Shown here: in pieces, positions 1-52,987 of the stretch
Layout of the letters: every line of letters starts with the position of its first letter
How positions within the stretch are numbered: position 1 is the stretch's first letter
Origin: Chitinophagaceae bacterium
GTDB taxonomy: Bacteria > Bacteroidota > Bacteroidia > Chitinophagales > Chitinophagaceae
Direction: 5' to 3'
DNA length: 52,987 bases
NCBI GenBank assembly: GCA_947451935.1
Contig: CANGBH010000012.1
Location: forward strand, 1 to 52,987
Translations under genes and position numbers: made by a program
The notes under the pieces: generated by a model
What the model saw: the letters and a program-made list of their open reading frames with translations, nothing else
What the model was told of the DNA's origin: nothing
The model's database searches: none

Positions 1-1200
1 CCAGTCATTCTGAATAATATCCCAGATATTCTTGATGTAAACTTACTCATCGATTTACTTGAAGATATAGGAGTGCAAGTGGAAAGAATAGATCGACATA
101 CCTGCCGATTTGAAGCCAAAAACATCTTAATAGATAAACTAGAAGACCCGGAATTTCAGAAAAAAAGCAGCAAGCTGAGAGGCTCTGTGATGCTTGCTGG
201 TCCGCTACTTGCGCGTTTCAAAAAAGCATTTATTCCAAAACCTGGTGGAGATAAAATTGGAAGAAGAAGATTAGATACCCATATTATTGGTTTCGAAAAA
301 ATGGGCGTAAAATTTGAATATGAACAAGGTGAGGGTTTCTTCAGGCTTAATGCCAAGGAGCTAAAAGGCACTGATCTTTTATTAGAAGAACCATCCGTAA
401 CCGGAACGGCTAATATTATTTTAGCAGCCGTGATGGCAAGTGGTACAACTACCATCTACAACGCAGCATGTGAGCCTTATATTCAACAACTATGCGCCAT
501 GTTAAATAGGATGGGTGCTAAAATATCGGGCATCAAATCTAATCTATTAACTATCCAAGGAGTTGAGGCATTAGGTGGAACAACCCATACCATGCTTCCT
601 GACATGATTGAAGTTGGCTCATTCATTGGCTTAGCTGCCATGACCCAAAGTAATATCACGATTAAAAATGCTGGCATACCTTTCTTGGGTGTCATTCCAC
701 AAAAATTTGAGCAGTTAGGCATACACCTAGAAATCAAAGGTGATGATATCATCATCCCAGAACAAGATGTTTACGAAGTACAAAATTTCATTGATGGATC
801 TGTGCTAACCATATATGATCATCCATGGCCTGGCATGACACCTGATTTGCTCAGCATTTTGCTTGTAGTAGCCACTCAAGCCAAAGGCAGTGTACTCATT
901 CATCAAAAAATGTTCGAGAGTCGTTTGTTCTTTGTAGATAAATTGATTGACATGGGCGCTAGAATAATTTTATGTGACCCCCATAGAGCAGCTGTAATTG
1001 GATTGGAGAGAGAGCAAGCATTAAGAGGCATTACCATGAGTAGTCCTGATATACGTGCAGGCGTAGCCTTATTGATTGCTGCACTGAGTGCAGAAGGTAA
1101 AAGCATCATTCAAAACATTGAACAAATTGATAGAGGATATCAATACATAGATCAGCGTTTGCAAGCACTAGGTGCACAAATCAGAAGAATCGATTCATAG
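1..1200 (+). CDS. murA: UDP-N-acetylglucosamine 1-carboxyvinyltransferase (5' partial)
   Basis: Catalyses the first committed step of peptidoglycan synthesis in the cytoplasm, transferring enolpyruvate from PEP to UDP-GlcNAc. The frame is open from base 1 with no stop, so the true start lies outside the window; about 399 residues are visible, which means only a short N-terminal part is missing. The EPSP-synthase-like fold is recognisable from GPLLARF, the active-site loop PGGDKIGRR and the later GTANI and DIRAG segments. The active-site loop carries Asp (codon 250-252) where E. coli MurA has Cys115, the residue alkylated by fosfomycin. Asp at this site is known from naturally fosfomycin-insensitive MurA proteins such as those of mycobacteria and chlamydiae. 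gmk starts 9 bases after the stop, so the two are probably co-transcribed. The family call is firm. Confidence 0.96.
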   Translation, partial: PVILNNIPDILDVNLLIDLLEDIGVQVERIDRHTCRFEAKNILIDKLEDPEFQKKSSKLRGSVMLAGPLLARFKKAFIPKPGGDKIGRRRLDTHIIGFEKMGVKFEYEQGEGFFRLNAKELKGTDLLLEEPSVTGTANIILAAVMASGTTTIYNAACEPYIQQLCAMLNRMGAKISGIKSNLLTIQGVEALGGTTHTMLPDMIEVGSFIGLAAMTQSNITIKNAGIPFLGVIPQKFEQLGIHLEIKGDDIIIPEQDVYEVQNFIDGSVLTIYDHPWPGMTPDLLSILLVVATQAKGSVLIHQKMFESRLFFVDKLIDMGARIILCDPHRAAVIGLEREQALRGITMSSPDIRAGVALLIAALSAEGKSIIQNIEQIDRGYQYIDQRLQALGAQIRRIDS

Positions 1201-1209
1201 AAAATAAAA

Positions 1210-1791
1210 ATGGAAGAAACGAATCAGAAGATAATTATCCTCACAGCCCCCTCTGGAGCAGGAAAAACGACCATTAAAACAAAGTTGCTTTCTGCTTTAC
1301 CACAAAACCTCTCATTCAGCGTTTCGGCCACTACCCGAAAAATTCGTGGTAATGAAAAAGAAGGTGTTGACTATTTTTATATTTCTGAGGATGATTTTAA
1401 AAATAAAGTATCCCAACATGCATTCATCGAATGGGAAATGGTTTACCCAGGATTGTACTATGGCACTACCATGGATGAAATCCAAAGAATATGGGGAGAG
1501 CACAAAATACCATTACTCGATATCGATGTTAAAGGGGCACTGAATATAAAAAAGCAATTTGGCAACAATGCACTTACCTTGTTCATTGAACCACCTTCAC
1601 TTGAAATACTAAAACAACGATTAACCAATCGTGGAACGGATACCGCAGAGAATATTGCGATGAGAATTGAAAAGGCAACCATTGAACTTCAGTATCAAGA
1701 TCAATTCGATGCTGTTATCGTGAATGATGATTTAAAAACGGCTACCGATCAAACTATTGCCAACGTGATGAATTTTATCAGCAGGGGCTAA
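1210..1791 (+). CDS. gmk: Guanylate kinase
   Basis: Phosphorylates GMP to GDP with ATP, in the cytoplasm, as part of purine nucleotide supply. The 193-residue length fits the family. The P-loop APSGAGKTT lies at residues 13-21. The GMP-binding segment follows (SATTRKIRGNEKEGVDYFYI), with the family's usual spacing to the later DIDVKGALNIK and IFIEPPS-like segments. The ATG at 1210 lies 9 bases after murA, consistent with an operon. Nothing unusual is seen in the sequence. Confidence 0.96.
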   Translation: MEETNQKIIILTAPSGAGKTTIKTKLLSALPQNLSFSVSATTRKIRGNEKEGVDYFYISEDDFKNKVSQHAFIEWEMVYPGLYYGTTMDEIQRIWGEHKIPLLDIDVKGALNIKKQFGNNALTLFIEPPSLEILKQRLTNRGTDTAENIAMRIEKATIELQYQDQFDAVIVNDDLKTATDQTIANVMNFISRG

Positions 1792-1804
1792 TACAGAGTT
1801 TCAA

Positions 1805-1812
1805 TATATTTG
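1805..1812 (+). promoter_or_regulatory. -7 promoter box TATATTTG
   Basis: TATATTTG matches the Bacteroidota -7 consensus TAnnTTTG and ends 5 bases before the ATG at 1818. No convincing -33 TTTG was found, so only the -7 element supports the call. Confidence 0.5.
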
Positions 1813-1817
1813 TAATC

Positions 1818-3092
1818 ATGGGTGCATTTCTATTGATTGGGATTATTCTAGCATTTATGCTCAGTGGATTTTTTGCTGGCATAGAAGTTGGATTTGTTTC
1901 CCTAAATCGCCTCTCTATAGAATTGAAGAAAAAGCAACAATCTAAAAATGCATTTTCACTATCCCGCTTCTTGACTGAGCCATCCAAGTTTATTAGTGCA
2001 ATGCTTGTTGGGCTTTCTGTTTCATTAGTTATTTATGGCATGTTGATTGACCAGCTGTTAACTCCACTTTGGGGATACACAGAAGGATATTTGAATCAGC
2101 AATTTGTTCCATATTTTCTATACATCCGAATACTATTTGACCTTGCCCTTTCTTCATCTGCTATTTTAATTTACTTCTTCTTTTGTCGCGCCATCTTTCA
2201 TGCAAAAAGCGACACATTATTATTTTTCTTAACTCCTATACTGGGGTTTTTCTATAAACTATTTTACCCTATAGCAAAATTTTTCATCGAATCTTCACAG
2301 TGGATATTAAGGAACTTACTGAGTTTAAAAATAAAACAAGAGGCAAATAATTTTAATAGACTTGAGCTTGAACATTTTTTTCAGAAAAAAAATGAAAAGC
2401 ATTTTGAAAATCAGGAATTAAATAACGACCTCTTTGAAGCCGCACTAACATTGCCTTACGTAAAAATAAGACAATGCCTCGTGCCTAGAAAAGAGATAGA
2501 AGCCATTAGCGTAAATGAATCTATTGAGGTATTAAAAAAACGATTCGTCTCAACAAACCTTAGCAAATTAGTTGTCTATGAAAAAAACATAGATAATATA
2601 CTTGGCTATGTTCACCAACTGTCATTATTTAAAAATCCGGCAGACATAGAATCTATCTTGTTGCCCATCCCTGCTGTTCCCGAAAGCATGACCGCTACAG
2701 ACCTAATGAATATGCTTATAAAAGAGCGCAAAAGCATGGCTTGGGTTGTGGATGAGTTTGGTGGCACATCAGGCATTGTAACCATGGAAGATGTGTTAGA
2801 GGAAATTTTTGGCGAAATAAAAGACGAGTATGATGTTGAAGAATTTATTGAAAAAGTAATCAACCAAAATGAATTTATATTTTCAGGCAGGATAGAAATT
2901 GAATACCTAAAAGAAAAATATGAACTTGATCTTGAGATGAACAATTCCGAAACACTTTCCGGCTTCATCATTCATCACCATGAGTCTATTCCAAAAGAAA
3001 AAGAAAAAATAATTATTGGCCACTATGAATTTGAAATTCTAAGTGTAACCGAAACAAGAATAGAACTAGTTAAATTAACAAACGTAGATTAA
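1818..3092 (+). CDS. CNNM/HlyC-type membrane protein with CBS pair
   Basis: A 424-residue inner-membrane protein with the order DUF21/CNNM transmembrane domain (about residues 1-160, four hydrophobic segments), tandem CBS domains (about 205-325) and a C-terminal CorC/HlyC transporter-associated domain (about 340-420). Telling motifs are FFAGIEVGFVSLNRL in the first membrane segment, VPRKEIEAI entering the first CBS domain, and VVDEFGGTSGIVTMEDVLEE in the second. Relatives are implicated in Mg2+/Co2+ efflux or homeostasis; in gliding Bacteroidota the related GldE has this architecture. No gld neighbour is present, so GldE is not claimed. The gene has its own -7 box next to the start. Confidence 0.85.
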   Translation: MGAFLLIGIILAFMLSGFFAGIEVGFVSLNRLSIELKKKQQSKNAFSLSRFLTEPSKFISAMLVGLSVSLVIYGMLIDQLLTPLWGYTEGYLNQQFVPYFLYIRILFDLALSSSAILIYFFFCRAIFHAKSDTLLFFLTPILGFFYKLFYPIAKFFIESSQWILRNLLSLKIKQEANNFNRLELEHFFQKKNEKHFENQELNNDLFEAALTLPYVKIRQCLVPRKEIEAISVNESIEVLKKRFVSTNLSKLVVYEKNIDNILGYVHQLSLFKNPADIESILLPIPAVPESMTATDLMNMLIKERKSMAWVVDEFGGTSGIVTMEDVLEEIFGEIKDEYDVEEFIEKVINQNEFIFSGRIEIEYLKEKYELDLEMNNSETLSGFIIHHHESIPKEKEKIIIGHYEFEILSVTETRIELVKLTNVD

Positions 3093-3191
3093 GCTACACG
3101 CTTCACTTCCGTGAAAACGTTTTAGTCCTTTTTTCGCCAATGCGAATACCAATTGACGCAAATCAGTTAAATTACAAGAAAGTAAATTACC

Positions 3192-4625
3192 GTGGAGTTC
3201 CTTGTAACAAAGACAAATGAAATTGTGGCCTTTATTGGGCATCTACACCCATTGATTGTTCATGTACCCATCGGTATATTTATTTTTTCCTTTGTAATAT
3301 CGATACTACCTAAAGCAAAGTGGGATACCCTTGAATCAGCCATAAAAATTGCATTGGTCATTGGCATAATAACTTCGTTAAGTGCATGCATTGCAGGCTA
3401 TCTTCTTGCTCAATCTGGCGACTACGACCCTGCACTTGTACTAAAGCATCAATGGACTGGCATAGCTACAGCTGCACTTAGTATAGCCACGTATTTAATA
3501 AGGTCATATAGGCGAATTCTCATTTGGCTCACTTGCATACTAATGGCTATTGCCGGTCATCTTGGAGGAACATTAACCCATGGAGAGGGGTATTTATTCT
3601 CAAGTTCAACTGAACAACTTTCATTAACCGACTCAATTCCTGATATACCTCTGCAAAAAAGTGAACAGCCAGACACCACAAACACTGGCGCTGAAACAGA
3701 AGAGGTTTTTTTATACCGCGATCAAATAAAACCTATTTTTCAAAACAAGTGCTATGGGTGCCATAGTCAAATAAAAAGAAAAGGTGGACTAAGATTAGAC
3801 TCTGATGCGTTTATGCTTAAAGGCGGGAAAAATGGCAAAATAATTAAACCAGGTAATGCAGGAAAAAGTCCACTCTATACACACCTGATTCTACCGCTAG
3901 AAGATGATTTGCATATGCCTCCAAAAGGTAAAAAGCAACTCACCCTTAAGGAAATTAAGATTATCCATGAATGGATCAATAAAGGAAATCCATTCGGATC
4001 AATCATCATAAATACAAGAAACGATAGACCGAAAGCTGATTCTATTATTGCGGAGAAAACAATCCCACCTAGTGAATCTAAAACAGAAGCTGAAAATGTA
4101 ATACCATTAGAAAAAAACATTCCGCCGGCAGTCCAATCCGACATAGATTTATTAGTATCAAAAAAAATCAGCGTAAATAAAATCAATGAAGAATCAAATG
4201 GGCTATCAATAAATTTCGTGAATGTAAAAAACCTTCAGTCCTCTATGATTGATGATTTATCTAAATTAAATCAACAAGTAGTAACACTGAAGCTTTCGAA
4301 TCAACCGATAACAGATGAGTTCATTCAAAAACTATCTAGCTTCAAACAACTGAGACAACTTCAATTAGAAAATACAAAAATTACTGATGCTGGTTTGGCA
4401 ACAATAAAAAATTTAGATGGCCTTCAACAACTGAATCTTTATGGAACTAACATTACAGACAAAGGATTGAGCTATTTAATTGAATGTAAAAATTTAAAGG
4501 CAATTTATCTTTGGAAAACTAATGTAACACCGCAAGGAATAACTCAGTTGAAAAAAGCATTGCCAAATGTTAAAATAGAATCAGGAAATTTTGAATTCTC
4601 TAAAGTAGATACCATAAAGAAATAA
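3192..4625 (+). CDS. DUF2231 / planctomycete-type cytochrome / leucine-rich-repeat fusion protein
   Basis: A 477-residue membrane protein. Residues about 10-140 form a four-helix DUF2231-like membrane domain (HLHPLIVHVPIGIF, later HLGGTLTHGEGY). A PSCyt1-type cytochrome domain follows, with heme motif CYGCH at residues 187-191 and the downstream MPPKGK signature. The last 150 residues hold leucine-rich repeats (LRQLQLENTKITDAGL, LQQLNLYGTNITDKGL). The start is GTG at 3192; an in-frame stop sits only 9 bases upstream, which forces this choice. The next gene begins 7 bases after the stop and the third 3 bases after that, so the three form one operon. The substrate is unknown. Heme attachment would place the cytochrome and LRR parts in the periplasm. 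Confidence 0.85.
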   Translation: MEFLVTKTNEIVAFIGHLHPLIVHVPIGIFIFSFVISILPKAKWDTLESAIKIALVIGIITSLSACIAGYLLAQSGDYDPALVLKHQWTGIATAALSIATYLIRSYRRILIWLTCILMAIAGHLGGTLTHGEGYLFSSSTEQLSLTDSIPDIPLQKSEQPDTTNTGAETEEVFLYRDQIKPIFQNKCYGCHSQIKRKGGLRLDSDAFMLKGGKNGKIIKPGNAGKSPLYTHLILPLEDDLHMPPKGKKQLTLKEIKIIHEWINKGNPFGSIIINTRNDRPKADSIIAEKTIPPSESKTEAENVIPLEKNIPPAVQSDIDLLVSKKISVNKINEESNGLSINFVNVKNLQSSMIDDLSKLNQQVVTLKLSNQPITDEFIQKLSSFKQLRQLQLENTKITDAGLATIKNLDGLQQLNLYGTNITDKGLSYLIECKNLKAIYLWKTNVTPQGITQLKKALPNVKIESGNFEFSKVDTIKK

Positions 4626-4632
4626 TTCAATC

Positions 4633-7600
4633 ATGATGCTCAAATATATCATACCACTAATTCCTACTCTTTTTGTGATGTCTCCCAAACAAGAGGAAAT
4701 ACCAAAGCTCCCAGCAGATGTGGCTATTGAATATAAAAAAATATCATTTCAGTTAGATTATAATCAACATATCAAGCCAATCCTATCAGATAAATGCTTC
4801 ACGTGTCATGGCCCCGACAAAGCCAAACAAAAAGCTGGATTGCGACTTGACATTGCCACAGCTGCATATTCGCCATTACCTGAAAGTCCTGGGAAAGTAG
4901 CTCTCTCACCAGGTAGTCTCAAAAAAAGTGAAGTATTTGCAAGAATCATTTCGACAGATCCCGAATACCTCATGCCAGTACCTAAATCACACTTAAGTTT
5001 AAGTGCAAAAGAAAAAGCTTACTTAACTAAATGGATTGAAGATGGTGCTGTATACCAACCGCATTGGGCATTTGTGAAACCAATCAAAAAAACAATACCT
5101 CAATCTGCCGTAAACAACAATACGGATAATGTAATTGATAAATTTATAGCAGCTAAATTAATTGAGAATAACCTTACCCCAAGTAAAGAAGCGCCAAGAG
5201 AACTTTTACTAAGAAGACTTTCATTTGATCTTACTGGACTTCCTCCAACACTTGAAGAAATTGATCAATTCATTGGAGATACCAGTGAAGATGCATATGA
5301 AAAGCAAGTTGACCGACTGCTAGCATCTCCTCACTATGGGGAAAAAATGGCAGCTGATTGGCTTGACTTAGCGAGATTCGCAGACACACATGGTTATACT
5401 GTTGATAGATTAAGGGATATGTCGCCTTATAGAGATTGGGTTATTAATTCCTTCAACATCAACATGCCGTATGATAATTTCATACATCAACAATTGGCAG
5501 GAGACCTAATGCCTCATCCTACAAAAGATATGATCATCGCAACTGCCTTCAATAGAAATCACCAACAAAATATGGAAGGAGGTATCATTGAAGAAGAGTT
5601 TCAAACTGAATATGTGATGGACAGAACAAATACTTTTGGAGAAGCGTTTATGGCTTTATCTGTTGGATGCGCAAGATGCCATGACCATAAATATGATCCT
5701 TTTTCTCAGAAGAATTATTACCAACTATTTAGCTTTTTTAATAATGTGGCAGAGGCAGGACAAATTTCTTGGAATGACGATACACCAACGCCAACGTTGA
5801 TGCTTCCCACTCCAGAAAAAGAAAAGATTATAAATTATCTAAAAGAAAAAGTTGACGAGCAAGAATCTAAAATTGAAAAGATTCAACATACAGTAAATGA
5901 TGATTTTGAAAAGTGGATTTACACGGAGCAATATAAATCCTTAGCAGAAGAAATCACACCTAAGAAAGGACTACAAGGATTTTATAAATTAAATGGAACG
6001 CTATCAAATGAAGTAGACACAAGTACAACAGCTGAGCTTGGTCGTGAACGAGGAAGATATGCAGGGGGATCACCACTATTCGAAAAAAATAAAAATGGAG
6101 AAGCGTTATCACTTGATGGAGATGTTTACCTAGATCTAAAATCAGTAGGTGTATTCAGAAAATCACAGCCTTTTAGTATTGGCATGTCACTTTTCATTCC
6201 TAAAGAAATGAAGGCGGGGGTAATATTTCATAAGAGCAATGCTGAACGGCTTTATAATTTCAAAGGGTTCAACTTATCTATGAAAAATAATAAGTTTGAA
6301 ATTATGATGGCACATGCCGCTCCATCTAATGCGATTACGCGTACAGCTCAAGGAGATATTCCCAGAGCAAAATGGATACATGTAAATATGACCTATGACG
6401 GTTCGTCAAAGGCGAAGGGATTTAAACTATACCTTGATGGTGCTGAGCTGGAAATGGAAACGACCATGGACCAATTATATAAAGACATCATATTTAATAA
6501 TGATGCTGAACCAGGACTTCAAATCGGTGGATGGGATCGTGGCCTAGGATTTAAGGATGGAAAAGTAGATGACATAACTGTTTACAACAGAGTATTGACT
6601 CCTTTCGAAATCAACATACTTGCTGGAAATACAAATTGGAAAGCTATCTCTCAGAAGAATGCTAAAGATTTAAGTACAGAGGAAAGGAAGATTTTACTAG
6701 ATTATTATGTTGAAATAGAAAACAAATCAATTCAATCAGAACGCGAGGCATTAGTTAAGATAAAAAATACGCTTATTGATTCTACTGAGCATATTCCTGA
6801 AATCATGGTTATGCAGGAGATGCCTAAACCTAAAAAAGCAACTATCCTTTTACGGGGTCAGTACAATGCTCCAGGTGAAGAAGTCTTTCCAAATACTCCA
6901 GAGGCTATCCTTCCATTTCCAACAACCCTACCAAAGAATAGATGGGGATTGGCACAATGGCTTACCTCTAACGAACATCCTTTAACATCACGTGTTGCGG
7001 TAAACAGAATGTGGCAAATCTTTTTTGGAACCGGCCTAGTTAAAACCGCAGAAAATTTTGGCAACCAAGGGGAAATGCCTAGTCACCCAGAATTACTTGA
7101 TTGGCTTGCAGTAGACCTAAGAGAATCAGGATGGGACTTAAAAAGACTAAACAAGATGATTGTGATGTCTAAAACATATAAACAAGATTCACATACTTCA
7201 TCTTCACTAAGAGAATTAGATCCCGACAATAGACTATTGGCTAGGGGTCCAGCTAATAGACTATCAGCAGAAATGATCAGAGATAATGCCTTAGCTGCAT
7301 CTGGACTATTAAATAAAAAAATAGGAGGCAAAAGCATAAAGCCTTATCAACCTGAAGGACTTTGGGAAATTAATATGGCTGAATATGTACAAGATTCAAC
7401 AGCTGAAGTTTATAGAAGAAGTTTATATGTTGTATTAAAAAGATCAGTACCAAATCCTACACTTGCCATCTTTGATGCATCAGAGCGTAGCTCATGCTTG
7501 GTACGCAGACAAAAAACCAATACGCCTACACAAGCGCTTGTAACATTAAACGATCCCACTTTTTTAGAAGCATCAAAAGTGCTTGGCGAGTCAATGAGCC

Positions 7601-7863
7601 AAGAGCAAAATCTTACTAAATCAATCACAACTACTTACCGGAAGTTAACAGGAGTGAATCCTGCACCGAAGGAGATTTCACTTTTAACCCAATTATTTCA
7701 AGATCAGCTGACTAAATTTAAAAAATCACCAGAAAAGGTTAAGGGATGGACTAATGCAGGGATGTACCAATTAAGTAAATCAGACGACCTGCAAGTGATA
7801 GCAGCTAATGCCGTTGTAGCAAGTACAATATTAAATTCAGACGCGACCATAACAAAAAGATAG
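4633..7863 (+). CDS. PSCyt1 / DUF1549 / LamG / DUF1553 protein
   Basis: A 1076-residue exported protein of the planctomycete cytochrome C group. In order: signal peptide (about 1-15), PSCyt1 domain with CFTCH at 55-59, DUF1549 (about 165-370) ending in a second motif CARCH at 346-350 within the conserved CARCHDHKYDP, a concanavalin/LamG-like domain (about 450-690) with LYLDG and VDDITVYNRVL, and DUF1553 (about 775-1030) with NRMWQIFFGTGLV and RRQKTNTPTQAL. Such proteins are abundant in Planctomycetes and Verrucomicrobia and also occur in some Bacteroidota. Their biochemical role is not established; they often sit near polysaccharide-degradation or sulfatase genes, which are not seen here. Middle gene of the 3192-9351 operon. 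Confidence 0.88.
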   Translation: MMLKYIIPLIPTLFVMSPKQEEIPKLPADVAIEYKKISFQLDYNQHIKPILSDKCFTCHGPDKAKQKAGLRLDIATAAYSPLPESPGKVALSPGSLKKSEVFARIISTDPEYLMPVPKSHLSLSAKEKAYLTKWIEDGAVYQPHWAFVKPIKKTIPQSAVNNNTDNVIDKFIAAKLIENNLTPSKEAPRELLLRRLSFDLTGLPPTLEEIDQFIGDTSEDAYEKQVDRLLASPHYGEKMAADWLDLARFADTHGYTVDRLRDMSPYRDWVINSFNINMPYDNFIHQQLAGDLMPHPTKDMIIATAFNRNHQQNMEGGIIEEEFQTEYVMDRTNTFGEAFMALSVGCARCHDHKYDPFSQKNYYQLFSFFNNVAEAGQISWNDDTPTPTLMLPTPEKEKIINYLKEKVDEQESKIEKIQHTVNDDFEKWIYTEQYKSLAEEITPKKGLQGFYKLNGTLSNEVDTSTTAELGRERGRYAGGSPLFEKNKNGEALSLDGDVYLDLKSVGVFRKSQPFSIGMSLFIPKEMKAGVIFHKSNAERLYNFKGFNLSMKNNKFEIMMAHAAPSNAITRTAQGDIPRAKWIHVNMTYDGSSKAKGFKLYLDGAELEMETTMDQLYKDIIFNNDAEPGLQIGGWDRGLGFKDGKVDDITVYNRVLTPFEINILAGNTNWKAISQKNAKDLSTEERKILLDYYVEIENKSIQSEREALVKIKNTLIDSTEHIPEIMVMQEMPKPKKATILLRGQYNAPGEEVFPNTPEAILPFPTTLPKNRWGLAQWLTSNEHPLTSRVAVNRMWQIFFGTGLVKTAENFGNQGEMPSHPELLDWLAVDLRESGWDLKRLNKMIVMSKTYKQDSHTSSSLRELDPDNRLLARGPANRLSAEMIRDNALAASGLLNKKIGGKSIKPYQPEGLWEINMAEYVQDSTAEVYRRSLYVVLKRSVPNPTLAIFDASERSSCLVRRQKTNTPTQALVTLNDPTFLEASKVLGESMSQEQNLTKSITTTYRKLTGVNPAPKEISLLTQLFQDQLTKFKKSPEKVKGWTNAGMYQLSKSDDLQVIAANAVVASTILNSDATITKR

Positions 7864-7866
7864 ACC

Positions 7867-9351
7867 ATGTCACACCATCATAAACAAGAATTTAGATTAA
7901 AACATCCTGAACTGGAAAAACTTCATAGAAGTTTAGACAGAAGAAATTTTCTAAATAAAACCGCAATGGGGTTTGGTGCAATGGCATTACAGAGCCTATT
8001 AGCGCCAGCACAATCGTTCGGGAATACCCTAGAGCAAGACATCATGAAGGCGTTGCCCAAAATTGCACCAAAAGCAAAAAGGGTTGTGTACTTATTTATG
8101 AGCGGAGGCCCTTCTCAATTTGAAACGTATGACTATAAGCCAAAACTAAAAGACTTGTTTGGTAAAGAATTGCCAGACTCAGTTAGAAAAGGACAACGCC
8201 TTACAGGAATGAGTGCTAATCAGGCCTCATTACCAATGGTGCCATCAATGTATTCGTTCAAACAACATGGGAAAAGCAAAACATGGGTTAGTGATTTACT
8301 TCCTTATACTGCCCAGGTAGTTGATGAGCTATGTATTGTTAAATCGATGTTTACTGAACAAATTAATCATGATCCTGCCATTACATTTTTTCAAACAGGA
8401 CATCAACTTCCAGGTAGACCTTCTATGGGAGCTTGGTTAAGTTATGGGTTAGGTTCAGAAAATAAAAACTTGCCCTCATTCATTGTATTAGTCTCTAAAA
8501 ATGCACCAAAAGATCAACCTCTATACGCAAGGTTATGGGGTAACGGCTTTTTGCCTTCAGAGCATCAAGGTGTACAATTTGGTTCAGGAAAAGATCCTGT
8601 ATTATTTTTAAATAACCCTGAAGGTTATGATGGAGAAGACAGAAAAGAGATGCTTGATTATTTAGCCAAACTAAACCAATTCCAAAATGGAAACTGGGGA
8701 GACCCTGAGGTTGATGCACGAATCGCTCAGTATGAAATGGCTTATAGGATGCAAACTTCAGTGCCTGAGGTAATGGATACCACAAATGAACCAGAAGAAG
8801 TTTTTAATCTATATGGACCAGATAGCAAGGATAAAGGTTCATTTGCATCAAATTGTATACTAGCTCGAAAATTATTGGAAAAGGATGTTCGCTTTGTTCA
8901 ATTGTATCATCAAGGATGGGATCACCATAGCGGATTACCTAGTAGTATCGAAGAACAAAGCAAACTAACAGATAGAGCGACTTCTGCATTAATAGTCGAT
9001 TTGAAGCGCAGGGGGATGCTTGAAGACACCTTGGTTATTTGGGGAGGAGAATTTGGCAGAACAGTCTATTCACAAGGAAAACTTTCGAAAGATGATTATG
9101 GTCGTGATCATCATCCAAGATGTTTTAGCATGTGGATGGCCGGTGCAGGAGTAAAACAAGGCTTTAGTTATGGAGAAACAGATGACTTCAGTTACAATAT
9201 CATAAAAGATCCAGTCCACGTCCACGATTTTCAAGCAACATTGTTGCATCTTATGGGAATCGATCACGAACAACTCACCTTTAAATTTCAAGGACGTAGA
9301 TTTAGACTTACCGACGTTGAAGGAAAAATCGTCAAAGGCATCTTAAGTTAA
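7867..9351 (+). CDS. DUF1501 domain protein with Tat-like signal
   Basis: A 494-residue protein of the DUF1501 family, which belongs to the alkaline phosphatase/sulfatase-like superfamily and is the usual partner of DUF1549/DUF1553 proteins. Residues about 25-50 contain a twin-arginine motif, RRNFLNKT, followed by a short hydrophobic stretch, suggesting folded export by Tat. Other family hallmarks are FMSGGPSQFETYDYKP, the DHHSGLP segment, GGEFGRT and GRDHHPRCFSMWMAGAGVKQG. It starts 3 bases after the preceding stop. The reaction is unknown for the family. Confidence 0.88.
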   Translation: MSHHHKQEFRLKHPELEKLHRSLDRRNFLNKTAMGFGAMALQSLLAPAQSFGNTLEQDIMKALPKIAPKAKRVVYLFMSGGPSQFETYDYKPKLKDLFGKELPDSVRKGQRLTGMSANQASLPMVPSMYSFKQHGKSKTWVSDLLPYTAQVVDELCIVKSMFTEQINHDPAITFFQTGHQLPGRPSMGAWLSYGLGSENKNLPSFIVLVSKNAPKDQPLYARLWGNGFLPSEHQGVQFGSGKDPVLFLNNPEGYDGEDRKEMLDYLAKLNQFQNGNWGDPEVDARIAQYEMAYRMQTSVPEVMDTTNEPEEVFNLYGPDSKDKGSFASNCILARKLLEKDVRFVQLYHQGWDHHSGLPSSIEEQSKLTDRATSALIVDLKRRGMLEDTLVIWGGEFGRTVYSQGKLSKDDYGRDHHPRCFSMWMAGAGVKQGFSYGETDDFSYNIIKDPVHVHDFQATLLHLMGIDHEQLTFKFQGRRFRLTDVEGKIVKGILS

Positions 9352-9376
9352 TTTCAATTTAATATCAAAAGAATTT

Positions 9377-9400
9377 GGGTCATTAGATATCTAATGACCC
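9377..9400. repeat. Perfect 24-base palindrome downstream of the DUF1501 operon
   Basis: The half-site GGGTCATTAGAT is followed directly by its exact reverse complement. It lies 26 bases after the DUF1501 stop. As RNA it would make a stem of about 9 pairs with a small loop, but no run of U follows, so it is either a weak terminator or processing hairpin, or a DNA-binding site. The rest of the 9352-9529 gap holds an AT-rich stretch and the hairpin annotated at 9471-9495. Confidence 0.6.
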
Positions 9401-9470
9401 TTGTCGCATTTAATAATGACTAATATCAGTTAGTCTTGGGTATACAGAAACTAATATTGTATTATATACT

Positions 9471-9495
9471 AGAAAATGTTTAGATGAACATTTCT
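9471..9495 (+). repeat. Imperfect hairpin upstream of the GT35 gene
   Basis: AGAAAATGTT and AACATTTCT pair, with one bulged A, around the loop TAGATG. It lies 35 bases before the GT35 start codon, in the probable 5' leader or promoter. Function is unknown. Confidence 0.4.
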
Positions 9496-9529
9496 AGGTA
9501 ATATTTTCAATCATACTTTATCTCTATAC

Positions 9530-11203
9530 ATGGAATTTATTTTTTCGGATCCCTATCCATTTCAAAAAAAATTTGAAAAAAAAGTCGCCTATTTCTGCAT
9601 GGAGTTTGGTATTGATCAAGCGCTGAAAACCTATGCAGGGGGACTAGGATTTTTAGCAGGATCGCATATGCGAAGTGCATTTGAACTTAGACAAAACATA
9701 ATAGGAATAGGCATTTTATGGAAATATGGATATTATGACCAAGTGAGAAAACAAGATCAAACAATGGACGTTTTGTTTCAGGAAAAAGTATATGGTTTTT
9801 TAAAACCAACGAATCTTAAATTCACAATTACGGTATCAGGTCATGATGTTTATGTAACAGCATATTACCTGCCACCAGAAATTTTTAAAACAGCACCTAT
9901 ATTTTTCCTCTCTACGGATTTACCTGAAAACGACTATTTAGCAAAAACGATTTCCCATAAGTTATATGATGCTAACCCAGAAGCAAAAATTGCTGCAGCC
10001 ATTTTACTAGGAGAAGGTGGCGCGATTTTACTTGAGTTATTGAATTGGCAGCCGGATATATATCACCTGAATGAATCTCATGCATTACCACTTGGGTTTC
10101 ATCTTTATAAAAAATATAAAAATATTAATGAATTAAGAAAACACTTGGTTTTTACAAATCATACTCCTGAAGAAGCTGGTAATCAAAAAAGCAAATTTTC
10201 ATTATTGGAAAAAATGGGGTACTTCTGCGGAGTACCTATTACAGAAATAAAAGCCATAACAAAAACCGAAAATGATGAATTGGACCATACCCTAGCCGCA
10301 TTGAGAATTTCGGGCAGAGCTAATGCAGTATCAAAAGTACATCTGGAAACGCTATGTGCCACATGGAAAGAATATGTAGGTATCTGTGAAATTATTCCAA
10401 TTACTAATGCACAAAATTTTCAATATTGGCATGACAATAATTTATACTCTGAAATAGAAAAGAAAAACGATCAAGCAATACAGGATTTGAAAAAACTATA
10501 TAAAAAAGAATTATTTGAAATTGTTGCCGACCAATGTGGTGAAATTTATGACGAGAATATATTCACAATCGTTTTTGCGAAACGATTTGCTGGATATAAA
10601 AGAGCGGATTTATTTTTTCATGACATGAATCGATTCCACAAACTAGTGTCAAATTCAGAAAGGCCAATTCAAATCATATGGGCAGGAAAACCATATCCGA
10701 TGGACTATATAGGCATAGGAATATTTGATAAAATTGTTGAATTATGTAAAACATATTCTAATTGCTCTATCCTGGTTGGTTATGAATTAACCCTTTCAAA
10801 AAAACTAAAAAAAGGTTCAGATGCATGGCTTAATGTACCAAGAATGGGACATGAAGCCTCTGGAACAAGTGGAATGGCAGCCGCTATGAATGGATCCATT
10901 AATGTTGGAATACCAGACGGTTGGTTCCCGGAATTTGCTGAAGACAAAATAAATTGCTTTGTTCAAAAACCTGCTGATTTAGGCCTTCCAGAAGACCAAC
11001 AAGACGACATTGATGCATCAAACCTTTTTGACCTATTAGAAAACGAAGTCATGCCAATGTATTACGACTATCCAACTCGATGGCTTGAAATAATAAAAAA
11101 TGGAATGAATGATATAGTGCCTGAATTCGATAGTAATCGTATGGCACAGGAATACTATGAAAAATTATATTCCGAAAACATAAGCTCTACCGAATTAATA
11201 TGA
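9530..11203 (+). CDS. GT35 alpha-glucan phosphorylase-like protein lacking the PLP lysine
   Basis: A 557-residue member of the short alpha-glucan phosphorylase (GT35) group. Recognisable segments are YAGGLGFLAGSHMRSA (substrate loop), HLNESHA, FTNHTPEEAG, FAKRFAGYKRADLF (the phosphate/sugar-binding Arg and Lys are kept), WAGKPYPMD and HEASGTSGMAAAMNG. The last is the PLP-attachment signature, which normally reads EASGTxxMKxxxNG; here the Lys position is Ala450 (GCA at 10877-10879). Classical phosphorolysis of glycogen or maltodextrin needs the PLP phosphate, so activity is uncertain: either a PLP-independent glycosyltransferase or an inactive/regulatory relative. My impression, unchecked, is that other Bacteroidota homologues also lack the Lys. 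The 3' end overlaps panB on the opposite strand by 9 bases. Confidence 0.85.
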   Translation: MEFIFSDPYPFQKKFEKKVAYFCMEFGIDQALKTYAGGLGFLAGSHMRSAFELRQNIIGIGILWKYGYYDQVRKQDQTMDVLFQEKVYGFLKPTNLKFTITVSGHDVYVTAYYLPPEIFKTAPIFFLSTDLPENDYLAKTISHKLYDANPEAKIAAAILLGEGGAILLELLNWQPDIYHLNESHALPLGFHLYKKYKNINELRKHLVFTNHTPEEAGNQKSKFSLLEKMGYFCGVPITEIKAITKTENDELDHTLAALRISGRANAVSKVHLETLCATWKEYVGICEIIPITNAQNFQYWHDNNLYSEIEKKNDQAIQDLKKLYKKELFEIVADQCGEIYDENIFTIVFAKRFAGYKRADLFFHDMNRFHKLVSNSERPIQIIWAGKPYPMDYIGIGIFDKIVELCKTYSNCSILVGYELTLSKKLKKGSDAWLNVPRMGHEASGTSGMAAAMNGSINVGIPDGWFPEFAEDKINCFVQKPADLGLPEDQQDDIDASNLFDLLENEVMPMYYDYPTRWLEIIKNGMNDIVPEFDSNRMAQEYYEKLYSENISSTELI

Positions 11204-12010
11204 TTCATGCAATCCTGGAAATGTACCAGCCTGCACATCTTGTATATATTGCTTTACTGCCTCTTCTATAGTTGTACTCAAGTTGACATACTCCCGTGCA
11301 AATTTCAATTTGATTGCTGGATTCATGCCGAGCATATCATTCACTACCAATACCTGCCCATCGCATTGAACGCCTGCGCCAATGCCTAAAGTAGGGATAC
11401 CTAGCTGACTCGTTAACTTTCCAGCTAAATCGGCAGGAATTTTCTCAACAACCAAAGAAAAACAACCTGCTGCTTCCAAAGCAAGTGCATCATCTATTAA
11501 AGCAGTTGCAGCTATATCTTCCTTAGCTTGAACTTGGTAGCCGCCCATTTGATGAACACTCTGTGGTGTTAACCCTAAATGACCCATTACAGGAATACCT
11601 ATACCTACAAGCTTCTTAATCACTGAAGCATACTCTGCACCCCCTTCAAGTTTTATAGCATTCGCTCCTGCTTCCTTCATTATACGAATAGCGGATTCAA
11701 TCGTCTTTTCTTCACTGACTTGATAAGACCCAAAAGGCATATCAACTACAACTAGCGCCTGACTAGAACCTTTTACAACAGCTTTAGCATGATAGATAAT
11801 CTCCTCTAAACTAATAGGCAATGTATCTGTGTTACCTGAAAAAACATTGCTTGCACTATCCCCAACAAGTAAGATATCAATTTGAGCACCATCAATGATC
11901 TTAGCCATTGTGTAATCATAGCAAGTAAGCATAGAAATCTTTTCATGCTTCTGCTTCTTTTTCTTGATATCTAAAATTGACTTACGCTTAGTAGCTGAAA
12001 TATATCCCAT
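11195..12010 (-). CDS. panB: 3-methyl-2-oxobutanoate hydroxymethyltransferase
   Basis: Makes ketopantoate from alpha-ketoisovalerate and methylenetetrahydrofolate, the first step of pantothenate synthesis. The 271-residue length is typical. Family segments seen are KISMLTCYDYTMAKIID, LLVGDSASNV (metal-binding Asp), DMPFGSY, IKLEGG, PVMGHLGLTPQS and TLGIGAGVQCDGQVLV. It lies 10 bases downstream of panC on the same strand, so panC-panB form one unit. Its last bases overlap the convergent GT35 gene. Confidence 0.96.
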   Translation of the reverse strand: MGYISATKRKSILDIKKKKQKHEKISMLTCYDYTMAKIIDGAQIDILLVGDSASNVFSGNTDTLPISLEEIIYHAKAVVKGSSQALVVVDMPFGSYQVSEEKTIESAIRIMKEAGANAIKLEGGAEYASVIKKLVGIGIPVMGHLGLTPQSVHQMGGYQVQAKEDIAATALIDDALALEAAGCFSLVVEKIPADLAGKLTSQLGIPTLGIGAGVQCDGQVLVVNDMLGMNPAIKLKFAREYVNLSTTIEEAVKQYIQDVQAGTFPGLHESY

Positions 12011-12020
12011 ATATGAATCA

Positions 12021-12869
12021 TTATAACAGGTCGAAATTATCGATTAATCGAACGCCTTCTAAAAAAATGGCAATAAATATTCTTGAGGGAGAAGTAAAGT
12101 CAGATACGGGTTCAAGTGTATTCGGACTAGCAATGGTTATATAATCGACCGAATCAAATCCATTAGATAAAAGAAATTCTTTAAACCCTGATTCAATTTG
12201 ACGAGAATCTTCGTTTTTAAATTGGCTTAGCTTGATATGATTTTGCACATAGTGATATATTAAACTTGCTTTTTCAATTCCCTGAATAGATAGATTCTTA
12301 TTTCTGCTACTTAATGCAAGTCCATTGGAATTCCGAACTGTTGAGCCTACCACTAAATCAACATTCAGTTCAAGTAAGTAATTTTTCAACAGCGTGTCTA
12401 CCACTTTAACCTGTTGAAAATCTTTTTCACCGAGATATAATTTAGCAGGCTTTATTAAGGTAATAAACCGATGTAGTACACTGCACACACCTTGAAAGTG
12501 ACCTGGTCTATACTTTCCTTCCAAAATGAGATCCAAGTTATCAATATCGAAATAAGGCAAACTATCAGTTCCGTGGGGATAAACATCTTGAAAGGTTGGC
12601 ACGTACAAAGCATCAACTCTTTCTTGTTCTAAAAACCGAATATCAGCTTCAAGAGTATTGGGATATTTATTGAAATCCTTTGCATCATTAAATTGAGTAG
12701 GATTTACATATATGGTGACTATAACAAAATCAGATTGCTTTTTAGCCAATTGAATAAGAGAAAGATGTCCCTCATGAAGGGCACCCATAGTCGGCACATA
12801 TCCAACAGACTTCCGTCCAATTGAATTCAACACATTCTCTAACGCTGAAAGATTGCTTATTATTACCAT
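12021..12869 (-). CDS. panC: Pantothenate synthetase
   Basis: Joins pantoate and beta-alanine with ATP to give pantothenate. 282 residues, normal length. YVPTMGALHEGHLSL carries the HxGH nucleotide-binding motif; FQGVCSVLHRF, GEKDFQQV and STVRNSNGLALSSRN (the KMSKS-like loop of the family) are present. It is divergent from coaBC across 46 bases that hold back-to-back -7-like boxes: TAATTTTA for panC at 12881-12888 and TATTTTTG for coaBC. This groups pantothenate synthesis with the next CoA steps. Confidence 0.96.
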   Translation of the reverse strand: MVIISNLSALENVLNSIGRKSVGYVPTMGALHEGHLSLIQLAKKQSDFVIVTIYVNPTQFNDAKDFNKYPNTLEADIRFLEQERVDALYVPTFQDVYPHGTDSLPYFDIDNLDLILEGKYRPGHFQGVCSVLHRFITLIKPAKLYLGEKDFQQVKVVDTLLKNYLLELNVDLVVGSTVRNSNGLALSSRNKNLSIQGIEKASLIYHYVQNHIKLSQFKNEDSRQIESGFKEFLLSNGFDSVDYITIASPNTLEPVSDFTSPSRIFIAIFLEGVRLIDNFDLL

Positions 12870-12892
12870 CTTAAGTAAACTAAAATTAGAGT

Positions 12893-12900
12893 TATTTTTG
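12893..12900 (+). promoter_or_regulatory. -7 promoter box TATTTTTG for coaBC
   Basis: Exact TAnnTTTG match ending 15 bases before the coaBC ATG, in the short divergent region shared with panC. Confidence 0.55.
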
Positions 12901-12915
12901 CTGTAAATTTATTTA

Positions 12916-14100
12916 ATGTTAGAGGGTAAAAAAATTATATTGGGTATTACAGGTGGTATTGCGGCATATAAAATGACCTCATTGACACGTCTGCTTGTAA
13001 AGGAAGGTGCTTCAGTGAAAATTATCATGAGTCCTGAAGCTGTTCAATTTGTATCCCCTCTAGTGCTATCTACTTTATCAAACAATGAGGTACTAATTCA
13101 TTTGCATGAAAACAATCAATGGAATAATCATATTGAATTAGCCACTTGGGCAGATTTAATGATTATCGCACCGGCAACAGCCAACACTATCGCTAAAGCA
13201 GCACATGGATTAAGTGACTCATTACTACTAGCTACATTTTTAAGCAAAAAGTCAAATATCGTATTTGTCCCAGCCATGGATGAAGACATGTGGCTAAATC
13301 CGATTACTCAAAAAAATATTGATATTTTAAAATCATTTGATCATGATATACTTCCTGTAGGAGAAGGGTTTTTAGCTAGTGGAATAGAAGGTAAAGGAAG
13401 AATGCTTGAGCCTGAAGAAATTTTGTTATACATAAGAGAGCAATATGGTCGATCAAAGAGTTTGTCGAGTAAAAAAATACTGATTACAGCTGGTCCTACC
13501 CAAGAATCTATTGATCCTGTTCGCTATATAAGTAATCACTCATCAGGAAAAATGGGTGTTGCATTAGCAGAAGCATGTTACGAGAATGGTGCTGAGGTGA
13601 CGCTAATACTAGGACCTACACACGTAAAGCCAATCTATAAAGGGATTGAAGTAGTTTCAGTTATAACTGCAGAGGAAATGAAAATAACCTGTGATGAATA
13701 CTTTAAAGATACAAACATACTGTTCATGGCAGCTGCAGTTGCTGATTATAAACCAATAACTACGTCAAGTCAGAAAATAAAAAAGAAAGACGAAGAGTTC
13801 CAGTTGACACTTAGTAAGAATGATGACATTTTAAAAGATCTTGGATTAAAGAAAAAAGAAGATCAAGTAATAATTGGATTTGCCTTAGAATCTGAAAATG
13901 AAATAGAAAATGCATTGACTAAATTGAAATCCAAAAATATTGACTTCATTGTGCTCAACTCATTAAAAGATGAAGGCGCCGGATTTGGATACGAGACCAA
14001 TCAAGTAACATTGATAAATAAAAAAGGGGATAAATTTCCGTCAGATTTATTGTCCAAAAAAGAAATTGCAAAATTCATTCTGTCTCATCTATCTATTTAG
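12916..14100 (+). CDS. coaBC: Bifunctional phosphopantothenoylcysteine decarboxylase/synthase
   Basis: Two-domain CoA-biosynthesis enzyme of 394 residues. The N-terminal flavoprotein CoaC domain (about 1-180) shows GITGGIAAYKM, the active-site region NHIELATWADLMIIAPATAN and GRMLEPEEI. The C-terminal CoaB domain (about 185-394) shows ITAGPTQESIDPVRYISNHSSGKMG and FMAAAVADYKP. CoaB couples cysteine to 4'-phosphopantothenate and CoaC decarboxylates the product. It sits divergently next to panC-panB, so one locus covers pantothenate to phosphopantetheine except for the kinase. Confidence 0.96.
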   Translation: MLEGKKIILGITGGIAAYKMTSLTRLLVKEGASVKIIMSPEAVQFVSPLVLSTLSNNEVLIHLHENNQWNNHIELATWADLMIIAPATANTIAKAAHGLSDSLLLATFLSKKSNIVFVPAMDEDMWLNPITQKNIDILKSFDHDILPVGEGFLASGIEGKGRMLEPEEILLYIREQYGRSKSLSSKKILITAGPTQESIDPVRYISNHSSGKMGVALAEACYENGAEVTLILGPTHVKPIYKGIEVVSVITAEEMKITCDEYFKDTNILFMAAAVADYKPITTSSQKIKKKDEEFQLTLSKNDDILKDLGLKKKEDQVIIGFALESENEIENALTKLKSKNIDFIVLNSLKDEGAGFGYETNQVTLINKKGDKFPSDLLSKKEIAKFILSHLSI

Positions 14101-14122
14101 AATAGCTAACAGTAATACTATC

Positions 14123-15475
14123 CTAATAAGAGGCATTAATTAAACTTCCAATGTCTTGAATGGATTTCAAGTTAGATAACTGTAATGAGTCAAATCCATA
14201 AAAAGCAGTAAAGGTATAATTAGACGGGACTTCTTTCATATGCCTGAAGCCATGATCACCCGTTAAAATAATGTTGTATCGATTGTCTTTTGTAAGTTCA
14301 GCGAGCAATGACGAGAGCTTAGTATTTGCAAACTTCCAATAAGCATAATAATTTTCAATTGTACGCTTTTTACCCGCCTTGTTCTTCTGAAATTCCTTGC
14401 CGTATGAAAAAGGCTGATGGGGTATTAACAAGTGCATGTAAACAAAATAATGATTGTCTTTTATATCAATCAATTTATTAGGCAACGAATCGAATAGATA
14501 GTTATTATGAGCAAAATGATCACCGTTCTCGTTGTCTTTTGAAAAATTAAATGGGTTGAATATGCTACGATTGAACACTTGCTCAGTAAAGCTCTTAGCA
14601 TAAAAATAAACCCTATAAGGAGCCTTACTTTCTCCGATATCAAAAATTCCAAAATTATAAAACGAAGTACCTTTTTTAATCAAACTATCATAAAGCGTGG
14701 ATCTAAGTAACCGTTGGCCCGTATAGTCAAAACTCGGAATTTGTTCATCTTGTTTACGAAAATTAAAATTAAACAAAGATGAAATACTATTAATTGTAGC
14801 CGTACTATAGCTATAGTTTCGCTCTACAACATTCCAATTTTTATCTTTTAAGGAAGACGAAAATGAAAAAATAGTACTGTCGTGAAAATGTTTAAATAAG
14901 TCAGTAGGGGAAGCATATTCATCAGCAATGATCAAAATGGTTGGCTTAGGCTTACCAAGAAAAGGAGTAATAGCAATGGGTTGCGATTGAATGTTTCTGT
15001 TTTTGAAGTACGATTTGTTCTGATTGAATTTATAATAAAGTGTATTGAGAAAAAATATCAGAAAAAAAACATTGACAACTTTAATGAATAATTTGATATG
15101 GTTTCTAAAGATAAATTGAACCCCAAATGAAAGTAATAAAGCAGCAGGCATAATGTACCTAAACTTGACCGTTGAACGAAAAAACATCAAGTTTAAGGTG
15201 ATATATATTCTTGAAAAGATAGTGTCATAATAAAATACTGTTAGAATAATTGCATTGCATACAATATACAATAAGAGTCTTTTGGGAATTGGATTAAATA
15301 GCCTAGAATATAATATAGAAACAAGTACCAGCACGATAACCGAAATCGAAACATTCAACACCGAAGTCAACGGCGATAGAATCAATCCAGAGGAAATGAT
15401 AACAAGGTAAGGCAGTATAAGAATTAGAAAAGAAGCCCGCCCTAAATAATCTAGCTTACTTTTTTTATCGCTCAT
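14123..15475 (-). CDS. Membrane-anchored sulfatase/phosphotransferase-fold enzyme
   Basis: 450 residues. The first 160 contain about five hydrophobic segments; the rest is an alkaline-phosphatase-superfamily domain facing the periplasm. Visible landmarks are ILIIADEYASP (first metal-binding Asp), the Thr/Ser-rich stretch STATINSISSLF where the nucleophile of LTA-synthase or phosphoethanolamine-transferase relatives would lie, HLLIPHQPF, and ILTGDHGFRHM (DHG metal motif). Substrate and group transferred are unknown; sulfatase or envelope phospho-headgroup transferase are both possible. Its start overlaps the upstream methyltransferase stop by 4 bases (ATGA), so the two are translationally coupled. 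Convergent with coaBC. Confidence 0.7.
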   Translation of the reverse strand: MSDKKSKLDYLGRASFLILILPYLVIISSGLILSPLTSVLNVSISVIVLVLVSILYSRLFNPIPKRLLLYIVCNAIILTVFYYDTIFSRIYITLNLMFFRSTVKFRYIMPAALLLSFGVQFIFRNHIKLFIKVVNVFFLIFFLNTLYYKFNQNKSYFKNRNIQSQPIAITPFLGKPKPTILIIADEYASPTDLFKHFHDSTIFSFSSSLKDKNWNVVERNYSYSTATINSISSLFNFNFRKQDEQIPSFDYTGQRLLRSTLYDSLIKKGTSFYNFGIFDIGESKAPYRVYFYAKSFTEQVFNRSIFNPFNFSKDNENGDHFAHNNYLFDSLPNKLIDIKDNHYFVYMHLLIPHQPFSYGKEFQKNKAGKKRTIENYYAYWKFANTKLSSLLAELTKDNRYNIILTGDHGFRHMKEVPSNYTFTAFYGFDSLQLSNLKSIQDIGSLINASY

Positions 15476-16851
15476 GATAACTTTTCTAAAAGAATTAATT
15501 TTCTGAGAGACTCTTTCAGGCTTATTACTTCTCTTATGTTGAAATAAACAGAGAGTGCCTTGATGAATTCGACTTCATCATATTCTTTATAATCATGTGT
15601 TTTATCTTTTAGCAAAATCGAAACCTTGCTATCCCCTTTAGGGATGAATTCAATAATGACATACCCTTTGGAGAAATTTGAAAACATTTCCGCTATTTGG
15701 CTAAAAGATAAATTCTTAACAATAGATAAATGATGTATTAACGCCAATCCAAAAACCATATCAGACTTTCCTCTGTTGAAAATAGAACGGTGCTCCTTGT
15801 TCAACGCTCCCAAGTCGGGTGTTGTTTCAGTTAGATCTCCAGCTAAGGCAGTAACATTTTGTATTTTCTTCTTTCGAATCTCTGCCTCTATTTGATCTAC
15901 ACATGAATCATCATATTCCAAGGAAATCACATTCTCTGCATACTCAGAAGCAATGAAAGAAAACTTGCCGGTATTTGCACCTAAATCAAGTACTGAATTA
16001 GGTTTTATGTGACCTAGCCAACCTCTAATCACTTCCTCTTTATGCATTAAATATGCTGGTGATTCAATATCATTCTCGTAGTAACCTGACCAATGATGAG
16101 CATATTGATAAGCACTCTTCCAACGAAGTATGGTACTCTCAATCATGGTTAAAATTGAACGCACTTTCTCAGTTGAAAACCCTTTAGACGGTTTGCTGGA
16201 TTCAGTTAAAGCAATGGAATTTTGTGAATACTTAGAATGGATATGAATGTTTAATAATGTAGAAATGTTTAGCCAAGATTTTAAAGGCAACTGTTTGCTG
16301 ATAAAATTCAAGGGCAACCCCCTCAAACTTGATATTGTTATCCTTCCCCACTGATTGCCGTTATAATGCATAAGCGCTATGGGGCCTAAAAATTCTTCTG
16401 CAAACTGACGATAAGCAAGCCATGGGTCATTCTCCTTGAAGAAAATAAATGAACTCGTATCAAACATAATGGCTTGCCCGCCCTTTAAGTAAAAATTATA
16501 CGGCGTAGCATCCTTTAAAATCATGCCATGTGAAAGTGCTATTTTGTTTATACGTAAATAGGAAAGCATAGCCTTACGCCACTGTGTATAAGACCATTCG
16601 AAAGGATAACTTTGAAAAAGTATTTGATCTGGACAAATCAACTTGTATACATCAGATTTATCTGAAGGATGTTCTAATTCTTGATGACTGACTAAAAGAT
16701 TTTTTTCTACAAGCTGCTTATATAATCCTGAGCTCATTAAGTGATCGTACTCAGATTTATATTCATTGGAAATATAGCGTACATATTTACCAGATTCGAA
16801 AACTACCCTAGCAGCAGGATCTTTGAAGGAAATATAATTTGTTGCAATCAT
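15472..16851 (-). CDS. Kinase-like / SAM-dependent methyltransferase fusion
   Basis: 459 residues. The C-terminal half (about 270-459) is a class I methyltransferase with motif I SVLDLGANTGKFSF and an acidic strand end at ISLEYDD. The N-terminal half has short motifs resembling a protein-kinase/aminoglycoside-phosphotransferase fold: HGMILKDATPYNFYL (a D...N catalytic loop) followed by AIMFDTSSF (a DFG-like metal site). This suggests a two-activity enzyme, although the kinase part could be only structural. The start codon overlaps the stop of the preceding 55-residue gene (TAATG), and its end overlaps the sulfatase-fold gene, so all three are tightly coupled. The methyltransferase call is firm, the kinase-like reading is inference. 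Confidence 0.72.
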   Translation of the reverse strand: MIATNYISFKDPAARVVFESGKYVRYISNEYKSEYDHLMSSGLYKQLVEKNLLVSHQELEHPSDKSDVYKLICPDQILFQSYPFEWSYTQWRKAMLSYLRINKIALSHGMILKDATPYNFYLKGGQAIMFDTSSFIFFKENDPWLAYRQFAEEFLGPIALMHYNGNQWGRITISSLRGLPLNFISKQLPLKSWLNISTLLNIHIHSKYSQNSIALTESSKPSKGFSTEKVRSILTMIESTILRWKSAYQYAHHWSGYYENDIESPAYLMHKEEVIRGWLGHIKPNSVLDLGANTGKFSFIASEYAENVISLEYDDSCVDQIEAEIRKKKIQNVTALAGDLTETTPDLGALNKEHRSIFNRGKSDMVFGLALIHHLSIVKNLSFSQIAEMFSNFSKGYVIIEFIPKGDSKVSILLKDKTHDYKEYDEVEFIKALSVYFNIREVISLKESLRKLILLEKLS

Positions 16852-17018
16852 TATTCGGGAGTTTCAGCTTCATCATCTTCATCACACTTCTTTTTGAACA
16901 AACTGTATTTTACATAAGAAATGATACGCTTTGAAAAAACTACCACAGTCAAAAAACCAGACAACAATGCCTGAAAAAGTAGGCTCCCGGATCCTGGATC
17001 AATATAAAGGAAATGCAT
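16851..17018 (-). CDS. YIDPGSG small membrane protein (55 aa)
   Basis: A 55-residue ORF, easily missed for its length. It begins MHFLYIDPGSGSLL, has one hydrophobic helix (about residues 13-30), a basic stretch ending in FKKK and an acidic tail DEDDEAE. I recognise the Y-I-D-P-G-[ST]-G-S opening from small conserved hypothetical membrane proteins. Its TAA overlaps the ATG of the methyltransferase fusion by one base (TAATG), a strong sign that it is translated. Upstream, TATTTTTA at 17055-17062 on the minus strand is a one-mismatch -7 box. It probably anchors or assembles the downstream enzymes at the membrane; this is inference. Confidence 0.75.
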   Translation of the reverse strand: MHFLYIDPGSGSLLFQALLSGFLTVVVFSKRIISYVKYSLFKKKCDEDDEAETPE

Positions 17019-17154
17019 TATGTATGGTTTACGTTGCTAATTATCTATACATATTAAAAATACTTAATTCAACATAATTCAACAAAACAATCAGAATCTA
17101 TATATCACTGCTAGAAGCGGCCAAATCAAGAAGCTTAAAAGAAACCAGTTGCTT

Positions 17155-17562
17155 TTAAAAAAATTTTAAGAATTTGAACCGCTTTAAGGCCAACTGAAAT
17201 CCATAGGTAAAGGATATTGCAATGAAAGCAGAAGCGCCTAGCCTACCGCCATATTTCATAAAGACACCCTCGGTGCAAAGGTAAATAAGGGAATAAATAA
17301 AGGCTGAAATAGCAATTTGAACCCTTTTGGGATGTACTGTTGGCGATACCATACCAACAAATGATGCGCCAAAGTAAATAACTGGGATATGTTGTGTTAA
17401 ATAAGGTGATAATAGAGAAGGAAAGAAATGGAAGAACAATGCCACTATTAACGAAGTCAATGCAGATGCACGAACAACACCCAGCTGCCATTCAATGCTA
17501 ACAATCGAAGTAAATATTGCTCCAAAAATAGCCACACCCATCAATACAATCGAATTAATCAT
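17155..17562 (-). CDS. Small integral membrane protein, paralogue of its neighbour
   Basis: 135 residues, almost wholly hydrophobic, with about five transmembrane segments. I do not recognise a named family. It shares with the upstream gene (17564-18124) the motif YFGASFVGMVSP (there YCGSFVGMTSP) and the later GGRLGA (there GGKLGA) followed by a last helix containing a T-Y pair. The two genes are one base apart, so they are co-transcribed and look like a duplicated half-transporter or two subunits of one complex. No catalytic residue is evident. Confidence 0.6.
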   Translation of the reverse strand: MINSIVLMGVAIFGAIFTSIVSIEWQLGVVRASALTSLIVALFFHFFPSLLSPYLTQHIPVIYFGASFVGMVSPTVHPKRVQIAISAFIYSLIYLCTEGVFMKYGGRLGASAFIAISFTYGFQLALKRFKFLKFF

Positions 17563-17563
17563 A

Positions 17564-18124
17564 CTAATTAAATAAAAAGATTAAAAAGTAAGTAACAAAA
17601 ACTGCCCATAATGCTACAGCTCCAAGTTTACCACCAATTCCATGAAACATGTTTCGCGACAAAACAAAAAATATCCCGGCAATGGCTCCTGAACAAATAA
17701 TGAAACCTAAGCCATTTGCGATAATTGGAGAAGTCATACCCACAAAACTTCCGCAATACATTAATGGTGGTAATTGACTAGCAAACGGCCACTTCCGGTT
17801 AACTGATGGAACAAATGAAGCGCCAAGCCCAACTATTGATGAAGAAATCACTGCACTTAAATGGAGAAACTGTATCAAATAGTATGTGAGCACAGCACCG
17901 ATTACTACAAAGAAAATAGCTCTAACAATCTCAAAAAAAAGCACTTGATTATCGTACTTTAAACTCAATTGAAACCTAAGTGTCAATACCATGCCTATGC
18001 ATAGGAGAGACAATACAAAAATATTCATAGGCTCAGCACCAGTCCTCAAGAATACTCCAAGTAGAAAATAAAAATTTAATACGGAGAAAAGCGTCAATGA
18101 TGAAAAGTGCATGATTCGTTTCAA
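17564..18124 (-). CDS. Small integral membrane protein, paralogue of its neighbour
   Basis: 186 residues with about six hydrophobic segments. The C-terminal 100 residues align by eye with the 135-residue neighbour (PLMYCGSFVGMTSP, GGKLGAVALWAVFVTY). The extra N-terminal 60 residues add two or more helices. ATG at 18124 is taken as start, with an alternative Met four codons later. No family was recognised. The two-gene unit has its own upstream region, 18125-18392, shared with the divergent heme-lipoprotein cluster; that 268-base gap is AT-rich and shows no other gene. Confidence 0.6.
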   Translation of the reverse strand: MKRIMHFSSLTLFSVLNFYFLLGVFLRTGAEPMNIFVLSLLCIGMVLTLRFQLSLKYDNQVLFFEIVRAIFFVVIGAVLTYYLIQFLHLSAVISSSIVGLGASFVPSVNRKWPFASQLPPLMYCGSFVGMTSPIIANGLGFIICSGAIAGIFFVLSRNMFHGIGGKLGAVALWAVFVTYFLIFLFN

Positions 18125-18392
18125 CTCTAGGTGTTTAAGAATGAGGAAAATCTGGTATCCAGATCAATCGACTATTCATTATTTCTAAAAAAATATTAAA
18201 AAATAAATTATGATGAAGCTACAAATAAAATAAATAAACTTAGATAGCCTTAACATACAGATTATCAGGTGTTAAGCGAGAAATAAATGATATGTGTATG
18301 CTTTATAAAAGAAGATGTTAAAAATCATAATGCTTAAACAAAAAGTGATGAGGTTTCTTGTAAACGCAATTTAAAGTGAATAATTTCACCGC

Positions 18393-19091
18393 ATGAAAAC
18401 CTTATCAACATTACTCCTGCCTATATTGATTCTTTTTTCAAGTTCGTGCACCCATGAAAGCATAGTTCAGCCTACCTATACTGACACAGGTAGTATAATT
18501 GTTGACCCACCCACTCCTAACGTAAAATCGGATACTGTCTGCTTCAATACAGAAATACTACCCTTATATACAACTTATTGTAGCTCCCCAGGCTGTCATG
18601 ATGCTATTTCTCACAGAGAAGGCATCACCATAACTAACTATGCACAAATAAAAAATGGCATCACGGCTAAAAACCCAAGTAGAAGTCCATATTATACAAT
18701 AATTGGCAATGGCATGCCACCTAAGAATAGTCCAAAAATGACTACAGACCAAATTGCCACTATTCTAAAATGGATTAACCAAGGTGCATTGAATACCAAT
18801 TGTATCAACTCATGTGATACCACTAAATTTACGTATACAGATCCTATTCAGGGGTTGATCTCTACAAATTGCAATGGGTGCCATGGCGTTTCACCCGGCT
18901 CTGGAAATGTATACCTTGGTGATTATGCTAGCGCCAAAGCATACATATCGGCAAACCAAGCATTATTTATAAATGCAATCACTCATTCTACCAACTTAAC
19001 TCCTGCTCAACGCATGCCTCCATCCAACAAAATGGTGGATTGTCAAATTAGTCAGTTCGAAAAATGGATTAACGCAGGATACCCTCAATAA
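18393..19091 (+). CDS. Dihaem-type cytochrome c lipoprotein
   Basis: 232 residues. A lipoprotein signal ends at SSSC (Cys about residue 19). Two similar domains follow: the first carries CSSPGCH, a C-x4-C-H variant of the heme motif, with a downstream GMPPKNSPKM; the second carries CNGCH with RMPPSNKM. The MPP segments probably supply the distal Met ligand. This pattern is common in Bacteroidota lipoproteins annotated as cytochrome c domain proteins. It heads a five-gene plus-strand cluster with intergenic gaps of 5, 10, 3 and 6 bases. It probably carries electrons in the periplasm; its partner is unknown. Confidence 0.72.
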   Translation: MKTLSTLLLPILILFSSSCTHESIVQPTYTDTGSIIVDPPTPNVKSDTVCFNTEILPLYTTYCSSPGCHDAISHREGITITNYAQIKNGITAKNPSRSPYYTIIGNGMPPKNSPKMTTDQIATILKWINQGALNTNCINSCDTTKFTYTDPIQGLISTNCNGCHGVSPGSGNVYLGDYASAKAYISANQALFINAITHSTNLTPAQRMPPSNKMVDCQISQFEKWINAGYPQ

Positions 19092-19096
19092 AGAAT

Positions 19097-19468
19097 ATGA
19101 AAAAAATAGCCATCCCGTTTTTTATCCTTTCAATGTTTCTCATAAGTTCGTGCTATTACGACAAAGCTGAACTCATTTATACCCAGAATGTAGCATGCGA
19201 TACAACCAATGTAAAATATAGTACAGTAGTAGCCCCAATTCTCAACACCAACTGCAATGGCTGTCATGGTGGAAATGCAGCTATGGGTGCTGGAATTATT
19301 TTAGACAATTACGCGTCTACAAAAGTATACATTGATAATAGAAGGCTTATTAATTCAATTCTACAAAATGGCACTGCCTCGAACATGCCAAAAGGTGGAG
19401 GAAAATTAGATGCGTGTACAATTAGAAAGATAAATAGCTGGATAAATAAAGGTGCCCTAAATAATTAA
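19097..19468 (+). CDS. Single-haem cytochrome c-like lipoprotein
   Basis: 123 residues. The lipoprotein signal ends at ISSC. One CNGCH motif is present in a domain like the second domain of the preceding gene (PILNTNCNGCHGG), followed by NMPKGGGKLDAC. It starts 5 bases after the previous stop and is probably a partner or shortened duplicate of the dihaem protein. Confidence 0.7.
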   Translation: MKKIAIPFFILSMFLISSCYYDKAELIYTQNVACDTTNVKYSTVVAPILNTNCNGCHGGNAAMGAGIILDNYASTKVYIDNRRLINSILQNGTASNMPKGGGKLDACTIRKINSWINKGALNN

Positions 19469-19478
19469 TCACTATAAC

Positions 19479-20027
19479 ATGAAAACAACTGCCCTATCTC
19501 TTCTCTCGACCCTACTCTTGTGTGCTCTTACTATTACCACTAATGCACAGAAAGTGTATGCTACAAAAACAGGACAAGTATTTTTTAATGCCACAGGAGG
19601 TATAGAAAAAATTGCTGCTGTTAATAATCAAACAGATTCGAAATTTGTTGATCAAACTGGTCAAATCATTTTTGCGGTACTAGTCAAAGGATTCAAGTTT
19701 GAAAACCAACTCATGGAAGACCACTTCAACGAAAATTATATGGAGTCGTCTAAATTTCCTAAAGCTGATTTCAAGGGATACATCACCAACGTGAAAGAGA
19801 TTAATTTTTCAAAAGATGGCAGCTATCCAATTACAGTAGAAGGTGATTTAACCATCCATGGAGTGGCAAAAAAAGTTAGCACAAAAGGTACTCTCAAGAT
19901 TGAAAAAGGACAACCACAAATTGAAGGCGAATTCGTCGTCAAAATAAAAGATTATGGAATAACAGGCCTATACATAGGCGACAAGATTGCTGCAGATGCA
20001 TCAATCACCATCAACTGTAAATATTAA
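19479..20027 (+). CDS. YceI family periplasmic protein
   Basis: 182 residues with a signal peptide ending near TTNAQ. The YceI lipocalin-like barrel is recognisable from FKFENQLMEDHFNENYMES, FPKADFKGYI, YPITVEGDLTIHGVAK and the closing ITINCKY. Family members bind isoprenoid-type lipids in a hydrophobic pocket. In Bacteroidota, YceI proteins are often next to cytochrome-like lipoproteins, as here, hinting at a periplasmic quinone- or lipid-linked redox role (inference). Confidence 0.88.
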   Translation: MKTTALSLLSTLLLCALTITTNAQKVYATKTGQVFFNATGGIEKIAAVNNQTDSKFVDQTGQIIFAVLVKGFKFENQLMEDHFNENYMESSKFPKADFKGYITNVKEINFSKDGSYPITVEGDLTIHGVAKKVSTKGTLKIEKGQPQIEGEFVVKIKDYGITGLYIGDKIAADASITINCKY

Positions 20028-20030
20028 AAA

Positions 20031-20924
20031 ATGCCTTCACCAAAAAAAATTATTGTTTTCGCTCTATTATTTGCAGTTACTGCTCCTATCATTTCACAAG
20101 CACAGATTGACCTCTTTGCAGAAAAAAGTGAACCAGTTCGAGATATTGTTACGGCTACGTTTAAAAGCACGAGAATAGTAAATGGACAATCCATTGAGAA
20201 TGTAGGAAAAGGTGTACTTGATTTCAGGATATTACACAGATTCGGACAATTAAGCGATGGTGGATACAATTTATTCGGACTTGATCAGGCCTCCATGCGC
20301 TTAGGCTTGGATTATGGTATTACTAAAACATTGATGGTAGGAATTGGAAGAAGCACTTTTGAAAAACAATACGATGGCACAGTTAAAATGAGGTTGCTAT
20401 CACAATCTACGGGTGGCAAAAATTTCCCATTTTCATTGAGCTATGCAGGCACTATGATGTATAAATCATTACGGAATACAAATACCACATACATTCCATA
20501 CGAAACAGATCGGTTTACTTTTGCTCACCAAATCATTATGGCTAGAAAGTTTAATGATTATTTTTCACTGCAATTAACCCCTACGGTTGTTCACTATAAT
20601 ATTGTTGCAACAAAAAATACGCCTAATGATTTTATATCCTTAGGTATTGGCATGAGGGAAAGAATCAGCAAAAGAGTCAATTTTACTCAAGAATATTATT
20701 ATAGGTTCAATAAGATAGATGGATACTACAATTCACTTTCAGTTGGATTTGACATTGAAACAGGAGGTCACGTATTTCAACTGCATGTAACCAATTCAAC
20801 TGGCATGACCGAAAGAACCTTCATCAATGAAACTGCAGGCCAGTGGGGAAAAGGAAACATACGCTTTGGCTTTAATGTATCAAGGGTGTTCACTGTAAGA
20901 AAACCTAAAGAATTCAGAAAATAG
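20031..20924 (+). CDS. DUF5777-type outer-membrane beta-barrel protein
   Basis: 297 residues with a signal peptide ending SQAQ. The body consists of alternating short amphipathic strands ending in aromatic residues. Landmarks of the DUF5777 family are TFKSTRIVNGQSIE, GVLDFRILHRFG and LDQASMRLGLDYGI. It is predicted to be an outer-membrane barrel; function is unknown. It starts 3 bases after yceI and is probably functionally tied to the heme lipoproteins. Confidence 0.75.
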   Translation: MPSPKKIIVFALLFAVTAPIISQAQIDLFAEKSEPVRDIVTATFKSTRIVNGQSIENVGKGVLDFRILHRFGQLSDGGYNLFGLDQASMRLGLDYGITKTLMVGIGRSTFEKQYDGTVKMRLLSQSTGGKNFPFSLSYAGTMMYKSLRNTNTTYIPYETDRFTFAHQIIMARKFNDYFSLQLTPTVVHYNIVATKNTPNDFISLGIGMRERISKRVNFTQEYYYRFNKIDGYYNSLSVGFDIETGGHVFQLHVTNSTGMTERTFINETAGQWGKGNIRFGFNVSRVFTVRKPKEFRK

Positions 20925-20930
20925 ATTGAT

Positions 20931-21341
20931 ATGAAAAAAATAATTCTATCTGCACTTGTTTTGATATTGATCATAGCTGCTTCAGGTTACTACTATGTGT
21001 TTATTTATTCCAAGAACAGAAAATTTGATATGGAACACGCTGAGTCCATGAACATTAAAGCAGATGAATTGGTAAAGGCTTTTCAAGAGAACGAAGCAAG
21101 TGCTAACAAACAATACCTAGATAAAGTATTATTGATTAATGGCGTGGTAGGCGCAACTGCAAAAACACAAGCTGGAGAAACTAGTGTAACATTGAGCTCG
21201 TCAGATCCTTTTTCTGGAGTTATGGCTACGCTCGACTCTACTATAACTAGTCAAGTAAAAGTTGGTGATACAATTGATATAAAAGGTTTTTGCAAAGGAT
21301 TTTTGAGTGATGTTGTGATCACAAATGCGATAATACAATAA
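20931..21341 (+). CDS. OB-fold (tRNA_anti-like) membrane-anchored protein
   Basis: 136 residues. One N-terminal hydrophobic helix (about 3-23) is followed by an OB-fold of the tRNA_anti-like type (KQYLDKVLLINGVV, VGDTIDIKGFCKGFLSD, VVITNAII). It lies 6 bases after the barrel gene and ends the five-gene cluster. The same fold occurs in small Bacteroidota lipoproteins found next to YceI and DUF5777 genes. The ligand is unknown. Confidence 0.65.
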   Translation: MKKIILSALVLILIIAASGYYYVFIYSKNRKFDMEHAESMNIKADELVKAFQENEASANKQYLDKVLLINGVVGATAKTQAGETSVTLSSSDPFSGVMATLDSTITSQVKVGDTIDIKGFCKGFLSDVVITNAIIQ

Positions 21342-21359
21342 GAACAGGTTCGTTTGATT

Positions 21360-22439
21360 TTACCTCCAAGCCAACTGCATCATGCGGGCAATGGGATCTG
21401 CAAAATAAGCCATGAATTTAGTGTCTCTAAAAGAAACTTTCTGTCTAGACTTTTTCATCTCAATGTATTGCTGAAGTGAAATTTGTTTGGCATCTTTTTG
21501 CCTGGGTAATTCAACCTGTTCCCCTAATGATAACATTGCCAGTATAACAGGAAAATTGACTCCTGCTTTTACATAAGAAGGGGCAACAGAAGCCCAGAAT
21601 CTACCATTAATTTCAAGCATATAAATAGCGTTGGTTCGGGCATCTCTTCGGATGTCTACACAAGCCACTCCATGCCAATTCAATTGCTTCATCATTTGTC
21701 CAACAACTGAAATCACTTGTTCATCCTCATGATAACATAAGGTATCATTTGAATTAAAATCAGATCCCGATTTCACAGGGGACTCTTGAATGGTATAACA
21801 TAAAATTTCACCATGCCTACAAATCACATTACACGTAATGTCTGAGCCCACAATGAAAGGCTGTAAAATAAAATTGGAAGGATCTTCAAGTCCAGATGTA
21901 AAAAAATTCTGAACAGCTTCTCTACTAGGAAGCTTTTGAATCATTCTACCTGCAGAACTTCTTACAGGTTTAACAAGCAATGGAAATCCGAAATCGGCAA
22001 TAATACTCTCTAGCTTAACCTTATTATCAAACGTGGTAAAAGGAGGACAAGGAAGTTTATGCTCATAAAGAAATTCAGCCAACTTTCCCTTGTGTATACC
22101 AATAGTAAACAAATCAGGTTTTGTACCCCAAACACAAGTAGCATGCTTACTAAGCAGATCCTTATTTTCGGTAACCTTTCTAATGTCAATCTCATCATAT
22201 GGCATGATCAGATCAATCTGATGCCTTTTTACTATGCTAATTATATGAGCTGACTGATCATCAGATTCATCATAGAAATATGCTTTTTTTACAAACCTCG
22301 AAAACTTACCGGCATTTTTTGAATTATGTGTCAATAAATAACAGGTGAAGTTGTACTTGTGCAAGCAATAGAGTACACCTAAACATATATTGGAATCCCA
22401 ACCAATAAGTAGGACAGAACGAGGTTTATTCAAGGCCAT
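21360..22439 (-). CDS. ATP-grasp ligase
   Basis: 359 residues with a pre-ATP-grasp Rossmann-like region (1-110) and an ATP-grasp fold (about 115-300). Landmarks are FPLLVKPVRSSAGRMI (ATP-binding Lys), the ATP-binding strand FILQPFIVG, and the metal-binding pair in MLEINGRFWASV (Glu, Asn). It resembles carbamoyl-phosphate-synthase-like carboxylate-amine ligases. The substrate is unknown. It is transcribed opposite to the heme cluster and divergent from the methyltransferase at 22726. Confidence 0.75.
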   Translation of the reverse strand: MALNKPRSVLLIGWDSNICLGVLYCLHKYNFTCYLLTHNSKNAGKFSRFVKKAYFYDESDDQSAHIISIVKRHQIDLIMPYDEIDIRKVTENKDLLSKHATCVWGTKPDLFTIGIHKGKLAEFLYEHKLPCPPFTTFDNKVKLESIIADFGFPLLVKPVRSSAGRMIQKLPSREAVQNFFTSGLEDPSNFILQPFIVGSDITCNVICRHGEILCYTIQESPVKSGSDFNSNDTLCYHEDEQVISVVGQMMKQLNWHGVACVDIRRDARTNAIYMLEINGRFWASVAPSYVKAGVNFPVILAMLSLGEQVELPRQKDAKQISLQQYIEMKKSRQKVSFRDTKFMAYFADPIARMMQLAWR

Positions 22440-22725
22440 GTATAAAATTTAGAACCCATTTCTGTATACCCAGGAATTCCTCCCGAACGAACTATACAGA
22501 TTTGATGCAATTAACGATTAAATCGGCTAATTATTTCTCTTCCACTTAATTTTTAGATTACTAGTATGACTTTATGCAACATTTTAAATTTAATAATAAG
22601 TTTAAGCTAAAACCCAGAAGGAGTTATCCTTTTATTTCACTTGACTATTTTTGAATTCATTACAAAACGCTAATGAGAGACTAATTTTATGCCTATACTT
22701 GTATCCACATTAGAATAATAAAAAT

Positions 22726-23436
22726 ATGAGAGAAAATTCAGTTGAACTATTTTCAAAAAACTGGTCAATCTATCAAAAAATTATTGCCCATAACTATATG
22801 TTTCATCATGATCTTGGCAAAATCACTACTACGGTTTGGGAGGATAATTTTAAAAACACATCAGTCAACGTTCTAGACTTAGGATGTGGCGATGCGTATC
22901 AGCTATCCACTATTATGGATGGACGCCAGATTAGTTCTTATACTGGGATCGATCTTTCCAGTGCGGTATTAGAATATACTAAACAGAACCTAGCTAATAT
23001 AAATATTCCATTTTCCTTATTGGCTGGTCCAATGGAAATGGAAATCGATAAAATAACCAATACCTATAACCTCATATATAGCAGCTACGCGTTCCACCAC
23101 TTACAAGACGAAGAAAAATTGGAGCTCCTAAAAAAATGTTATGCAAAACTTGATGCAGGAGGGGTACTTATTCTAATAGACCATTTTAAGGAAGATGGAC
23201 AAGATAGAGATGACTACATTGATGAATATGTAGATAACATCAAGACCAATTGGCTACATATTACATCCGAGGAAAATGACCTTATTGAAGAACATATGAG
23301 GGGATATGACTTTCCAACAACAGAGCAACAAATAATTAAATGGGGAGAAGGAATTGGATTTGTGCTTGAAACCGTTCCTCATGTTGATCGTTGCCATAAA
23401 TTGTTGGTACTGAAAAAGTACACGGAAACTAATTAA
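22726..23436 (+). CDS. Class I SAM-dependent methyltransferase
   Basis: 236 residues. Motif I is VLDLGCGDAYQLS (about residues 48-60), the acidic strand end is YTGIDLS, and SSYAFHHLQDEEK is the post-motif region. The substrate is unknown. The 286-base gap upstream (22440-22725) holds no gene; TATACTTG at 22695-22702 is a near-consensus -7 box for this gene and TAAATTTT near 22445 on the minus strand may serve the ATP-grasp gene. Confidence 0.8.
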   Translation: MRENSVELFSKNWSIYQKIIAHNYMFHHDLGKITTTVWEDNFKNTSVNVLDLGCGDAYQLSTIMDGRQISSYTGIDLSSAVLEYTKQNLANINIPFSLLAGPMEMEIDKITNTYNLIYSSYAFHHLQDEEKLELLKKCYAKLDAGGVLILIDHFKEDGQDRDDYIDEYVDNIKTNWLHITSEENDLIEEHMRGYDFPTTEQQIIKWGEGIGFVLETVPHVDRCHKLLVLKKYTETN

Positions 23437-23503
23437 TGCATAGCAGGTGTTAGTCCTGTAAGGAATGATTCCTGCTCTTACAATTCATTACTCATATTGG
23501 GAG

Positions 23504-23935
23504 TCATCTTAAATTTAAGCTTAATGTAACTGCAGGATATTGCGAGGCGGTATTCTTATAAATAGAATTCTGAGGAATCCTTACCAATTTTACCCCTGCA
23601 TGAATGACCATAGCTTTTTGCTTATTGTTGGATGAAGCAATAAAAAAAGGAATACTGCCCAACATAGACAATCCACCTGCAATAAACAAAAAGCCGCCAC
23701 CATTAGCTGCATTATCATCACCATTACCAAAAATGGTAAAGTTATCACTAAATAAAACGGCCCCTCCAATCGTAGCTGCAGCTCCTATACCAAGCATTAA
23801 AAAACCAGTTGTTTTCTGACTCTTACTTTTTTGAATCAAATCTTCACGAATACTCTGGGTTTTCAGTTGAGGCTGTTGTGCCATTGTCAAAACCGATAAT
23901 TGTAGCATCGAAAGAAAAACAAATAGTGTTTTCAT
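23504..23935 (-). CDS. Small exported membrane protein, unknown function
   Basis: 143 residues. An N-terminal signal ends near TMAQ, and two Gly/Ala-rich hydrophobic segments lie at about 40-60 and 75-100. No family was recognised. It stands alone, with a hairpin-rich 67-base gap downstream and a 287-base gene-free stretch upstream (23936-24222) that contains only the tRNA fragment at 24161-24189. Confidence 0.55.
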   Translation of the reverse strand: MKTLFVFLSMLQLSVLTMAQQPQLKTQSIREDLIQKSKSQKTTGFLMLGIGAAATIGGAVLFSDNFTIFGNGDDNAANGGGFLFIAGGLSMLGSIPFFIASSNNKQKAMVIHAGVKLVRIPQNSIYKNTASQYPAVTLSLNLR

Positions 23936-24160
23936 TATAAATATTTTAAATCACCCTAATAATTTCCACACTTGCCTGATTCATGAAGTCTAAGTTAATC
24001 TTGATTAGAGCTCAAGTGAATGACTTTTGTCAGTAAATGGTGAGATTGGCATCAGTTGCCCCAGCCGTTTATAAAATCCCTGAATCAATTTGATGCTTAA
24101 AAGCAAAATGCCCTATTCCAAAGAAAGAACAGAGCATATAAAATGAATTACCTAAAAATG

Positions 24161-24189
24161 GTGGTCCCGGCAGGCAGGGAACCTGCATC
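24161..24189 (-). repeat. Duplicated 3' fragment of tRNA-Arg
   Basis: 29 bases repeating the end of the adjacent tRNA (24222-24250), 61 bases apart in the same orientation. The T-stem halves GCAGG and CCTGC and the acceptor strand CGGGACCA are kept, but the T-loop has changed from TTCGATT to TTCCCTG. The 5' half of a tRNA is absent, so it cannot be a gene. Confidence 0.7.
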
Positions 24190-24222
24190 AAAGTCTGGTA
24201 AAGCAAGATTTTAAAAAGGAAG

Positions 24223-24294
24223 TGGTCCCGGCAGGAATCGAACCTGCATCTAATGTTTAGGAAACATCTATTCTATCCATTGAACTACGGGACC
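24223..24294 (-). tRNA. tRNA-Arg(CCT)
   Basis: 72 bases that fold as a full cloverleaf: acceptor GGTCCCG/CGGGACC, D-stem GTTC/GAAT, anticodon stem GATGT/ACATT with loop TTCCTAA (anticodon CCT, reads AGG), and T-stem GCAGG/CCTGC with TTCGATT loop. The discriminator is A. CCA is not encoded. Confidence 0.93.
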
Positions 24295-24391
24295 AAGGGC
24301 TGCGAATTTAACTAAAAATACCAAATAACAGTGGTTCAATAACCCGATTGGACAAGAAACAAAGGCAAGTAACTCTACTCATAAACTTCCT

Positions 24392-24399
24392 TATCTTTG
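24392..24399 (+). promoter_or_regulatory. -7 promoter box TATCTTTG
   Basis: Exact TAnnTTTG match 6 bases before the ATG at 24406. It overlaps a possible TTG start at 24397, which argues for the ATG and for a transcript with almost no leader. Confidence 0.55.
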
Positions 24400-24405
24400 C
24401 TCCTT

Positions 24406-25056
24406 ATGAAATTCTACAACATATTCATCAAATTCAGGTTACAAATAGGCCTATTAGCACTTGTTGGAGCAATCCTCGTTAATTATGAGTACAGCTTCTG
24501 GCCATCGCTAGTCCTTTATATCATTGCAGTGCTCTGCATCTTCACCCATTTCTTCATTGGTCCACTTAGACTAATCCAAGAATTTTTGGAAGAAGGCGAT
24601 TTCGAAGGAGCTGAGAAAATTCTAAACGGAATAAAATACCCAGCCCTTCTATATACTCCCATTCGTTCGGTATACTATACCCTAAAAGGGAATATAGCTA
24701 TGACCAAACAAGACTTTGACTCTGCTGAGACGTACATGAAGAAAAGCCTATCACTCGGACTTCCAATGAAAGAAGCAGAAGGGGCTAACAAACTTCAATT
24801 GGGTATGATGGCCATGCAAAAAGGCAACATGAAAGAAGGTGAAAGTCTTATCAGACAATCCCTCAAAGCTGGTATTCCTGATAAAGAAAGTGCTGCACTA
24901 GCCAACCTCCAAATGTGTCAAATTATGATGCAAAAAAGAGAATTCAGGTCAGCAAAAGACTATTTCAGGAGAGCAAAAGCACAAAAAGCAACCACTCAGC
25001 AAGTAGTAGATCAAATTAAACAGATTGAGAAGTATATCTCAAGAATGCCTGGGTAA
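24406..25056 (+). CDS. TPR-repeat membrane protein
   Basis: 216 residues. Two N-terminal hydrophobic helices (about 10-55) are followed by three or more TPR-like helix pairs (YYTLKGNIAMTKQDFDSAETYMKKSL, LGMMAMQKGNMKEGESLIRQSL, LQMCQIMMQKREFRSAKDYF, given here as separate repeats). The start is set at ATG 24406; the frame opens at a TTG at 24397 that lies inside the promoter box. TPR proteins mediate protein contacts. No partner is evident. Confidence 0.7.
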   Translation: MKFYNIFIKFRLQIGLLALVGAILVNYEYSFWPSLVLYIIAVLCIFTHFFIGPLRLIQEFLEEGDFEGAEKILNGIKYPALLYTPIRSVYYTLKGNIAMTKQDFDSAETYMKKSLSLGLPMKEAEGANKLQLGMMAMQKGNMKEGESLIRQSLKAGIPDKESAALANLQMCQIMMQKREFRSAKDYFRRAKAQKATTQQVVDQIKQIEKYISRMPG

Positions 25057-25130
25057 GGTTTAAGAAAGTTTAGGGAGGTTGAGGTAGGTATATATAGTTG
25101 AAGGGGTTGAAGAAGTTGAGGAGGTTGAAG
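25057..25130. repeat. Degenerate GTTGAAG-type low-complexity repeat (left)
   Basis: Imperfect units of about nine bases built on GTTGAAG/GTTGAGG/GTTTAGG follow the TPR gene stop and fill the gap to the convergent SRPBCC gene. They have the same word content and orientation as 25638-25689. Confidence 0.65.
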
Positions 25131-25172
25131 CAGATAACTCGCCTTCATTCTACAATACCTAAAAGCATTCGA

Positions 25173-25631
25173 CTATCCAAACAATTCCTCCACCTTTTTC
25201 TTTCTGAAGGCAAATATCCCTTCTAGTTGTTTCCCAATAAATAAGCTATTTGCGATGTCTCCCAAGAAACCTAGGGGAGCTTTGTAATGTATTAAATCTG
25301 TCATCTCTACCCCACCATCCACTTCTTTGAAATGATGCTGATGATGCCATAATGCATATGGCCCAAAGCGTTGTTCGTCTACAAAAAATTTCTTCGGCAC
25401 AACATGTGTTATCTCAGTCATCCAAAACATCGGAATGCCCAATATAGGCCTAACATTATAGGTCATCACCTGCCCAGGATACATCTCACTACCATATAAC
25501 TCATTGGTGAATTTTAAATTCAAATAAGATGGCGTCATGACAGCTAAATTCTTGGGATGAGAAAAAAAATCCCATGCTTCATCTAATGTAACAGGAATAA
25601 ATTGAGTGCGCTTGAACATGTATACGGCCAT
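25173..25631 (-). CDS. SRPBCC/START-fold ligand-binding protein
   Basis: 152 residues with a polyketide-cyclase/SRPBCC fold: FIPVTLDEAWDFFSHPKNLAVMTP at the N-terminus, a central MTEITHVVPKKFFVDEQ, WHHQHHF, and a C-terminal helix. Relatives are annotated as SRPBCC or cell-division-inhibitor-like proteins. The ligand is unknown. The start is the ATG at 25631; a second Met four codons in is possible. Low-complexity repeats flank the gene on both sides, which could mark an insertion or rearrangement. Confidence 0.7.
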   Translation of the reverse strand: MAVYMFKRTQFIPVTLDEAWDFFSHPKNLAVMTPSYLNLKFTNELYGSEMYPGQVMTYNVRPILGIPMFWMTEITHVVPKKFFVDEQRFGPYALWHHQHHFKEVDGGVEMTDLIHYKAPLGFLGDIANSLFIGKQLEGIFAFRKKKVEELFG

Positions 25632-25637
25632 GGAAGA

Positions 25638-25880
25638 GAGGTTTAGAAATGTTGAAGAAGTTGAAGGGTTTAAGGGGTTGAAGGATTGATATCTATACTA
25701 ATGCTTGAGGAGGAAAAAAGTTGTAAATTCAACGGATAAAATATGCTAAACCCTAATCCAACTATGCAAACCTCTTTAACCCTTAAACCCTTCAACTTCC
25801 TCAACATTTCTAAACTTCCCTAAACATTCCTAAACCCTCTCAACTTCTTCAACCCTTCAACTTCCTCAACCTTCCTAAAC
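25638..25880. repeat. Long imperfect inverted and direct repeats (right)
   Basis: The region between the divergent SRPBCC and helicase genes. Bases 25641-25675 are the reverse complement of 25781-25815 with one mismatch in 35. Bases 25788-25817 recur at 25853-25882 with two mismatches in 30. Both are built from CTTCAACTT / CCTCAAC / TCCTAAAC words of about nine bases. The 105-base loop (25676-25780) holds no gene. Confidence 0.75.
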
Positions 25881-25886
25881 TTGTAT

Positions 25887-28800
25887 ATGACACCTGATCA
25901 AAAAAACACCCAACTCCTTTTCAAAACAGAATACGAAAATCTAAATCCTGAGCAGAAAGAAGCAGTAGATTCAATAGAAGGACCAGTCATGGTCATTGCA
26001 GGCCCAGGAACTGGGAAGACACAGATTCTTGCCATTAGAATTGGAAAGATTTTACTTGATACTGATACACAACCAGAAAATATTTTATGTCTTACCTACA
26101 CCGATTCAGGTGCAGTAGCTATGCGCAAAAGATTGCTTAAAATGATTGGTCCAGATGCTTACAAGGTAAACATTCACACGTATCATTCTTTTTGTAATCA
26201 AGTAATTCAAGATAACCTAGGCATTTTTGAAAAATCATCGCTTGAGGCAATATCAGATTTAGAGGCAATCTCATTACTACGCAAGTTGATTGATAGCTTT
26301 AAAAAAGGAAACCCACTCAAAAGATACCGTGGTGATATATACTATGAAGCGAAAAACCTACGACATCTCTTCAGCTCAATTAAAAGAGAAGGTTGGGACA
26401 AAAAAGCAATGCTCGATGCAATTGAAGAATATATTAAAGATCTGCCTTTCAACGATGATTTTAGATATCGTGTAAATGGGAGAGGGCATAAAGTTGGCGA
26501 CCTAAAAGAAGCTGAAATCGAAAAGGAAACAGAGTCTATGAAACGACTCGCTCAAGCCATTGAGGAATTTGACAACTACCAAAAACTAATGAAAGATCGT
26601 CAACGCTATGACTTTGACGATATGATCAATTGGGTAATAAAAGCATTTGAAGAAAATAAATTGCTTTTAGCGACCTATCAAGAACAGTACCAATACATTT
26701 TGGTTGATGAATACCAAGATACCAGTGGAACTCAAAATAAAATTGTCGAATTACTCATCAATTATTGGGATGAACCAAACATATTTGTTGTAGGCGACGA
26801 CGATCAATCTATTTTCCGTTTTCAAGGAGCCAATGTGGAGAACATGCTGTCGTTTAAAAATAAATTTCCAAGCATAAAGACTATTATGCTGACAAGAAAT
26901 TACAGGTCAGTTCAACCAATTTTAGATATATCAAAAACATTAATTGATAAAAACAAAGAACGCCTAATCAATCATATCGAAGGGTTGAGCAAAGTCTTAA
27001 TAGCTGAAAACAGTAAGCTTAAAAATATTTTGCATGCGCCTAAAATAGTTTCCTATCAAAGTCCACGAGAAGAAATGATTGGCATTACCATTGAAATTGA
27101 AGATCTAATTCAAAAAGGCATTGATCCAAAACGCATAGCCGTAATCTATAAAGAAAATAAATACGGAGAAGATTTAACTGAATTTTTAAAATCAAGGTCA
27201 ATTAAGTATTACAGCAAGCGTAATATGAATTTATTAGATCTGAATTTTATAAAAAAAATAATTATACTTTTTGAATACCTAGATGCGGAAATGGATACTC
27301 CATTTAGTGGGGACGAAAAGCTATTTGAAATTTTGCATTTCGATTGGTTTAATATCAAGCCACTTGAAATCGCAAAACTCAGTATTGAGAACAACGAGAG
27401 AAGGTATAAAAAAGAAGTATCAGGATTTAGAAATTTAATTCAGCAGAAAACAAACTCAGTAGCAACAAGTTTGTTTGAAGCCAATCTTTCCCCAGAACTT
27501 GCACGTGCAGGATTGTTCATCGAAAATTTGATTAGTTCAATCCCAAATAAAACGCTTCAAAGTTTATTTGAAGAAATTATTCAAGAATCAGGAATGCTAG
27601 GCACCATAATGCAATCGATAGACAGCCCATGGCAATTGCAATTGCTTACAGCATTTTTTGACTTCATCAAAGAGGAGACGAAAAAAGACCCTACCCTTAA
27701 CCTACTAGGGTTTGTTGAACTCCTGCAAATGATGAAAAAAGAAAATCTAAAATTACCTGTGGTTCAAATCGGAGGGAATGAAAAAGGAGTTAACCTGTTA
27801 ACCTGCCATGGTTCAAAAGGTCTTGAGTTTGAGTACGTTTTCTTCGCGGGCTGTAATGCTACATATTGGGAGAGAAAGAGGGCACAGAATACTGGATATA
27901 AATTCCCTAAATCACTCTTTGTTTCCAATACAACGTCCACATCAGACGAAGAACTTCGAAGACTATTTTATGTTGCCATTACCAGAACAGAAAAACACTT
28001 GACTATTTCTTATGCGAATCACAAAGAAGATGGAAAAGAAATAGAACCAACAATGTTTCTTGAAGAAATTCGCAGTGCACATCAATTAACTGAAGAAAAT
28101 AAAGAACTTGACGAAAACACTTTAGCTAGTTTTTCACTGGTTCAGTTCACCAAAATAATTAGTCCTACTATTGAAAGAATGGATGCAGATATTGTAGATC
28201 GTGCCCTGGATAAATTTTCCATGAATGTCACCGCCTTGAATAATTACTTGAGTTGTCCACTCGAATTCTACTACAAAAACCTTATCAGAATCCCTTCACC
28301 CAAAAACGAAACACTTGAATTTGGATCAGCAATTCATTATGCGCTTGAAAGTTTTTTCACCAAAATGAAAGATGACCCAAATAAAAATTTTCCTGCCAAA
28401 AATATCCTAATCGACGACTATATTATTTATCTATATAAGCATCGAGAAAGCTTTACCAAGCAAGAGTTTGAACGAAGAATGGAATACGGCAAGGAAATAT
28501 TAGACAAATATTATGACCAAAAAATTAGTTCTTTCTCAAAAATAGTTTCAGTTGAACGTAACATAAGAAATGTATTGGTAGATGGAATTCCATTGAAAGG
28601 GAAAATAGATAAAATGGAATTCGATGGACATAAGGTGAATGTGGTTGACTACAAAACAGGAAACCCTACTAACGCAAAAGCTAAACTTAAGAATCCAAAA
28701 CATGATCCTCCTTATGGTGGTGATTACTGGCGTCAAGCAGTCTTTTATAAACTATTGATCGACAACAACGATCAGGGTAAATACCAAGTTATTAGCACTG

Positions 28801-29024
28801 AGTTCGACTTTGTGGAGCCTAACGAGAAAAAAGAAATAAAGCCAGAAAAAGTAACCATAACACCGGATGATTTAGAACAAGTTCGTTCCCAAATCAAGTT
28901 TGCTTGGGAGAAGATTCAAGCAAGGGACTTTTATACAGGATGTGGAGAAGAGGATTGTCACTGGTGTGATTTCGTAAAGACCAATAAATTAAATATCAGT
29001 GAAGTTGAAGAGGAGCAACTCTAA
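25887..29024 (+). CDS. UvrD/AddA-type helicase fused to RecB-like Fe-S nuclease
   Basis: 1045 residues. The SF1 helicase has a Q-motif (LNPEQKEAV), Walker A AGPGTGKTQ at about 38-46, Walker B ILVDEYQDT at about 270, VGDDDQSIFRFQGA at about 303, the later TCHGSKGLEFEYVF at about 638 and LFYVAITRTEKHL at about 693. The C-terminal third is a PD-(D/E)XK nuclease of RecB type (KGKIDKMEF, then VVDYKTG at about 919-925). One Cys (SCPLEFYY, about 790) and a C-x4-C-x2-C cluster (CGEEDCHWC, about 1018-1026) match the AddB/Cas4-like 4Fe-4S site. It probably resects or repairs double-strand DNA ends. ATG at 25887 is preferred to a TTG two codons upstream. It stands alone, without an addB-like neighbour. 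Confidence 0.88.
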   Translation: MTPDQKNTQLLFKTEYENLNPEQKEAVDSIEGPVMVIAGPGTGKTQILAIRIGKILLDTDTQPENILCLTYTDSGAVAMRKRLLKMIGPDAYKVNIHTYHSFCNQVIQDNLGIFEKSSLEAISDLEAISLLRKLIDSFKKGNPLKRYRGDIYYEAKNLRHLFSSIKREGWDKKAMLDAIEEYIKDLPFNDDFRYRVNGRGHKVGDLKEAEIEKETESMKRLAQAIEEFDNYQKLMKDRQRYDFDDMINWVIKAFEENKLLLATYQEQYQYILVDEYQDTSGTQNKIVELLINYWDEPNIFVVGDDDQSIFRFQGANVENMLSFKNKFPSIKTIMLTRNYRSVQPILDISKTLIDKNKERLINHIEGLSKVLIAENSKLKNILHAPKIVSYQSPREEMIGITIEIEDLIQKGIDPKRIAVIYKENKYGEDLTEFLKSRSIKYYSKRNMNLLDLNFIKKIIILFEYLDAEMDTPFSGDEKLFEILHFDWFNIKPLEIAKLSIENNERRYKKEVSGFRNLIQQKTNSVATSLFEANLSPELARAGLFIENLISSIPNKTLQSLFEEIIQESGMLGTIMQSIDSPWQLQLLTAFFDFIKEETKKDPTLNLLGFVELLQMMKKENLKLPVVQIGGNEKGVNLLTCHGSKGLEFEYVFFAGCNATYWERKRAQNTGYKFPKSLFVSNTTSTSDEELRRLFYVAITRTEKHLTISYANHKEDGKEIEPTMFLEEIRSAHQLTEENKELDENTLASFSLVQFTKIISPTIERMDADIVDRALDKFSMNVTALNNYLSCPLEFYYKNLIRIPSPKNETLEFGSAIHYALESFFTKMKDDPNKNFPAKNILIDDYIIYLYKHRESFTKQEFERRMEYGKEILDKYYDQKISSFSKIVSVERNIRNVLVDGIPLKGKIDKMEFDGHKVNVVDYKTGNPTNAKAKLKNPKHDPPYGGDYWRQAVFYKLLIDNNDQGKYQVISTEFDFVEPNEKKEIKPEKVTITPDDLEQVRSQIKFAWEKIQARDFYTGCGEEDCHWCDFVKTNKLNISEVEEEQL

Positions 29025-29110
29025 AAGATAATTTGACTTCACGTTATCCTTTATAGCAGTAATGCCCTTCAGAGAGTCAAGAAACGCTAAAAAAAACAAA
29101 GACAAAGGAC

Positions 29111-29118
29111 TAACTTTG
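29111..29118 (+). promoter_or_regulatory. -7 promoter box TAACTTTG
   Basis: Exact TAnnTTTG match 8 bases before the ATG at 29127. Confidence 0.55.
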
Positions 29119-29126
29119 TAGAATCC

Positions 29127-30560
29127 ATGAAACGTACATTTCATAATAACAAAATAGCGTTCTTTGCAGTTGCATTCGTTGCAACATTGTTTTTTTCAAG
29201 CTGCGGCCAACAAATTCCTCCAACTGGTGGACCAAGAGACACTTTACCCCCTAAATTAGTCTTAGCAGTTCCAAGCCAAGGTGCATTAAATTTTAAAGGA
29301 GATAAAATCATCATCACATTTGATGAATACATAAACCTTGACAACCCTTTTGAAAAAGTTGTTTACTCTCCTACCCCTAAAAAAAATCCACAGGTAGAAG
29401 GAAAGCTGAAAAATGTTACCATAAAAATCAAGGATACGCTTGAAGAAAACACTACGTATAGCATCGATTTCACCACTTCACTTCGAGACATAAATGAAAA
29501 CAATCCACTTCGAGATTTCACCTATACCTTTTCCACTGGATCTTACATAGATAGCGGCTTCCTCTTTGGCAAAGTATATATAGCTGAAACAGGAAAAGTA
29601 GATAGTACCCTCATTGCTATACTTCAACAAAATTTTGACGACTCTGCAGTAGCCAAAGAAAAACCCCGCTACTATACTAAATTAAAAGGAGATGGAAGCT
29701 TTGCTTTCAAATTTATAAAGCCGGGGAAATACAACCTCTTCGCTCTTAAAGATGCCGATGGAGGAAAAACATTTAATCAGCCAAGTGAAATGATTGCCTT
29801 CTTAGACAGTCCAGTAACTGTTGGGAAAGATACGGCAATGAAACTTTATGCATTCGAAGAGGCGCATACAGAGATAGTCAAACCAAAATCAACGACTGTA
29901 AAACCAGATCTAAAAAAATTAGACCCAAATAAAGTAGACGATAAAAGGCTGCGATTGAGCAATAATCTAGAAGGTGGCAAACAAGATATACTTTCTCCAT
30001 TTATACTGATTTCCGAAAATGTCATTAAAGAATTTGATACTTCTAAAATCAAGCTTACAGACAAAGACTTCAATCAGATTGGAGCGTATAGAATACAGAT
30101 GGATACTAGTGGGAAACAGCTTGTCTTTGATGTTAAATGGCCAGAAAACACAGAGTATAAACTAATTGTTCAAAAAGATTTTGCCACAGATAGCTTGAAC
30201 AATAAATACATTAAAACAGATACGCTTTCATTCATTACAAAAAGAACGACAGAGTACGGAAGTCTTGATATCAAAATTGATCGTATCGATACTGCCTTAC
30301 ACCCAATCATCTTGCTAAAAAAAGAGAATAAAATTTTTCTACAACAAAAAATTGAAGAAAAAAGATACCGCATTAAACTTTTTAAACCAGGCGATTATCA
30401 ACTTGAAATTTTGTATGATTTAAACAACAATGGCAAATGGGATACCGGAAATTACTGGGAAAAACGCCAGCCAGAACACAATATCCCTAGCAAACAAGTG
30501 CTTCAAATTAAGGCCAATTGGGACAATGAAGTCAAAGTTGATTTGAGTATTATTAAATGA
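29127..30560 (+). CDS. Ig-like domain lipoprotein
   Basis: 477 residues. The lipoprotein signal ends FFSSC and is followed by QQIPPTGGPRDTLPPKL, a sequence typical of Bacteroidota lipoproteins with an N-terminal Big_5/SbsA-type Ig domain (IITFDEYINLDNP, TYSIDFTTSLRDINENNPLRDFTY). The remainder holds beta-rich segments, including LFALKDADGGKTFNQPSE. It is probably at the outer membrane. The molecular role is unknown. It has its own promoter box. Confidence 0.75.
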   Translation: MKRTFHNNKIAFFAVAFVATLFFSSCGQQIPPTGGPRDTLPPKLVLAVPSQGALNFKGDKIIITFDEYINLDNPFEKVVYSPTPKKNPQVEGKLKNVTIKIKDTLEENTTYSIDFTTSLRDINENNPLRDFTYTFSTGSYIDSGFLFGKVYIAETGKVDSTLIAILQQNFDDSAVAKEKPRYYTKLKGDGSFAFKFIKPGKYNLFALKDADGGKTFNQPSEMIAFLDSPVTVGKDTAMKLYAFEEAHTEIVKPKSTTVKPDLKKLDPNKVDDKRLRLSNNLEGGKQDILSPFILISENVIKEFDTSKIKLTDKDFNQIGAYRIQMDTSGKQLVFDVKWPENTEYKLIVQKDFATDSLNNKYIKTDTLSFITKRTTEYGSLDIKIDRIDTALHPIILLKKENKIFLQQKIEEKRYRIKLFKPGDYQLEILYDLNNNGKWDTGNYWEKRQPEHNIPSKQVLQIKANWDNEVKVDLSIIK

Positions 30561-30569
30561 GCACATATC

Positions 30570-30589
30570 ACCTAGTTTAAAAACTAGGT
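30570..30589. terminator. Hairpin between the Ig-like lipoprotein gene and recR
   Basis: CCTAGTTT pairs perfectly with AAACTAGG around a two-base AA centre, 9 bases after the lipoprotein stop (nine pairs counting the flanking A-T). No U-run follows, so the terminator call is tentative. Confidence 0.4.
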
Positions 30590-30668
30590 TGAGTATACAT
30601 AAAGTCAAGTCCATTTAAATAGTGCATAAAAACTTCCTTCAATAATGCGCTGTGCATGCAGCAGTTCT

Positions 30669-30676
30669 TACCTTTA
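30669..30676 (+). promoter_or_regulatory. -7 promoter box TACCTTTA
   Basis: One mismatch to TAnnTTTG, 3 bases before the ATG at 30680. It lies inside the reading frame opened by the upstream ATG at 30656, supporting the later start for recR. Confidence 0.45.
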
Positions 30677-30679
30677 CGT

Positions 30680-31294
30680 ATGCAATTGTCTTCCCAACTT
30701 CTTGATGCTGCAGTAAAGGAATTTTCCAGATTACCTGGTATTGGGAAAAAGACAGCCTTACGCTTAGTATTGCATCTACTCAAACAAGAAAACAAAGACG
30801 TAAAACAATTCAGCGAGATAATCTCTAGAATGCGGGATGAAATAAAATTTTGTACCTGCTGTTTCAATATTTCAGACAATGACCTTTGCACCATTTGCCT
30901 AAATCCTGGACGTAAAAAAGAAATTATCTGTGTAGTAGAAAATATTAGAGATGTCATTGCAATAGAATCTACTGAACAGTACAATGGAAGTTACCATGTA
31001 CTAGGAGGGGTAATTTCTCCACTTGACGGCGTTGGCCCAGATCAACTTACCATAGAACCATTAATCAGCCGCATAGCAACTGAAAAAACGAAAGAGATTG
31101 TATTTGCCCTTAATCCTACTATTCAAGGCGACACTACCATTTATTACATAAGAAAAAAACTAAACGACCCAGCTATTCGCTTTACCACCATTGCCCGTGG
31201 TATTTCATTTGGAGGAGAATTAGAATATGCTGATGAGATGACCTTGGCTAAAAGCATTCGCAATAGACTTCCAGTCGATAGTTATATTCAATAA
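30680..31294 (+). CDS. recR: Recombination mediator RecR
   Basis: 204 residues. RecR loads RecA with RecO/RecF during gap repair. Landmarks are the HhH region [20 protein letters not shown], the C4 zinc site [16 protein letters not shown], and the Toprim domain [12 protein letters not shown] and [15 protein letters not shown]. The frame opens at ATG 30656, but the family begins at about this Met with SxLLxxAVxEFSRLPG, so 30680 is chosen. Confidence 0.94.
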
Positions 31295-31379
31295 AATGTA
31301 GGGAATGAACGAGCTATGTTTTTTAGCTTATAACATCCAACTCAAACCCCCAACCCACTTCACTTTACCCCATTTTTAC

Positions 31380-31387
31380 TACCTTTG
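31380..31387 (+). promoter_or_regulatory. -7 promoter box TACCTTTG for split metH
   Basis: Exact TAnnTTTG match 16 bases before the chosen start at 31404, inside the longer frame that opens at 31305. It supports the shorter protein. Confidence 0.55.
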
Positions 31388-31403
31388 CAGCCTTCACATT
31401 ACA

Positions 31404-32447
31404 ATGAAAGACATACAAACACTCCTTAAGGAAAAAATCCTCGTAATTGATGGTGCGATGGGAACTATGATCCAACGGCACAAACTTCAAGAAGGAGATT
31501 ATAGGGGCGTGAGATTTGCCAATTGGGATTCAGATTTAAAAGGCAATAATGACCTATTATCTATAACCCAGCCAGAAATCATAACGAACATTCACCTCCA
31601 ATATCTAGAGGCCGGAGCAGACATTATTGAAACCAATACATTCAATGCACAGGCAGTCTCCTTGGCAGACTACAACATGAGTGAATTAGCCTATGAAATG
31701 AATATCGCAGCTGCTCATTGTGCAAAAGAAGCTGTAAAAATATACCAATCAAAATACCCTGAACGTATAAATCAAGGTGGCCCATTTGTAGCTGGGGCAA
31801 TTGGACCGATGAACAAAACACTTTCATTATCTCCAGATGTAAATAATCCTGGTTTTAGATCAATCAGCTTTGATGAGGTGGCAAACGCATATTATGAACA
31901 AGTAAAAGCATTGGTTGAAGGTGGGGTAGACTTGTTACTGATTGAAACTATTTTTGACACCTTAAATGCAAAAGCGGCCATATATGCGATAAAGAAGTTC
32001 TTTAGGGATCAACAGATAAAAGAACTTCCATTGATGATTAGTGGGACGATAACCGATGCCTCTGGCAGAACATTGAGTGGACAAACACTAGAAGCATTTT
32101 ATACAAGCGTTGAACATGCTAAGCCTATTAGCATCGGCTTAAACTGTGCATTGGGAGCAAATCAAATGCGTGCACACATTGAAGAGCTTTCGCAAATTGC
32201 ATCATGTTATACATCAGCATATCCAAATGCTGGCTTACCTAATGCGATGGGAGAATATGATGAAGAGCCTGCACAAACCGCAGATTTTATTGAAGAATGG
32301 GCTAAGCAAGGCTTCGTTAATATTGTAGGCGGTTGCTGTGGAACCACACCCGACCATATTCAACATATTGCAGACCATGTTAAACATTTAAAACCAAGAC
32401 CATTGCCTATCATGGAAAAAGTGCTTGATATGGAAAATCCCGATTAA
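31404..32447 (+). CDS. metH: Methionine synthase, homocysteine-binding module (split MetH N-part)
   Basis: 347 residues, equal to the first module of E. coli MetH. It starts [24 protein letters not shown], the family start; the frame is open back to 31305 but those 33 extra codons look like leader and hold the promoter box. Zinc/homocysteine ligands are visible as [10 protein letters not shown] (first Cys) and [13 protein letters not shown] (Cys pair). The cobalamin and folate modules are encoded by the next gene, which starts 2 bases after the stop in another frame. The split sits at the natural module boundary, so it is not a frameshift artefact. I believe this split is usual in this part of the Bacteroidota. 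Confidence 0.9.
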
Positions 32448-32449
32448 AG

Positions 32450-35131
32450 ATGTCTGTACCTATACATATTAAACCCTACATGCGTTTGGCAGGACTAGAA
32501 CCATTAGTCATCAGGCCTGAAACTAATTTTGTAAACGTAGGTGAACGAACCAATGTAACGGGTTCTAAAAAGTTTGCACGACTCATCCGAGATGAACAAT
32601 ACGAAGAAGCGCTATCAATCGCCAGACAACAGGTAGAAAATGGAGCACAGATACTCGATGTAAATATGGACGACGCCTTGCTGGATGGTGAAAAAGCAAT
32701 GGTCACTTACCTGAATTTACTTCAAAGCGAACCAGACATTGCACGCATTCCAATTATGATAGACTCTTCTAAGTTTTCTATCATAGAAGCTGGATTAAAA
32801 TGTGTTCAAGGAAAATGCATTGTCAATTCAATTTCATTAAAAGAAGGGGAAGAAAAATTCATTCAACAAGCCATCATTTGCAGAAGCTTTGGGGCTGCGG
32901 TGATTGTTATGGCATTTGATGAAAATGGCCAGGCTGATACGTTAGAAAGACGTGTTAATATAGCAGAAAGAGCATATAGACTACTAACAACTGTCGTTGG
33001 GTTCTCTCCATCAGATATTATTTTCGACTTAAATATTTTTGCTGTTGCAACGGGTTTAGAAGAACACAACAACTATGGGGTAGATTTTATTGAAGCTACT
33101 CGCATCATTAAAAATAAATTTCCGCTAGTTAAAATTTCAGGTGGAGTAAGTAATTTATCATTTTCATTTCGCGGGAATGATCATGTTAGGGAAGCCATGC
33201 ATTCTGTTTTTCTCTATTATGCTATAAAAGCAGGAATGGACATGGGAATCGTGAATGCAGGTCAGTTAGTTATCTATGATGAAATAGATCCTGCGCTTAG
33301 AGAATTGTGCGAAGATGTCATCCTCAACAGAAACAATGATGATAATCAAGCCACTGAAAAATTAATTGTATTTGCTGAAACAGTTAAGGCTAAAGGCAAA
33401 GTTCAAGAAAAAAATGAAGTATGGAGAACAGGAACTGTCGAAGAAAGACTTAGGCATGCTTTAGTGAACGGCATCACCGAATACATTGAATTGGATACAG
33501 AAGAAGCAAGGTTGAAATACCCACGACCGCTTGATGTCATTGAAGGTCCACTCATGGATGGTATGAATACCGTCGGAGATTTATTTGGTGTAGGGAAAAT
33601 GTTTCTCCCACAAGTGGTCAAAAGTGCGCGGGTCATGAAAAAAAGTGTGGCTGTATTAACTCCATATATTGAAGCACAAAAAGAAACAGCATCATCCGCA
33701 GGAAAAATATTAATGGCTACCGTAAAAGGTGATGTGCATGATATCGGTAAAAATATAGTCGGTGTAGTATTGGGATGTAATGGATATGAGATTATTGATC
33801 TTGGTGTAATGGTCTCTGCAGATAAGATATTAGATGAAGCGCAAAAACAAGACGTAGATATTATAGGACTTAGTGGTTTAATTACTCCTTCACTTGATGA
33901 AATGGTACATGTTGCTTCTGAAATGAAGAGAAGAAATATGAAGCAACCCCTTCTCATTGGAGGCGCCACCACATCAAGGATGCATACTGCTCTACGAATT
34001 GCAACACAATATGATAATGGTGTAATCCATGTACTCGATGCATCAAGAAGTGTATCTGTTGCAGGTTCATTATTAAATCAAAACAAGGAAGAGTTTCTTG
34101 CCGCCACAGATGCAGCATATGAAAAATTAAAAATTGAGTTCGCCAATAAAAAAAGCTCCAAAGAATACCTTTCTTATGAAGCCGCCATCCAAAATAAATT
34201 CAAAATATCTTGGGAGCAATCAGATTTTACTACTCCAAGTTTTACTGGAAAAAAAATAGCCGATACAATCAGCATTGAAACAATTGCCCCTTATATAGAT
34301 TGGACTCCCTTTTTTATTGCATGGGAAATGCACGGAAAATTTCCTGCACTCTTATCAGATGAAAAAATTGGAAAAGAAGCAACTAAGCTTCATCAAGATG
34401 CCACAGAAATGCTAAAACGGATTGTTGATGAAAAATGGCTTACAACACATGCCGTATATGGTTTCTGGCCAGCAAATAGCAATGATAGAGATACCGTTAC
34501 GGTATTGGACATCGATACTAAAGAAGAAATTGACTTGCAATTTTTACGCCAGCAAATGAAAAAAGCAGCAGGGCAACCCAATCTTTCTTTAGCCGATTTT
34601 GTTGCACCAAGCACTACACAAAAACAAGATTATATCGGAGCATTTGCCGTAACTATAAAGGGAATTGAAAAGCACATCAAACGATTTGAATCTGAATTTG
34701 ATGATTACAGTAAAATTCTTTTACAATCATTAGCTGATCGCTTAGCTGAGGCTCTTACTGAATATTTACACAAAGTAGTGAGAATGAACGATTGGGGGTA
34801 TGCAAAAAATGAAACCCTTTCCGAAGAAGAGTTGATAACAGAATCTTATATAGGCATCCGACCAGCCCCTGGATATCCTGCATGCCCAGATCATACTGAA
34901 AAGCATAAACTATTTCACTTACTTGATGCTACGAATAGCATAGGCATTCAACTCACAGAATCACTAGCCATGTTCCCTGCATCTTCTGTATGTGGATGGT
35001 ATTTCTCACACCCTGAATCAAAATATTTTGGAGTAGGGAAAATAGAAAACGACCAACTAAATGATTATGCAGAACGAAAAAAAATGAACAAAGAAGAAGC
35101 TACTAAATGGTTGAGGCCTATTTTGGAGTGA
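32450..35131 (+). CDS. metH: Methionine synthase, folate / cobalamin / activation modules (split MetH C-part)
   Basis: 893 residues. In order: pterin-binding domain ([22 protein letters not shown]-type motif [12 protein letters not shown]), cap and B12-binding domain with cobalamin-ligand His430 in [20 protein letters not shown] and [16 protein letters not shown], and the AdoMet activation domain ([32 protein letters not shown]). It transfers methyl from methyl-H4folate to homocysteine bound on the partner protein. It begins 2 bases after the N-module stop with its own ATG. No cobalamin riboswitch was seen upstream of either gene. Confidence 0.93.
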
Positions 35132-35304
35132 GTTGAGGTTAGACGCTTAGCGCTGGACGCTTATCGCTTTTACTGTTGCGTTGGGTTGGGAGTTCTGAGT
35201 TGGGAGTTGGTAAGCTGTTTAATTTGTAAAATTCGTTCATGACTTCAAACTAACTACTAACATCTAACGTCTATCATCTAACTTCTATCATCTAAAACTA
35301 TCCA
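35132..35304. repeat. Heptad and 14-mer low-complexity array between metH and xth
   Basis: GACGCTTAGCGCTG at 35142-35155 is followed by a close second copy at 35156-35169. GTTGGGA / GTTCTGA / GTTGGGA runs at 35185-35210. Five seven-base units of the type ACATCTA run at 35260-35294. The left half is G-rich and the right half is its C/T-rich complement in word content, for example GTTAGACG against CGTCTATC. Confidence 0.7.
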
Positions 35305-36072
35305 ATGCGCATCATATCATACAACGTAAATGGAATAAGAGCAGCCATTAAAAAAGGATTTATCGATTGGCTGAAAACAGACCCTGCAGACATAATCTGT
35401 TTACAGGAAACCAAAGCAACCGAATCTGATATTGACATCGCACCAATTCATGCATTGGGTTATACAGATTATTGGTTTAGTGCTTCTAAAAAAGGATACA
35501 GTGGCGTAGCCGTTTTTACAAAAATTAAACCAGATAAAGTTATCAAAGGAAATGGCCATTCAGAAAGCGACGATGAAGGAAGGGTAATTCAACTTCACTT
35601 TGGTGATTTACTTTTAATCAATGCCTATTTCCCTTCAGGCACCTCTGGGGAAGAAAGACAAGACTTCAAAATGGTTTGGCTGAATGAGTTAATGAGCTAC
35701 CTAAACAAGCTCAAAAAGAAACAACAAAAAATTATACTCTGCGGAGATTATAATATCGCACACAAAGAAATAGATATACATGATCCAAAAGGAAATAAAA
35801 ATTCTACCGGCTTTCTTCCTGAAGAAAGGAAATGGATGGATGATTTTTTTACTTCCGGATGGGTTGATACATTCAGGGCTGTACATCCTGAGCCACATCG
35901 ATACTCGTGGTGGAGTCAGCGATTCCCTAGTGTTCGACTAAACAATAAAGGATGGAGAATTGATTACATCAACACAACCAATGTTCTTGAACAAGATATA
36001 CAAGATGCTGAGATATTTCCCGACATAAAACATAGCGATCATTGTCCAGTATATTTAAAATTAAAAAGCTAA
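35305..36072 (+). CDS. xth: Exodeoxyribonuclease III / AP endonuclease
   Basis: 255 residues of the exonuclease III family. It cleaves 5' to abasic sites and trims 3' ends in base-excision repair. The ordered motifs are SYNVNGIRAAIKKGF, ICLQETKA (metal-binding Glu), GVAVFTK, INAYFPSG, LCGDYNIAHKEID, RYSWWSQR and the closing SDHCPVYLKL with the catalytic His. It starts right after the heptad array; no clear promoter box is seen. The next gene begins 5 bases after its stop. Confidence 0.94.
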   Translation: MRIISYNVNGIRAAIKKGFIDWLKTDPADIICLQETKATESDIDIAPIHALGYTDYWFSASKKGYSGVAVFTKIKPDKVIKGNGHSESDDEGRVIQLHFGDLLLINAYFPSGTSGEERQDFKMVWLNELMSYLNKLKKKQQKIILCGDYNIAHKEIDIHDPKGNKNSTGFLPEERKWMDDFFTSGWVDTFRAVHPEPHRYSWWSQRFPSVRLNNKGWRIDYINTTNVLEQDIQDAEIFPDIKHSDHCPVYLKLKS

Positions 36073-36077
36073 AAAAT

Positions 36078-36383
36078 ATGATTGTGTACAATATCACTTC
36101 AAATGTTGCGCATGAGGTTATCGATAAATGGATGAGTTGGCTTAACGAAATACATATTCCAGAAATATTGGAAACTGGTGTATTCAATGAATACAAGTTT
36201 TTGCAACTGTTAGATATTGATGAGACAGATGGAAAGACTTATACCCTCCAACTTATTTGCGATGATGAACAAGCGTGTAGAAAATACATCAATGAAGTTG
36301 GACCAGCCTTTATACAAAAATCAGAATTAATGTGGGGCAATTCTGTCTACAATTTTAGATCAATATTGAAAAGTGTGCAATAA
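36078..36383 (+). CDS. DUF4286 family small protein
   Basis: 101 residues beginning MIVYNITSNVAHEVIDKWM and ending LMWGNSVYNFRSIL, the pattern of the DUF4286 family, which is small and cytosolic and looks like a ferredoxin-fold protein. Function is unknown. A Met 12 codons upstream is in frame but overlaps xth; 36078 is the conserved start. Probably co-transcribed with xth. Confidence 0.8.
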   Translation: MIVYNITSNVAHEVIDKWMSWLNEIHIPEILETGVFNEYKFLQLLDIDETDGKTYTLQLICDDEQACRKYINEVGPAFIQKSELMWGNSVYNFRSILKSVQ

Positions 36384-36477
36384 CTGTGGAAAATTAAAAA
36401 AGACCCAGAAACCTTTGCTAAACCTGGATTTCAAGTCGCAAAATCAGATTCACAACTCTAATAAAATACATGACTAT

Positions 36478-36514
36478 TTCCGTGAAACGCAATACCAGCT
36501 TATGTTTCACGGAA
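36478..36514. terminator. 11-bp hairpin after the DUF4286 gene
   Basis: TTCCGTGAAAC and GTTTCACGGAA pair perfectly around a 15-base loop. No U-run follows. It is the only structure seen in the 285-base gap 36384-36668 besides the HU promoter, and could end the xth-DUF4286 transcript. Confidence 0.4.
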
Positions 36515-36609
36515 TTAATAAAAATAATTAGTGCAATAAAATATTTCATTTCTGCAATAAAATGCAGTACAGGCTTGATTTTTAAGCAATATTCATGAAG
36601 AAAAAAAAT

Positions 36610-36639
36610 TTTGTCATAATCAAAAAGCGATTAAATTTG
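36610..36639 (+). promoter_or_regulatory. HU gene promoter: TTTG, 18 bases, TAAATTTG
   Basis: TTTG at 36610-36613 and TAAATTTG at 36632-36639 match the Bacteroidota -33/-7 consensus with 18-base spacing. The start codon is 30 bases further on, giving a leader of about 24 bases. Confidence 0.7.
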
Positions 36640-36668
36640 TTTTACACAAACCAATTAAATTTTTCATT

Positions 36669-36938
36669 ATGAACAAGGCTGAATTAATCGCGAAGCTTGC
36701 TGATGACGCAGGTATCACAAAGACACAAGCTAATGCTACTTTGGATTCATTTATTAGTGCAATCACCAAAACACTTAAAGGTGGTGGTAAAGTAACACTT
36801 GTAGGTTTCGGTACTTTCTCAGTAACCAAAAGGGCTGCACGTAATGGTCGTAACCCACAAACTGGTGCTGTGATTAAAATCAAAGCAAAGAAAGTTGCAA
36901 AATTCAAAGCAGGTAAAGAATTGTCTTCTAAAATCTGA
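36669..36938 (+). CDS. HU family DNA-binding protein
   Basis: 89 residues, the full HU length. MNKAELIAKLADDAG opens the dimerisation helices; GFGTFSVTKRAARNGRNPQTG is the HU signature in the DNA-binding arm; it closes with KVAKFKAGKEL. It compacts and bends DNA non-specifically. It has a consensus promoter and is followed by a strong terminator. Confidence 0.95.
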   Translation: MNKAELIAKLADDAGITKTQANATLDSFISAITKTLKGGGKVTLVGFGTFSVTKRAARNGRNPQTGAVIKIKAKKVAKFKAGKELSSKI

Positions 36939-36960
36939 TCGCAACAAAAAAATTAAAAAA

Positions 36961-36991
36961 GCAAGACGCACTTGTGTCTTGCTTTTTTTTT
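36961..36991 (+). terminator. Rho-independent terminator after the HU gene
   Basis: GCAAGACGC pairs with GTGTCTTGC (one G-U) around loop ACTT, followed by nine T. It is 22 bases after the HU stop. Confidence 0.85.
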
Positions 36992-37018
36992 GAAACAAAA
37001 ACTTAAAATCAACATACA

Positions 37019-37126
37019 ATGGGAAGAGGCGACAAAAAAACAAAAAAAGGGAAAATTTTTAAAGGATCTTTCGGCAAGTCTAGGTCTTCTAAGACCAGCA
37101 AGAAAACTGTAGCTAAAAAAGCTTAG
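37019..37126 (+). CDS. 30S ribosomal protein THX (35 aa)
   Basis: A 35-residue, strongly basic protein: MGRGDKKTKKGKIFKGSFGK followed by a Ser/Lys tail ending AKKA. This is the bTHX/S31e-like small-subunit protein known from Thermus and found across Bacteroidota; it sits at the top of the 30S head and contacts 16S rRNA. It lies 27 bases after the HU terminator with no promoter box in between, so it may depend on read-through. The call follows from the MGRGDKKTKxGKIFxGSFGK signature. Confidence 0.9.
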   Translation: MGRGDKKTKKGKIFKGSFGKSRSSKTSKKTVAKKA

Positions 37127-37229
37127 TATTTGATACCAGATTTCAGGTGTCAGTTTTGTCAACTGCTGATTATATATCTTAATTATATTCTTTGTGTGCT
37201 GACATCTGTTTTCTGTATATCTTCTTTCA

Positions 37230-37868
37230 CTAAGGGGCTAATCTAGCAATGCCCCAATTAGAAGATTCATTCTTAGTATACAAAATCCTGTCATGCAGTC
37301 GGTTGCTTCTGCCTTGCCATAACTCTATTGAGTCTGGAACAACCCTAAATCCACCCCAATGAGGTGGTCTCGGCACTATTCCATCACTGTATTTTAAGGT
37401 AAGCTGCTCAGCTTGATTCTCTAGAACTTCTCTGTTTGGGATAACCTGACTTTGTGGTGAAGCCCAGGCGCCAAGTCTACTGCCTAGCGGGCGACTATAA
37501 AAATAGGCGTCACTTTCTTCAGTTGAAATTTTCTCGCATTTGCCTTCAATTCTAACTTGTCGCTCCAATTCTTTCCAAAAGAAAAGAAGAGAGGCAAATG
37601 GATTGCGTATTAACTCCTGCCCTTTATGACTATCATAGTTTGTAAAAAAAACAAAACCATTTTCATCATACCCTTTGAGCAAGACAATTCGGGAAGTTGG
37701 TCGACCGTCGGCCTTAGTTGTTGAAACGGTCATCGCATTCACTTCATCAATTTCCGCTTTTAATGCTTCTTCCCACCAAGTGGTGAATTGTTGGATGGCG
37801 TCAGTCAGCACATCTTGCTCAGATAATGATTTCAATTGATAATCTCTGCGTATGGATGCGATTGACAT
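37230..37868 (-). CDS. pdxH: Pyridoxamine 5'-phosphate oxidase
   Basis: 212 residues. It oxidises pyridoxine or pyridoxamine phosphate to PLP with FMN. Landmarks are MTVSTTKADGRPTSRIVLLKGYDENGFVFFTNYDSHKG and the closing HWGGFRVVPDSIELWQGRSNRLHDR (each shown in part of its conserved block). It is a single gene; TATTTTCG on the minus strand upstream is a one-mismatch -7 box. It supplies PLP, although the local GT35 protein lacks the PLP lysine. Confidence 0.94.
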   Translation of the reverse strand: MSIASIRRDYQLKSLSEQDVLTDAIQQFTTWWEEALKAEIDEVNAMTVSTTKADGRPTSRIVLLKGYDENGFVFFTNYDSHKGQELIRNPFASLLFFWKELERQVRIEGKCEKISTEESDAYFYSRPLGSRLGAWASPQSQVIPNREVLENQAEQLTLKYSDGIVPRPPHWGGFRVVPDSIELWQGRSNRLHDRILYTKNESSNWGIARLAP

Positions 37869-37949
37869 AGCGTTAATTTAGAAATTAGCCGTCGAATGAT
37901 AAGACGAAAATAACAAACTGATTATCAACTAGATGAAGATAGGGGTAAC

Positions 37950-38660
37950 CTATTTAACCAATGTTCCTACCTTTTCCCCCATTACAACACGCTTAAGGTT
38001 ACCGGGTTCATTCATATCAAATACTATAATTGGCAGGCTATTTTCCATGCAAAGGGTGAACGCCGTCATATCCATGATCTTAAGATTCATATCGATACAC
38101 TGCTTGAAGGACATCGTTTCAAATTTTTTAGCTGTTGGGTCTTTCTCTGGATCTGCATTATAGATACCATTTACCCTTGTTCCCTTTAGGATGACATCTG
38201 CACTAATTTCGATGGCCCTCAACGAACCAGCGGTATCGGTAGTGAAATATGGATTTCCGGTTCCTGCACCAAATATGACTACCCGATTTTTTTCAAGGTG
38301 CCTCATTGCCCTTCTGCGAACATATGGTTCGGCAAGTTGCTCCATTTTTATGGCACTCATCAAGCGGGTATACATTCCTTGTTTTTCCAACATGGCTTGG
38401 ATAGCCATGGCATTAATTACAGTAGCCAACATACCCATGTAATCTCCGTGAGCGCGTTCAATACCCGTTTCGGATTCATTCATTCCTCTATAAATATTAC
38501 CTCCACCAATCACAATAGCTACTTCAACACCTAAATCCACTACGCTCTTTATTTCCATTGCATAGCGGCTTACCATAGCAGGATCTATTCCAAAACTATT
38601 TTCTCCCATCAGGGATTCACCAGAAAGTTTGAGTAGTATTCGTTTGTATACGGGTTGCAT
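37950..38660 (-). CDS. pyrH: UMP kinase
   Basis: 236 residues. It phosphorylates UMP to UDP. The amino-acid-kinase fold shows [54 protein letters not shown] and the [19 protein letters not shown] segment. It lies downstream of tsf, as in many bacteria (rpsB-tsf-pyrH), but a terminator separates the two here. Confidence 0.95.
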
Positions 38661-38710
38661 AATGCGAATATACGATGGATAAAGAAAAAGTCTGCAGCCC
38701 TTGATATATA

Positions 38711-38740
38711 AAATAAAAAAGGGCTCACTAGGGAGCCCTT
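38711..38740 (-). terminator. Rho-independent terminator after tsf
   Basis: On the minus strand AAGGGCTC pairs with GAGCCCTT around a six-base loop and is followed by TTTTTTATTT. It closes the rplM-rpsI-rpsB-tsf unit before pyrH. Confidence 0.85.
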
Positions 38741-38761
38741 AACTATATTAATCTGATTGAA

Positions 38762-39601
38762 TTACCCTAGGGCAACACGCTTGAAAGAAATAACTTTCAA
38801 ATCAGCATCGTTAGATTTGATATAATCACCTACAGACAAAGCGCCATCCTTTACAAAAGCTTGAGCCAACAAAGTGCTTTCCTTAAAGAATGAGTTTAGT
38901 TTTCCTTCAGCGATTTTGCTAATCATTTCATCTGGCTTACCTGCCATTTTAGGATCATTCTTGATTAAATCTACAATGATTCCTTTTTCTCTTTCAATAA
39001 CCTCTGCAGATACAGAACTTGAATCAACAGCAACTGGATTCATAGCAGCAATTTGCATAGCCATATCCTTACCAACTTCTGGATTTGCTTTATTCAAGCC
39101 AACCAATACACCCATTCTGTTTGCACCATGAATATATGATGAAACAAAGTCAGCATCTATACGCTCGAATTTTGAAACACCAATCTTTTCACCAATGCTA
39201 GCAAGCTTATCATTGATAAGATCTGCTATTTTAGCCCCATTGATTTCAACTTCGTTTAACTCATCCACAGATTTTACATTGCTTGAAATAGCCGCATCCA
39301 TAATGCTTTGTGCGAAAGCAATGAACTCAGCATTCTTACTGACAAAATCAGTTTCAGAACTAACACATAATGTTATACCTGTTTTGTTATCTGCAGTGGT
39401 CTTAGCTAAAACAACGCCTTCTTTTGCTTCACGATCCCCTCTAAGAGCAGCTACTTTTTGTCCTTTTTTTCTTAACCAATCGATTGCAGCTTCAACATCA
39501 CCATTATTTTCAGTAAGTGCTTTACGGCAATCCATCATTCCTGCGCCAGTCATTTGACGCAGCTTATTTATTTCTGCAGCGGTAATTGTTACTGTTGACA
39601 T
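38762..39601 (-). CDS. tsf: Translation elongation factor Ts
   Basis: 279 residues. The nucleotide-exchange factor for EF-Tu. The N-terminal UBA-like domain ITAAEINKLRQMTGAGMMDC and the core SETDFVSKNAEFIAFA (TDFV contacts EF-Tu) are clear. The frame is open seven codons further upstream, but MSTVTITAAE is the family start, so 39601 is used. Last gene of the ribosomal operon. Confidence 0.94.
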   Translation of the reverse strand: MSTVTITAAEINKLRQMTGAGMMDCRKALTENNGDVEAAIDWLRKKGQKVAALRGDREAKEGVVLAKTTADNKTGITLCVSSETDFVSKNAEFIAFAQSIMDAAISSNVKSVDELNEVEINGAKIADLINDKLASIGEKIGVSKFERIDADFVSSYIHGANRMGVLVGLNKANPEVGKDMAMQIAAMNPVAVDSSSVSAEVIEREKGIIVDLIKNDPKMAGKPDEMISKIAEGKLNSFFKESTLLAQAFVKDGALSVGDYIKSNDADLKVISFKRVALG

Positions 39602-39671
39602 ACCTAATCTCCGGCTCCACAATCAACCGATGTGGAGCACTATTTTAAGTTAAAATGATAATAATTCTAGT

Positions 39672-40538
39672 CTATTTTTTTTGAGCAGGCTTTCTTCCAC
39701 CAGCTCCTGCAGCAGGAACTCTTCTTTTTGGAGGAGCAGCTTTAGCTCTTTTTGATGCATCGCTTTCACTATCTTCCTCAAGTGAGAATTTAGGTGAATT
39801 TTCAGCAGAATCATCAGCCTCATCTCCTTCTTCAGATTTTTCCGCTTGACGCTCAGCTAATCCTTCTGCGATGGCAGCAGTGATATAGTTTGTGATGATC
39901 GCAATTGACTTTGTAGCATCGTCATTCGCTGGCACCGGAAACTCAACTTTGTTTGGATCGCAGTTGGTATCCACCATACCGAAAGTCATTACGCCTAAAC
40001 GCTTTGCTTCAGCCAATGCAATATGCTCATGTCCGATATCAATGATGAATAAAGCAGCAGGAACCCTGCCTAGTTGAGCTATACCGCCCAATACTTTTTC
40101 CATTTTATCTCTATCTCTAGACAATTGAAGACGTTCTTTCTTAGTGATGTTGTCAAAACTTCCGTCAGACAACATTTTTTCAATGCTCTGCATTTTCTTT
40201 ACAGACTTACGAACTGTATTGAAGTTGGTTAACATTCCACCCAACCAACGCTCAGTAACGTAAGGCATATTTACACGCTGTGCACATTCTGTAACGATTT
40301 CTTTTGCTTGTTTTTTTGTACCAACAAACATGATCTTCTTACCACTTTTCGCAATATTCTTAAGCGCTGCAGCAGTTTCCTGCAAGCAGTCAAGTGTTTT
40401 ATTCAAATCAATGATATGGATACCTTTTTTCTCTGCGTAGATATATGGCAACATCTTGGGATTCCACTTCTTACGGAGGTGACCGAAGTGAACACCTGCT
40501 TCCAAAAGTTGCTGATGCAGTGAAGAGTTATTTTCCAT
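39672..40538 (-). CDS. rpsB: 30S ribosomal protein S2
   Basis: 288 residues. The S2 core runs from LLEAGVHFGHLRKKWNPKM to VPANDDATKSIAIITNYI. The last 55 residues are an added low-complexity tail, acidic first (SEEGDEADDSAEN) and then Ala/Pro/Lys/Arg-rich, ending AGGRKPAQKK. Such tails are common on S2 in this phylum. It lies between rpsI (84-base gap) and tsf. The call is firm. Confidence 0.95.
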   Translation of the reverse strand: MENNSSLHQQLLEAGVHFGHLRKKWNPKMLPYIYAEKKGIHIIDLNKTLDCLQETAAALKNIAKSGKKIMFVGTKKQAKEIVTECAQRVNMPYVTERWLGGMLTNFNTVRKSVKKMQSIEKMLSDGSFDNITKKERLQLSRDRDKMEKVLGGIAQLGRVPAALFIIDIGHEHIALAEAKRLGVMTFGMVDTNCDPNKVEFPVPANDDATKSIAIITNYITAAIAEGLAERQAEKSEEGDEADDSAENSPKFSLEEDSESDASKRAKAAPPKRRVPAAGAGGRKPAQKK

Positions 40539-40622
40539 TGTAAAATGTATGTTTTAGATTCTTGTTTAAAATTTTGAAAACCACTGTAACAACCCATTGT
40601 GAGATGATACAGCACAGTTTTG

Positions 40623-41012
40623 TTAACGTTTGCTGAACTGGTAGCTTCTTCTGGCTTTCTTTTTACCAAATTTCTTCCTTTCAACACCCCTTGGATCTCT
40701 TCTAAGTAAACCAGCAGCTTTCAATGCAGGTCTAAATTCAGGATTCAACGTTATAAGTGCACGGGCAATACCTAGCTTAGAAGCTTCAGCTTGTCCTTTC
40801 TTACCACCACCGGCAGCATTAATTTTAATATCATATTTTCCTGCACCTTCAACAGTGATGATTGGTAGTTCTACCTGATTTTGAAGATAAATCTGTGGGA
40901 AATATGCCTTATAGTCAAGGTCGTTTACAACGATATTACCATTTCCCTTTGTAAGGAAAACCCTGGTAACAGCCTCTTTTCTACGACCAAGTCCGATTTT
41001 TTGTTTTTCCAT
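40623..41012 (-). CDS. rpsI: 30S ribosomal protein S9
   Basis: 129 residues. The signature GGGKKGQAEASKLGIARALI and the basic C-terminal tail GVERKKFGKKKARRSYQFSK that reaches the P-site are present. It is 27 bases downstream of rplM, the conserved pair. Confidence 0.96.
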   Translation of the reverse strand: MEKQKIGLGRRKEAVTRVFLTKGNGNIVVNDLDYKAYFPQIYLQNQVELPIITVEGAGKYDIKINAAGGGKKGQAEASKLGIARALITLNPEFRPALKAAGLLRRDPRGVERKKFGKKKARRSYQFSKR

Positions 41013-41039
41013 TATACTTGTTTTGTAATCGTTTTGAAA

Positions 41040-41483
41040 TTAGAATTTAAAAGGGGTTGGCTGTTGAGCAGTATGTGGATGATTGCTTCCAGCATACACA
41101 AACAGTTTCTTAATCATTTGACGTCCTAAGCGATTCTTAGGAAGCATCCCTTTTACAGCCCTCTCTACTATTACCTCTGGACGACGCTTTTGCAAGTCCT
41201 TAGCAATTTCAATTTTCTGACCTCCAGGATAACCTGTTACGTGCTGATATTCCTTGTAATTAATCTTATCGCCGGTAAATACAACCTTTTCACAGTTGAT
41301 AACGATAACATAATCTCCGCAATCTACATGGGGCGAATAATACGCTTTGTTCTTTCCGCGTAATACTGAAGCGATCTTGCTGCAGATTCGTCCCACAGTT
41401 TGATTGGTCCCGTCAACAACGTGCCATTTACGTTGTACGGAAGCTGCATTTGCATGCTTAGTGGTAAAATGTAACTTACTCAT
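41040..41483 (-). CDS. rplM: 50S ribosomal protein L13
   Basis: 147 residues. The L13 fold shows WHVVDGTNQTVGRICSKIA, YSPHVDCGDYVIVINCEKV and VKGMLPKNRLGRQMIKKLFVY (parts of conserved blocks). First gene of the operon rplM-rpsI-rpsB-tsf. It is preceded by an 80-base leader with three hairpins that may allow autoregulation. Confidence 0.96.
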   Translation of the reverse strand: MSKLHFTTKHANAASVQRKWHVVDGTNQTVGRICSKIASVLRGKNKAYYSPHVDCGDYVIVINCEKVVFTGDKINYKEYQHVTGYPGGQKIEIAKDLQKRRPEVIVERAVKGMLPKNRLGRQMIKKLFVYAGSNHPHTAQQPTPFKF

Positions 41484-41564
41484 GTTTACTGATTTTCAGA
41501 TTTTCATCTGGGTTTAAAAAATATGTTCCCGCCATCCCGGAAACAACCCTTCGTTCAGAAAGGG
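41484..41564 (-). promoter_or_regulatory. Structured 5' leader of rplM (candidate L13 autoregulatory element)
   Basis: Read on the minus strand, three hairpins are stacked between the promoter and the start codon: CCCTT/AAGGG (41547-41564), GTTTCC/GGGAAC with one G-U (41525-41544), and CAGAT/ATCTG closing a GAAA tetraloop (41497-41510). I recall that an L13 leader has been proposed in Bacteroidia; the match was not tested. Confidence 0.5.
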
Positions 41565-41568
41565 AGCG

Positions 41569-41576
41569 CAAAATTA
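41569..41576 (-). promoter_or_regulatory. -7 promoter box TAATTTTG for rplM
   Basis: Exact TAnnTTTG match on the minus strand about 85 bases before the rplM start. No clear -33 element was found. Confidence 0.5.
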
Positions 41577-41599
41577 GGGGAACAGTTGTTTAATTACTA

Positions 41600-41627
41600 A
41601 AAAAATGGTGCTTTTTTTTAAAGCACC
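41600..41627 (-). terminator. Rho-independent terminator after the NrtR-like gene
   Basis: On the minus strand GGTGCTTT pairs with AAAGCACC around a five-base loop and runs into ATTTTTTT. It lies 42 bases after the NrtR-like stop. Confidence 0.82.
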
Positions 41628-41668
41628 CTTATAAGTAATTGATAATCAATTAAAAATTTGACAAACTT

Positions 41669-42394
41669 TTAGAATTGTAGCCCGACGAAGCTCTTTCCTT
41701 TTACTTTTTCAAAGGCTTCCTTATTGAATGAATAGAGCTTTCCTGGGCGATGGGGTACGCCAGATTCCATTTCGTGCTCATCTTTAAGCATTCCAGTTGC
41801 AAAAAGCTTCTTCCTAAAATTACGTCGATCAAATTCGATATGAAGTATTTCCTCAAAAAGCAATTGCAAATCACGAAGGGAGAACTTCTTCTCCAATAGA
41901 TTGAATATAATCGGCTCCTCCTGGATTTTTTTTCTAAGCGTACTTAAACAAGTATCTAAAATAAGTTTATGATCAAATGCCATGGTAGTTACATCTGCCA
42001 CAGGATGCCATTGCAATTCATTATCCAATATGTTCAACTGATGATCTTTAACATTCACCAAGGATATATATGCAGTAGTAATAACCCTTCCATTAGGATG
42101 CCTATCAATGGCACTGAATGTCTTCACTTGCTCCAAAAACATATTGGTAAGTCCTGTTCTTTCCCTTAAAACACGGTAAGAAGCACGGTCTAAGTCCTCG
42201 TCCACCAACACGTGATCCCCAAGCACTGACCATTGTCCAAAAAACTGAGGTAAATCACTCTTGATCAATAAAACTTTTAACACCCCTGCATCATACCCAA
42301 ATATTACACAATCAACCGAATTCGAAAATTGAAATACCGGAGATCCTACCCGCTTAGGTGTATCATCATTTTTCAATGCATTCACTTCACTCAT
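41669..42394 (-). CDS. NrtR-like Nudix/winged-helix regulator
   Basis: 241 residues. An N-terminal Nudix domain (about 20-150) is followed by a winged-helix domain (about 160-230). The Nudix box is degenerate: the expected REUxEExG reads RVLRERTGL, so hydrolysis is doubtful and a ligand-sensing role is more likely, as for NrtR-type regulators of NAD or sugar genes. The C-terminal DRRNFRKKLFATGMLKDE resembles the NrtR recognition helix. A near-perfect palindrome lies by its promoter. Its target is unknown. Confidence 0.8.
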   Translation of the reverse strand: MSEVNALKNDDTPKRVGSPVFQFSNSVDCVIFGYDAGVLKVLLIKSDLPQFFGQWSVLGDHVLVDEDLDRASYRVLRERTGLTNMFLEQVKTFSAIDRHPNGRVITTAYISLVNVKDHQLNILDNELQWHPVADVTTMAFDHKLILDTCLSTLRKKIQEEPIIFNLLEKKFSLRDLQLLFEEILHIEFDRRNFRKKLFATGMLKDEHEMESGVPHRPGKLYSFNKEAFEKVKGKSFVGLQF

Positions 42395-42422
42395 ATGGTT
42401 TATTGTTATGGGATTAGACCCG

Positions 42423-42446
42423 CAAAAATAATTTCAAAATTGAAAT
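42423..42446 (-). promoter_or_regulatory. -7 box TATTTTTG with adjacent palindrome ATTTCAAAATTGAAAT
   Basis: The -7 box (42423-42430 on the minus strand) abuts a 16-base palindrome (42431-42446) that is perfect except at its centre. A regulator bound there would block its own promoter, so this is a candidate NrtR-like operator. On the plus strand TACTTTTA at 42470-42477 may serve ligA. Confidence 0.45.
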
Positions 42447-42494
42447 AGAAAAAACAAAATCTAAAATTCTACTTTTAGGGTTCAAGATTGAGAC

Positions 42495-44579
42495 ATGCAT
42501 ATTAGCGAAGACAATAGATTTTTCCAAGAAAAAGGCAAACTGTTCAGTGAAAAGGCATCAGACATTGCCTTTATCAAGGAGAATATTGAGGTCTTACGCG
42601 ATGTTATTCGATTTAACGAACGCAGATACTATGTGATGAACGACCCCTTGATTGCAGATTTTGAGTTTGACACACTATATGACTTATTAAAAAAGACTGA
42701 AGAAAGCTATCCAGCGCTTATCACTACAGATTCTCCAACACAACGAGTTGGACCAGGTTTTACAAAGCAATTTAATACAGTGCAGCATCTGGTACCAATG
42801 CTTTCCCTTGAAAATTCCTACAATGCAAGTGATTTAATTGAATGGGATAGAAAAGCACAAGAGTTGTCTGGCATGGATACCCTAAACTATTGTGTTGAGC
42901 CAAAATTTGATGGTGCGAGTATTTCAATCATTTACGAAAATGATCAATATGTACGAGGTGCAACCAGAGGAGATGGGATAGCTGGAGAAGACATCACATT
43001 AAATCTAAAGCAAATTAAATCAATCCCACTTTCCGCAGCATTCTCAACCTATGGCATACAACAGATTGAACTTCGGGGGGAAGTATTAATCAACAAAGAA
43101 AATTTTAAAAAATTCAATGAACAGCTTGCAGAGCAAAGCCTCCCTCCATTAGCCAACCCACGAAATGCGGCATCAGGATCATTACGTATGAAAGATGCTG
43201 GGATGGTGGGGAAAAGAAACCTTGAAGCGTTTATCTATCATATCGCCTATGTTCACTATGCAAATCATAAATCAGAGATTTCGTCACACTCTAAAAGCCT
43301 AGAAATGCTCTGGGAATTGGGTTTTAGAAGTCCTGTAAATGAGAAAAAGATCATCACCGGCATAGATAAAGTTATCCAATTTTGTGCTGAGTATGAAGCT
43401 CAACGAGACAATCTACCTTATGAAATTGATGGGTTAGTTATCAAAGTAAATGAGCTTGCCTTACAAGATAAATTAGGCATGACTACCCACCATCCCCGCT
43501 GGGCTATTGCATATAAATTCAAAGCAAGACAAGCAACGAGTAAACTTTTACAAGTAGAATTTCAAATTGGAAGAACGGGTTCAATCACTCCTGTAGCAAA
43601 AATTCAACCCGTGCCGATTGGAGGGGTAATGGTTGCATCCATTTCATTGCACAATGAAGACTTCATACAAGAGAAAGATATTCGAATAGGCGACACTCTC
43701 CTTGTAGAAAGAGCAGGGGATGTGATCCCATACATCGTCAAATCATTTCCTGAATTAAGGCAAGGTGATGAAATGGAAATCAACTTCCCTTCACATTGTC
43801 CGTTTTGTAGTGCAGCACTCATCAAACAACAAGAAGAAGCTGTTTGGAGATGTCCCAATTATCAATGTGCTGCGCAGGTGGTTGAACGCATGATTCATTT
43901 TACCAGCAAAGACGCCATGGATATTAGAGGGCTAGGTGATGCCAACATCAGAAAATTTCATGAATTGGGTTGGTTAAAAGACATACCATCCATGTATGAA
44001 CTTCCTTATGATAAGATGATGCAAATGGAAGGTTTTGGTGCACGTTCTGTCGAAAATTTAAAAGAGGCTATTGAAAAATCAAAATCACAACCTCTATACC
44101 GATTAATCAACGCACTTGGAATTCGCTATGTGGGTGAAACTACTGCTAAAGCACTTGCACAACAAGTGAATCACTTGCTAGACCTTCAAAAAATGAATAG
44201 AGAAGAACTCCAAAAAATTGATGACGTTGGAGTAAAGGTGGCAGAAAGTATTTATCAATTTTTCAGCACGACAGAAAATAGTGAAATGTTGAATAAGTTA
44301 GAAGCATTGGGACTTCAACTTCATAGCATAAAAAAACAAACTGCAGAGGGGACATTAAATGGGAAGAGCTTTTTATTTACTGGAAGCTTACTTAAAATGA
44401 AACGAGCTGAAGCAGAAGAATTAGTGGAAGCAAATGGAGGTAAAATATTATCTGGGGTGAGTAGCAAACTTGATTACCTTATTGTGGGTGAAGACGCGGG
44501 CTCGAAGTTAGAAAAAGCAAAAAAAATTGCATCCATTCAGATTCTTTCTGAGGATGACTTCATTCAATTAATTAAATAG
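42495..44579 (+). CDS. ligA: NAD+-dependent DNA ligase
   Basis: 694 residues. The adenylation domain has the catalytic Lys in YCVEPKFDGAS and RGDGIAGEDIT. The OB-fold is followed by a C4 zinc finger (CPFCSAAL and CPNYQCAAQ), HhH repeats (MEGFGARSVENL, IDDVGVKVAESI) and a C-terminal BRCT domain (GKSFLFTGSLLKMKRAEAEE, LDYLIVGEDAGSK). It seals nicks in replication and repair. Full-length, divergent from the NrtR-like gene and convergent with asd. Confidence 0.96.
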   Translation: MHISEDNRFFQEKGKLFSEKASDIAFIKENIEVLRDVIRFNERRYYVMNDPLIADFEFDTLYDLLKKTEESYPALITTDSPTQRVGPGFTKQFNTVQHLVPMLSLENSYNASDLIEWDRKAQELSGMDTLNYCVEPKFDGASISIIYENDQYVRGATRGDGIAGEDITLNLKQIKSIPLSAAFSTYGIQQIELRGEVLINKENFKKFNEQLAEQSLPPLANPRNAASGSLRMKDAGMVGKRNLEAFIYHIAYVHYANHKSEISSHSKSLEMLWELGFRSPVNEKKIITGIDKVIQFCAEYEAQRDNLPYEIDGLVIKVNELALQDKLGMTTHHPRWAIAYKFKARQATSKLLQVEFQIGRTGSITPVAKIQPVPIGGVMVASISLHNEDFIQEKDIRIGDTLLVERAGDVIPYIVKSFPELRQGDEMEINFPSHCPFCSAALIKQQEEAVWRCPNYQCAAQVVERMIHFTSKDAMDIRGLGDANIRKFHELGWLKDIPSMYELPYDKMMQMEGFGARSVENLKEAIEKSKSQPLYRLINALGIRYVGETTAKALAQQVNHLLDLQKMNREELQKIDDVGVKVAESIYQFFSTTENSEMLNKLEALGLQLHSIKKQTAEGTLNGKSFLFTGSLLKMKRAEAEELVEANGGKILSGVSSKLDYLIVGEDAGSKLEKAKKIASIQILSEDDFIQLIK

Positions 44580-44587
44580 AGCAAGAG

Positions 44588-44632
44588 AATTCTTTACACC
44601 ACCTTTTGCTTTATTCGGTGGTGTAAAGAATT
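44588..44632. terminator. 16-bp perfect hairpin between convergent ligA and asd
   Basis: AATTCTTTACACCACC (44588-44603) is exactly complementary to 44617-44632 around a 13-base loop. It begins 9 bases after ligA and ends 19 bases before the asd stop codon. It is probably a bidirectional terminator, although no long U-run follows. Confidence 0.6.
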
Positions 44633-44651
44633 GATATAGTAAGTTAATCGA

Positions 44652-45641
44652 TTAGATTAATCCCTTCCCTATCAAGTATTCAGCAATCTGCACGGCATTT
44701 GTTGCGGCACCTTTCCTTAGATTATCGCTCACTACCCACATGTTTAAGGTTTTAGGCTGTGTTTCATCACGACGAAGTCTACCTACAAATACTTCATCCC
44801 TTTCATGCGCATCTTTTGGCATTGGATATTGCTGAGTAGCAGGATCATCAACCAATACAACACCTGGTGAAGATGATAAAATACTCTTCACCTCATCCAA
44901 AGTAAATTCATTCTCAAATTCTATGTTAACACTTTCACTGTGACCACCCATAACAGGTATCCTCACCGTTGTTGCAGTAACACGAATAGAATCATCTCGC
45001 ATGATTTTCTTGGTTTCATTAACCATCTTCATTTCCTCTTTAGTATAACCATTTTCTAAGAATACATCAATTTGAGGAATCACATTAAGGTCGATTGGAT
45101 ATTTATATGCCATCTCTCCTTCAATGCCCTTACGCTCATTCATCAGTTGATTTACGGCCTTCACTCCAGTACCTGTAACACTTTGGTAAGTGGAAACAAC
45201 AAGGCGTTTACAACCGTACTTTATATGCAATGGATTAAGTGCCACCACCATTTGAATCGTTGAGCAATTTGGGTTGGCTATAATCTTATCATCGGCTGTT
45301 AGTTCATCAGCATTAATTTCTGGCACTACTAATTTTTTAGTAGGGTCCATCCTCCACGCTGAGGAGTTATCTATAACGGTAATTCCAGCTTTGGCAAATT
45401 CTGGAGCCCATTGCTTTGAGGTGTCGCCACCGGCTGAAAATAAAGCAACTGCAGGCTTCATTGCAATTGCATCTACCATACTAACTATCTTATATTGCTT
45501 CCCCTTAAAAGATACTTCCTTGCCTACAGACTTCTCAGAGGCAACAGGAATAAGCTCTGTAACGGGAAAATTTCTTTCTGCGAGAACTTGTAACATTTTG
45601 GTGCCTACCAAACCGGTTGCACCTACAACAGCAACTTTCAT
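44652..45641 (-). CDS. asd: Aspartate-semialdehyde dehydrogenase
   Basis: 329 residues. It reduces aspartyl phosphate to aspartate semialdehyde, the branch point to lysine/diaminopimelate, threonine, methionine and isoleucine. The NADP site VGATGLVGTKMLQVLAERNFP, active-site Cys in NPNCSTIQMV, and VPVMGGHSES-type segment VRIPVMGGHSESVNIE are present. A candidate attenuator with a lysine-rich leader ORF lies directly upstream (45674-45828). It ends convergently with ligA at a 16-bp hairpin. Confidence 0.95.
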   Translation of the reverse strand: MKVAVVGATGLVGTKMLQVLAERNFPVTELIPVASEKSVGKEVSFKGKQYKIVSMVDAIAMKPAVALFSAGGDTSKQWAPEFAKAGITVIDNSSAWRMDPTKKLVVPEINADELTADDKIIANPNCSTIQMVVALNPLHIKYGCKRLVVSTYQSVTGTGVKAVNQLMNERKGIEGEMAYKYPIDLNVIPQIDVFLENGYTKEEMKMVNETKKIMRDDSIRVTATTVRIPVMGGHSESVNIEFENEFTLDEVKSILSSSPGVVLVDDPATQQYPMPKDAHERDEVFVGRLRRDETQPKTLNMWVVSDNLRKGAATNAVQIAEYLIGKGLI

Positions 45642-45673
45642 ATTTCATTTTTTTTACCCTTGCGGGTTGTGTT

Positions 45674-45702
45674 AAAAAAAAGCCTCCCAAAACTGGAAGG
45701 CT
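45674..45702 (-). terminator. Intrinsic terminator in the asd leader
   Basis: On the minus strand AGCCTTCCA pairs with TGGGAGGCT (one A-C mismatch) around GTTT, followed by seven more T. It sits 33 bases before the asd start codon and 27 bases after the leader ORF stop. The 5' arm can instead pair with GGAAGGTT of the leader (45731-45738). Confidence 0.75.
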
Positions 45703-45728
45703 ATTACATATTTGATACACAAATTGAA

Positions 45729-45788
45729 TTAACCTTCCTTGCGGAAATGTTTTATGTTCTTCTTTGTGTGTTTTATTTCGTTCTTCAT
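45729..45788 (-). CDS. 19-aa lysine-rich leader peptide ORF upstream of asd (candidate)
   Basis: MKNEIKHTKKNIKHFRKEG, six Lys in 19 residues, with ATG 8 bases after a consensus promoter. Its 3' codons form a UUCC-GCAA-GGAA tetraloop hairpin (45735-45746) that excludes the antiterminator pairing GGAAGGUU with AGCCUUCC. The position, composition and RNA pairings fit a translational-stalling attenuator sensing lysyl-tRNA. It may alternatively be a small protein of other function, or not be translated. Confidence 0.55.
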   Translation of the reverse strand: MKNEIKHTKKNIKHFRKEG

Positions 45789-45796
45789 TGAGAAAG

Positions 45797-45828
45797 CAAA
45801 GCTAATGCTGAAAGAATTTTCTGCCAAA
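45797..45828 (-). promoter_or_regulatory. Promoter of the asd leader: TTTG, 20 bases, TAGCTTTG
   Basis: On the minus strand TTTG (45825-45828) and TAGCTTTG (45797-45804) match the -33/-7 consensus exactly with 20-base spacing. The leader ORF starts 8 bases on. Confidence 0.75.
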
Positions 45829-45846
45829 AAAAAGTTGAAACACCTT

Positions 45847-45875
45847 TTTGAGGGATTCTATTCAAAATAGTTTTG
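45847..45875 (+). promoter_or_regulatory. Promoter of the lamin-tail gene: TTTG, 17 bases, TAGTTTTG
   Basis: TTTG at 45847-45850 and TAGTTTTG at 45868-45875. The start codon is 4 bases after the -7 box, so the message would be almost leaderless. It is back to back with the asd leader promoter, with 18 bases between the two -33 elements. Confidence 0.6.
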
Positions 45876-45879
45876 ACGT

Positions 45880-47577
45880 ATGAAGAAACTCCTCCTTCTC
45901 TTTAATGTCCTTTTTATACACTACATCGTATTTGCACAGGTTGACCGATATAATGTGGTAATCAATGAGATTCTGGCAGATCCTTCCCCTGTGGTTGGGC
46001 TTCCCAATACTGAATTTGTTGAGCTTAAAAACATTTCATCTCATCCCATTAATTTACTCAAATGGAAACTAGATAATGGATCAACCAAAGCAAGCATACC
46101 TATTGATTACATATTAGCCCCCGATAGCTTAGTTGTACTCTGCTCCAAGACAAAAGCTATTTTTTTCAATTCGAACATAAAAACAATAGGACTAAGCTCC
46201 TTCCCTTCATTAGTAAATGATGGCGATATCATTACTATCCGCGATGAACATGGCAATGCCATTCATGCAGTTGAATACATCAAGAAATGGTACAATAACC
46301 CCATTAAAGCCGAAGGAGGGTGGAGCCTGGAAATGATTGACCCAACAAGGCCTTGCGACAAAAATAATTGGAGTGCCAGTGTGCATTACTCAGGTGGCAC
46401 ACCGGGTTTTGAGAATAGTATATACAACTCTCCTGGCATAGAAGAAACCATAATTGGACTACAATGCATTGCGTTAAATCCAACACAACTTATAATGCAC
46501 TTTAATCAAGGAGCCGATAGTCTTTCACTTTCACTAGCAGCAAACTATTCATTGGGCGAAGAAAATATCCATCCCAAAACAGCATTACCAATTGGACCTT
46601 TATTTAAAGATGTTGAACTCACATTCAACACAGCAATCACTGAAAATAAATTGTTTGACCTCACCATTGGTCCAATTAATCATTGCGCAAGCCTTATACA
46701 TGATACCATAAACATCAAAACAGGATTAATTAGGATTCCTGAACTCAACGAACTAATTATCAACGAAGTACTTTTTGATCCGCCAAGCGAAGGAGCTGAT
46801 TTCGTAGAGTTATACAATAACTCTTCTCATGTTATTAATGCAAAGGATATTTATTTATCCAACAAAAACGAAACAGGCGAACTAGGGAAAAGCTATGTCG
46901 CATCAAAAGAGGATTTTAATATTTTCCCAAACGACTACTTAACGATTAGTACAGATACAGCTTTCATCGTCCGTCATTGGAGAAAGACGAATACTGCTAA
47001 TCTTTTAGAAATGAAAACCATGCCTTCCTATCCAGACGACAAAGGGCAGGTAATTATTCTCACACAACAAGGAAAAATACTTGATGAGTTTGATTATTCA
47101 GACAAGCTACACTTCCCATTACTTAGAGAAAAATCAGGAGTATCACTAGAACGAATAAACCCAATGGTACCCACCTCAACATCTAGTAATTGGCATTCTG
47201 CCTCAGCCTCCAGTGGTTATGGAACACCAACAAGAAAAAATTCACAACAAGATAATGAAGACTCTACCCATAGTCCAATTCGCATACTACCCGATTATTT
47301 TAGTCCAGACAATGATGGGGTTGACGATTACCTGACTATCCAATACAATTTTTTAGTCCCTGACAACCTCATATCAGTCTATGTATTTGATCAAAACGGA
47401 GTGATGGTTACTAAAGCGATAGACAATCAACTTTGTGGAACAACTGGCAGTTTATTTTGGGATGGATTAGACAATAAAAAAAGACGGGTAAGTCCTGGGC
47501 TCTATATCATACTAGTAGAGAACATGGATTTGAAAGGAGGAAGACTAAGAATAAAAAAAGGGATAGTGGTTAACTAA
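45880..47577 (+). CDS. Lamin-tail-domain surface protein with gliding-type C-terminus
   Basis: 565 residues with a signal peptide (to about 18, IVFAQ). Two lamin-tail (LTD) domains are seen: VVINEILADPSP...TEFVELKNIS near 25-130 and LIINEVLFDPPSEGADFVELYN near 295-420. The end (about 465-565) is a CHU_C/FlgD-Ig-like module: YFSPDNDGVDDYLTI, VYVFDQNG, LFWDGLDNKKRRVSPGLYIIL. Such C-termini direct type IX-type export or anchoring in Bacteroidota; the last residues are basic/hydrophobic. It is probably surface-exposed; the ligand is unknown. Confidence 0.75.
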   Translation: MKKLLLLFNVLFIHYIVFAQVDRYNVVINEILADPSPVVGLPNTEFVELKNISSHPINLLKWKLDNGSTKASIPIDYILAPDSLVVLCSKTKAIFFNSNIKTIGLSSFPSLVNDGDIITIRDEHGNAIHAVEYIKKWYNNPIKAEGGWSLEMIDPTRPCDKNNWSASVHYSGGTPGFENSIYNSPGIEETIIGLQCIALNPTQLIMHFNQGADSLSLSLAANYSLGEENIHPKTALPIGPLFKDVELTFNTAITENKLFDLTIGPINHCASLIHDTINIKTGLIRIPELNELIINEVLFDPPSEGADFVELYNNSSHVINAKDIYLSNKNETGELGKSYVASKEDFNIFPNDYLTISTDTAFIVRHWRKTNTANLLEMKTMPSYPDDKGQVIILTQQGKILDEFDYSDKLHFPLLREKSGVSLERINPMVPTSTSSNWHSASASSGYGTPTRKNSQQDNEDSTHSPIRILPDYFSPDNDGVDDYLTIQYNFLVPDNLISVYVFDQNGVMVTKAIDNQLCGTTGSLFWDGLDNKKRRVSPGLYIILVENMDLKGGRLRIKKGIVVN

Positions 47578-47629
47578 TCCCTGTAGATATTTTCTAGAAA
47601 ACCTAACGATATCTAATTGCTTAGTTCAA

Positions 47630-48553
47630 TCAAATTAATGCAATCTCAAAGTTGACTAAATCAACAAAAGAATGAATACGATCATTGATTTCTTCTTTTG
47701 AAATTTCTTTTAGTCTTGTTGTACCAAATTTCTCTACACAAAACGACGCCATAGCAGAACCAATGATGATGGCTGATTTCATGTTTTCAAAAGAGATATC
47801 TTTTGTTTTAGCAAGATGGCCAATGAAGCCACCAGCAAAGGTATCCCCAGCACCTGTTGGATCAAATATATCTTCCAAAGGCAAGGCTGGTGCAACAAAT
47901 ACTTTATCCTCGTGGAATAAAAGGGCACCATGTTCCCCTTTTTTAATCACTACATATTTAGGACCCATCTTCATAATCTCTTTAGCTGCTTTAACCAATG
48001 AGAATTGAGCGCTGAGCTGCCTAGCTTCACTATCATTCACCAATAAAACATCTACATGCTTTAGTACTTCCTCAAGGTCGGGCATAGCCGTTTCCATCCA
48101 GAAATTCATGGTATCCATTACAACGAGCTTAGGACGGTTTCTCATTTGCTTAAGCACACTGTGCTGAATAGCAGGAACTAAATTTCCAAGCATAACAAAC
48201 TCAGCATCTTGATAACTCTCAGGAACAATTGGATTAAACTCCGCCAACACATTGAGTTGTGTATCAAGCGTATCACGCTCATTCATATCTAAGTGATACT
48301 TCCCTTTCCAAAAAAAAGACTTTTGGTCTTTCTTTATTTCTACCCCTTCAAGATCAACTCCTCTTGCGGTAAGTTCATCAAGTGTTTCCTGTGGAAAATC
48401 GCCCCCAACAATAGAGATTTGCTTAATAGGTTTTATAAAATTTGAAGCACTTATTGCAATGTATGTAGCAGCTCCCCCAATGATTCGATCGCTTTTACCA
48501 AAAGGGGTTTCAATTGCATCAAAGGCCATGGTTCCAACAACAAGAAGTGACAT
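47630..48553 (-). CDS. PfkB-family carbohydrate/nucleoside kinase
   Basis: 307 residues of the ribokinase fold. GGAATYIAIS near the N-terminus and DPTGAGDTFAGGFIGHL (catalytic Asp and anion hole) near residue 245 are diagnostic. The substrate is not evident; adenosine- and fructose-type kinases are alternatives. The frame opens 22 codons earlier, but the family start is MSLLVVGTMAFD at 48553. A consensus -7 box TATCTTTG (48574-48581, minus strand) lies 20 bases before it and inside the longer frame. Confidence 0.88.
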   Translation of the reverse strand: MSLLVVGTMAFDAIETPFGKSDRIIGGAATYIAISASNFIKPIKQISIVGGDFPQETLDELTARGVDLEGVEIKKDQKSFFWKGKYHLDMNERDTLDTQLNVLAEFNPIVPESYQDAEFVMLGNLVPAIQHSVLKQMRNRPKLVVMDTMNFWMETAMPDLEEVLKHVDVLLVNDSEARQLSAQFSLVKAAKEIMKMGPKYVVIKKGEHGALLFHEDKVFVAPALPLEDIFDPTGAGDTFAGGFIGHLAKTKDISFENMKSAIIIGSAMASFCVEKFGTTRLKEISKEEINDRIHSFVDLVNFEIALI

Positions 48554-48573
48554 ATATTTTGAATTTTCGAGGG

Positions 48574-48581
48574 CAAAGATA
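48574..48581 (-). promoter_or_regulatory. -7 promoter box TATCTTTG for the PfkB kinase
   Basis: Exact TAnnTTTG match on the minus strand, 20 bases before the start at 48553. Confidence 0.55.
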
Positions 48582-48683
48582 ATGGATAAGAAGCCATTGA
48601 AAAATTGTTTGCACTTCAAATCAAAGCAATGCTTAATTTTAAGAAGTTCAATAACAATTATTAATCAACCCATCAACCTTATC

Positions 48684-49070
48684 ATGAAATCAAAATACCT
48701 AATCATTGCTGCACTTTTTCTAATAAATTTACAAGCAGAAGCACAAAGAAAAAATAACACACAAGGCATGTACAAGCATATCGTAATGTTTAAATTCAAA
48801 GAAGCAAGCTCAAAAGCTTCTGTTGACAGTATCATATCTGCCTTTATTTCATTGAAAGATCAAATACACGTTATTAAAGGATTTGAATGGGGGCTAAATG
48901 ACAGTCCAGAGCATTTAGATCAAGGCATAACACATTGCTTTGCCGTTACATTTGCTAGCGCAGCTGATAGAGATAATGTATACCAAGATCACCCTGCACA
49001 TGTTCAATTCAAGCAGTTAGTAGGGCCGCATGTTGAAAAAGTAATTGTGGTAGATTATAAAGTTGAATAA
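48684..49070 (+). CDS. Exported Dabb-domain protein
   Basis: 128 residues. The signal peptide runs to about residue 20 (LQAEAQ) and is followed by a stress-responsive A/B barrel (Dabb): MYKHIVMFKFKEAS, IKGFEWGLNDSPEH, CFAVTFASAADRDNVYQDHPAHV. The frame is open much further upstream but overlaps the PfkB gene on the other strand; the signal peptide fixes the start at 48684. The role is unknown; relatives occur near sugar-degradation genes. Confidence 0.82.
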   Translation: MKSKYLIIAALFLINLQAEAQRKNNTQGMYKHIVMFKFKEASSKASVDSIISAFISLKDQIHVIKGFEWGLNDSPEHLDQGITHCFAVTFASAADRDNVYQDHPAHVQFKQLVGPHVEKVIVVDYKVE

Positions 49071-49093
49071 CCCTCACCTCAAGAATCAATAAA

Positions 49094-49732
49094 TCAAAAG
49101 GATAATTCTGGTGCAGGTACACCAACTTTAGCGTATTTGAAACGCTTTAAGGGTATAGTTTCATAATAGGCATCCATGCCTAGACTTGCAAGTGACCCAC
49201 TTCGCTGGATATTAATGAATCCGTCGTGAGAAACAGTTGTTTCATCTATAAACACCTGCTTCAACTTGCCAATGATCAGAAAGGTATTATTTGCTTTAAT
49301 TGGAATGATTTCTACTAATTCAAGCCCATACTGCACTAAACTTTCCTTCACATAGGGAACACTAAAATTCTGTTTATACTCAGCCGTCAATCCAACTTCA
49401 TCATATTCATTCACGTCGTATGCATACTTAGCACTCGTTTGATGTGCTGCTTCCACAAAGCTATTATGAACATGATTAATGGTAAAAAGACCGTTAGATT
49501 CAATATTACCAAGGGTATGAGGAGATGCTTCTCTTGGCCGATTAACTATTCCTATTAATGCAGGATCTGACCCTAAATGGATGATATTACTAAATAGGGC
49601 CAAATTCGGAATGCCATCTGAATTGATGGTCGATACAAGGCTTACCGGCTTAAATCCACTCAAGGAGTTGATAAAATTTGCCCTATAGAAACGTTCCCAA
49701 GTTGTCATCTCTTCTATCGAATAGTACCTCAT
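49094..49732 (-). CDS. Flavin reductase family protein
   Basis: 212 residues beginning MRYYSIEEMTTWERFYRANF. It shows the FMN-binding split-barrel pattern of flavin reductase-like/DIM6 proteins: GFKPVSLVSTINSDGIPNLA, SDPALIGIVNRPREASPHT, GLFTINHVH, and the late TFLIIGKLKQVFID. The frame is open 68 codons upstream, but that stretch looks like translated intergenic sequence, so 49732 is used. Probably an FMN-binding oxidoreductase; partner unknown. Confidence 0.82.
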   Translation of the reverse strand: MRYYSIEEMTTWERFYRANFINSLSGFKPVSLVSTINSDGIPNLALFSNIIHLGSDPALIGIVNRPREASPHTLGNIESNGLFTINHVHNSFVEAAHQTSAKYAYDVNEYDEVGLTAEYKQNFSVPYVKESLVQYGLELVEIIPIKANNTFLIIGKLKQVFIDETTVSHDGFINIQRSGSLASLGMDAYYETIPLKRFKYAKVGVPAPELSF

Positions 49733-49987
49733 ACAATCATAACAACTCGATGAATATAAAGTTGTAAAACATGGTTTGTTAAAATCAGGCTGAAAAATTG
49801 CGAAAAAGCAAATAAAGATGCCTAACAGAAAGCTACTTGTTAAAAACTGATTAAAATATACCCGAAAAAATGTTAAACTCAATACGAATAAGGCTTTCAA
49901 GGGGAAGATTGATTTTCTTTGCACTAGTAAAAACAATATTAACTACACAAATACGTTTTCACTATGTCCGCATACAAATCCAACCCA

Positions 49988-50728
49988 ATGAAAAAATCAA
50001 TTCCAGGCTTTTTACTAGCCATTACATTAATTTCTTTGTTTTCGTTTGCTACGGGAACTCGAATAGATAAATGGAATACCGATATATCATCTTCCATTAA
50101 CCACAAACGCCACCTCATTGGATCTAATTCAACTCAAATTCATACATTTTATAAACAGCTCTCTTTAGCATCTACTGGATTATCTGAAAATGTATTTGCC
50201 CTTGCTTATTTGGGTTTCGAAAAATTAAATAAACTAGGCAGAACAAGTTCCGATAGCATTTTAACGATTATTGACTTTACAAAGTCTTCTTCTGAAAAAC
50301 GCATGGTAGTCGTTGATCTTAAACAGCAAAAAATCTTGTTCAACACTGTAGTTGCCCATGGAAGGAATTCAGGAATGGAATTTGCAAAAGCCTTTTCAAA
50401 CAGAACTAATTCGCATCAAAGTAGTCTTGGCTTTTACCTTACCGGAGATCCATACATAGGATCTAATGGTTATTCATTACAACTTACTGGCATGGAGCCT
50501 GGATTTAACGACAAAGCATATGAACGGGCTATTGTAATTCATGGGGCAGATTATGCAAACGAATCCTTCATTCATGCTAACGGTTTTTTAGGCAGAAGCT
50601 ATGGTTGCCCAGCACTGCCCACAAAAATAAGTACTAAGCTTATCAATAAAATAAAAAAAGGAAATCTACTTTTTATCTATTATCCCGATAGTAAATACTT
50701 AAATGGCTCTGAAATAATAAATGGTTAA
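49988..50728 (+). CDS. Murein L,D-transpeptidase-like protein (YkuD_2)
   Basis: 246 residues. A signal peptide MKKSIPGFLLAITLISLF opens the chosen start; an upstream ATG at 49964 is possible and lies 5 bases after a TACGTTTT -7-like box. The catalytic domain shows MVVVDLKQQKILF, VVAHGRN, RAIVIHGADYANESF and GRSYGCPALP with the Cys nucleophile. It probably forms 3-3 cross-links or anchors proteins to peptidoglycan in the periplasm, or may be a hydrolase of the same fold. Confidence 0.82.
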   Translation: MKKSIPGFLLAITLISLFSFATGTRIDKWNTDISSSINHKRHLIGSNSTQIHTFYKQLSLASTGLSENVFALAYLGFEKLNKLGRTSSDSILTIIDFTKSSSEKRMVVVDLKQQKILFNTVVAHGRNSGMEFAKAFSNRTNSHQSSLGFYLTGDPYIGSNGYSLQLTGMEPGFNDKAYERAIVIHGADYANESFIHANGFLGRSYGCPALPTKISTKLINKIKKGNLLFIYYPDSKYLNGSEIING

Positions 50729-50752
50729 ATGGGATCTTAGAATGGTTAATAC

Positions 50753-50785
50753 GACCTGGTCTTTTTAGGCTGGGTCTTTTTTTTT
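50753..50785 (+). terminator. Rho-independent terminator after the L,D-transpeptidase gene
   Basis: GACCTGGTC pairs with GGCTGGGTC (several G-U) around TTTTTA, followed by nine T. Confidence 0.75.
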
Positions 50786-51434
50786 AAAACCACAAGGCTG
50801 TCATTTGGCATATTAGCCCAACCAACAAACCTGTTATCAATTCAAACCATGTATGGTTTGAAGCTATTTTTCTAGCCGTTATAACCAATGCAGTAATGCA
50901 TAGTGATGCCATCATTGGAATACCAGCAGACACTGTTCCATCGGCAATCATGAGATAAGATAATCCAAGCATTCCCCCACATGCAATTCCATGCATACTA
51001 ATCTTGAAATAATTATTAATTATTAATGCAGCACTAGATGCAAAAAACATGGCACGGCACATATTAACAATAATACGAGGCGTTTCAGGCTGACTTCTAA
51101 AAACATAATAAGTCCAAAAGAAAAATGTTATACTAGCTATGTATGGAATTATCCTTTCCTTTTGAGTTGAAAGATGAATTGAATTGCTAAAGCCGAGGCC
51201 TTTCAATAAGGCAACAACAAGCATTGGGAAGAACACATTGTTGTTTATGATAGTCATCAATTTAAGCAACTTGCTTTTCCCACTGAAGCCTAAAAAATAT
51301 GTTGGATGAAGGTATATAAGATAAAAGGCCATCAACACTCCAATAAAGAGAGGATGAAAAACAAACGATAATACTCTTGCAAGTACAATCATGTATTTTG
51401 GATATTCTTGAGTTTGATCTAGATCTTTCATCAT
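50784..51434 (-). CDS. PAP2-like polytopic membrane protein
   Basis: 216 residues with about six transmembrane helices (FVFHPLFIGVLMAFYLIYLH early; MHGIACGGMLGLSYLMIADG late). The layout recalls membrane phosphatases of the PAP2 superfamily, but the catalytic KxxxxxxRP and SGH motifs are not seen, so function is unknown. Two adjacent Met codons are possible starts. It is 6 bases downstream of rpoN on the same strand and so is probably in its operon. Confidence 0.65.
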   Translation of the reverse strand: MMKDLDQTQEYPKYMIVLARVLSFVFHPLFIGVLMAFYLIYLHPTYFLGFSGKSKLLKLMTIINNNVFFPMLVVALLKGLGFSNSIHLSTQKERIIPYIASITFFFWTYYVFRSQPETPRIIVNMCRAMFFASSAALIINNYFKISMHGIACGGMLGLSYLMIADGTVSAGIPMMASLCITALVITARKIASNHTWFELITGLLVGLICQMTALWF

Positions 51435-51440
51435 ATCGAT

Positions 51441-52928
51441 TTAGAGTTCTTTTCGTAAACGTGCTACAGGCACATTCAATTGTTCACGGTATTTAGCCAC
51501 TGTTCTTCGGGCAATGTTATACCCTTTTCCCTGGAGCATTTCTGTAAGGATATCATCACTCAAGGGATTTCTTTTATTTTCCGCCAAGATCAATTCATGT
51601 AAAATTGTTTTGACTTCTCTTGTGGAAACTTCTTCCCCAGTATCTGTACTGAGTGCCTCACTGAAGAAATACTTCAAGCGAAACGTACCAAATTCAGTTT
51701 GAACAAATTTACTGTTTGCAACGCGACTAATCGTAGAAATGTCTAGCGATGTTTTTTCAGCGATGTCTTTTAGGATCATTGGCCTCAACGAAGTCTCGTC
51801 ACCTGTTAGAAAAAAATTACGCTGATGCTGAATAATTGCCTGCATAGTATGAATCAATGTTTCATGGCGTTGCTTAATGGCATCGATAAACCATTTTGCT
51901 GAGTCGATTTTTTGCTTGATGAATAACACTGCTTCTTTTTGTCTCTTATCTTTTTTACTTCCCTTTTCATAATCACGAAGCATTTCCTTGTATTCACTAC
52001 TTATTTTTAAATCAGGAGCATTTTTTTGATTTAATGTTAGCTCAAGATCTCCAGCGTTATTGAATACAAAGAAATCAGGGACAACATATTGTTCTGCCTT
52101 ATTTAATGAACTGAGTTGACCACCAGGCTTTGGATTTAAACGCCTAATTTCCTGCATGGCCGATTTCAAGGTTGCTTCATCAATATCCAATGATTTTGCA
52201 ATTTTATCGAAATGGCGTTTCGTGAACTCATCGAAATGAAAATCTATAATTCGCAATGCAGATTTAAGTGCAGGCGATGAATGATCTAATACTTTCCTGC
52301 GAAGTTGTATAAGTAAACACTCTTGCACATCCCTAGCCGCTACGCCAAATGGTTCAAAATGTTGAATTTGTCTAATAACCTCTTCAACCGCCTTATTTTC
52401 TACAATGATATTTTGTTTAAACGCTAAATCATCAACGATTGAATTAGTATCTCTTCTTAAATAACCATCATCATCTATACTACCAATAATTTGCTCAGCA
52501 ACTTTGTAAAGCAGTGGCTCCAAATTCAACAAAGCAAGTTGCTCCGTTAAACTTTCATGCAATGTAGACGATACAGAATGTAGAATAGGCGCATTAACAG
52601 GCAATTCTGGAACATGGTCATCCCTCAGCTTATACTCTCCAACTTCATCTTCGTCTAAATATGAATCATACTCATATTGATCATCACTATCCAACTCCGC
52701 AACTTCATCAGCTAGACTTTCCTCCGCTTCGGGCAAATCTTCAATTTCCTCTTTTTCTTGAATTTCTGATTCCTCAGAGCCTAAATCTAACGCAGGGTTT
52801 TCCTCAATCTCCTCTTTGATCCGTTCTTCTAAAAGAGAAGTTGGGACCTGCAGCAATTTCATCAATTGAATTTGCTGTGGAGAAAGCTTTTGCTGTAATT
52901 TTTGATATAGTCCCTGTGAGAGAGCCAT
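51441..52928 (-). CDS. rpoN: RNA polymerase sigma-54 factor
   Basis: 495 residues, full length. Region I is Gln/Leu-rich (LYQKLQQKLSPQQIQLMKLL), region II is acidic (about 50-110), the core-binding domain follows, then the DNA-binding HTH (LKDIAEKTSLDISTISRVANS) and the RpoN box ARRTVAKYREQLNVP near the C-terminus. It recognises -24/-12 promoters and needs enhancer-binding activators. None are present in the window, and no clear -24/-12 site was spotted by eye. Confidence 0.95.
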   Translation of the reverse strand: MALSQGLYQKLQQKLSPQQIQLMKLLQVPTSLLEERIKEEIEENPALDLGSEESEIQEKEEIEDLPEAEESLADEVAELDSDDQYEYDSYLDEDEVGEYKLRDDHVPELPVNAPILHSVSSTLHESLTEQLALLNLEPLLYKVAEQIIGSIDDDGYLRRDTNSIVDDLAFKQNIIVENKAVEEVIRQIQHFEPFGVAARDVQECLLIQLRRKVLDHSSPALKSALRIIDFHFDEFTKRHFDKIAKSLDIDEATLKSAMQEIRRLNPKPGGQLSSLNKAEQYVVPDFFVFNNAGDLELTLNQKNAPDLKISSEYKEMLRDYEKGSKKDKRQKEAVLFIKQKIDSAKWFIDAIKQRHETLIHTMQAIIQHQRNFFLTGDETSLRPMILKDIAEKTSLDISTISRVANSKFVQTEFGTFRLKYFFSEALSTDTGEEVSTREVKTILHELILAENKRNPLSDDILTEMLQGKGYNIARRTVAKYREQLNVPVARLRKEL

Positions 52929-52987
52929 TAAAAGTTGAACTCAGTTTTAATTGATAATTAATTCGGTTGTAAATTTACATACAAAAG

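Follow-up and report, generated by a model that had tools for sequence, protein, structure and literature searches.

The best-known means by which bacteria control lysine synthesis are riboswitches, T-boxes and feedback inhibition. A different type of control is found in the enteric his, thr, trp, leu and phe attenuators, which have in common a short leader ORF rich in codons for the end product, an antiterminator and a terminator that exclude each other, and a leader stop codon placed at region 2. The authors of a transcriptome study on Flavobacterium psychrophilum (PMC9723704) describe strong clues that leader peptides attenuate amino-acid biosynthesis operons, so this form of control is already known in Bacteroidota. 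Here we analysed a 52,987-nt stretch of DNA from a Chitinophagaceae bacterium (the window) and describe an element upstream of asd that shares the features of the enteric attenuators. We conclude that it is very probably a ribosome-mediated transcription attenuator that couples asd to the supply of charged Lys-tRNA.

The element lies on the minus strand, as do all of its parts given below. A -33 TTTG (45825–45828) and a -7 element TAGCTTTG (45797–45804) of the Bacteroidota TAnnTTTG type, read directly in the sequence and separated by a 20-nt spacer, are followed by the near-leaderless leader ORF, MKNEIKHTKKNIKHFRKEG plus stop (45729–45788, with the ATG at 45788 and the TAA ending at 45729). 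Six of its 19 codons encode Lys, and a short Lys-enriched ORF thus sits between promoter and gene. Between the leader ORF and asd lies an intrinsic terminator, AGCCTTCCA-GTTT-TGGGAGGCT (45681–45702), with a U-run of eight (T8, 45673–45680) seen both in the sequence and in the terminator scan; it is the strongest terminator-like site within 44000–48000, and 39 bases separate the hairpin from the ATG of the controlled gene. This gene (44652–45641, ATG at 45641) encodes aspartate-semialdehyde dehydrogenase, the protein scoring 447 bits against NCBIfam NF011456 and 431 bits against TIGR01296, both above the curated cut-offs. The promoter, the Lys-rich ORF, the terminator and the identity of asd had all been called in a first-pass annotation made from the letters of the window, and each call holds. 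The gene beyond the 238-bp gap (45880–47577) is divergent from asd, and the terminator can therefore act solely on transcripts begun within the gap. On the other side of asd, a DNA ligase-like ORF (window 42495–44579, plus strand) converges on the gene, and a long inverted repeat, TTCTTTACACCACC...GGTGGTGTAAAGAA (about 44590–44630), located between the ends of the two is probably a shared terminator.

A riboswitch or T-box with lysine or tRNA-Lys as its direct ligand would also be expected ahead of a lysine-pathway gene. We find this reading hardly credible, because a search of Rfam with E values up to 10 returned no match to the lysine riboswitch, the T-box or the asd RNA, and because the element, at about 115 nt, contains a conserved ORF and lacks any large aptamer of comparable conservation. 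At the gathering score and with E up to 10, no Rfam family exceeded its threshold in the element, the best leader family being Phe_leader with 24.5 bits against a threshold of 55.

The arrangement is conserved well beyond this genome. An asd gene was identified in 56 out of the 61 relatives, and 80 named genomes yielded one too; 57 asd-upstream loci, mostly from Chitinophagaceae, combine a K-rich leader with region 2 and a terminator; the named carriers, besides MAGs, are Flavihumibacter, Niastella, Niabella, Sediminibacterium and Limnovirga. A covariance model of the element matches 193 of the 296 genomes of the family. The first-pass annotation had proposed conservation in relatives as a check, and both the ORF and the pairings 2:3 and 3:4 are kept in them. 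This genome has a single match to the element, at 101.8 bits, other matches in it being weak (E of 0.1 or more). In the other families of the order, the model gave borderline matches only, ahead of unrelated genes; these weak matches (L213–L222) look like ordinary terminators following unrelated genes and were set aside. K-rich leaders with lower model scores precede asd in four more families of the class, namely f42 (L228–L230, L233), f62 (L231, L232), f49 (L234) and f58 (L235), and their peptides share little but Lys richness (MMIKKIKCAKKLFR, MKNFKSIKQLNKPFL, MYSGMKHKEKKPAQ). The f42 matches are not fully independent of the model, as it was trained on one locus, L062, with the same leader as the f42 locus L228. 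At five loci (L053, L055, L056, L070 and L072), the terminator lies about 120–210 nt ahead of asd rather than about 40, with extra sequence between the element and the gene.

In the absence of a ribosome, the RNA of the window is predicted to fold as a long-range stem, P1, together with a small hairpin and the terminator, with a z score of -2.9 against shuffled sequences; in this fold, the stem of P1 joins 45763–45769 to 45717–45723. This score and the conservation of the arrangement, with covariation, across the family argue that the element is not a product of chance. P1, which the first-pass annotation had missed, is a stem of 7–8 bp whose arms were placed from the predicted fold, covariation and pair counts. 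Its 5' arm, CACACAAA (45763–45770), comprises His-Thr-Lys codons of the leader, and its 3' arm, UUUGUGU and the following base (45716–45723), is located directly past the leader stop; in general terms, His/Thr/Lys codons (CAYACAAA) pair with UUUGURUG just past the leader. The small hairpin 1:2, UUCC-GCAA-GGAA (45735–45746), is present in the sequence and less well conserved than P1. Region 2, GGAAGGUU (45731–45738), can pair as the 5' arm of an antiterminator with region 3, AGCCUUCC (45695–45702), which is common to the antiterminator and the terminator, whereas region 4, GGGAGGCU (45681–45688), is the 3' arm of the terminator.

RNAalifold on a MAFFT alignment displayed the terminator alone, missing P1 because its 3' arm is misaligned between clades. 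We therefore used an alignment-free partner-swap test, in which each arm is paired with its native partner or with partners from other genomes, on 48 non-redundant loci. Native partners paired better in P1 (z -9.7), in 2:3 (z -6.2) and in 3:4 (z -13.7), with control segment pairs ranging from -1.3 to +0.9. When partners were exchanged only inside three groups of loci, the z scores were -7.4, -5.9 and -10.0, respectively, and none of the 5000 permutations reached the native value. Counts on the alignment agree, with 3:4 paired in 99.1% and 2:3 in 91.6% of cells, and changes on both sides of a pair were seen for four pairs in P1, five in the terminator and four in the antiterminator. The antiterminator 2:3 and the terminator 3:4 are thus both conserved and mutually exclusive. 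The claim of exclusive 1:2, 2:3 and 3:4 pairings in the first-pass annotation stands for the latter two, including the ability of region 2 to pair with region 3; the 1:2 hairpin shows weak covariation (z -2.0 overall), not significant within clades (z -1.0), and was set aside as the protector. In its place, since P1 loops out region 2 and so competes with 2:3, the covariation supports P1 as the competitor of the antiterminator.

The leader is rich in Lys codons in its own frame specifically. In frame, 224 of 832 leader codons (27%) encode Lys, compared with 80 of 784 and 98 of 784 (10–12%) in the other frames. The best-kept Lys positions mix the two codons (22 AAG and 18 AAA at one, 20 AAA and 13 AAG at another), which indicates that the amino acid is kept rather than the base. 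At the level of sequence, these counts show selection for Lys codons in the leader. Lys codons lie within or right after the 5' arm of P1. Counted back from region 2, their frequency is 0.83 at codon 5 and 0.54 at codon 4, and it falls to 0 at codons 3 and 2, at which region 2 would begin to be covered by a stalled ribosome; the pyrimidine-rich sequence there partly forces this absence. A peptide of the KHTKRxKK type seems to be kept as a sequence, as would be expected if the leader were a nascent-chain sensor of the TnaC type, a basic peptide that stalls the ribosome on free lysine or another small molecule, in place of Lys codons that report on Lys-tRNA. This is very unlikely, given that the His and Thr residues, whose codons lie in P1, vary among loci, that both the C-terminus and the site of the stop codon are highly variable (REG, PL, S, GKV, EGV), and that distant families such as those with MMIKKIKCAKKLFR and MKNFKSIKQLNKPFL retain Lys richness only.

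To compute the effect of a ribosome on the leader, we masked the transcript from its 5' end to a point 12 or 15 bases past the start of the A-site codon and folded the remaining RNA before region 4 is made. Over the 48 loci, the mean predicted probability of 2:3 is 0.91–0.93 with the ribosome at Lys codons versus 0.00–0.02 with the ribosome at the stop codon; in these calculations, a ribosome at the regulatory codons frees the antiterminator arm and one at the stop covers it. This computed difference (0.93 versus 0.02) agrees with the first-pass annotation, which had expected a stalled ribosome to favour antitermination. In the RNA of the window, masking of the 5' part shifts the minimum-energy fold from P1 plus terminator to the antiterminator 2:3. 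Equilibrium folds of the masked full-length RNA, in which the terminator often wins even with the ribosome at a Lys codon, discriminated poorly, and the calculation that stops short of region 4 took their place; the attenuator model accordingly requires that the antiterminator be formed before region 4 is made. With no ribosome and before region 4, the probability of 2:3 has a mean of 0.64 over the 48 loci. The value for this window is 1.0, and a complete block of 2:3 by P1 is therefore not what the folds predict.

Ten genomes, all Chitinophagaceae, contain two strong matches to the covariance model, one ahead of asd and the other ahead of dapA (L185, L186, L188, L190, L192, L194, L197, L198, L201 and L202). 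All six dapA proteins tested in full exceed the curated dapA cut-off. The dapA leaders are K-rich, for example MQLIKKHTKQVKKHSMYGEG, and their P1 stems are of the same type as that of the asd element. The 48 family loci that the model fetched besides the window's own (L136–L183) precede asd or, in one case, dapA. Judged by eye, the dapA leader peptides resemble one another more than they resemble the asd leaders that accompany them in each genome, which suggests that the dapA copies go back to one old duplication. In the genome studied here, no such leader was found upstream of dapA or of the monofunctional aspartokinase gene.

DapA is the first enzyme of the lysine branch and serves lysine and diaminopimelate only, whereas asd is common to the lysine, threonine and methionine branches; the second copies therefore point to lysine, as opposed to threonine or methionine, as the signal. 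That the attenuator reads more than lysine (Thr, Asn or the general aspartate-family supply) is a thought raised by the sharing of asd among several branches and by the frequency of Thr codons, found at codon 9 before region 2 in 24 of the 48 loci. We consider it unlikely, as the main Thr codon lies in the 5' arm of P1 and several loci have lost it (KHIKK, KHNKK, KQNKR), the same type of leader precedes the lysine-only gene dapA, and thrA has T-rich leaders of its own. The dapA copies also bear on whether the terminator might simply end an independent small RNA or small-protein mRNA, with asd driven by another promoter downstream. A weak sigma-70-type match is present at 45675–45647, although the region contains no more of these than chance would give; the sequence of region 3 is under constraint from two partners, region 2 and region 4, the whole unit recurs before dapA, and the leader-less loci L012 and L019 have the same promoter directly before asd, all of which make an independent transcript highly improbable.

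The distance from the -7 element to the next ATG is 4–10 nt in 45 of the 48 asd loci with a -7 match, as the first-pass annotation implied in calling the leader ORF nearly leaderless, and a TTG lies 23 nt ahead of the -7 element in nearly all relatives in which the latter was found. Because of this short distance, the leader would start at or a few bases from the expected 5' end of the transcript. With the promoter upstream of the leader kept in nearly all relatives, a main start downstream of 45702, named in the first-pass annotation as a way to bypass the terminator, seems less likely. Very short 5' UTRs are uncommon in reported Bacteroidota transcriptomes, with 3.7% of mRNAs having a 5' UTR under 10 nt in one of them (PMC7366714) and 5.5% of mRNAs being leaderless in Flavobacterium psychrophilum (PMC9723704), and this rarity counts against the attenuator model. 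Two genomes of the same genus as the one studied here, with the loci L012 (G001:C115) and L019 (G016:C10), have neither leader nor terminator, and asd itself begins about 7 nt after the same promoter, suggesting a near-leaderless asd mRNA without attenuation.

We infer the following course of events at the asd element. RNA polymerase would start no more than a few bases upstream of the leader AUG, if not at the AUG itself; a ribosome would load near the 5' end and translate the short Lys-rich peptide. When lysine is plentiful, the ribosome would reach the stop codon, in or adjoining region 2, and cover region 2, leaving region 3 to pair with region 4 and transcription to end upstream of asd. 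Under a shortage of Lys-tRNA, the ribosome would stall on the Lys codons, breaking P1 and leaving region 2 free to pair with region 3; no terminator would then form, and asd would be transcribed. On a leader free of ribosomes, P1 would loop out region 2, and the terminator is predicted to win in the complete transcript of this genome. The lysine-responsive attenuator proposed in the first-pass annotation finds very strong support in the comparative evidence, which includes the variation between AAA and AAG, the dapA copies and the joint absence of leader and terminator from L012 and L019; a response to lysine itself would be expected from the course above.

Candidate leaders for other amino acids were found as well. 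The model weakly matches His-rich leaders with HHHH runs before hisG (L211, MKNIRHIHHHHSLLQK; L212, MFKKAHTHHHHFLFNG; L236, MKQFTHIHHHHTFP) and, upstream of thrA, a leader rich in Thr and Ile (L237, MYNSTIIITIIITTGRNLAEE), and the identities of hisG and thrA were confirmed at these four loci. In the genome studied here, a His-rich leader, MITNTHIHHHFLQTR, starting a few bases past a TAnnTTTG element, and a terminator precede hisG (L227, G000:C7, minus strand, about 2180–2080). A Thr-rich ORF, MAGLYQHITLFPLQTITVATATFTTTTR, lies directly upstream of thrA (L240, G000:C4), where no clear terminator was seen, and the ORF MNTINISNNGWHTYSSLG before trpE (L242, G000:C73) is followed, by eye, by a GC-rich hairpin and a T-run; from their sequences, both are likely to be further leader peptides. 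With His leaders at hisG, Thr leaders at thrA and MNTINISNNGWHTYSSLG at trpE, the leader codons match the pathway each time. We lean modestly toward the broader view that Bacteroidota hold overlooked near-leaderless attenuators (Lys at asd and dapA, His at hisG, Thr at thrA, Trp at trpE) with an SD-free start at or close to the 5' end and, in the Lys leaders, with codons that form P1.

If our reading is correct, the lysine element would be the first known leader-peptide attenuator that reads lysine. Its frequency in Chitinophagaceae and its recurrence before dapA would define a small, testable lysine regulon, and it points to translation start at or near the mRNA 5' end as the working basis of attenuation in the phylum. 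No lysine leader peptide or attenuator was found in the open-licence papers searched, which is weak evidence of absence. The lysine riboswitch (L-box), the Lys T-box and the Rfam asd RNA also act on lysine-pathway genes but are different RNAs that the element does not match, and in the element described here sensing would fall to the translating ribosome. The available text on Flavobacterium psychrophilum (PMC9723704) concerns the same phylum and names no lysine, asd or dapA case. What appears to be new is thus lysine as the amino acid read and a leader start unusually near the 5' end. Compared with the enteric attenuators, lysine would be read in a Bacteroidota host with asd and dapA as targets, the leader would start almost at the 5' end, and the stem P1 joins leader codons to a stretch past the leader stop.
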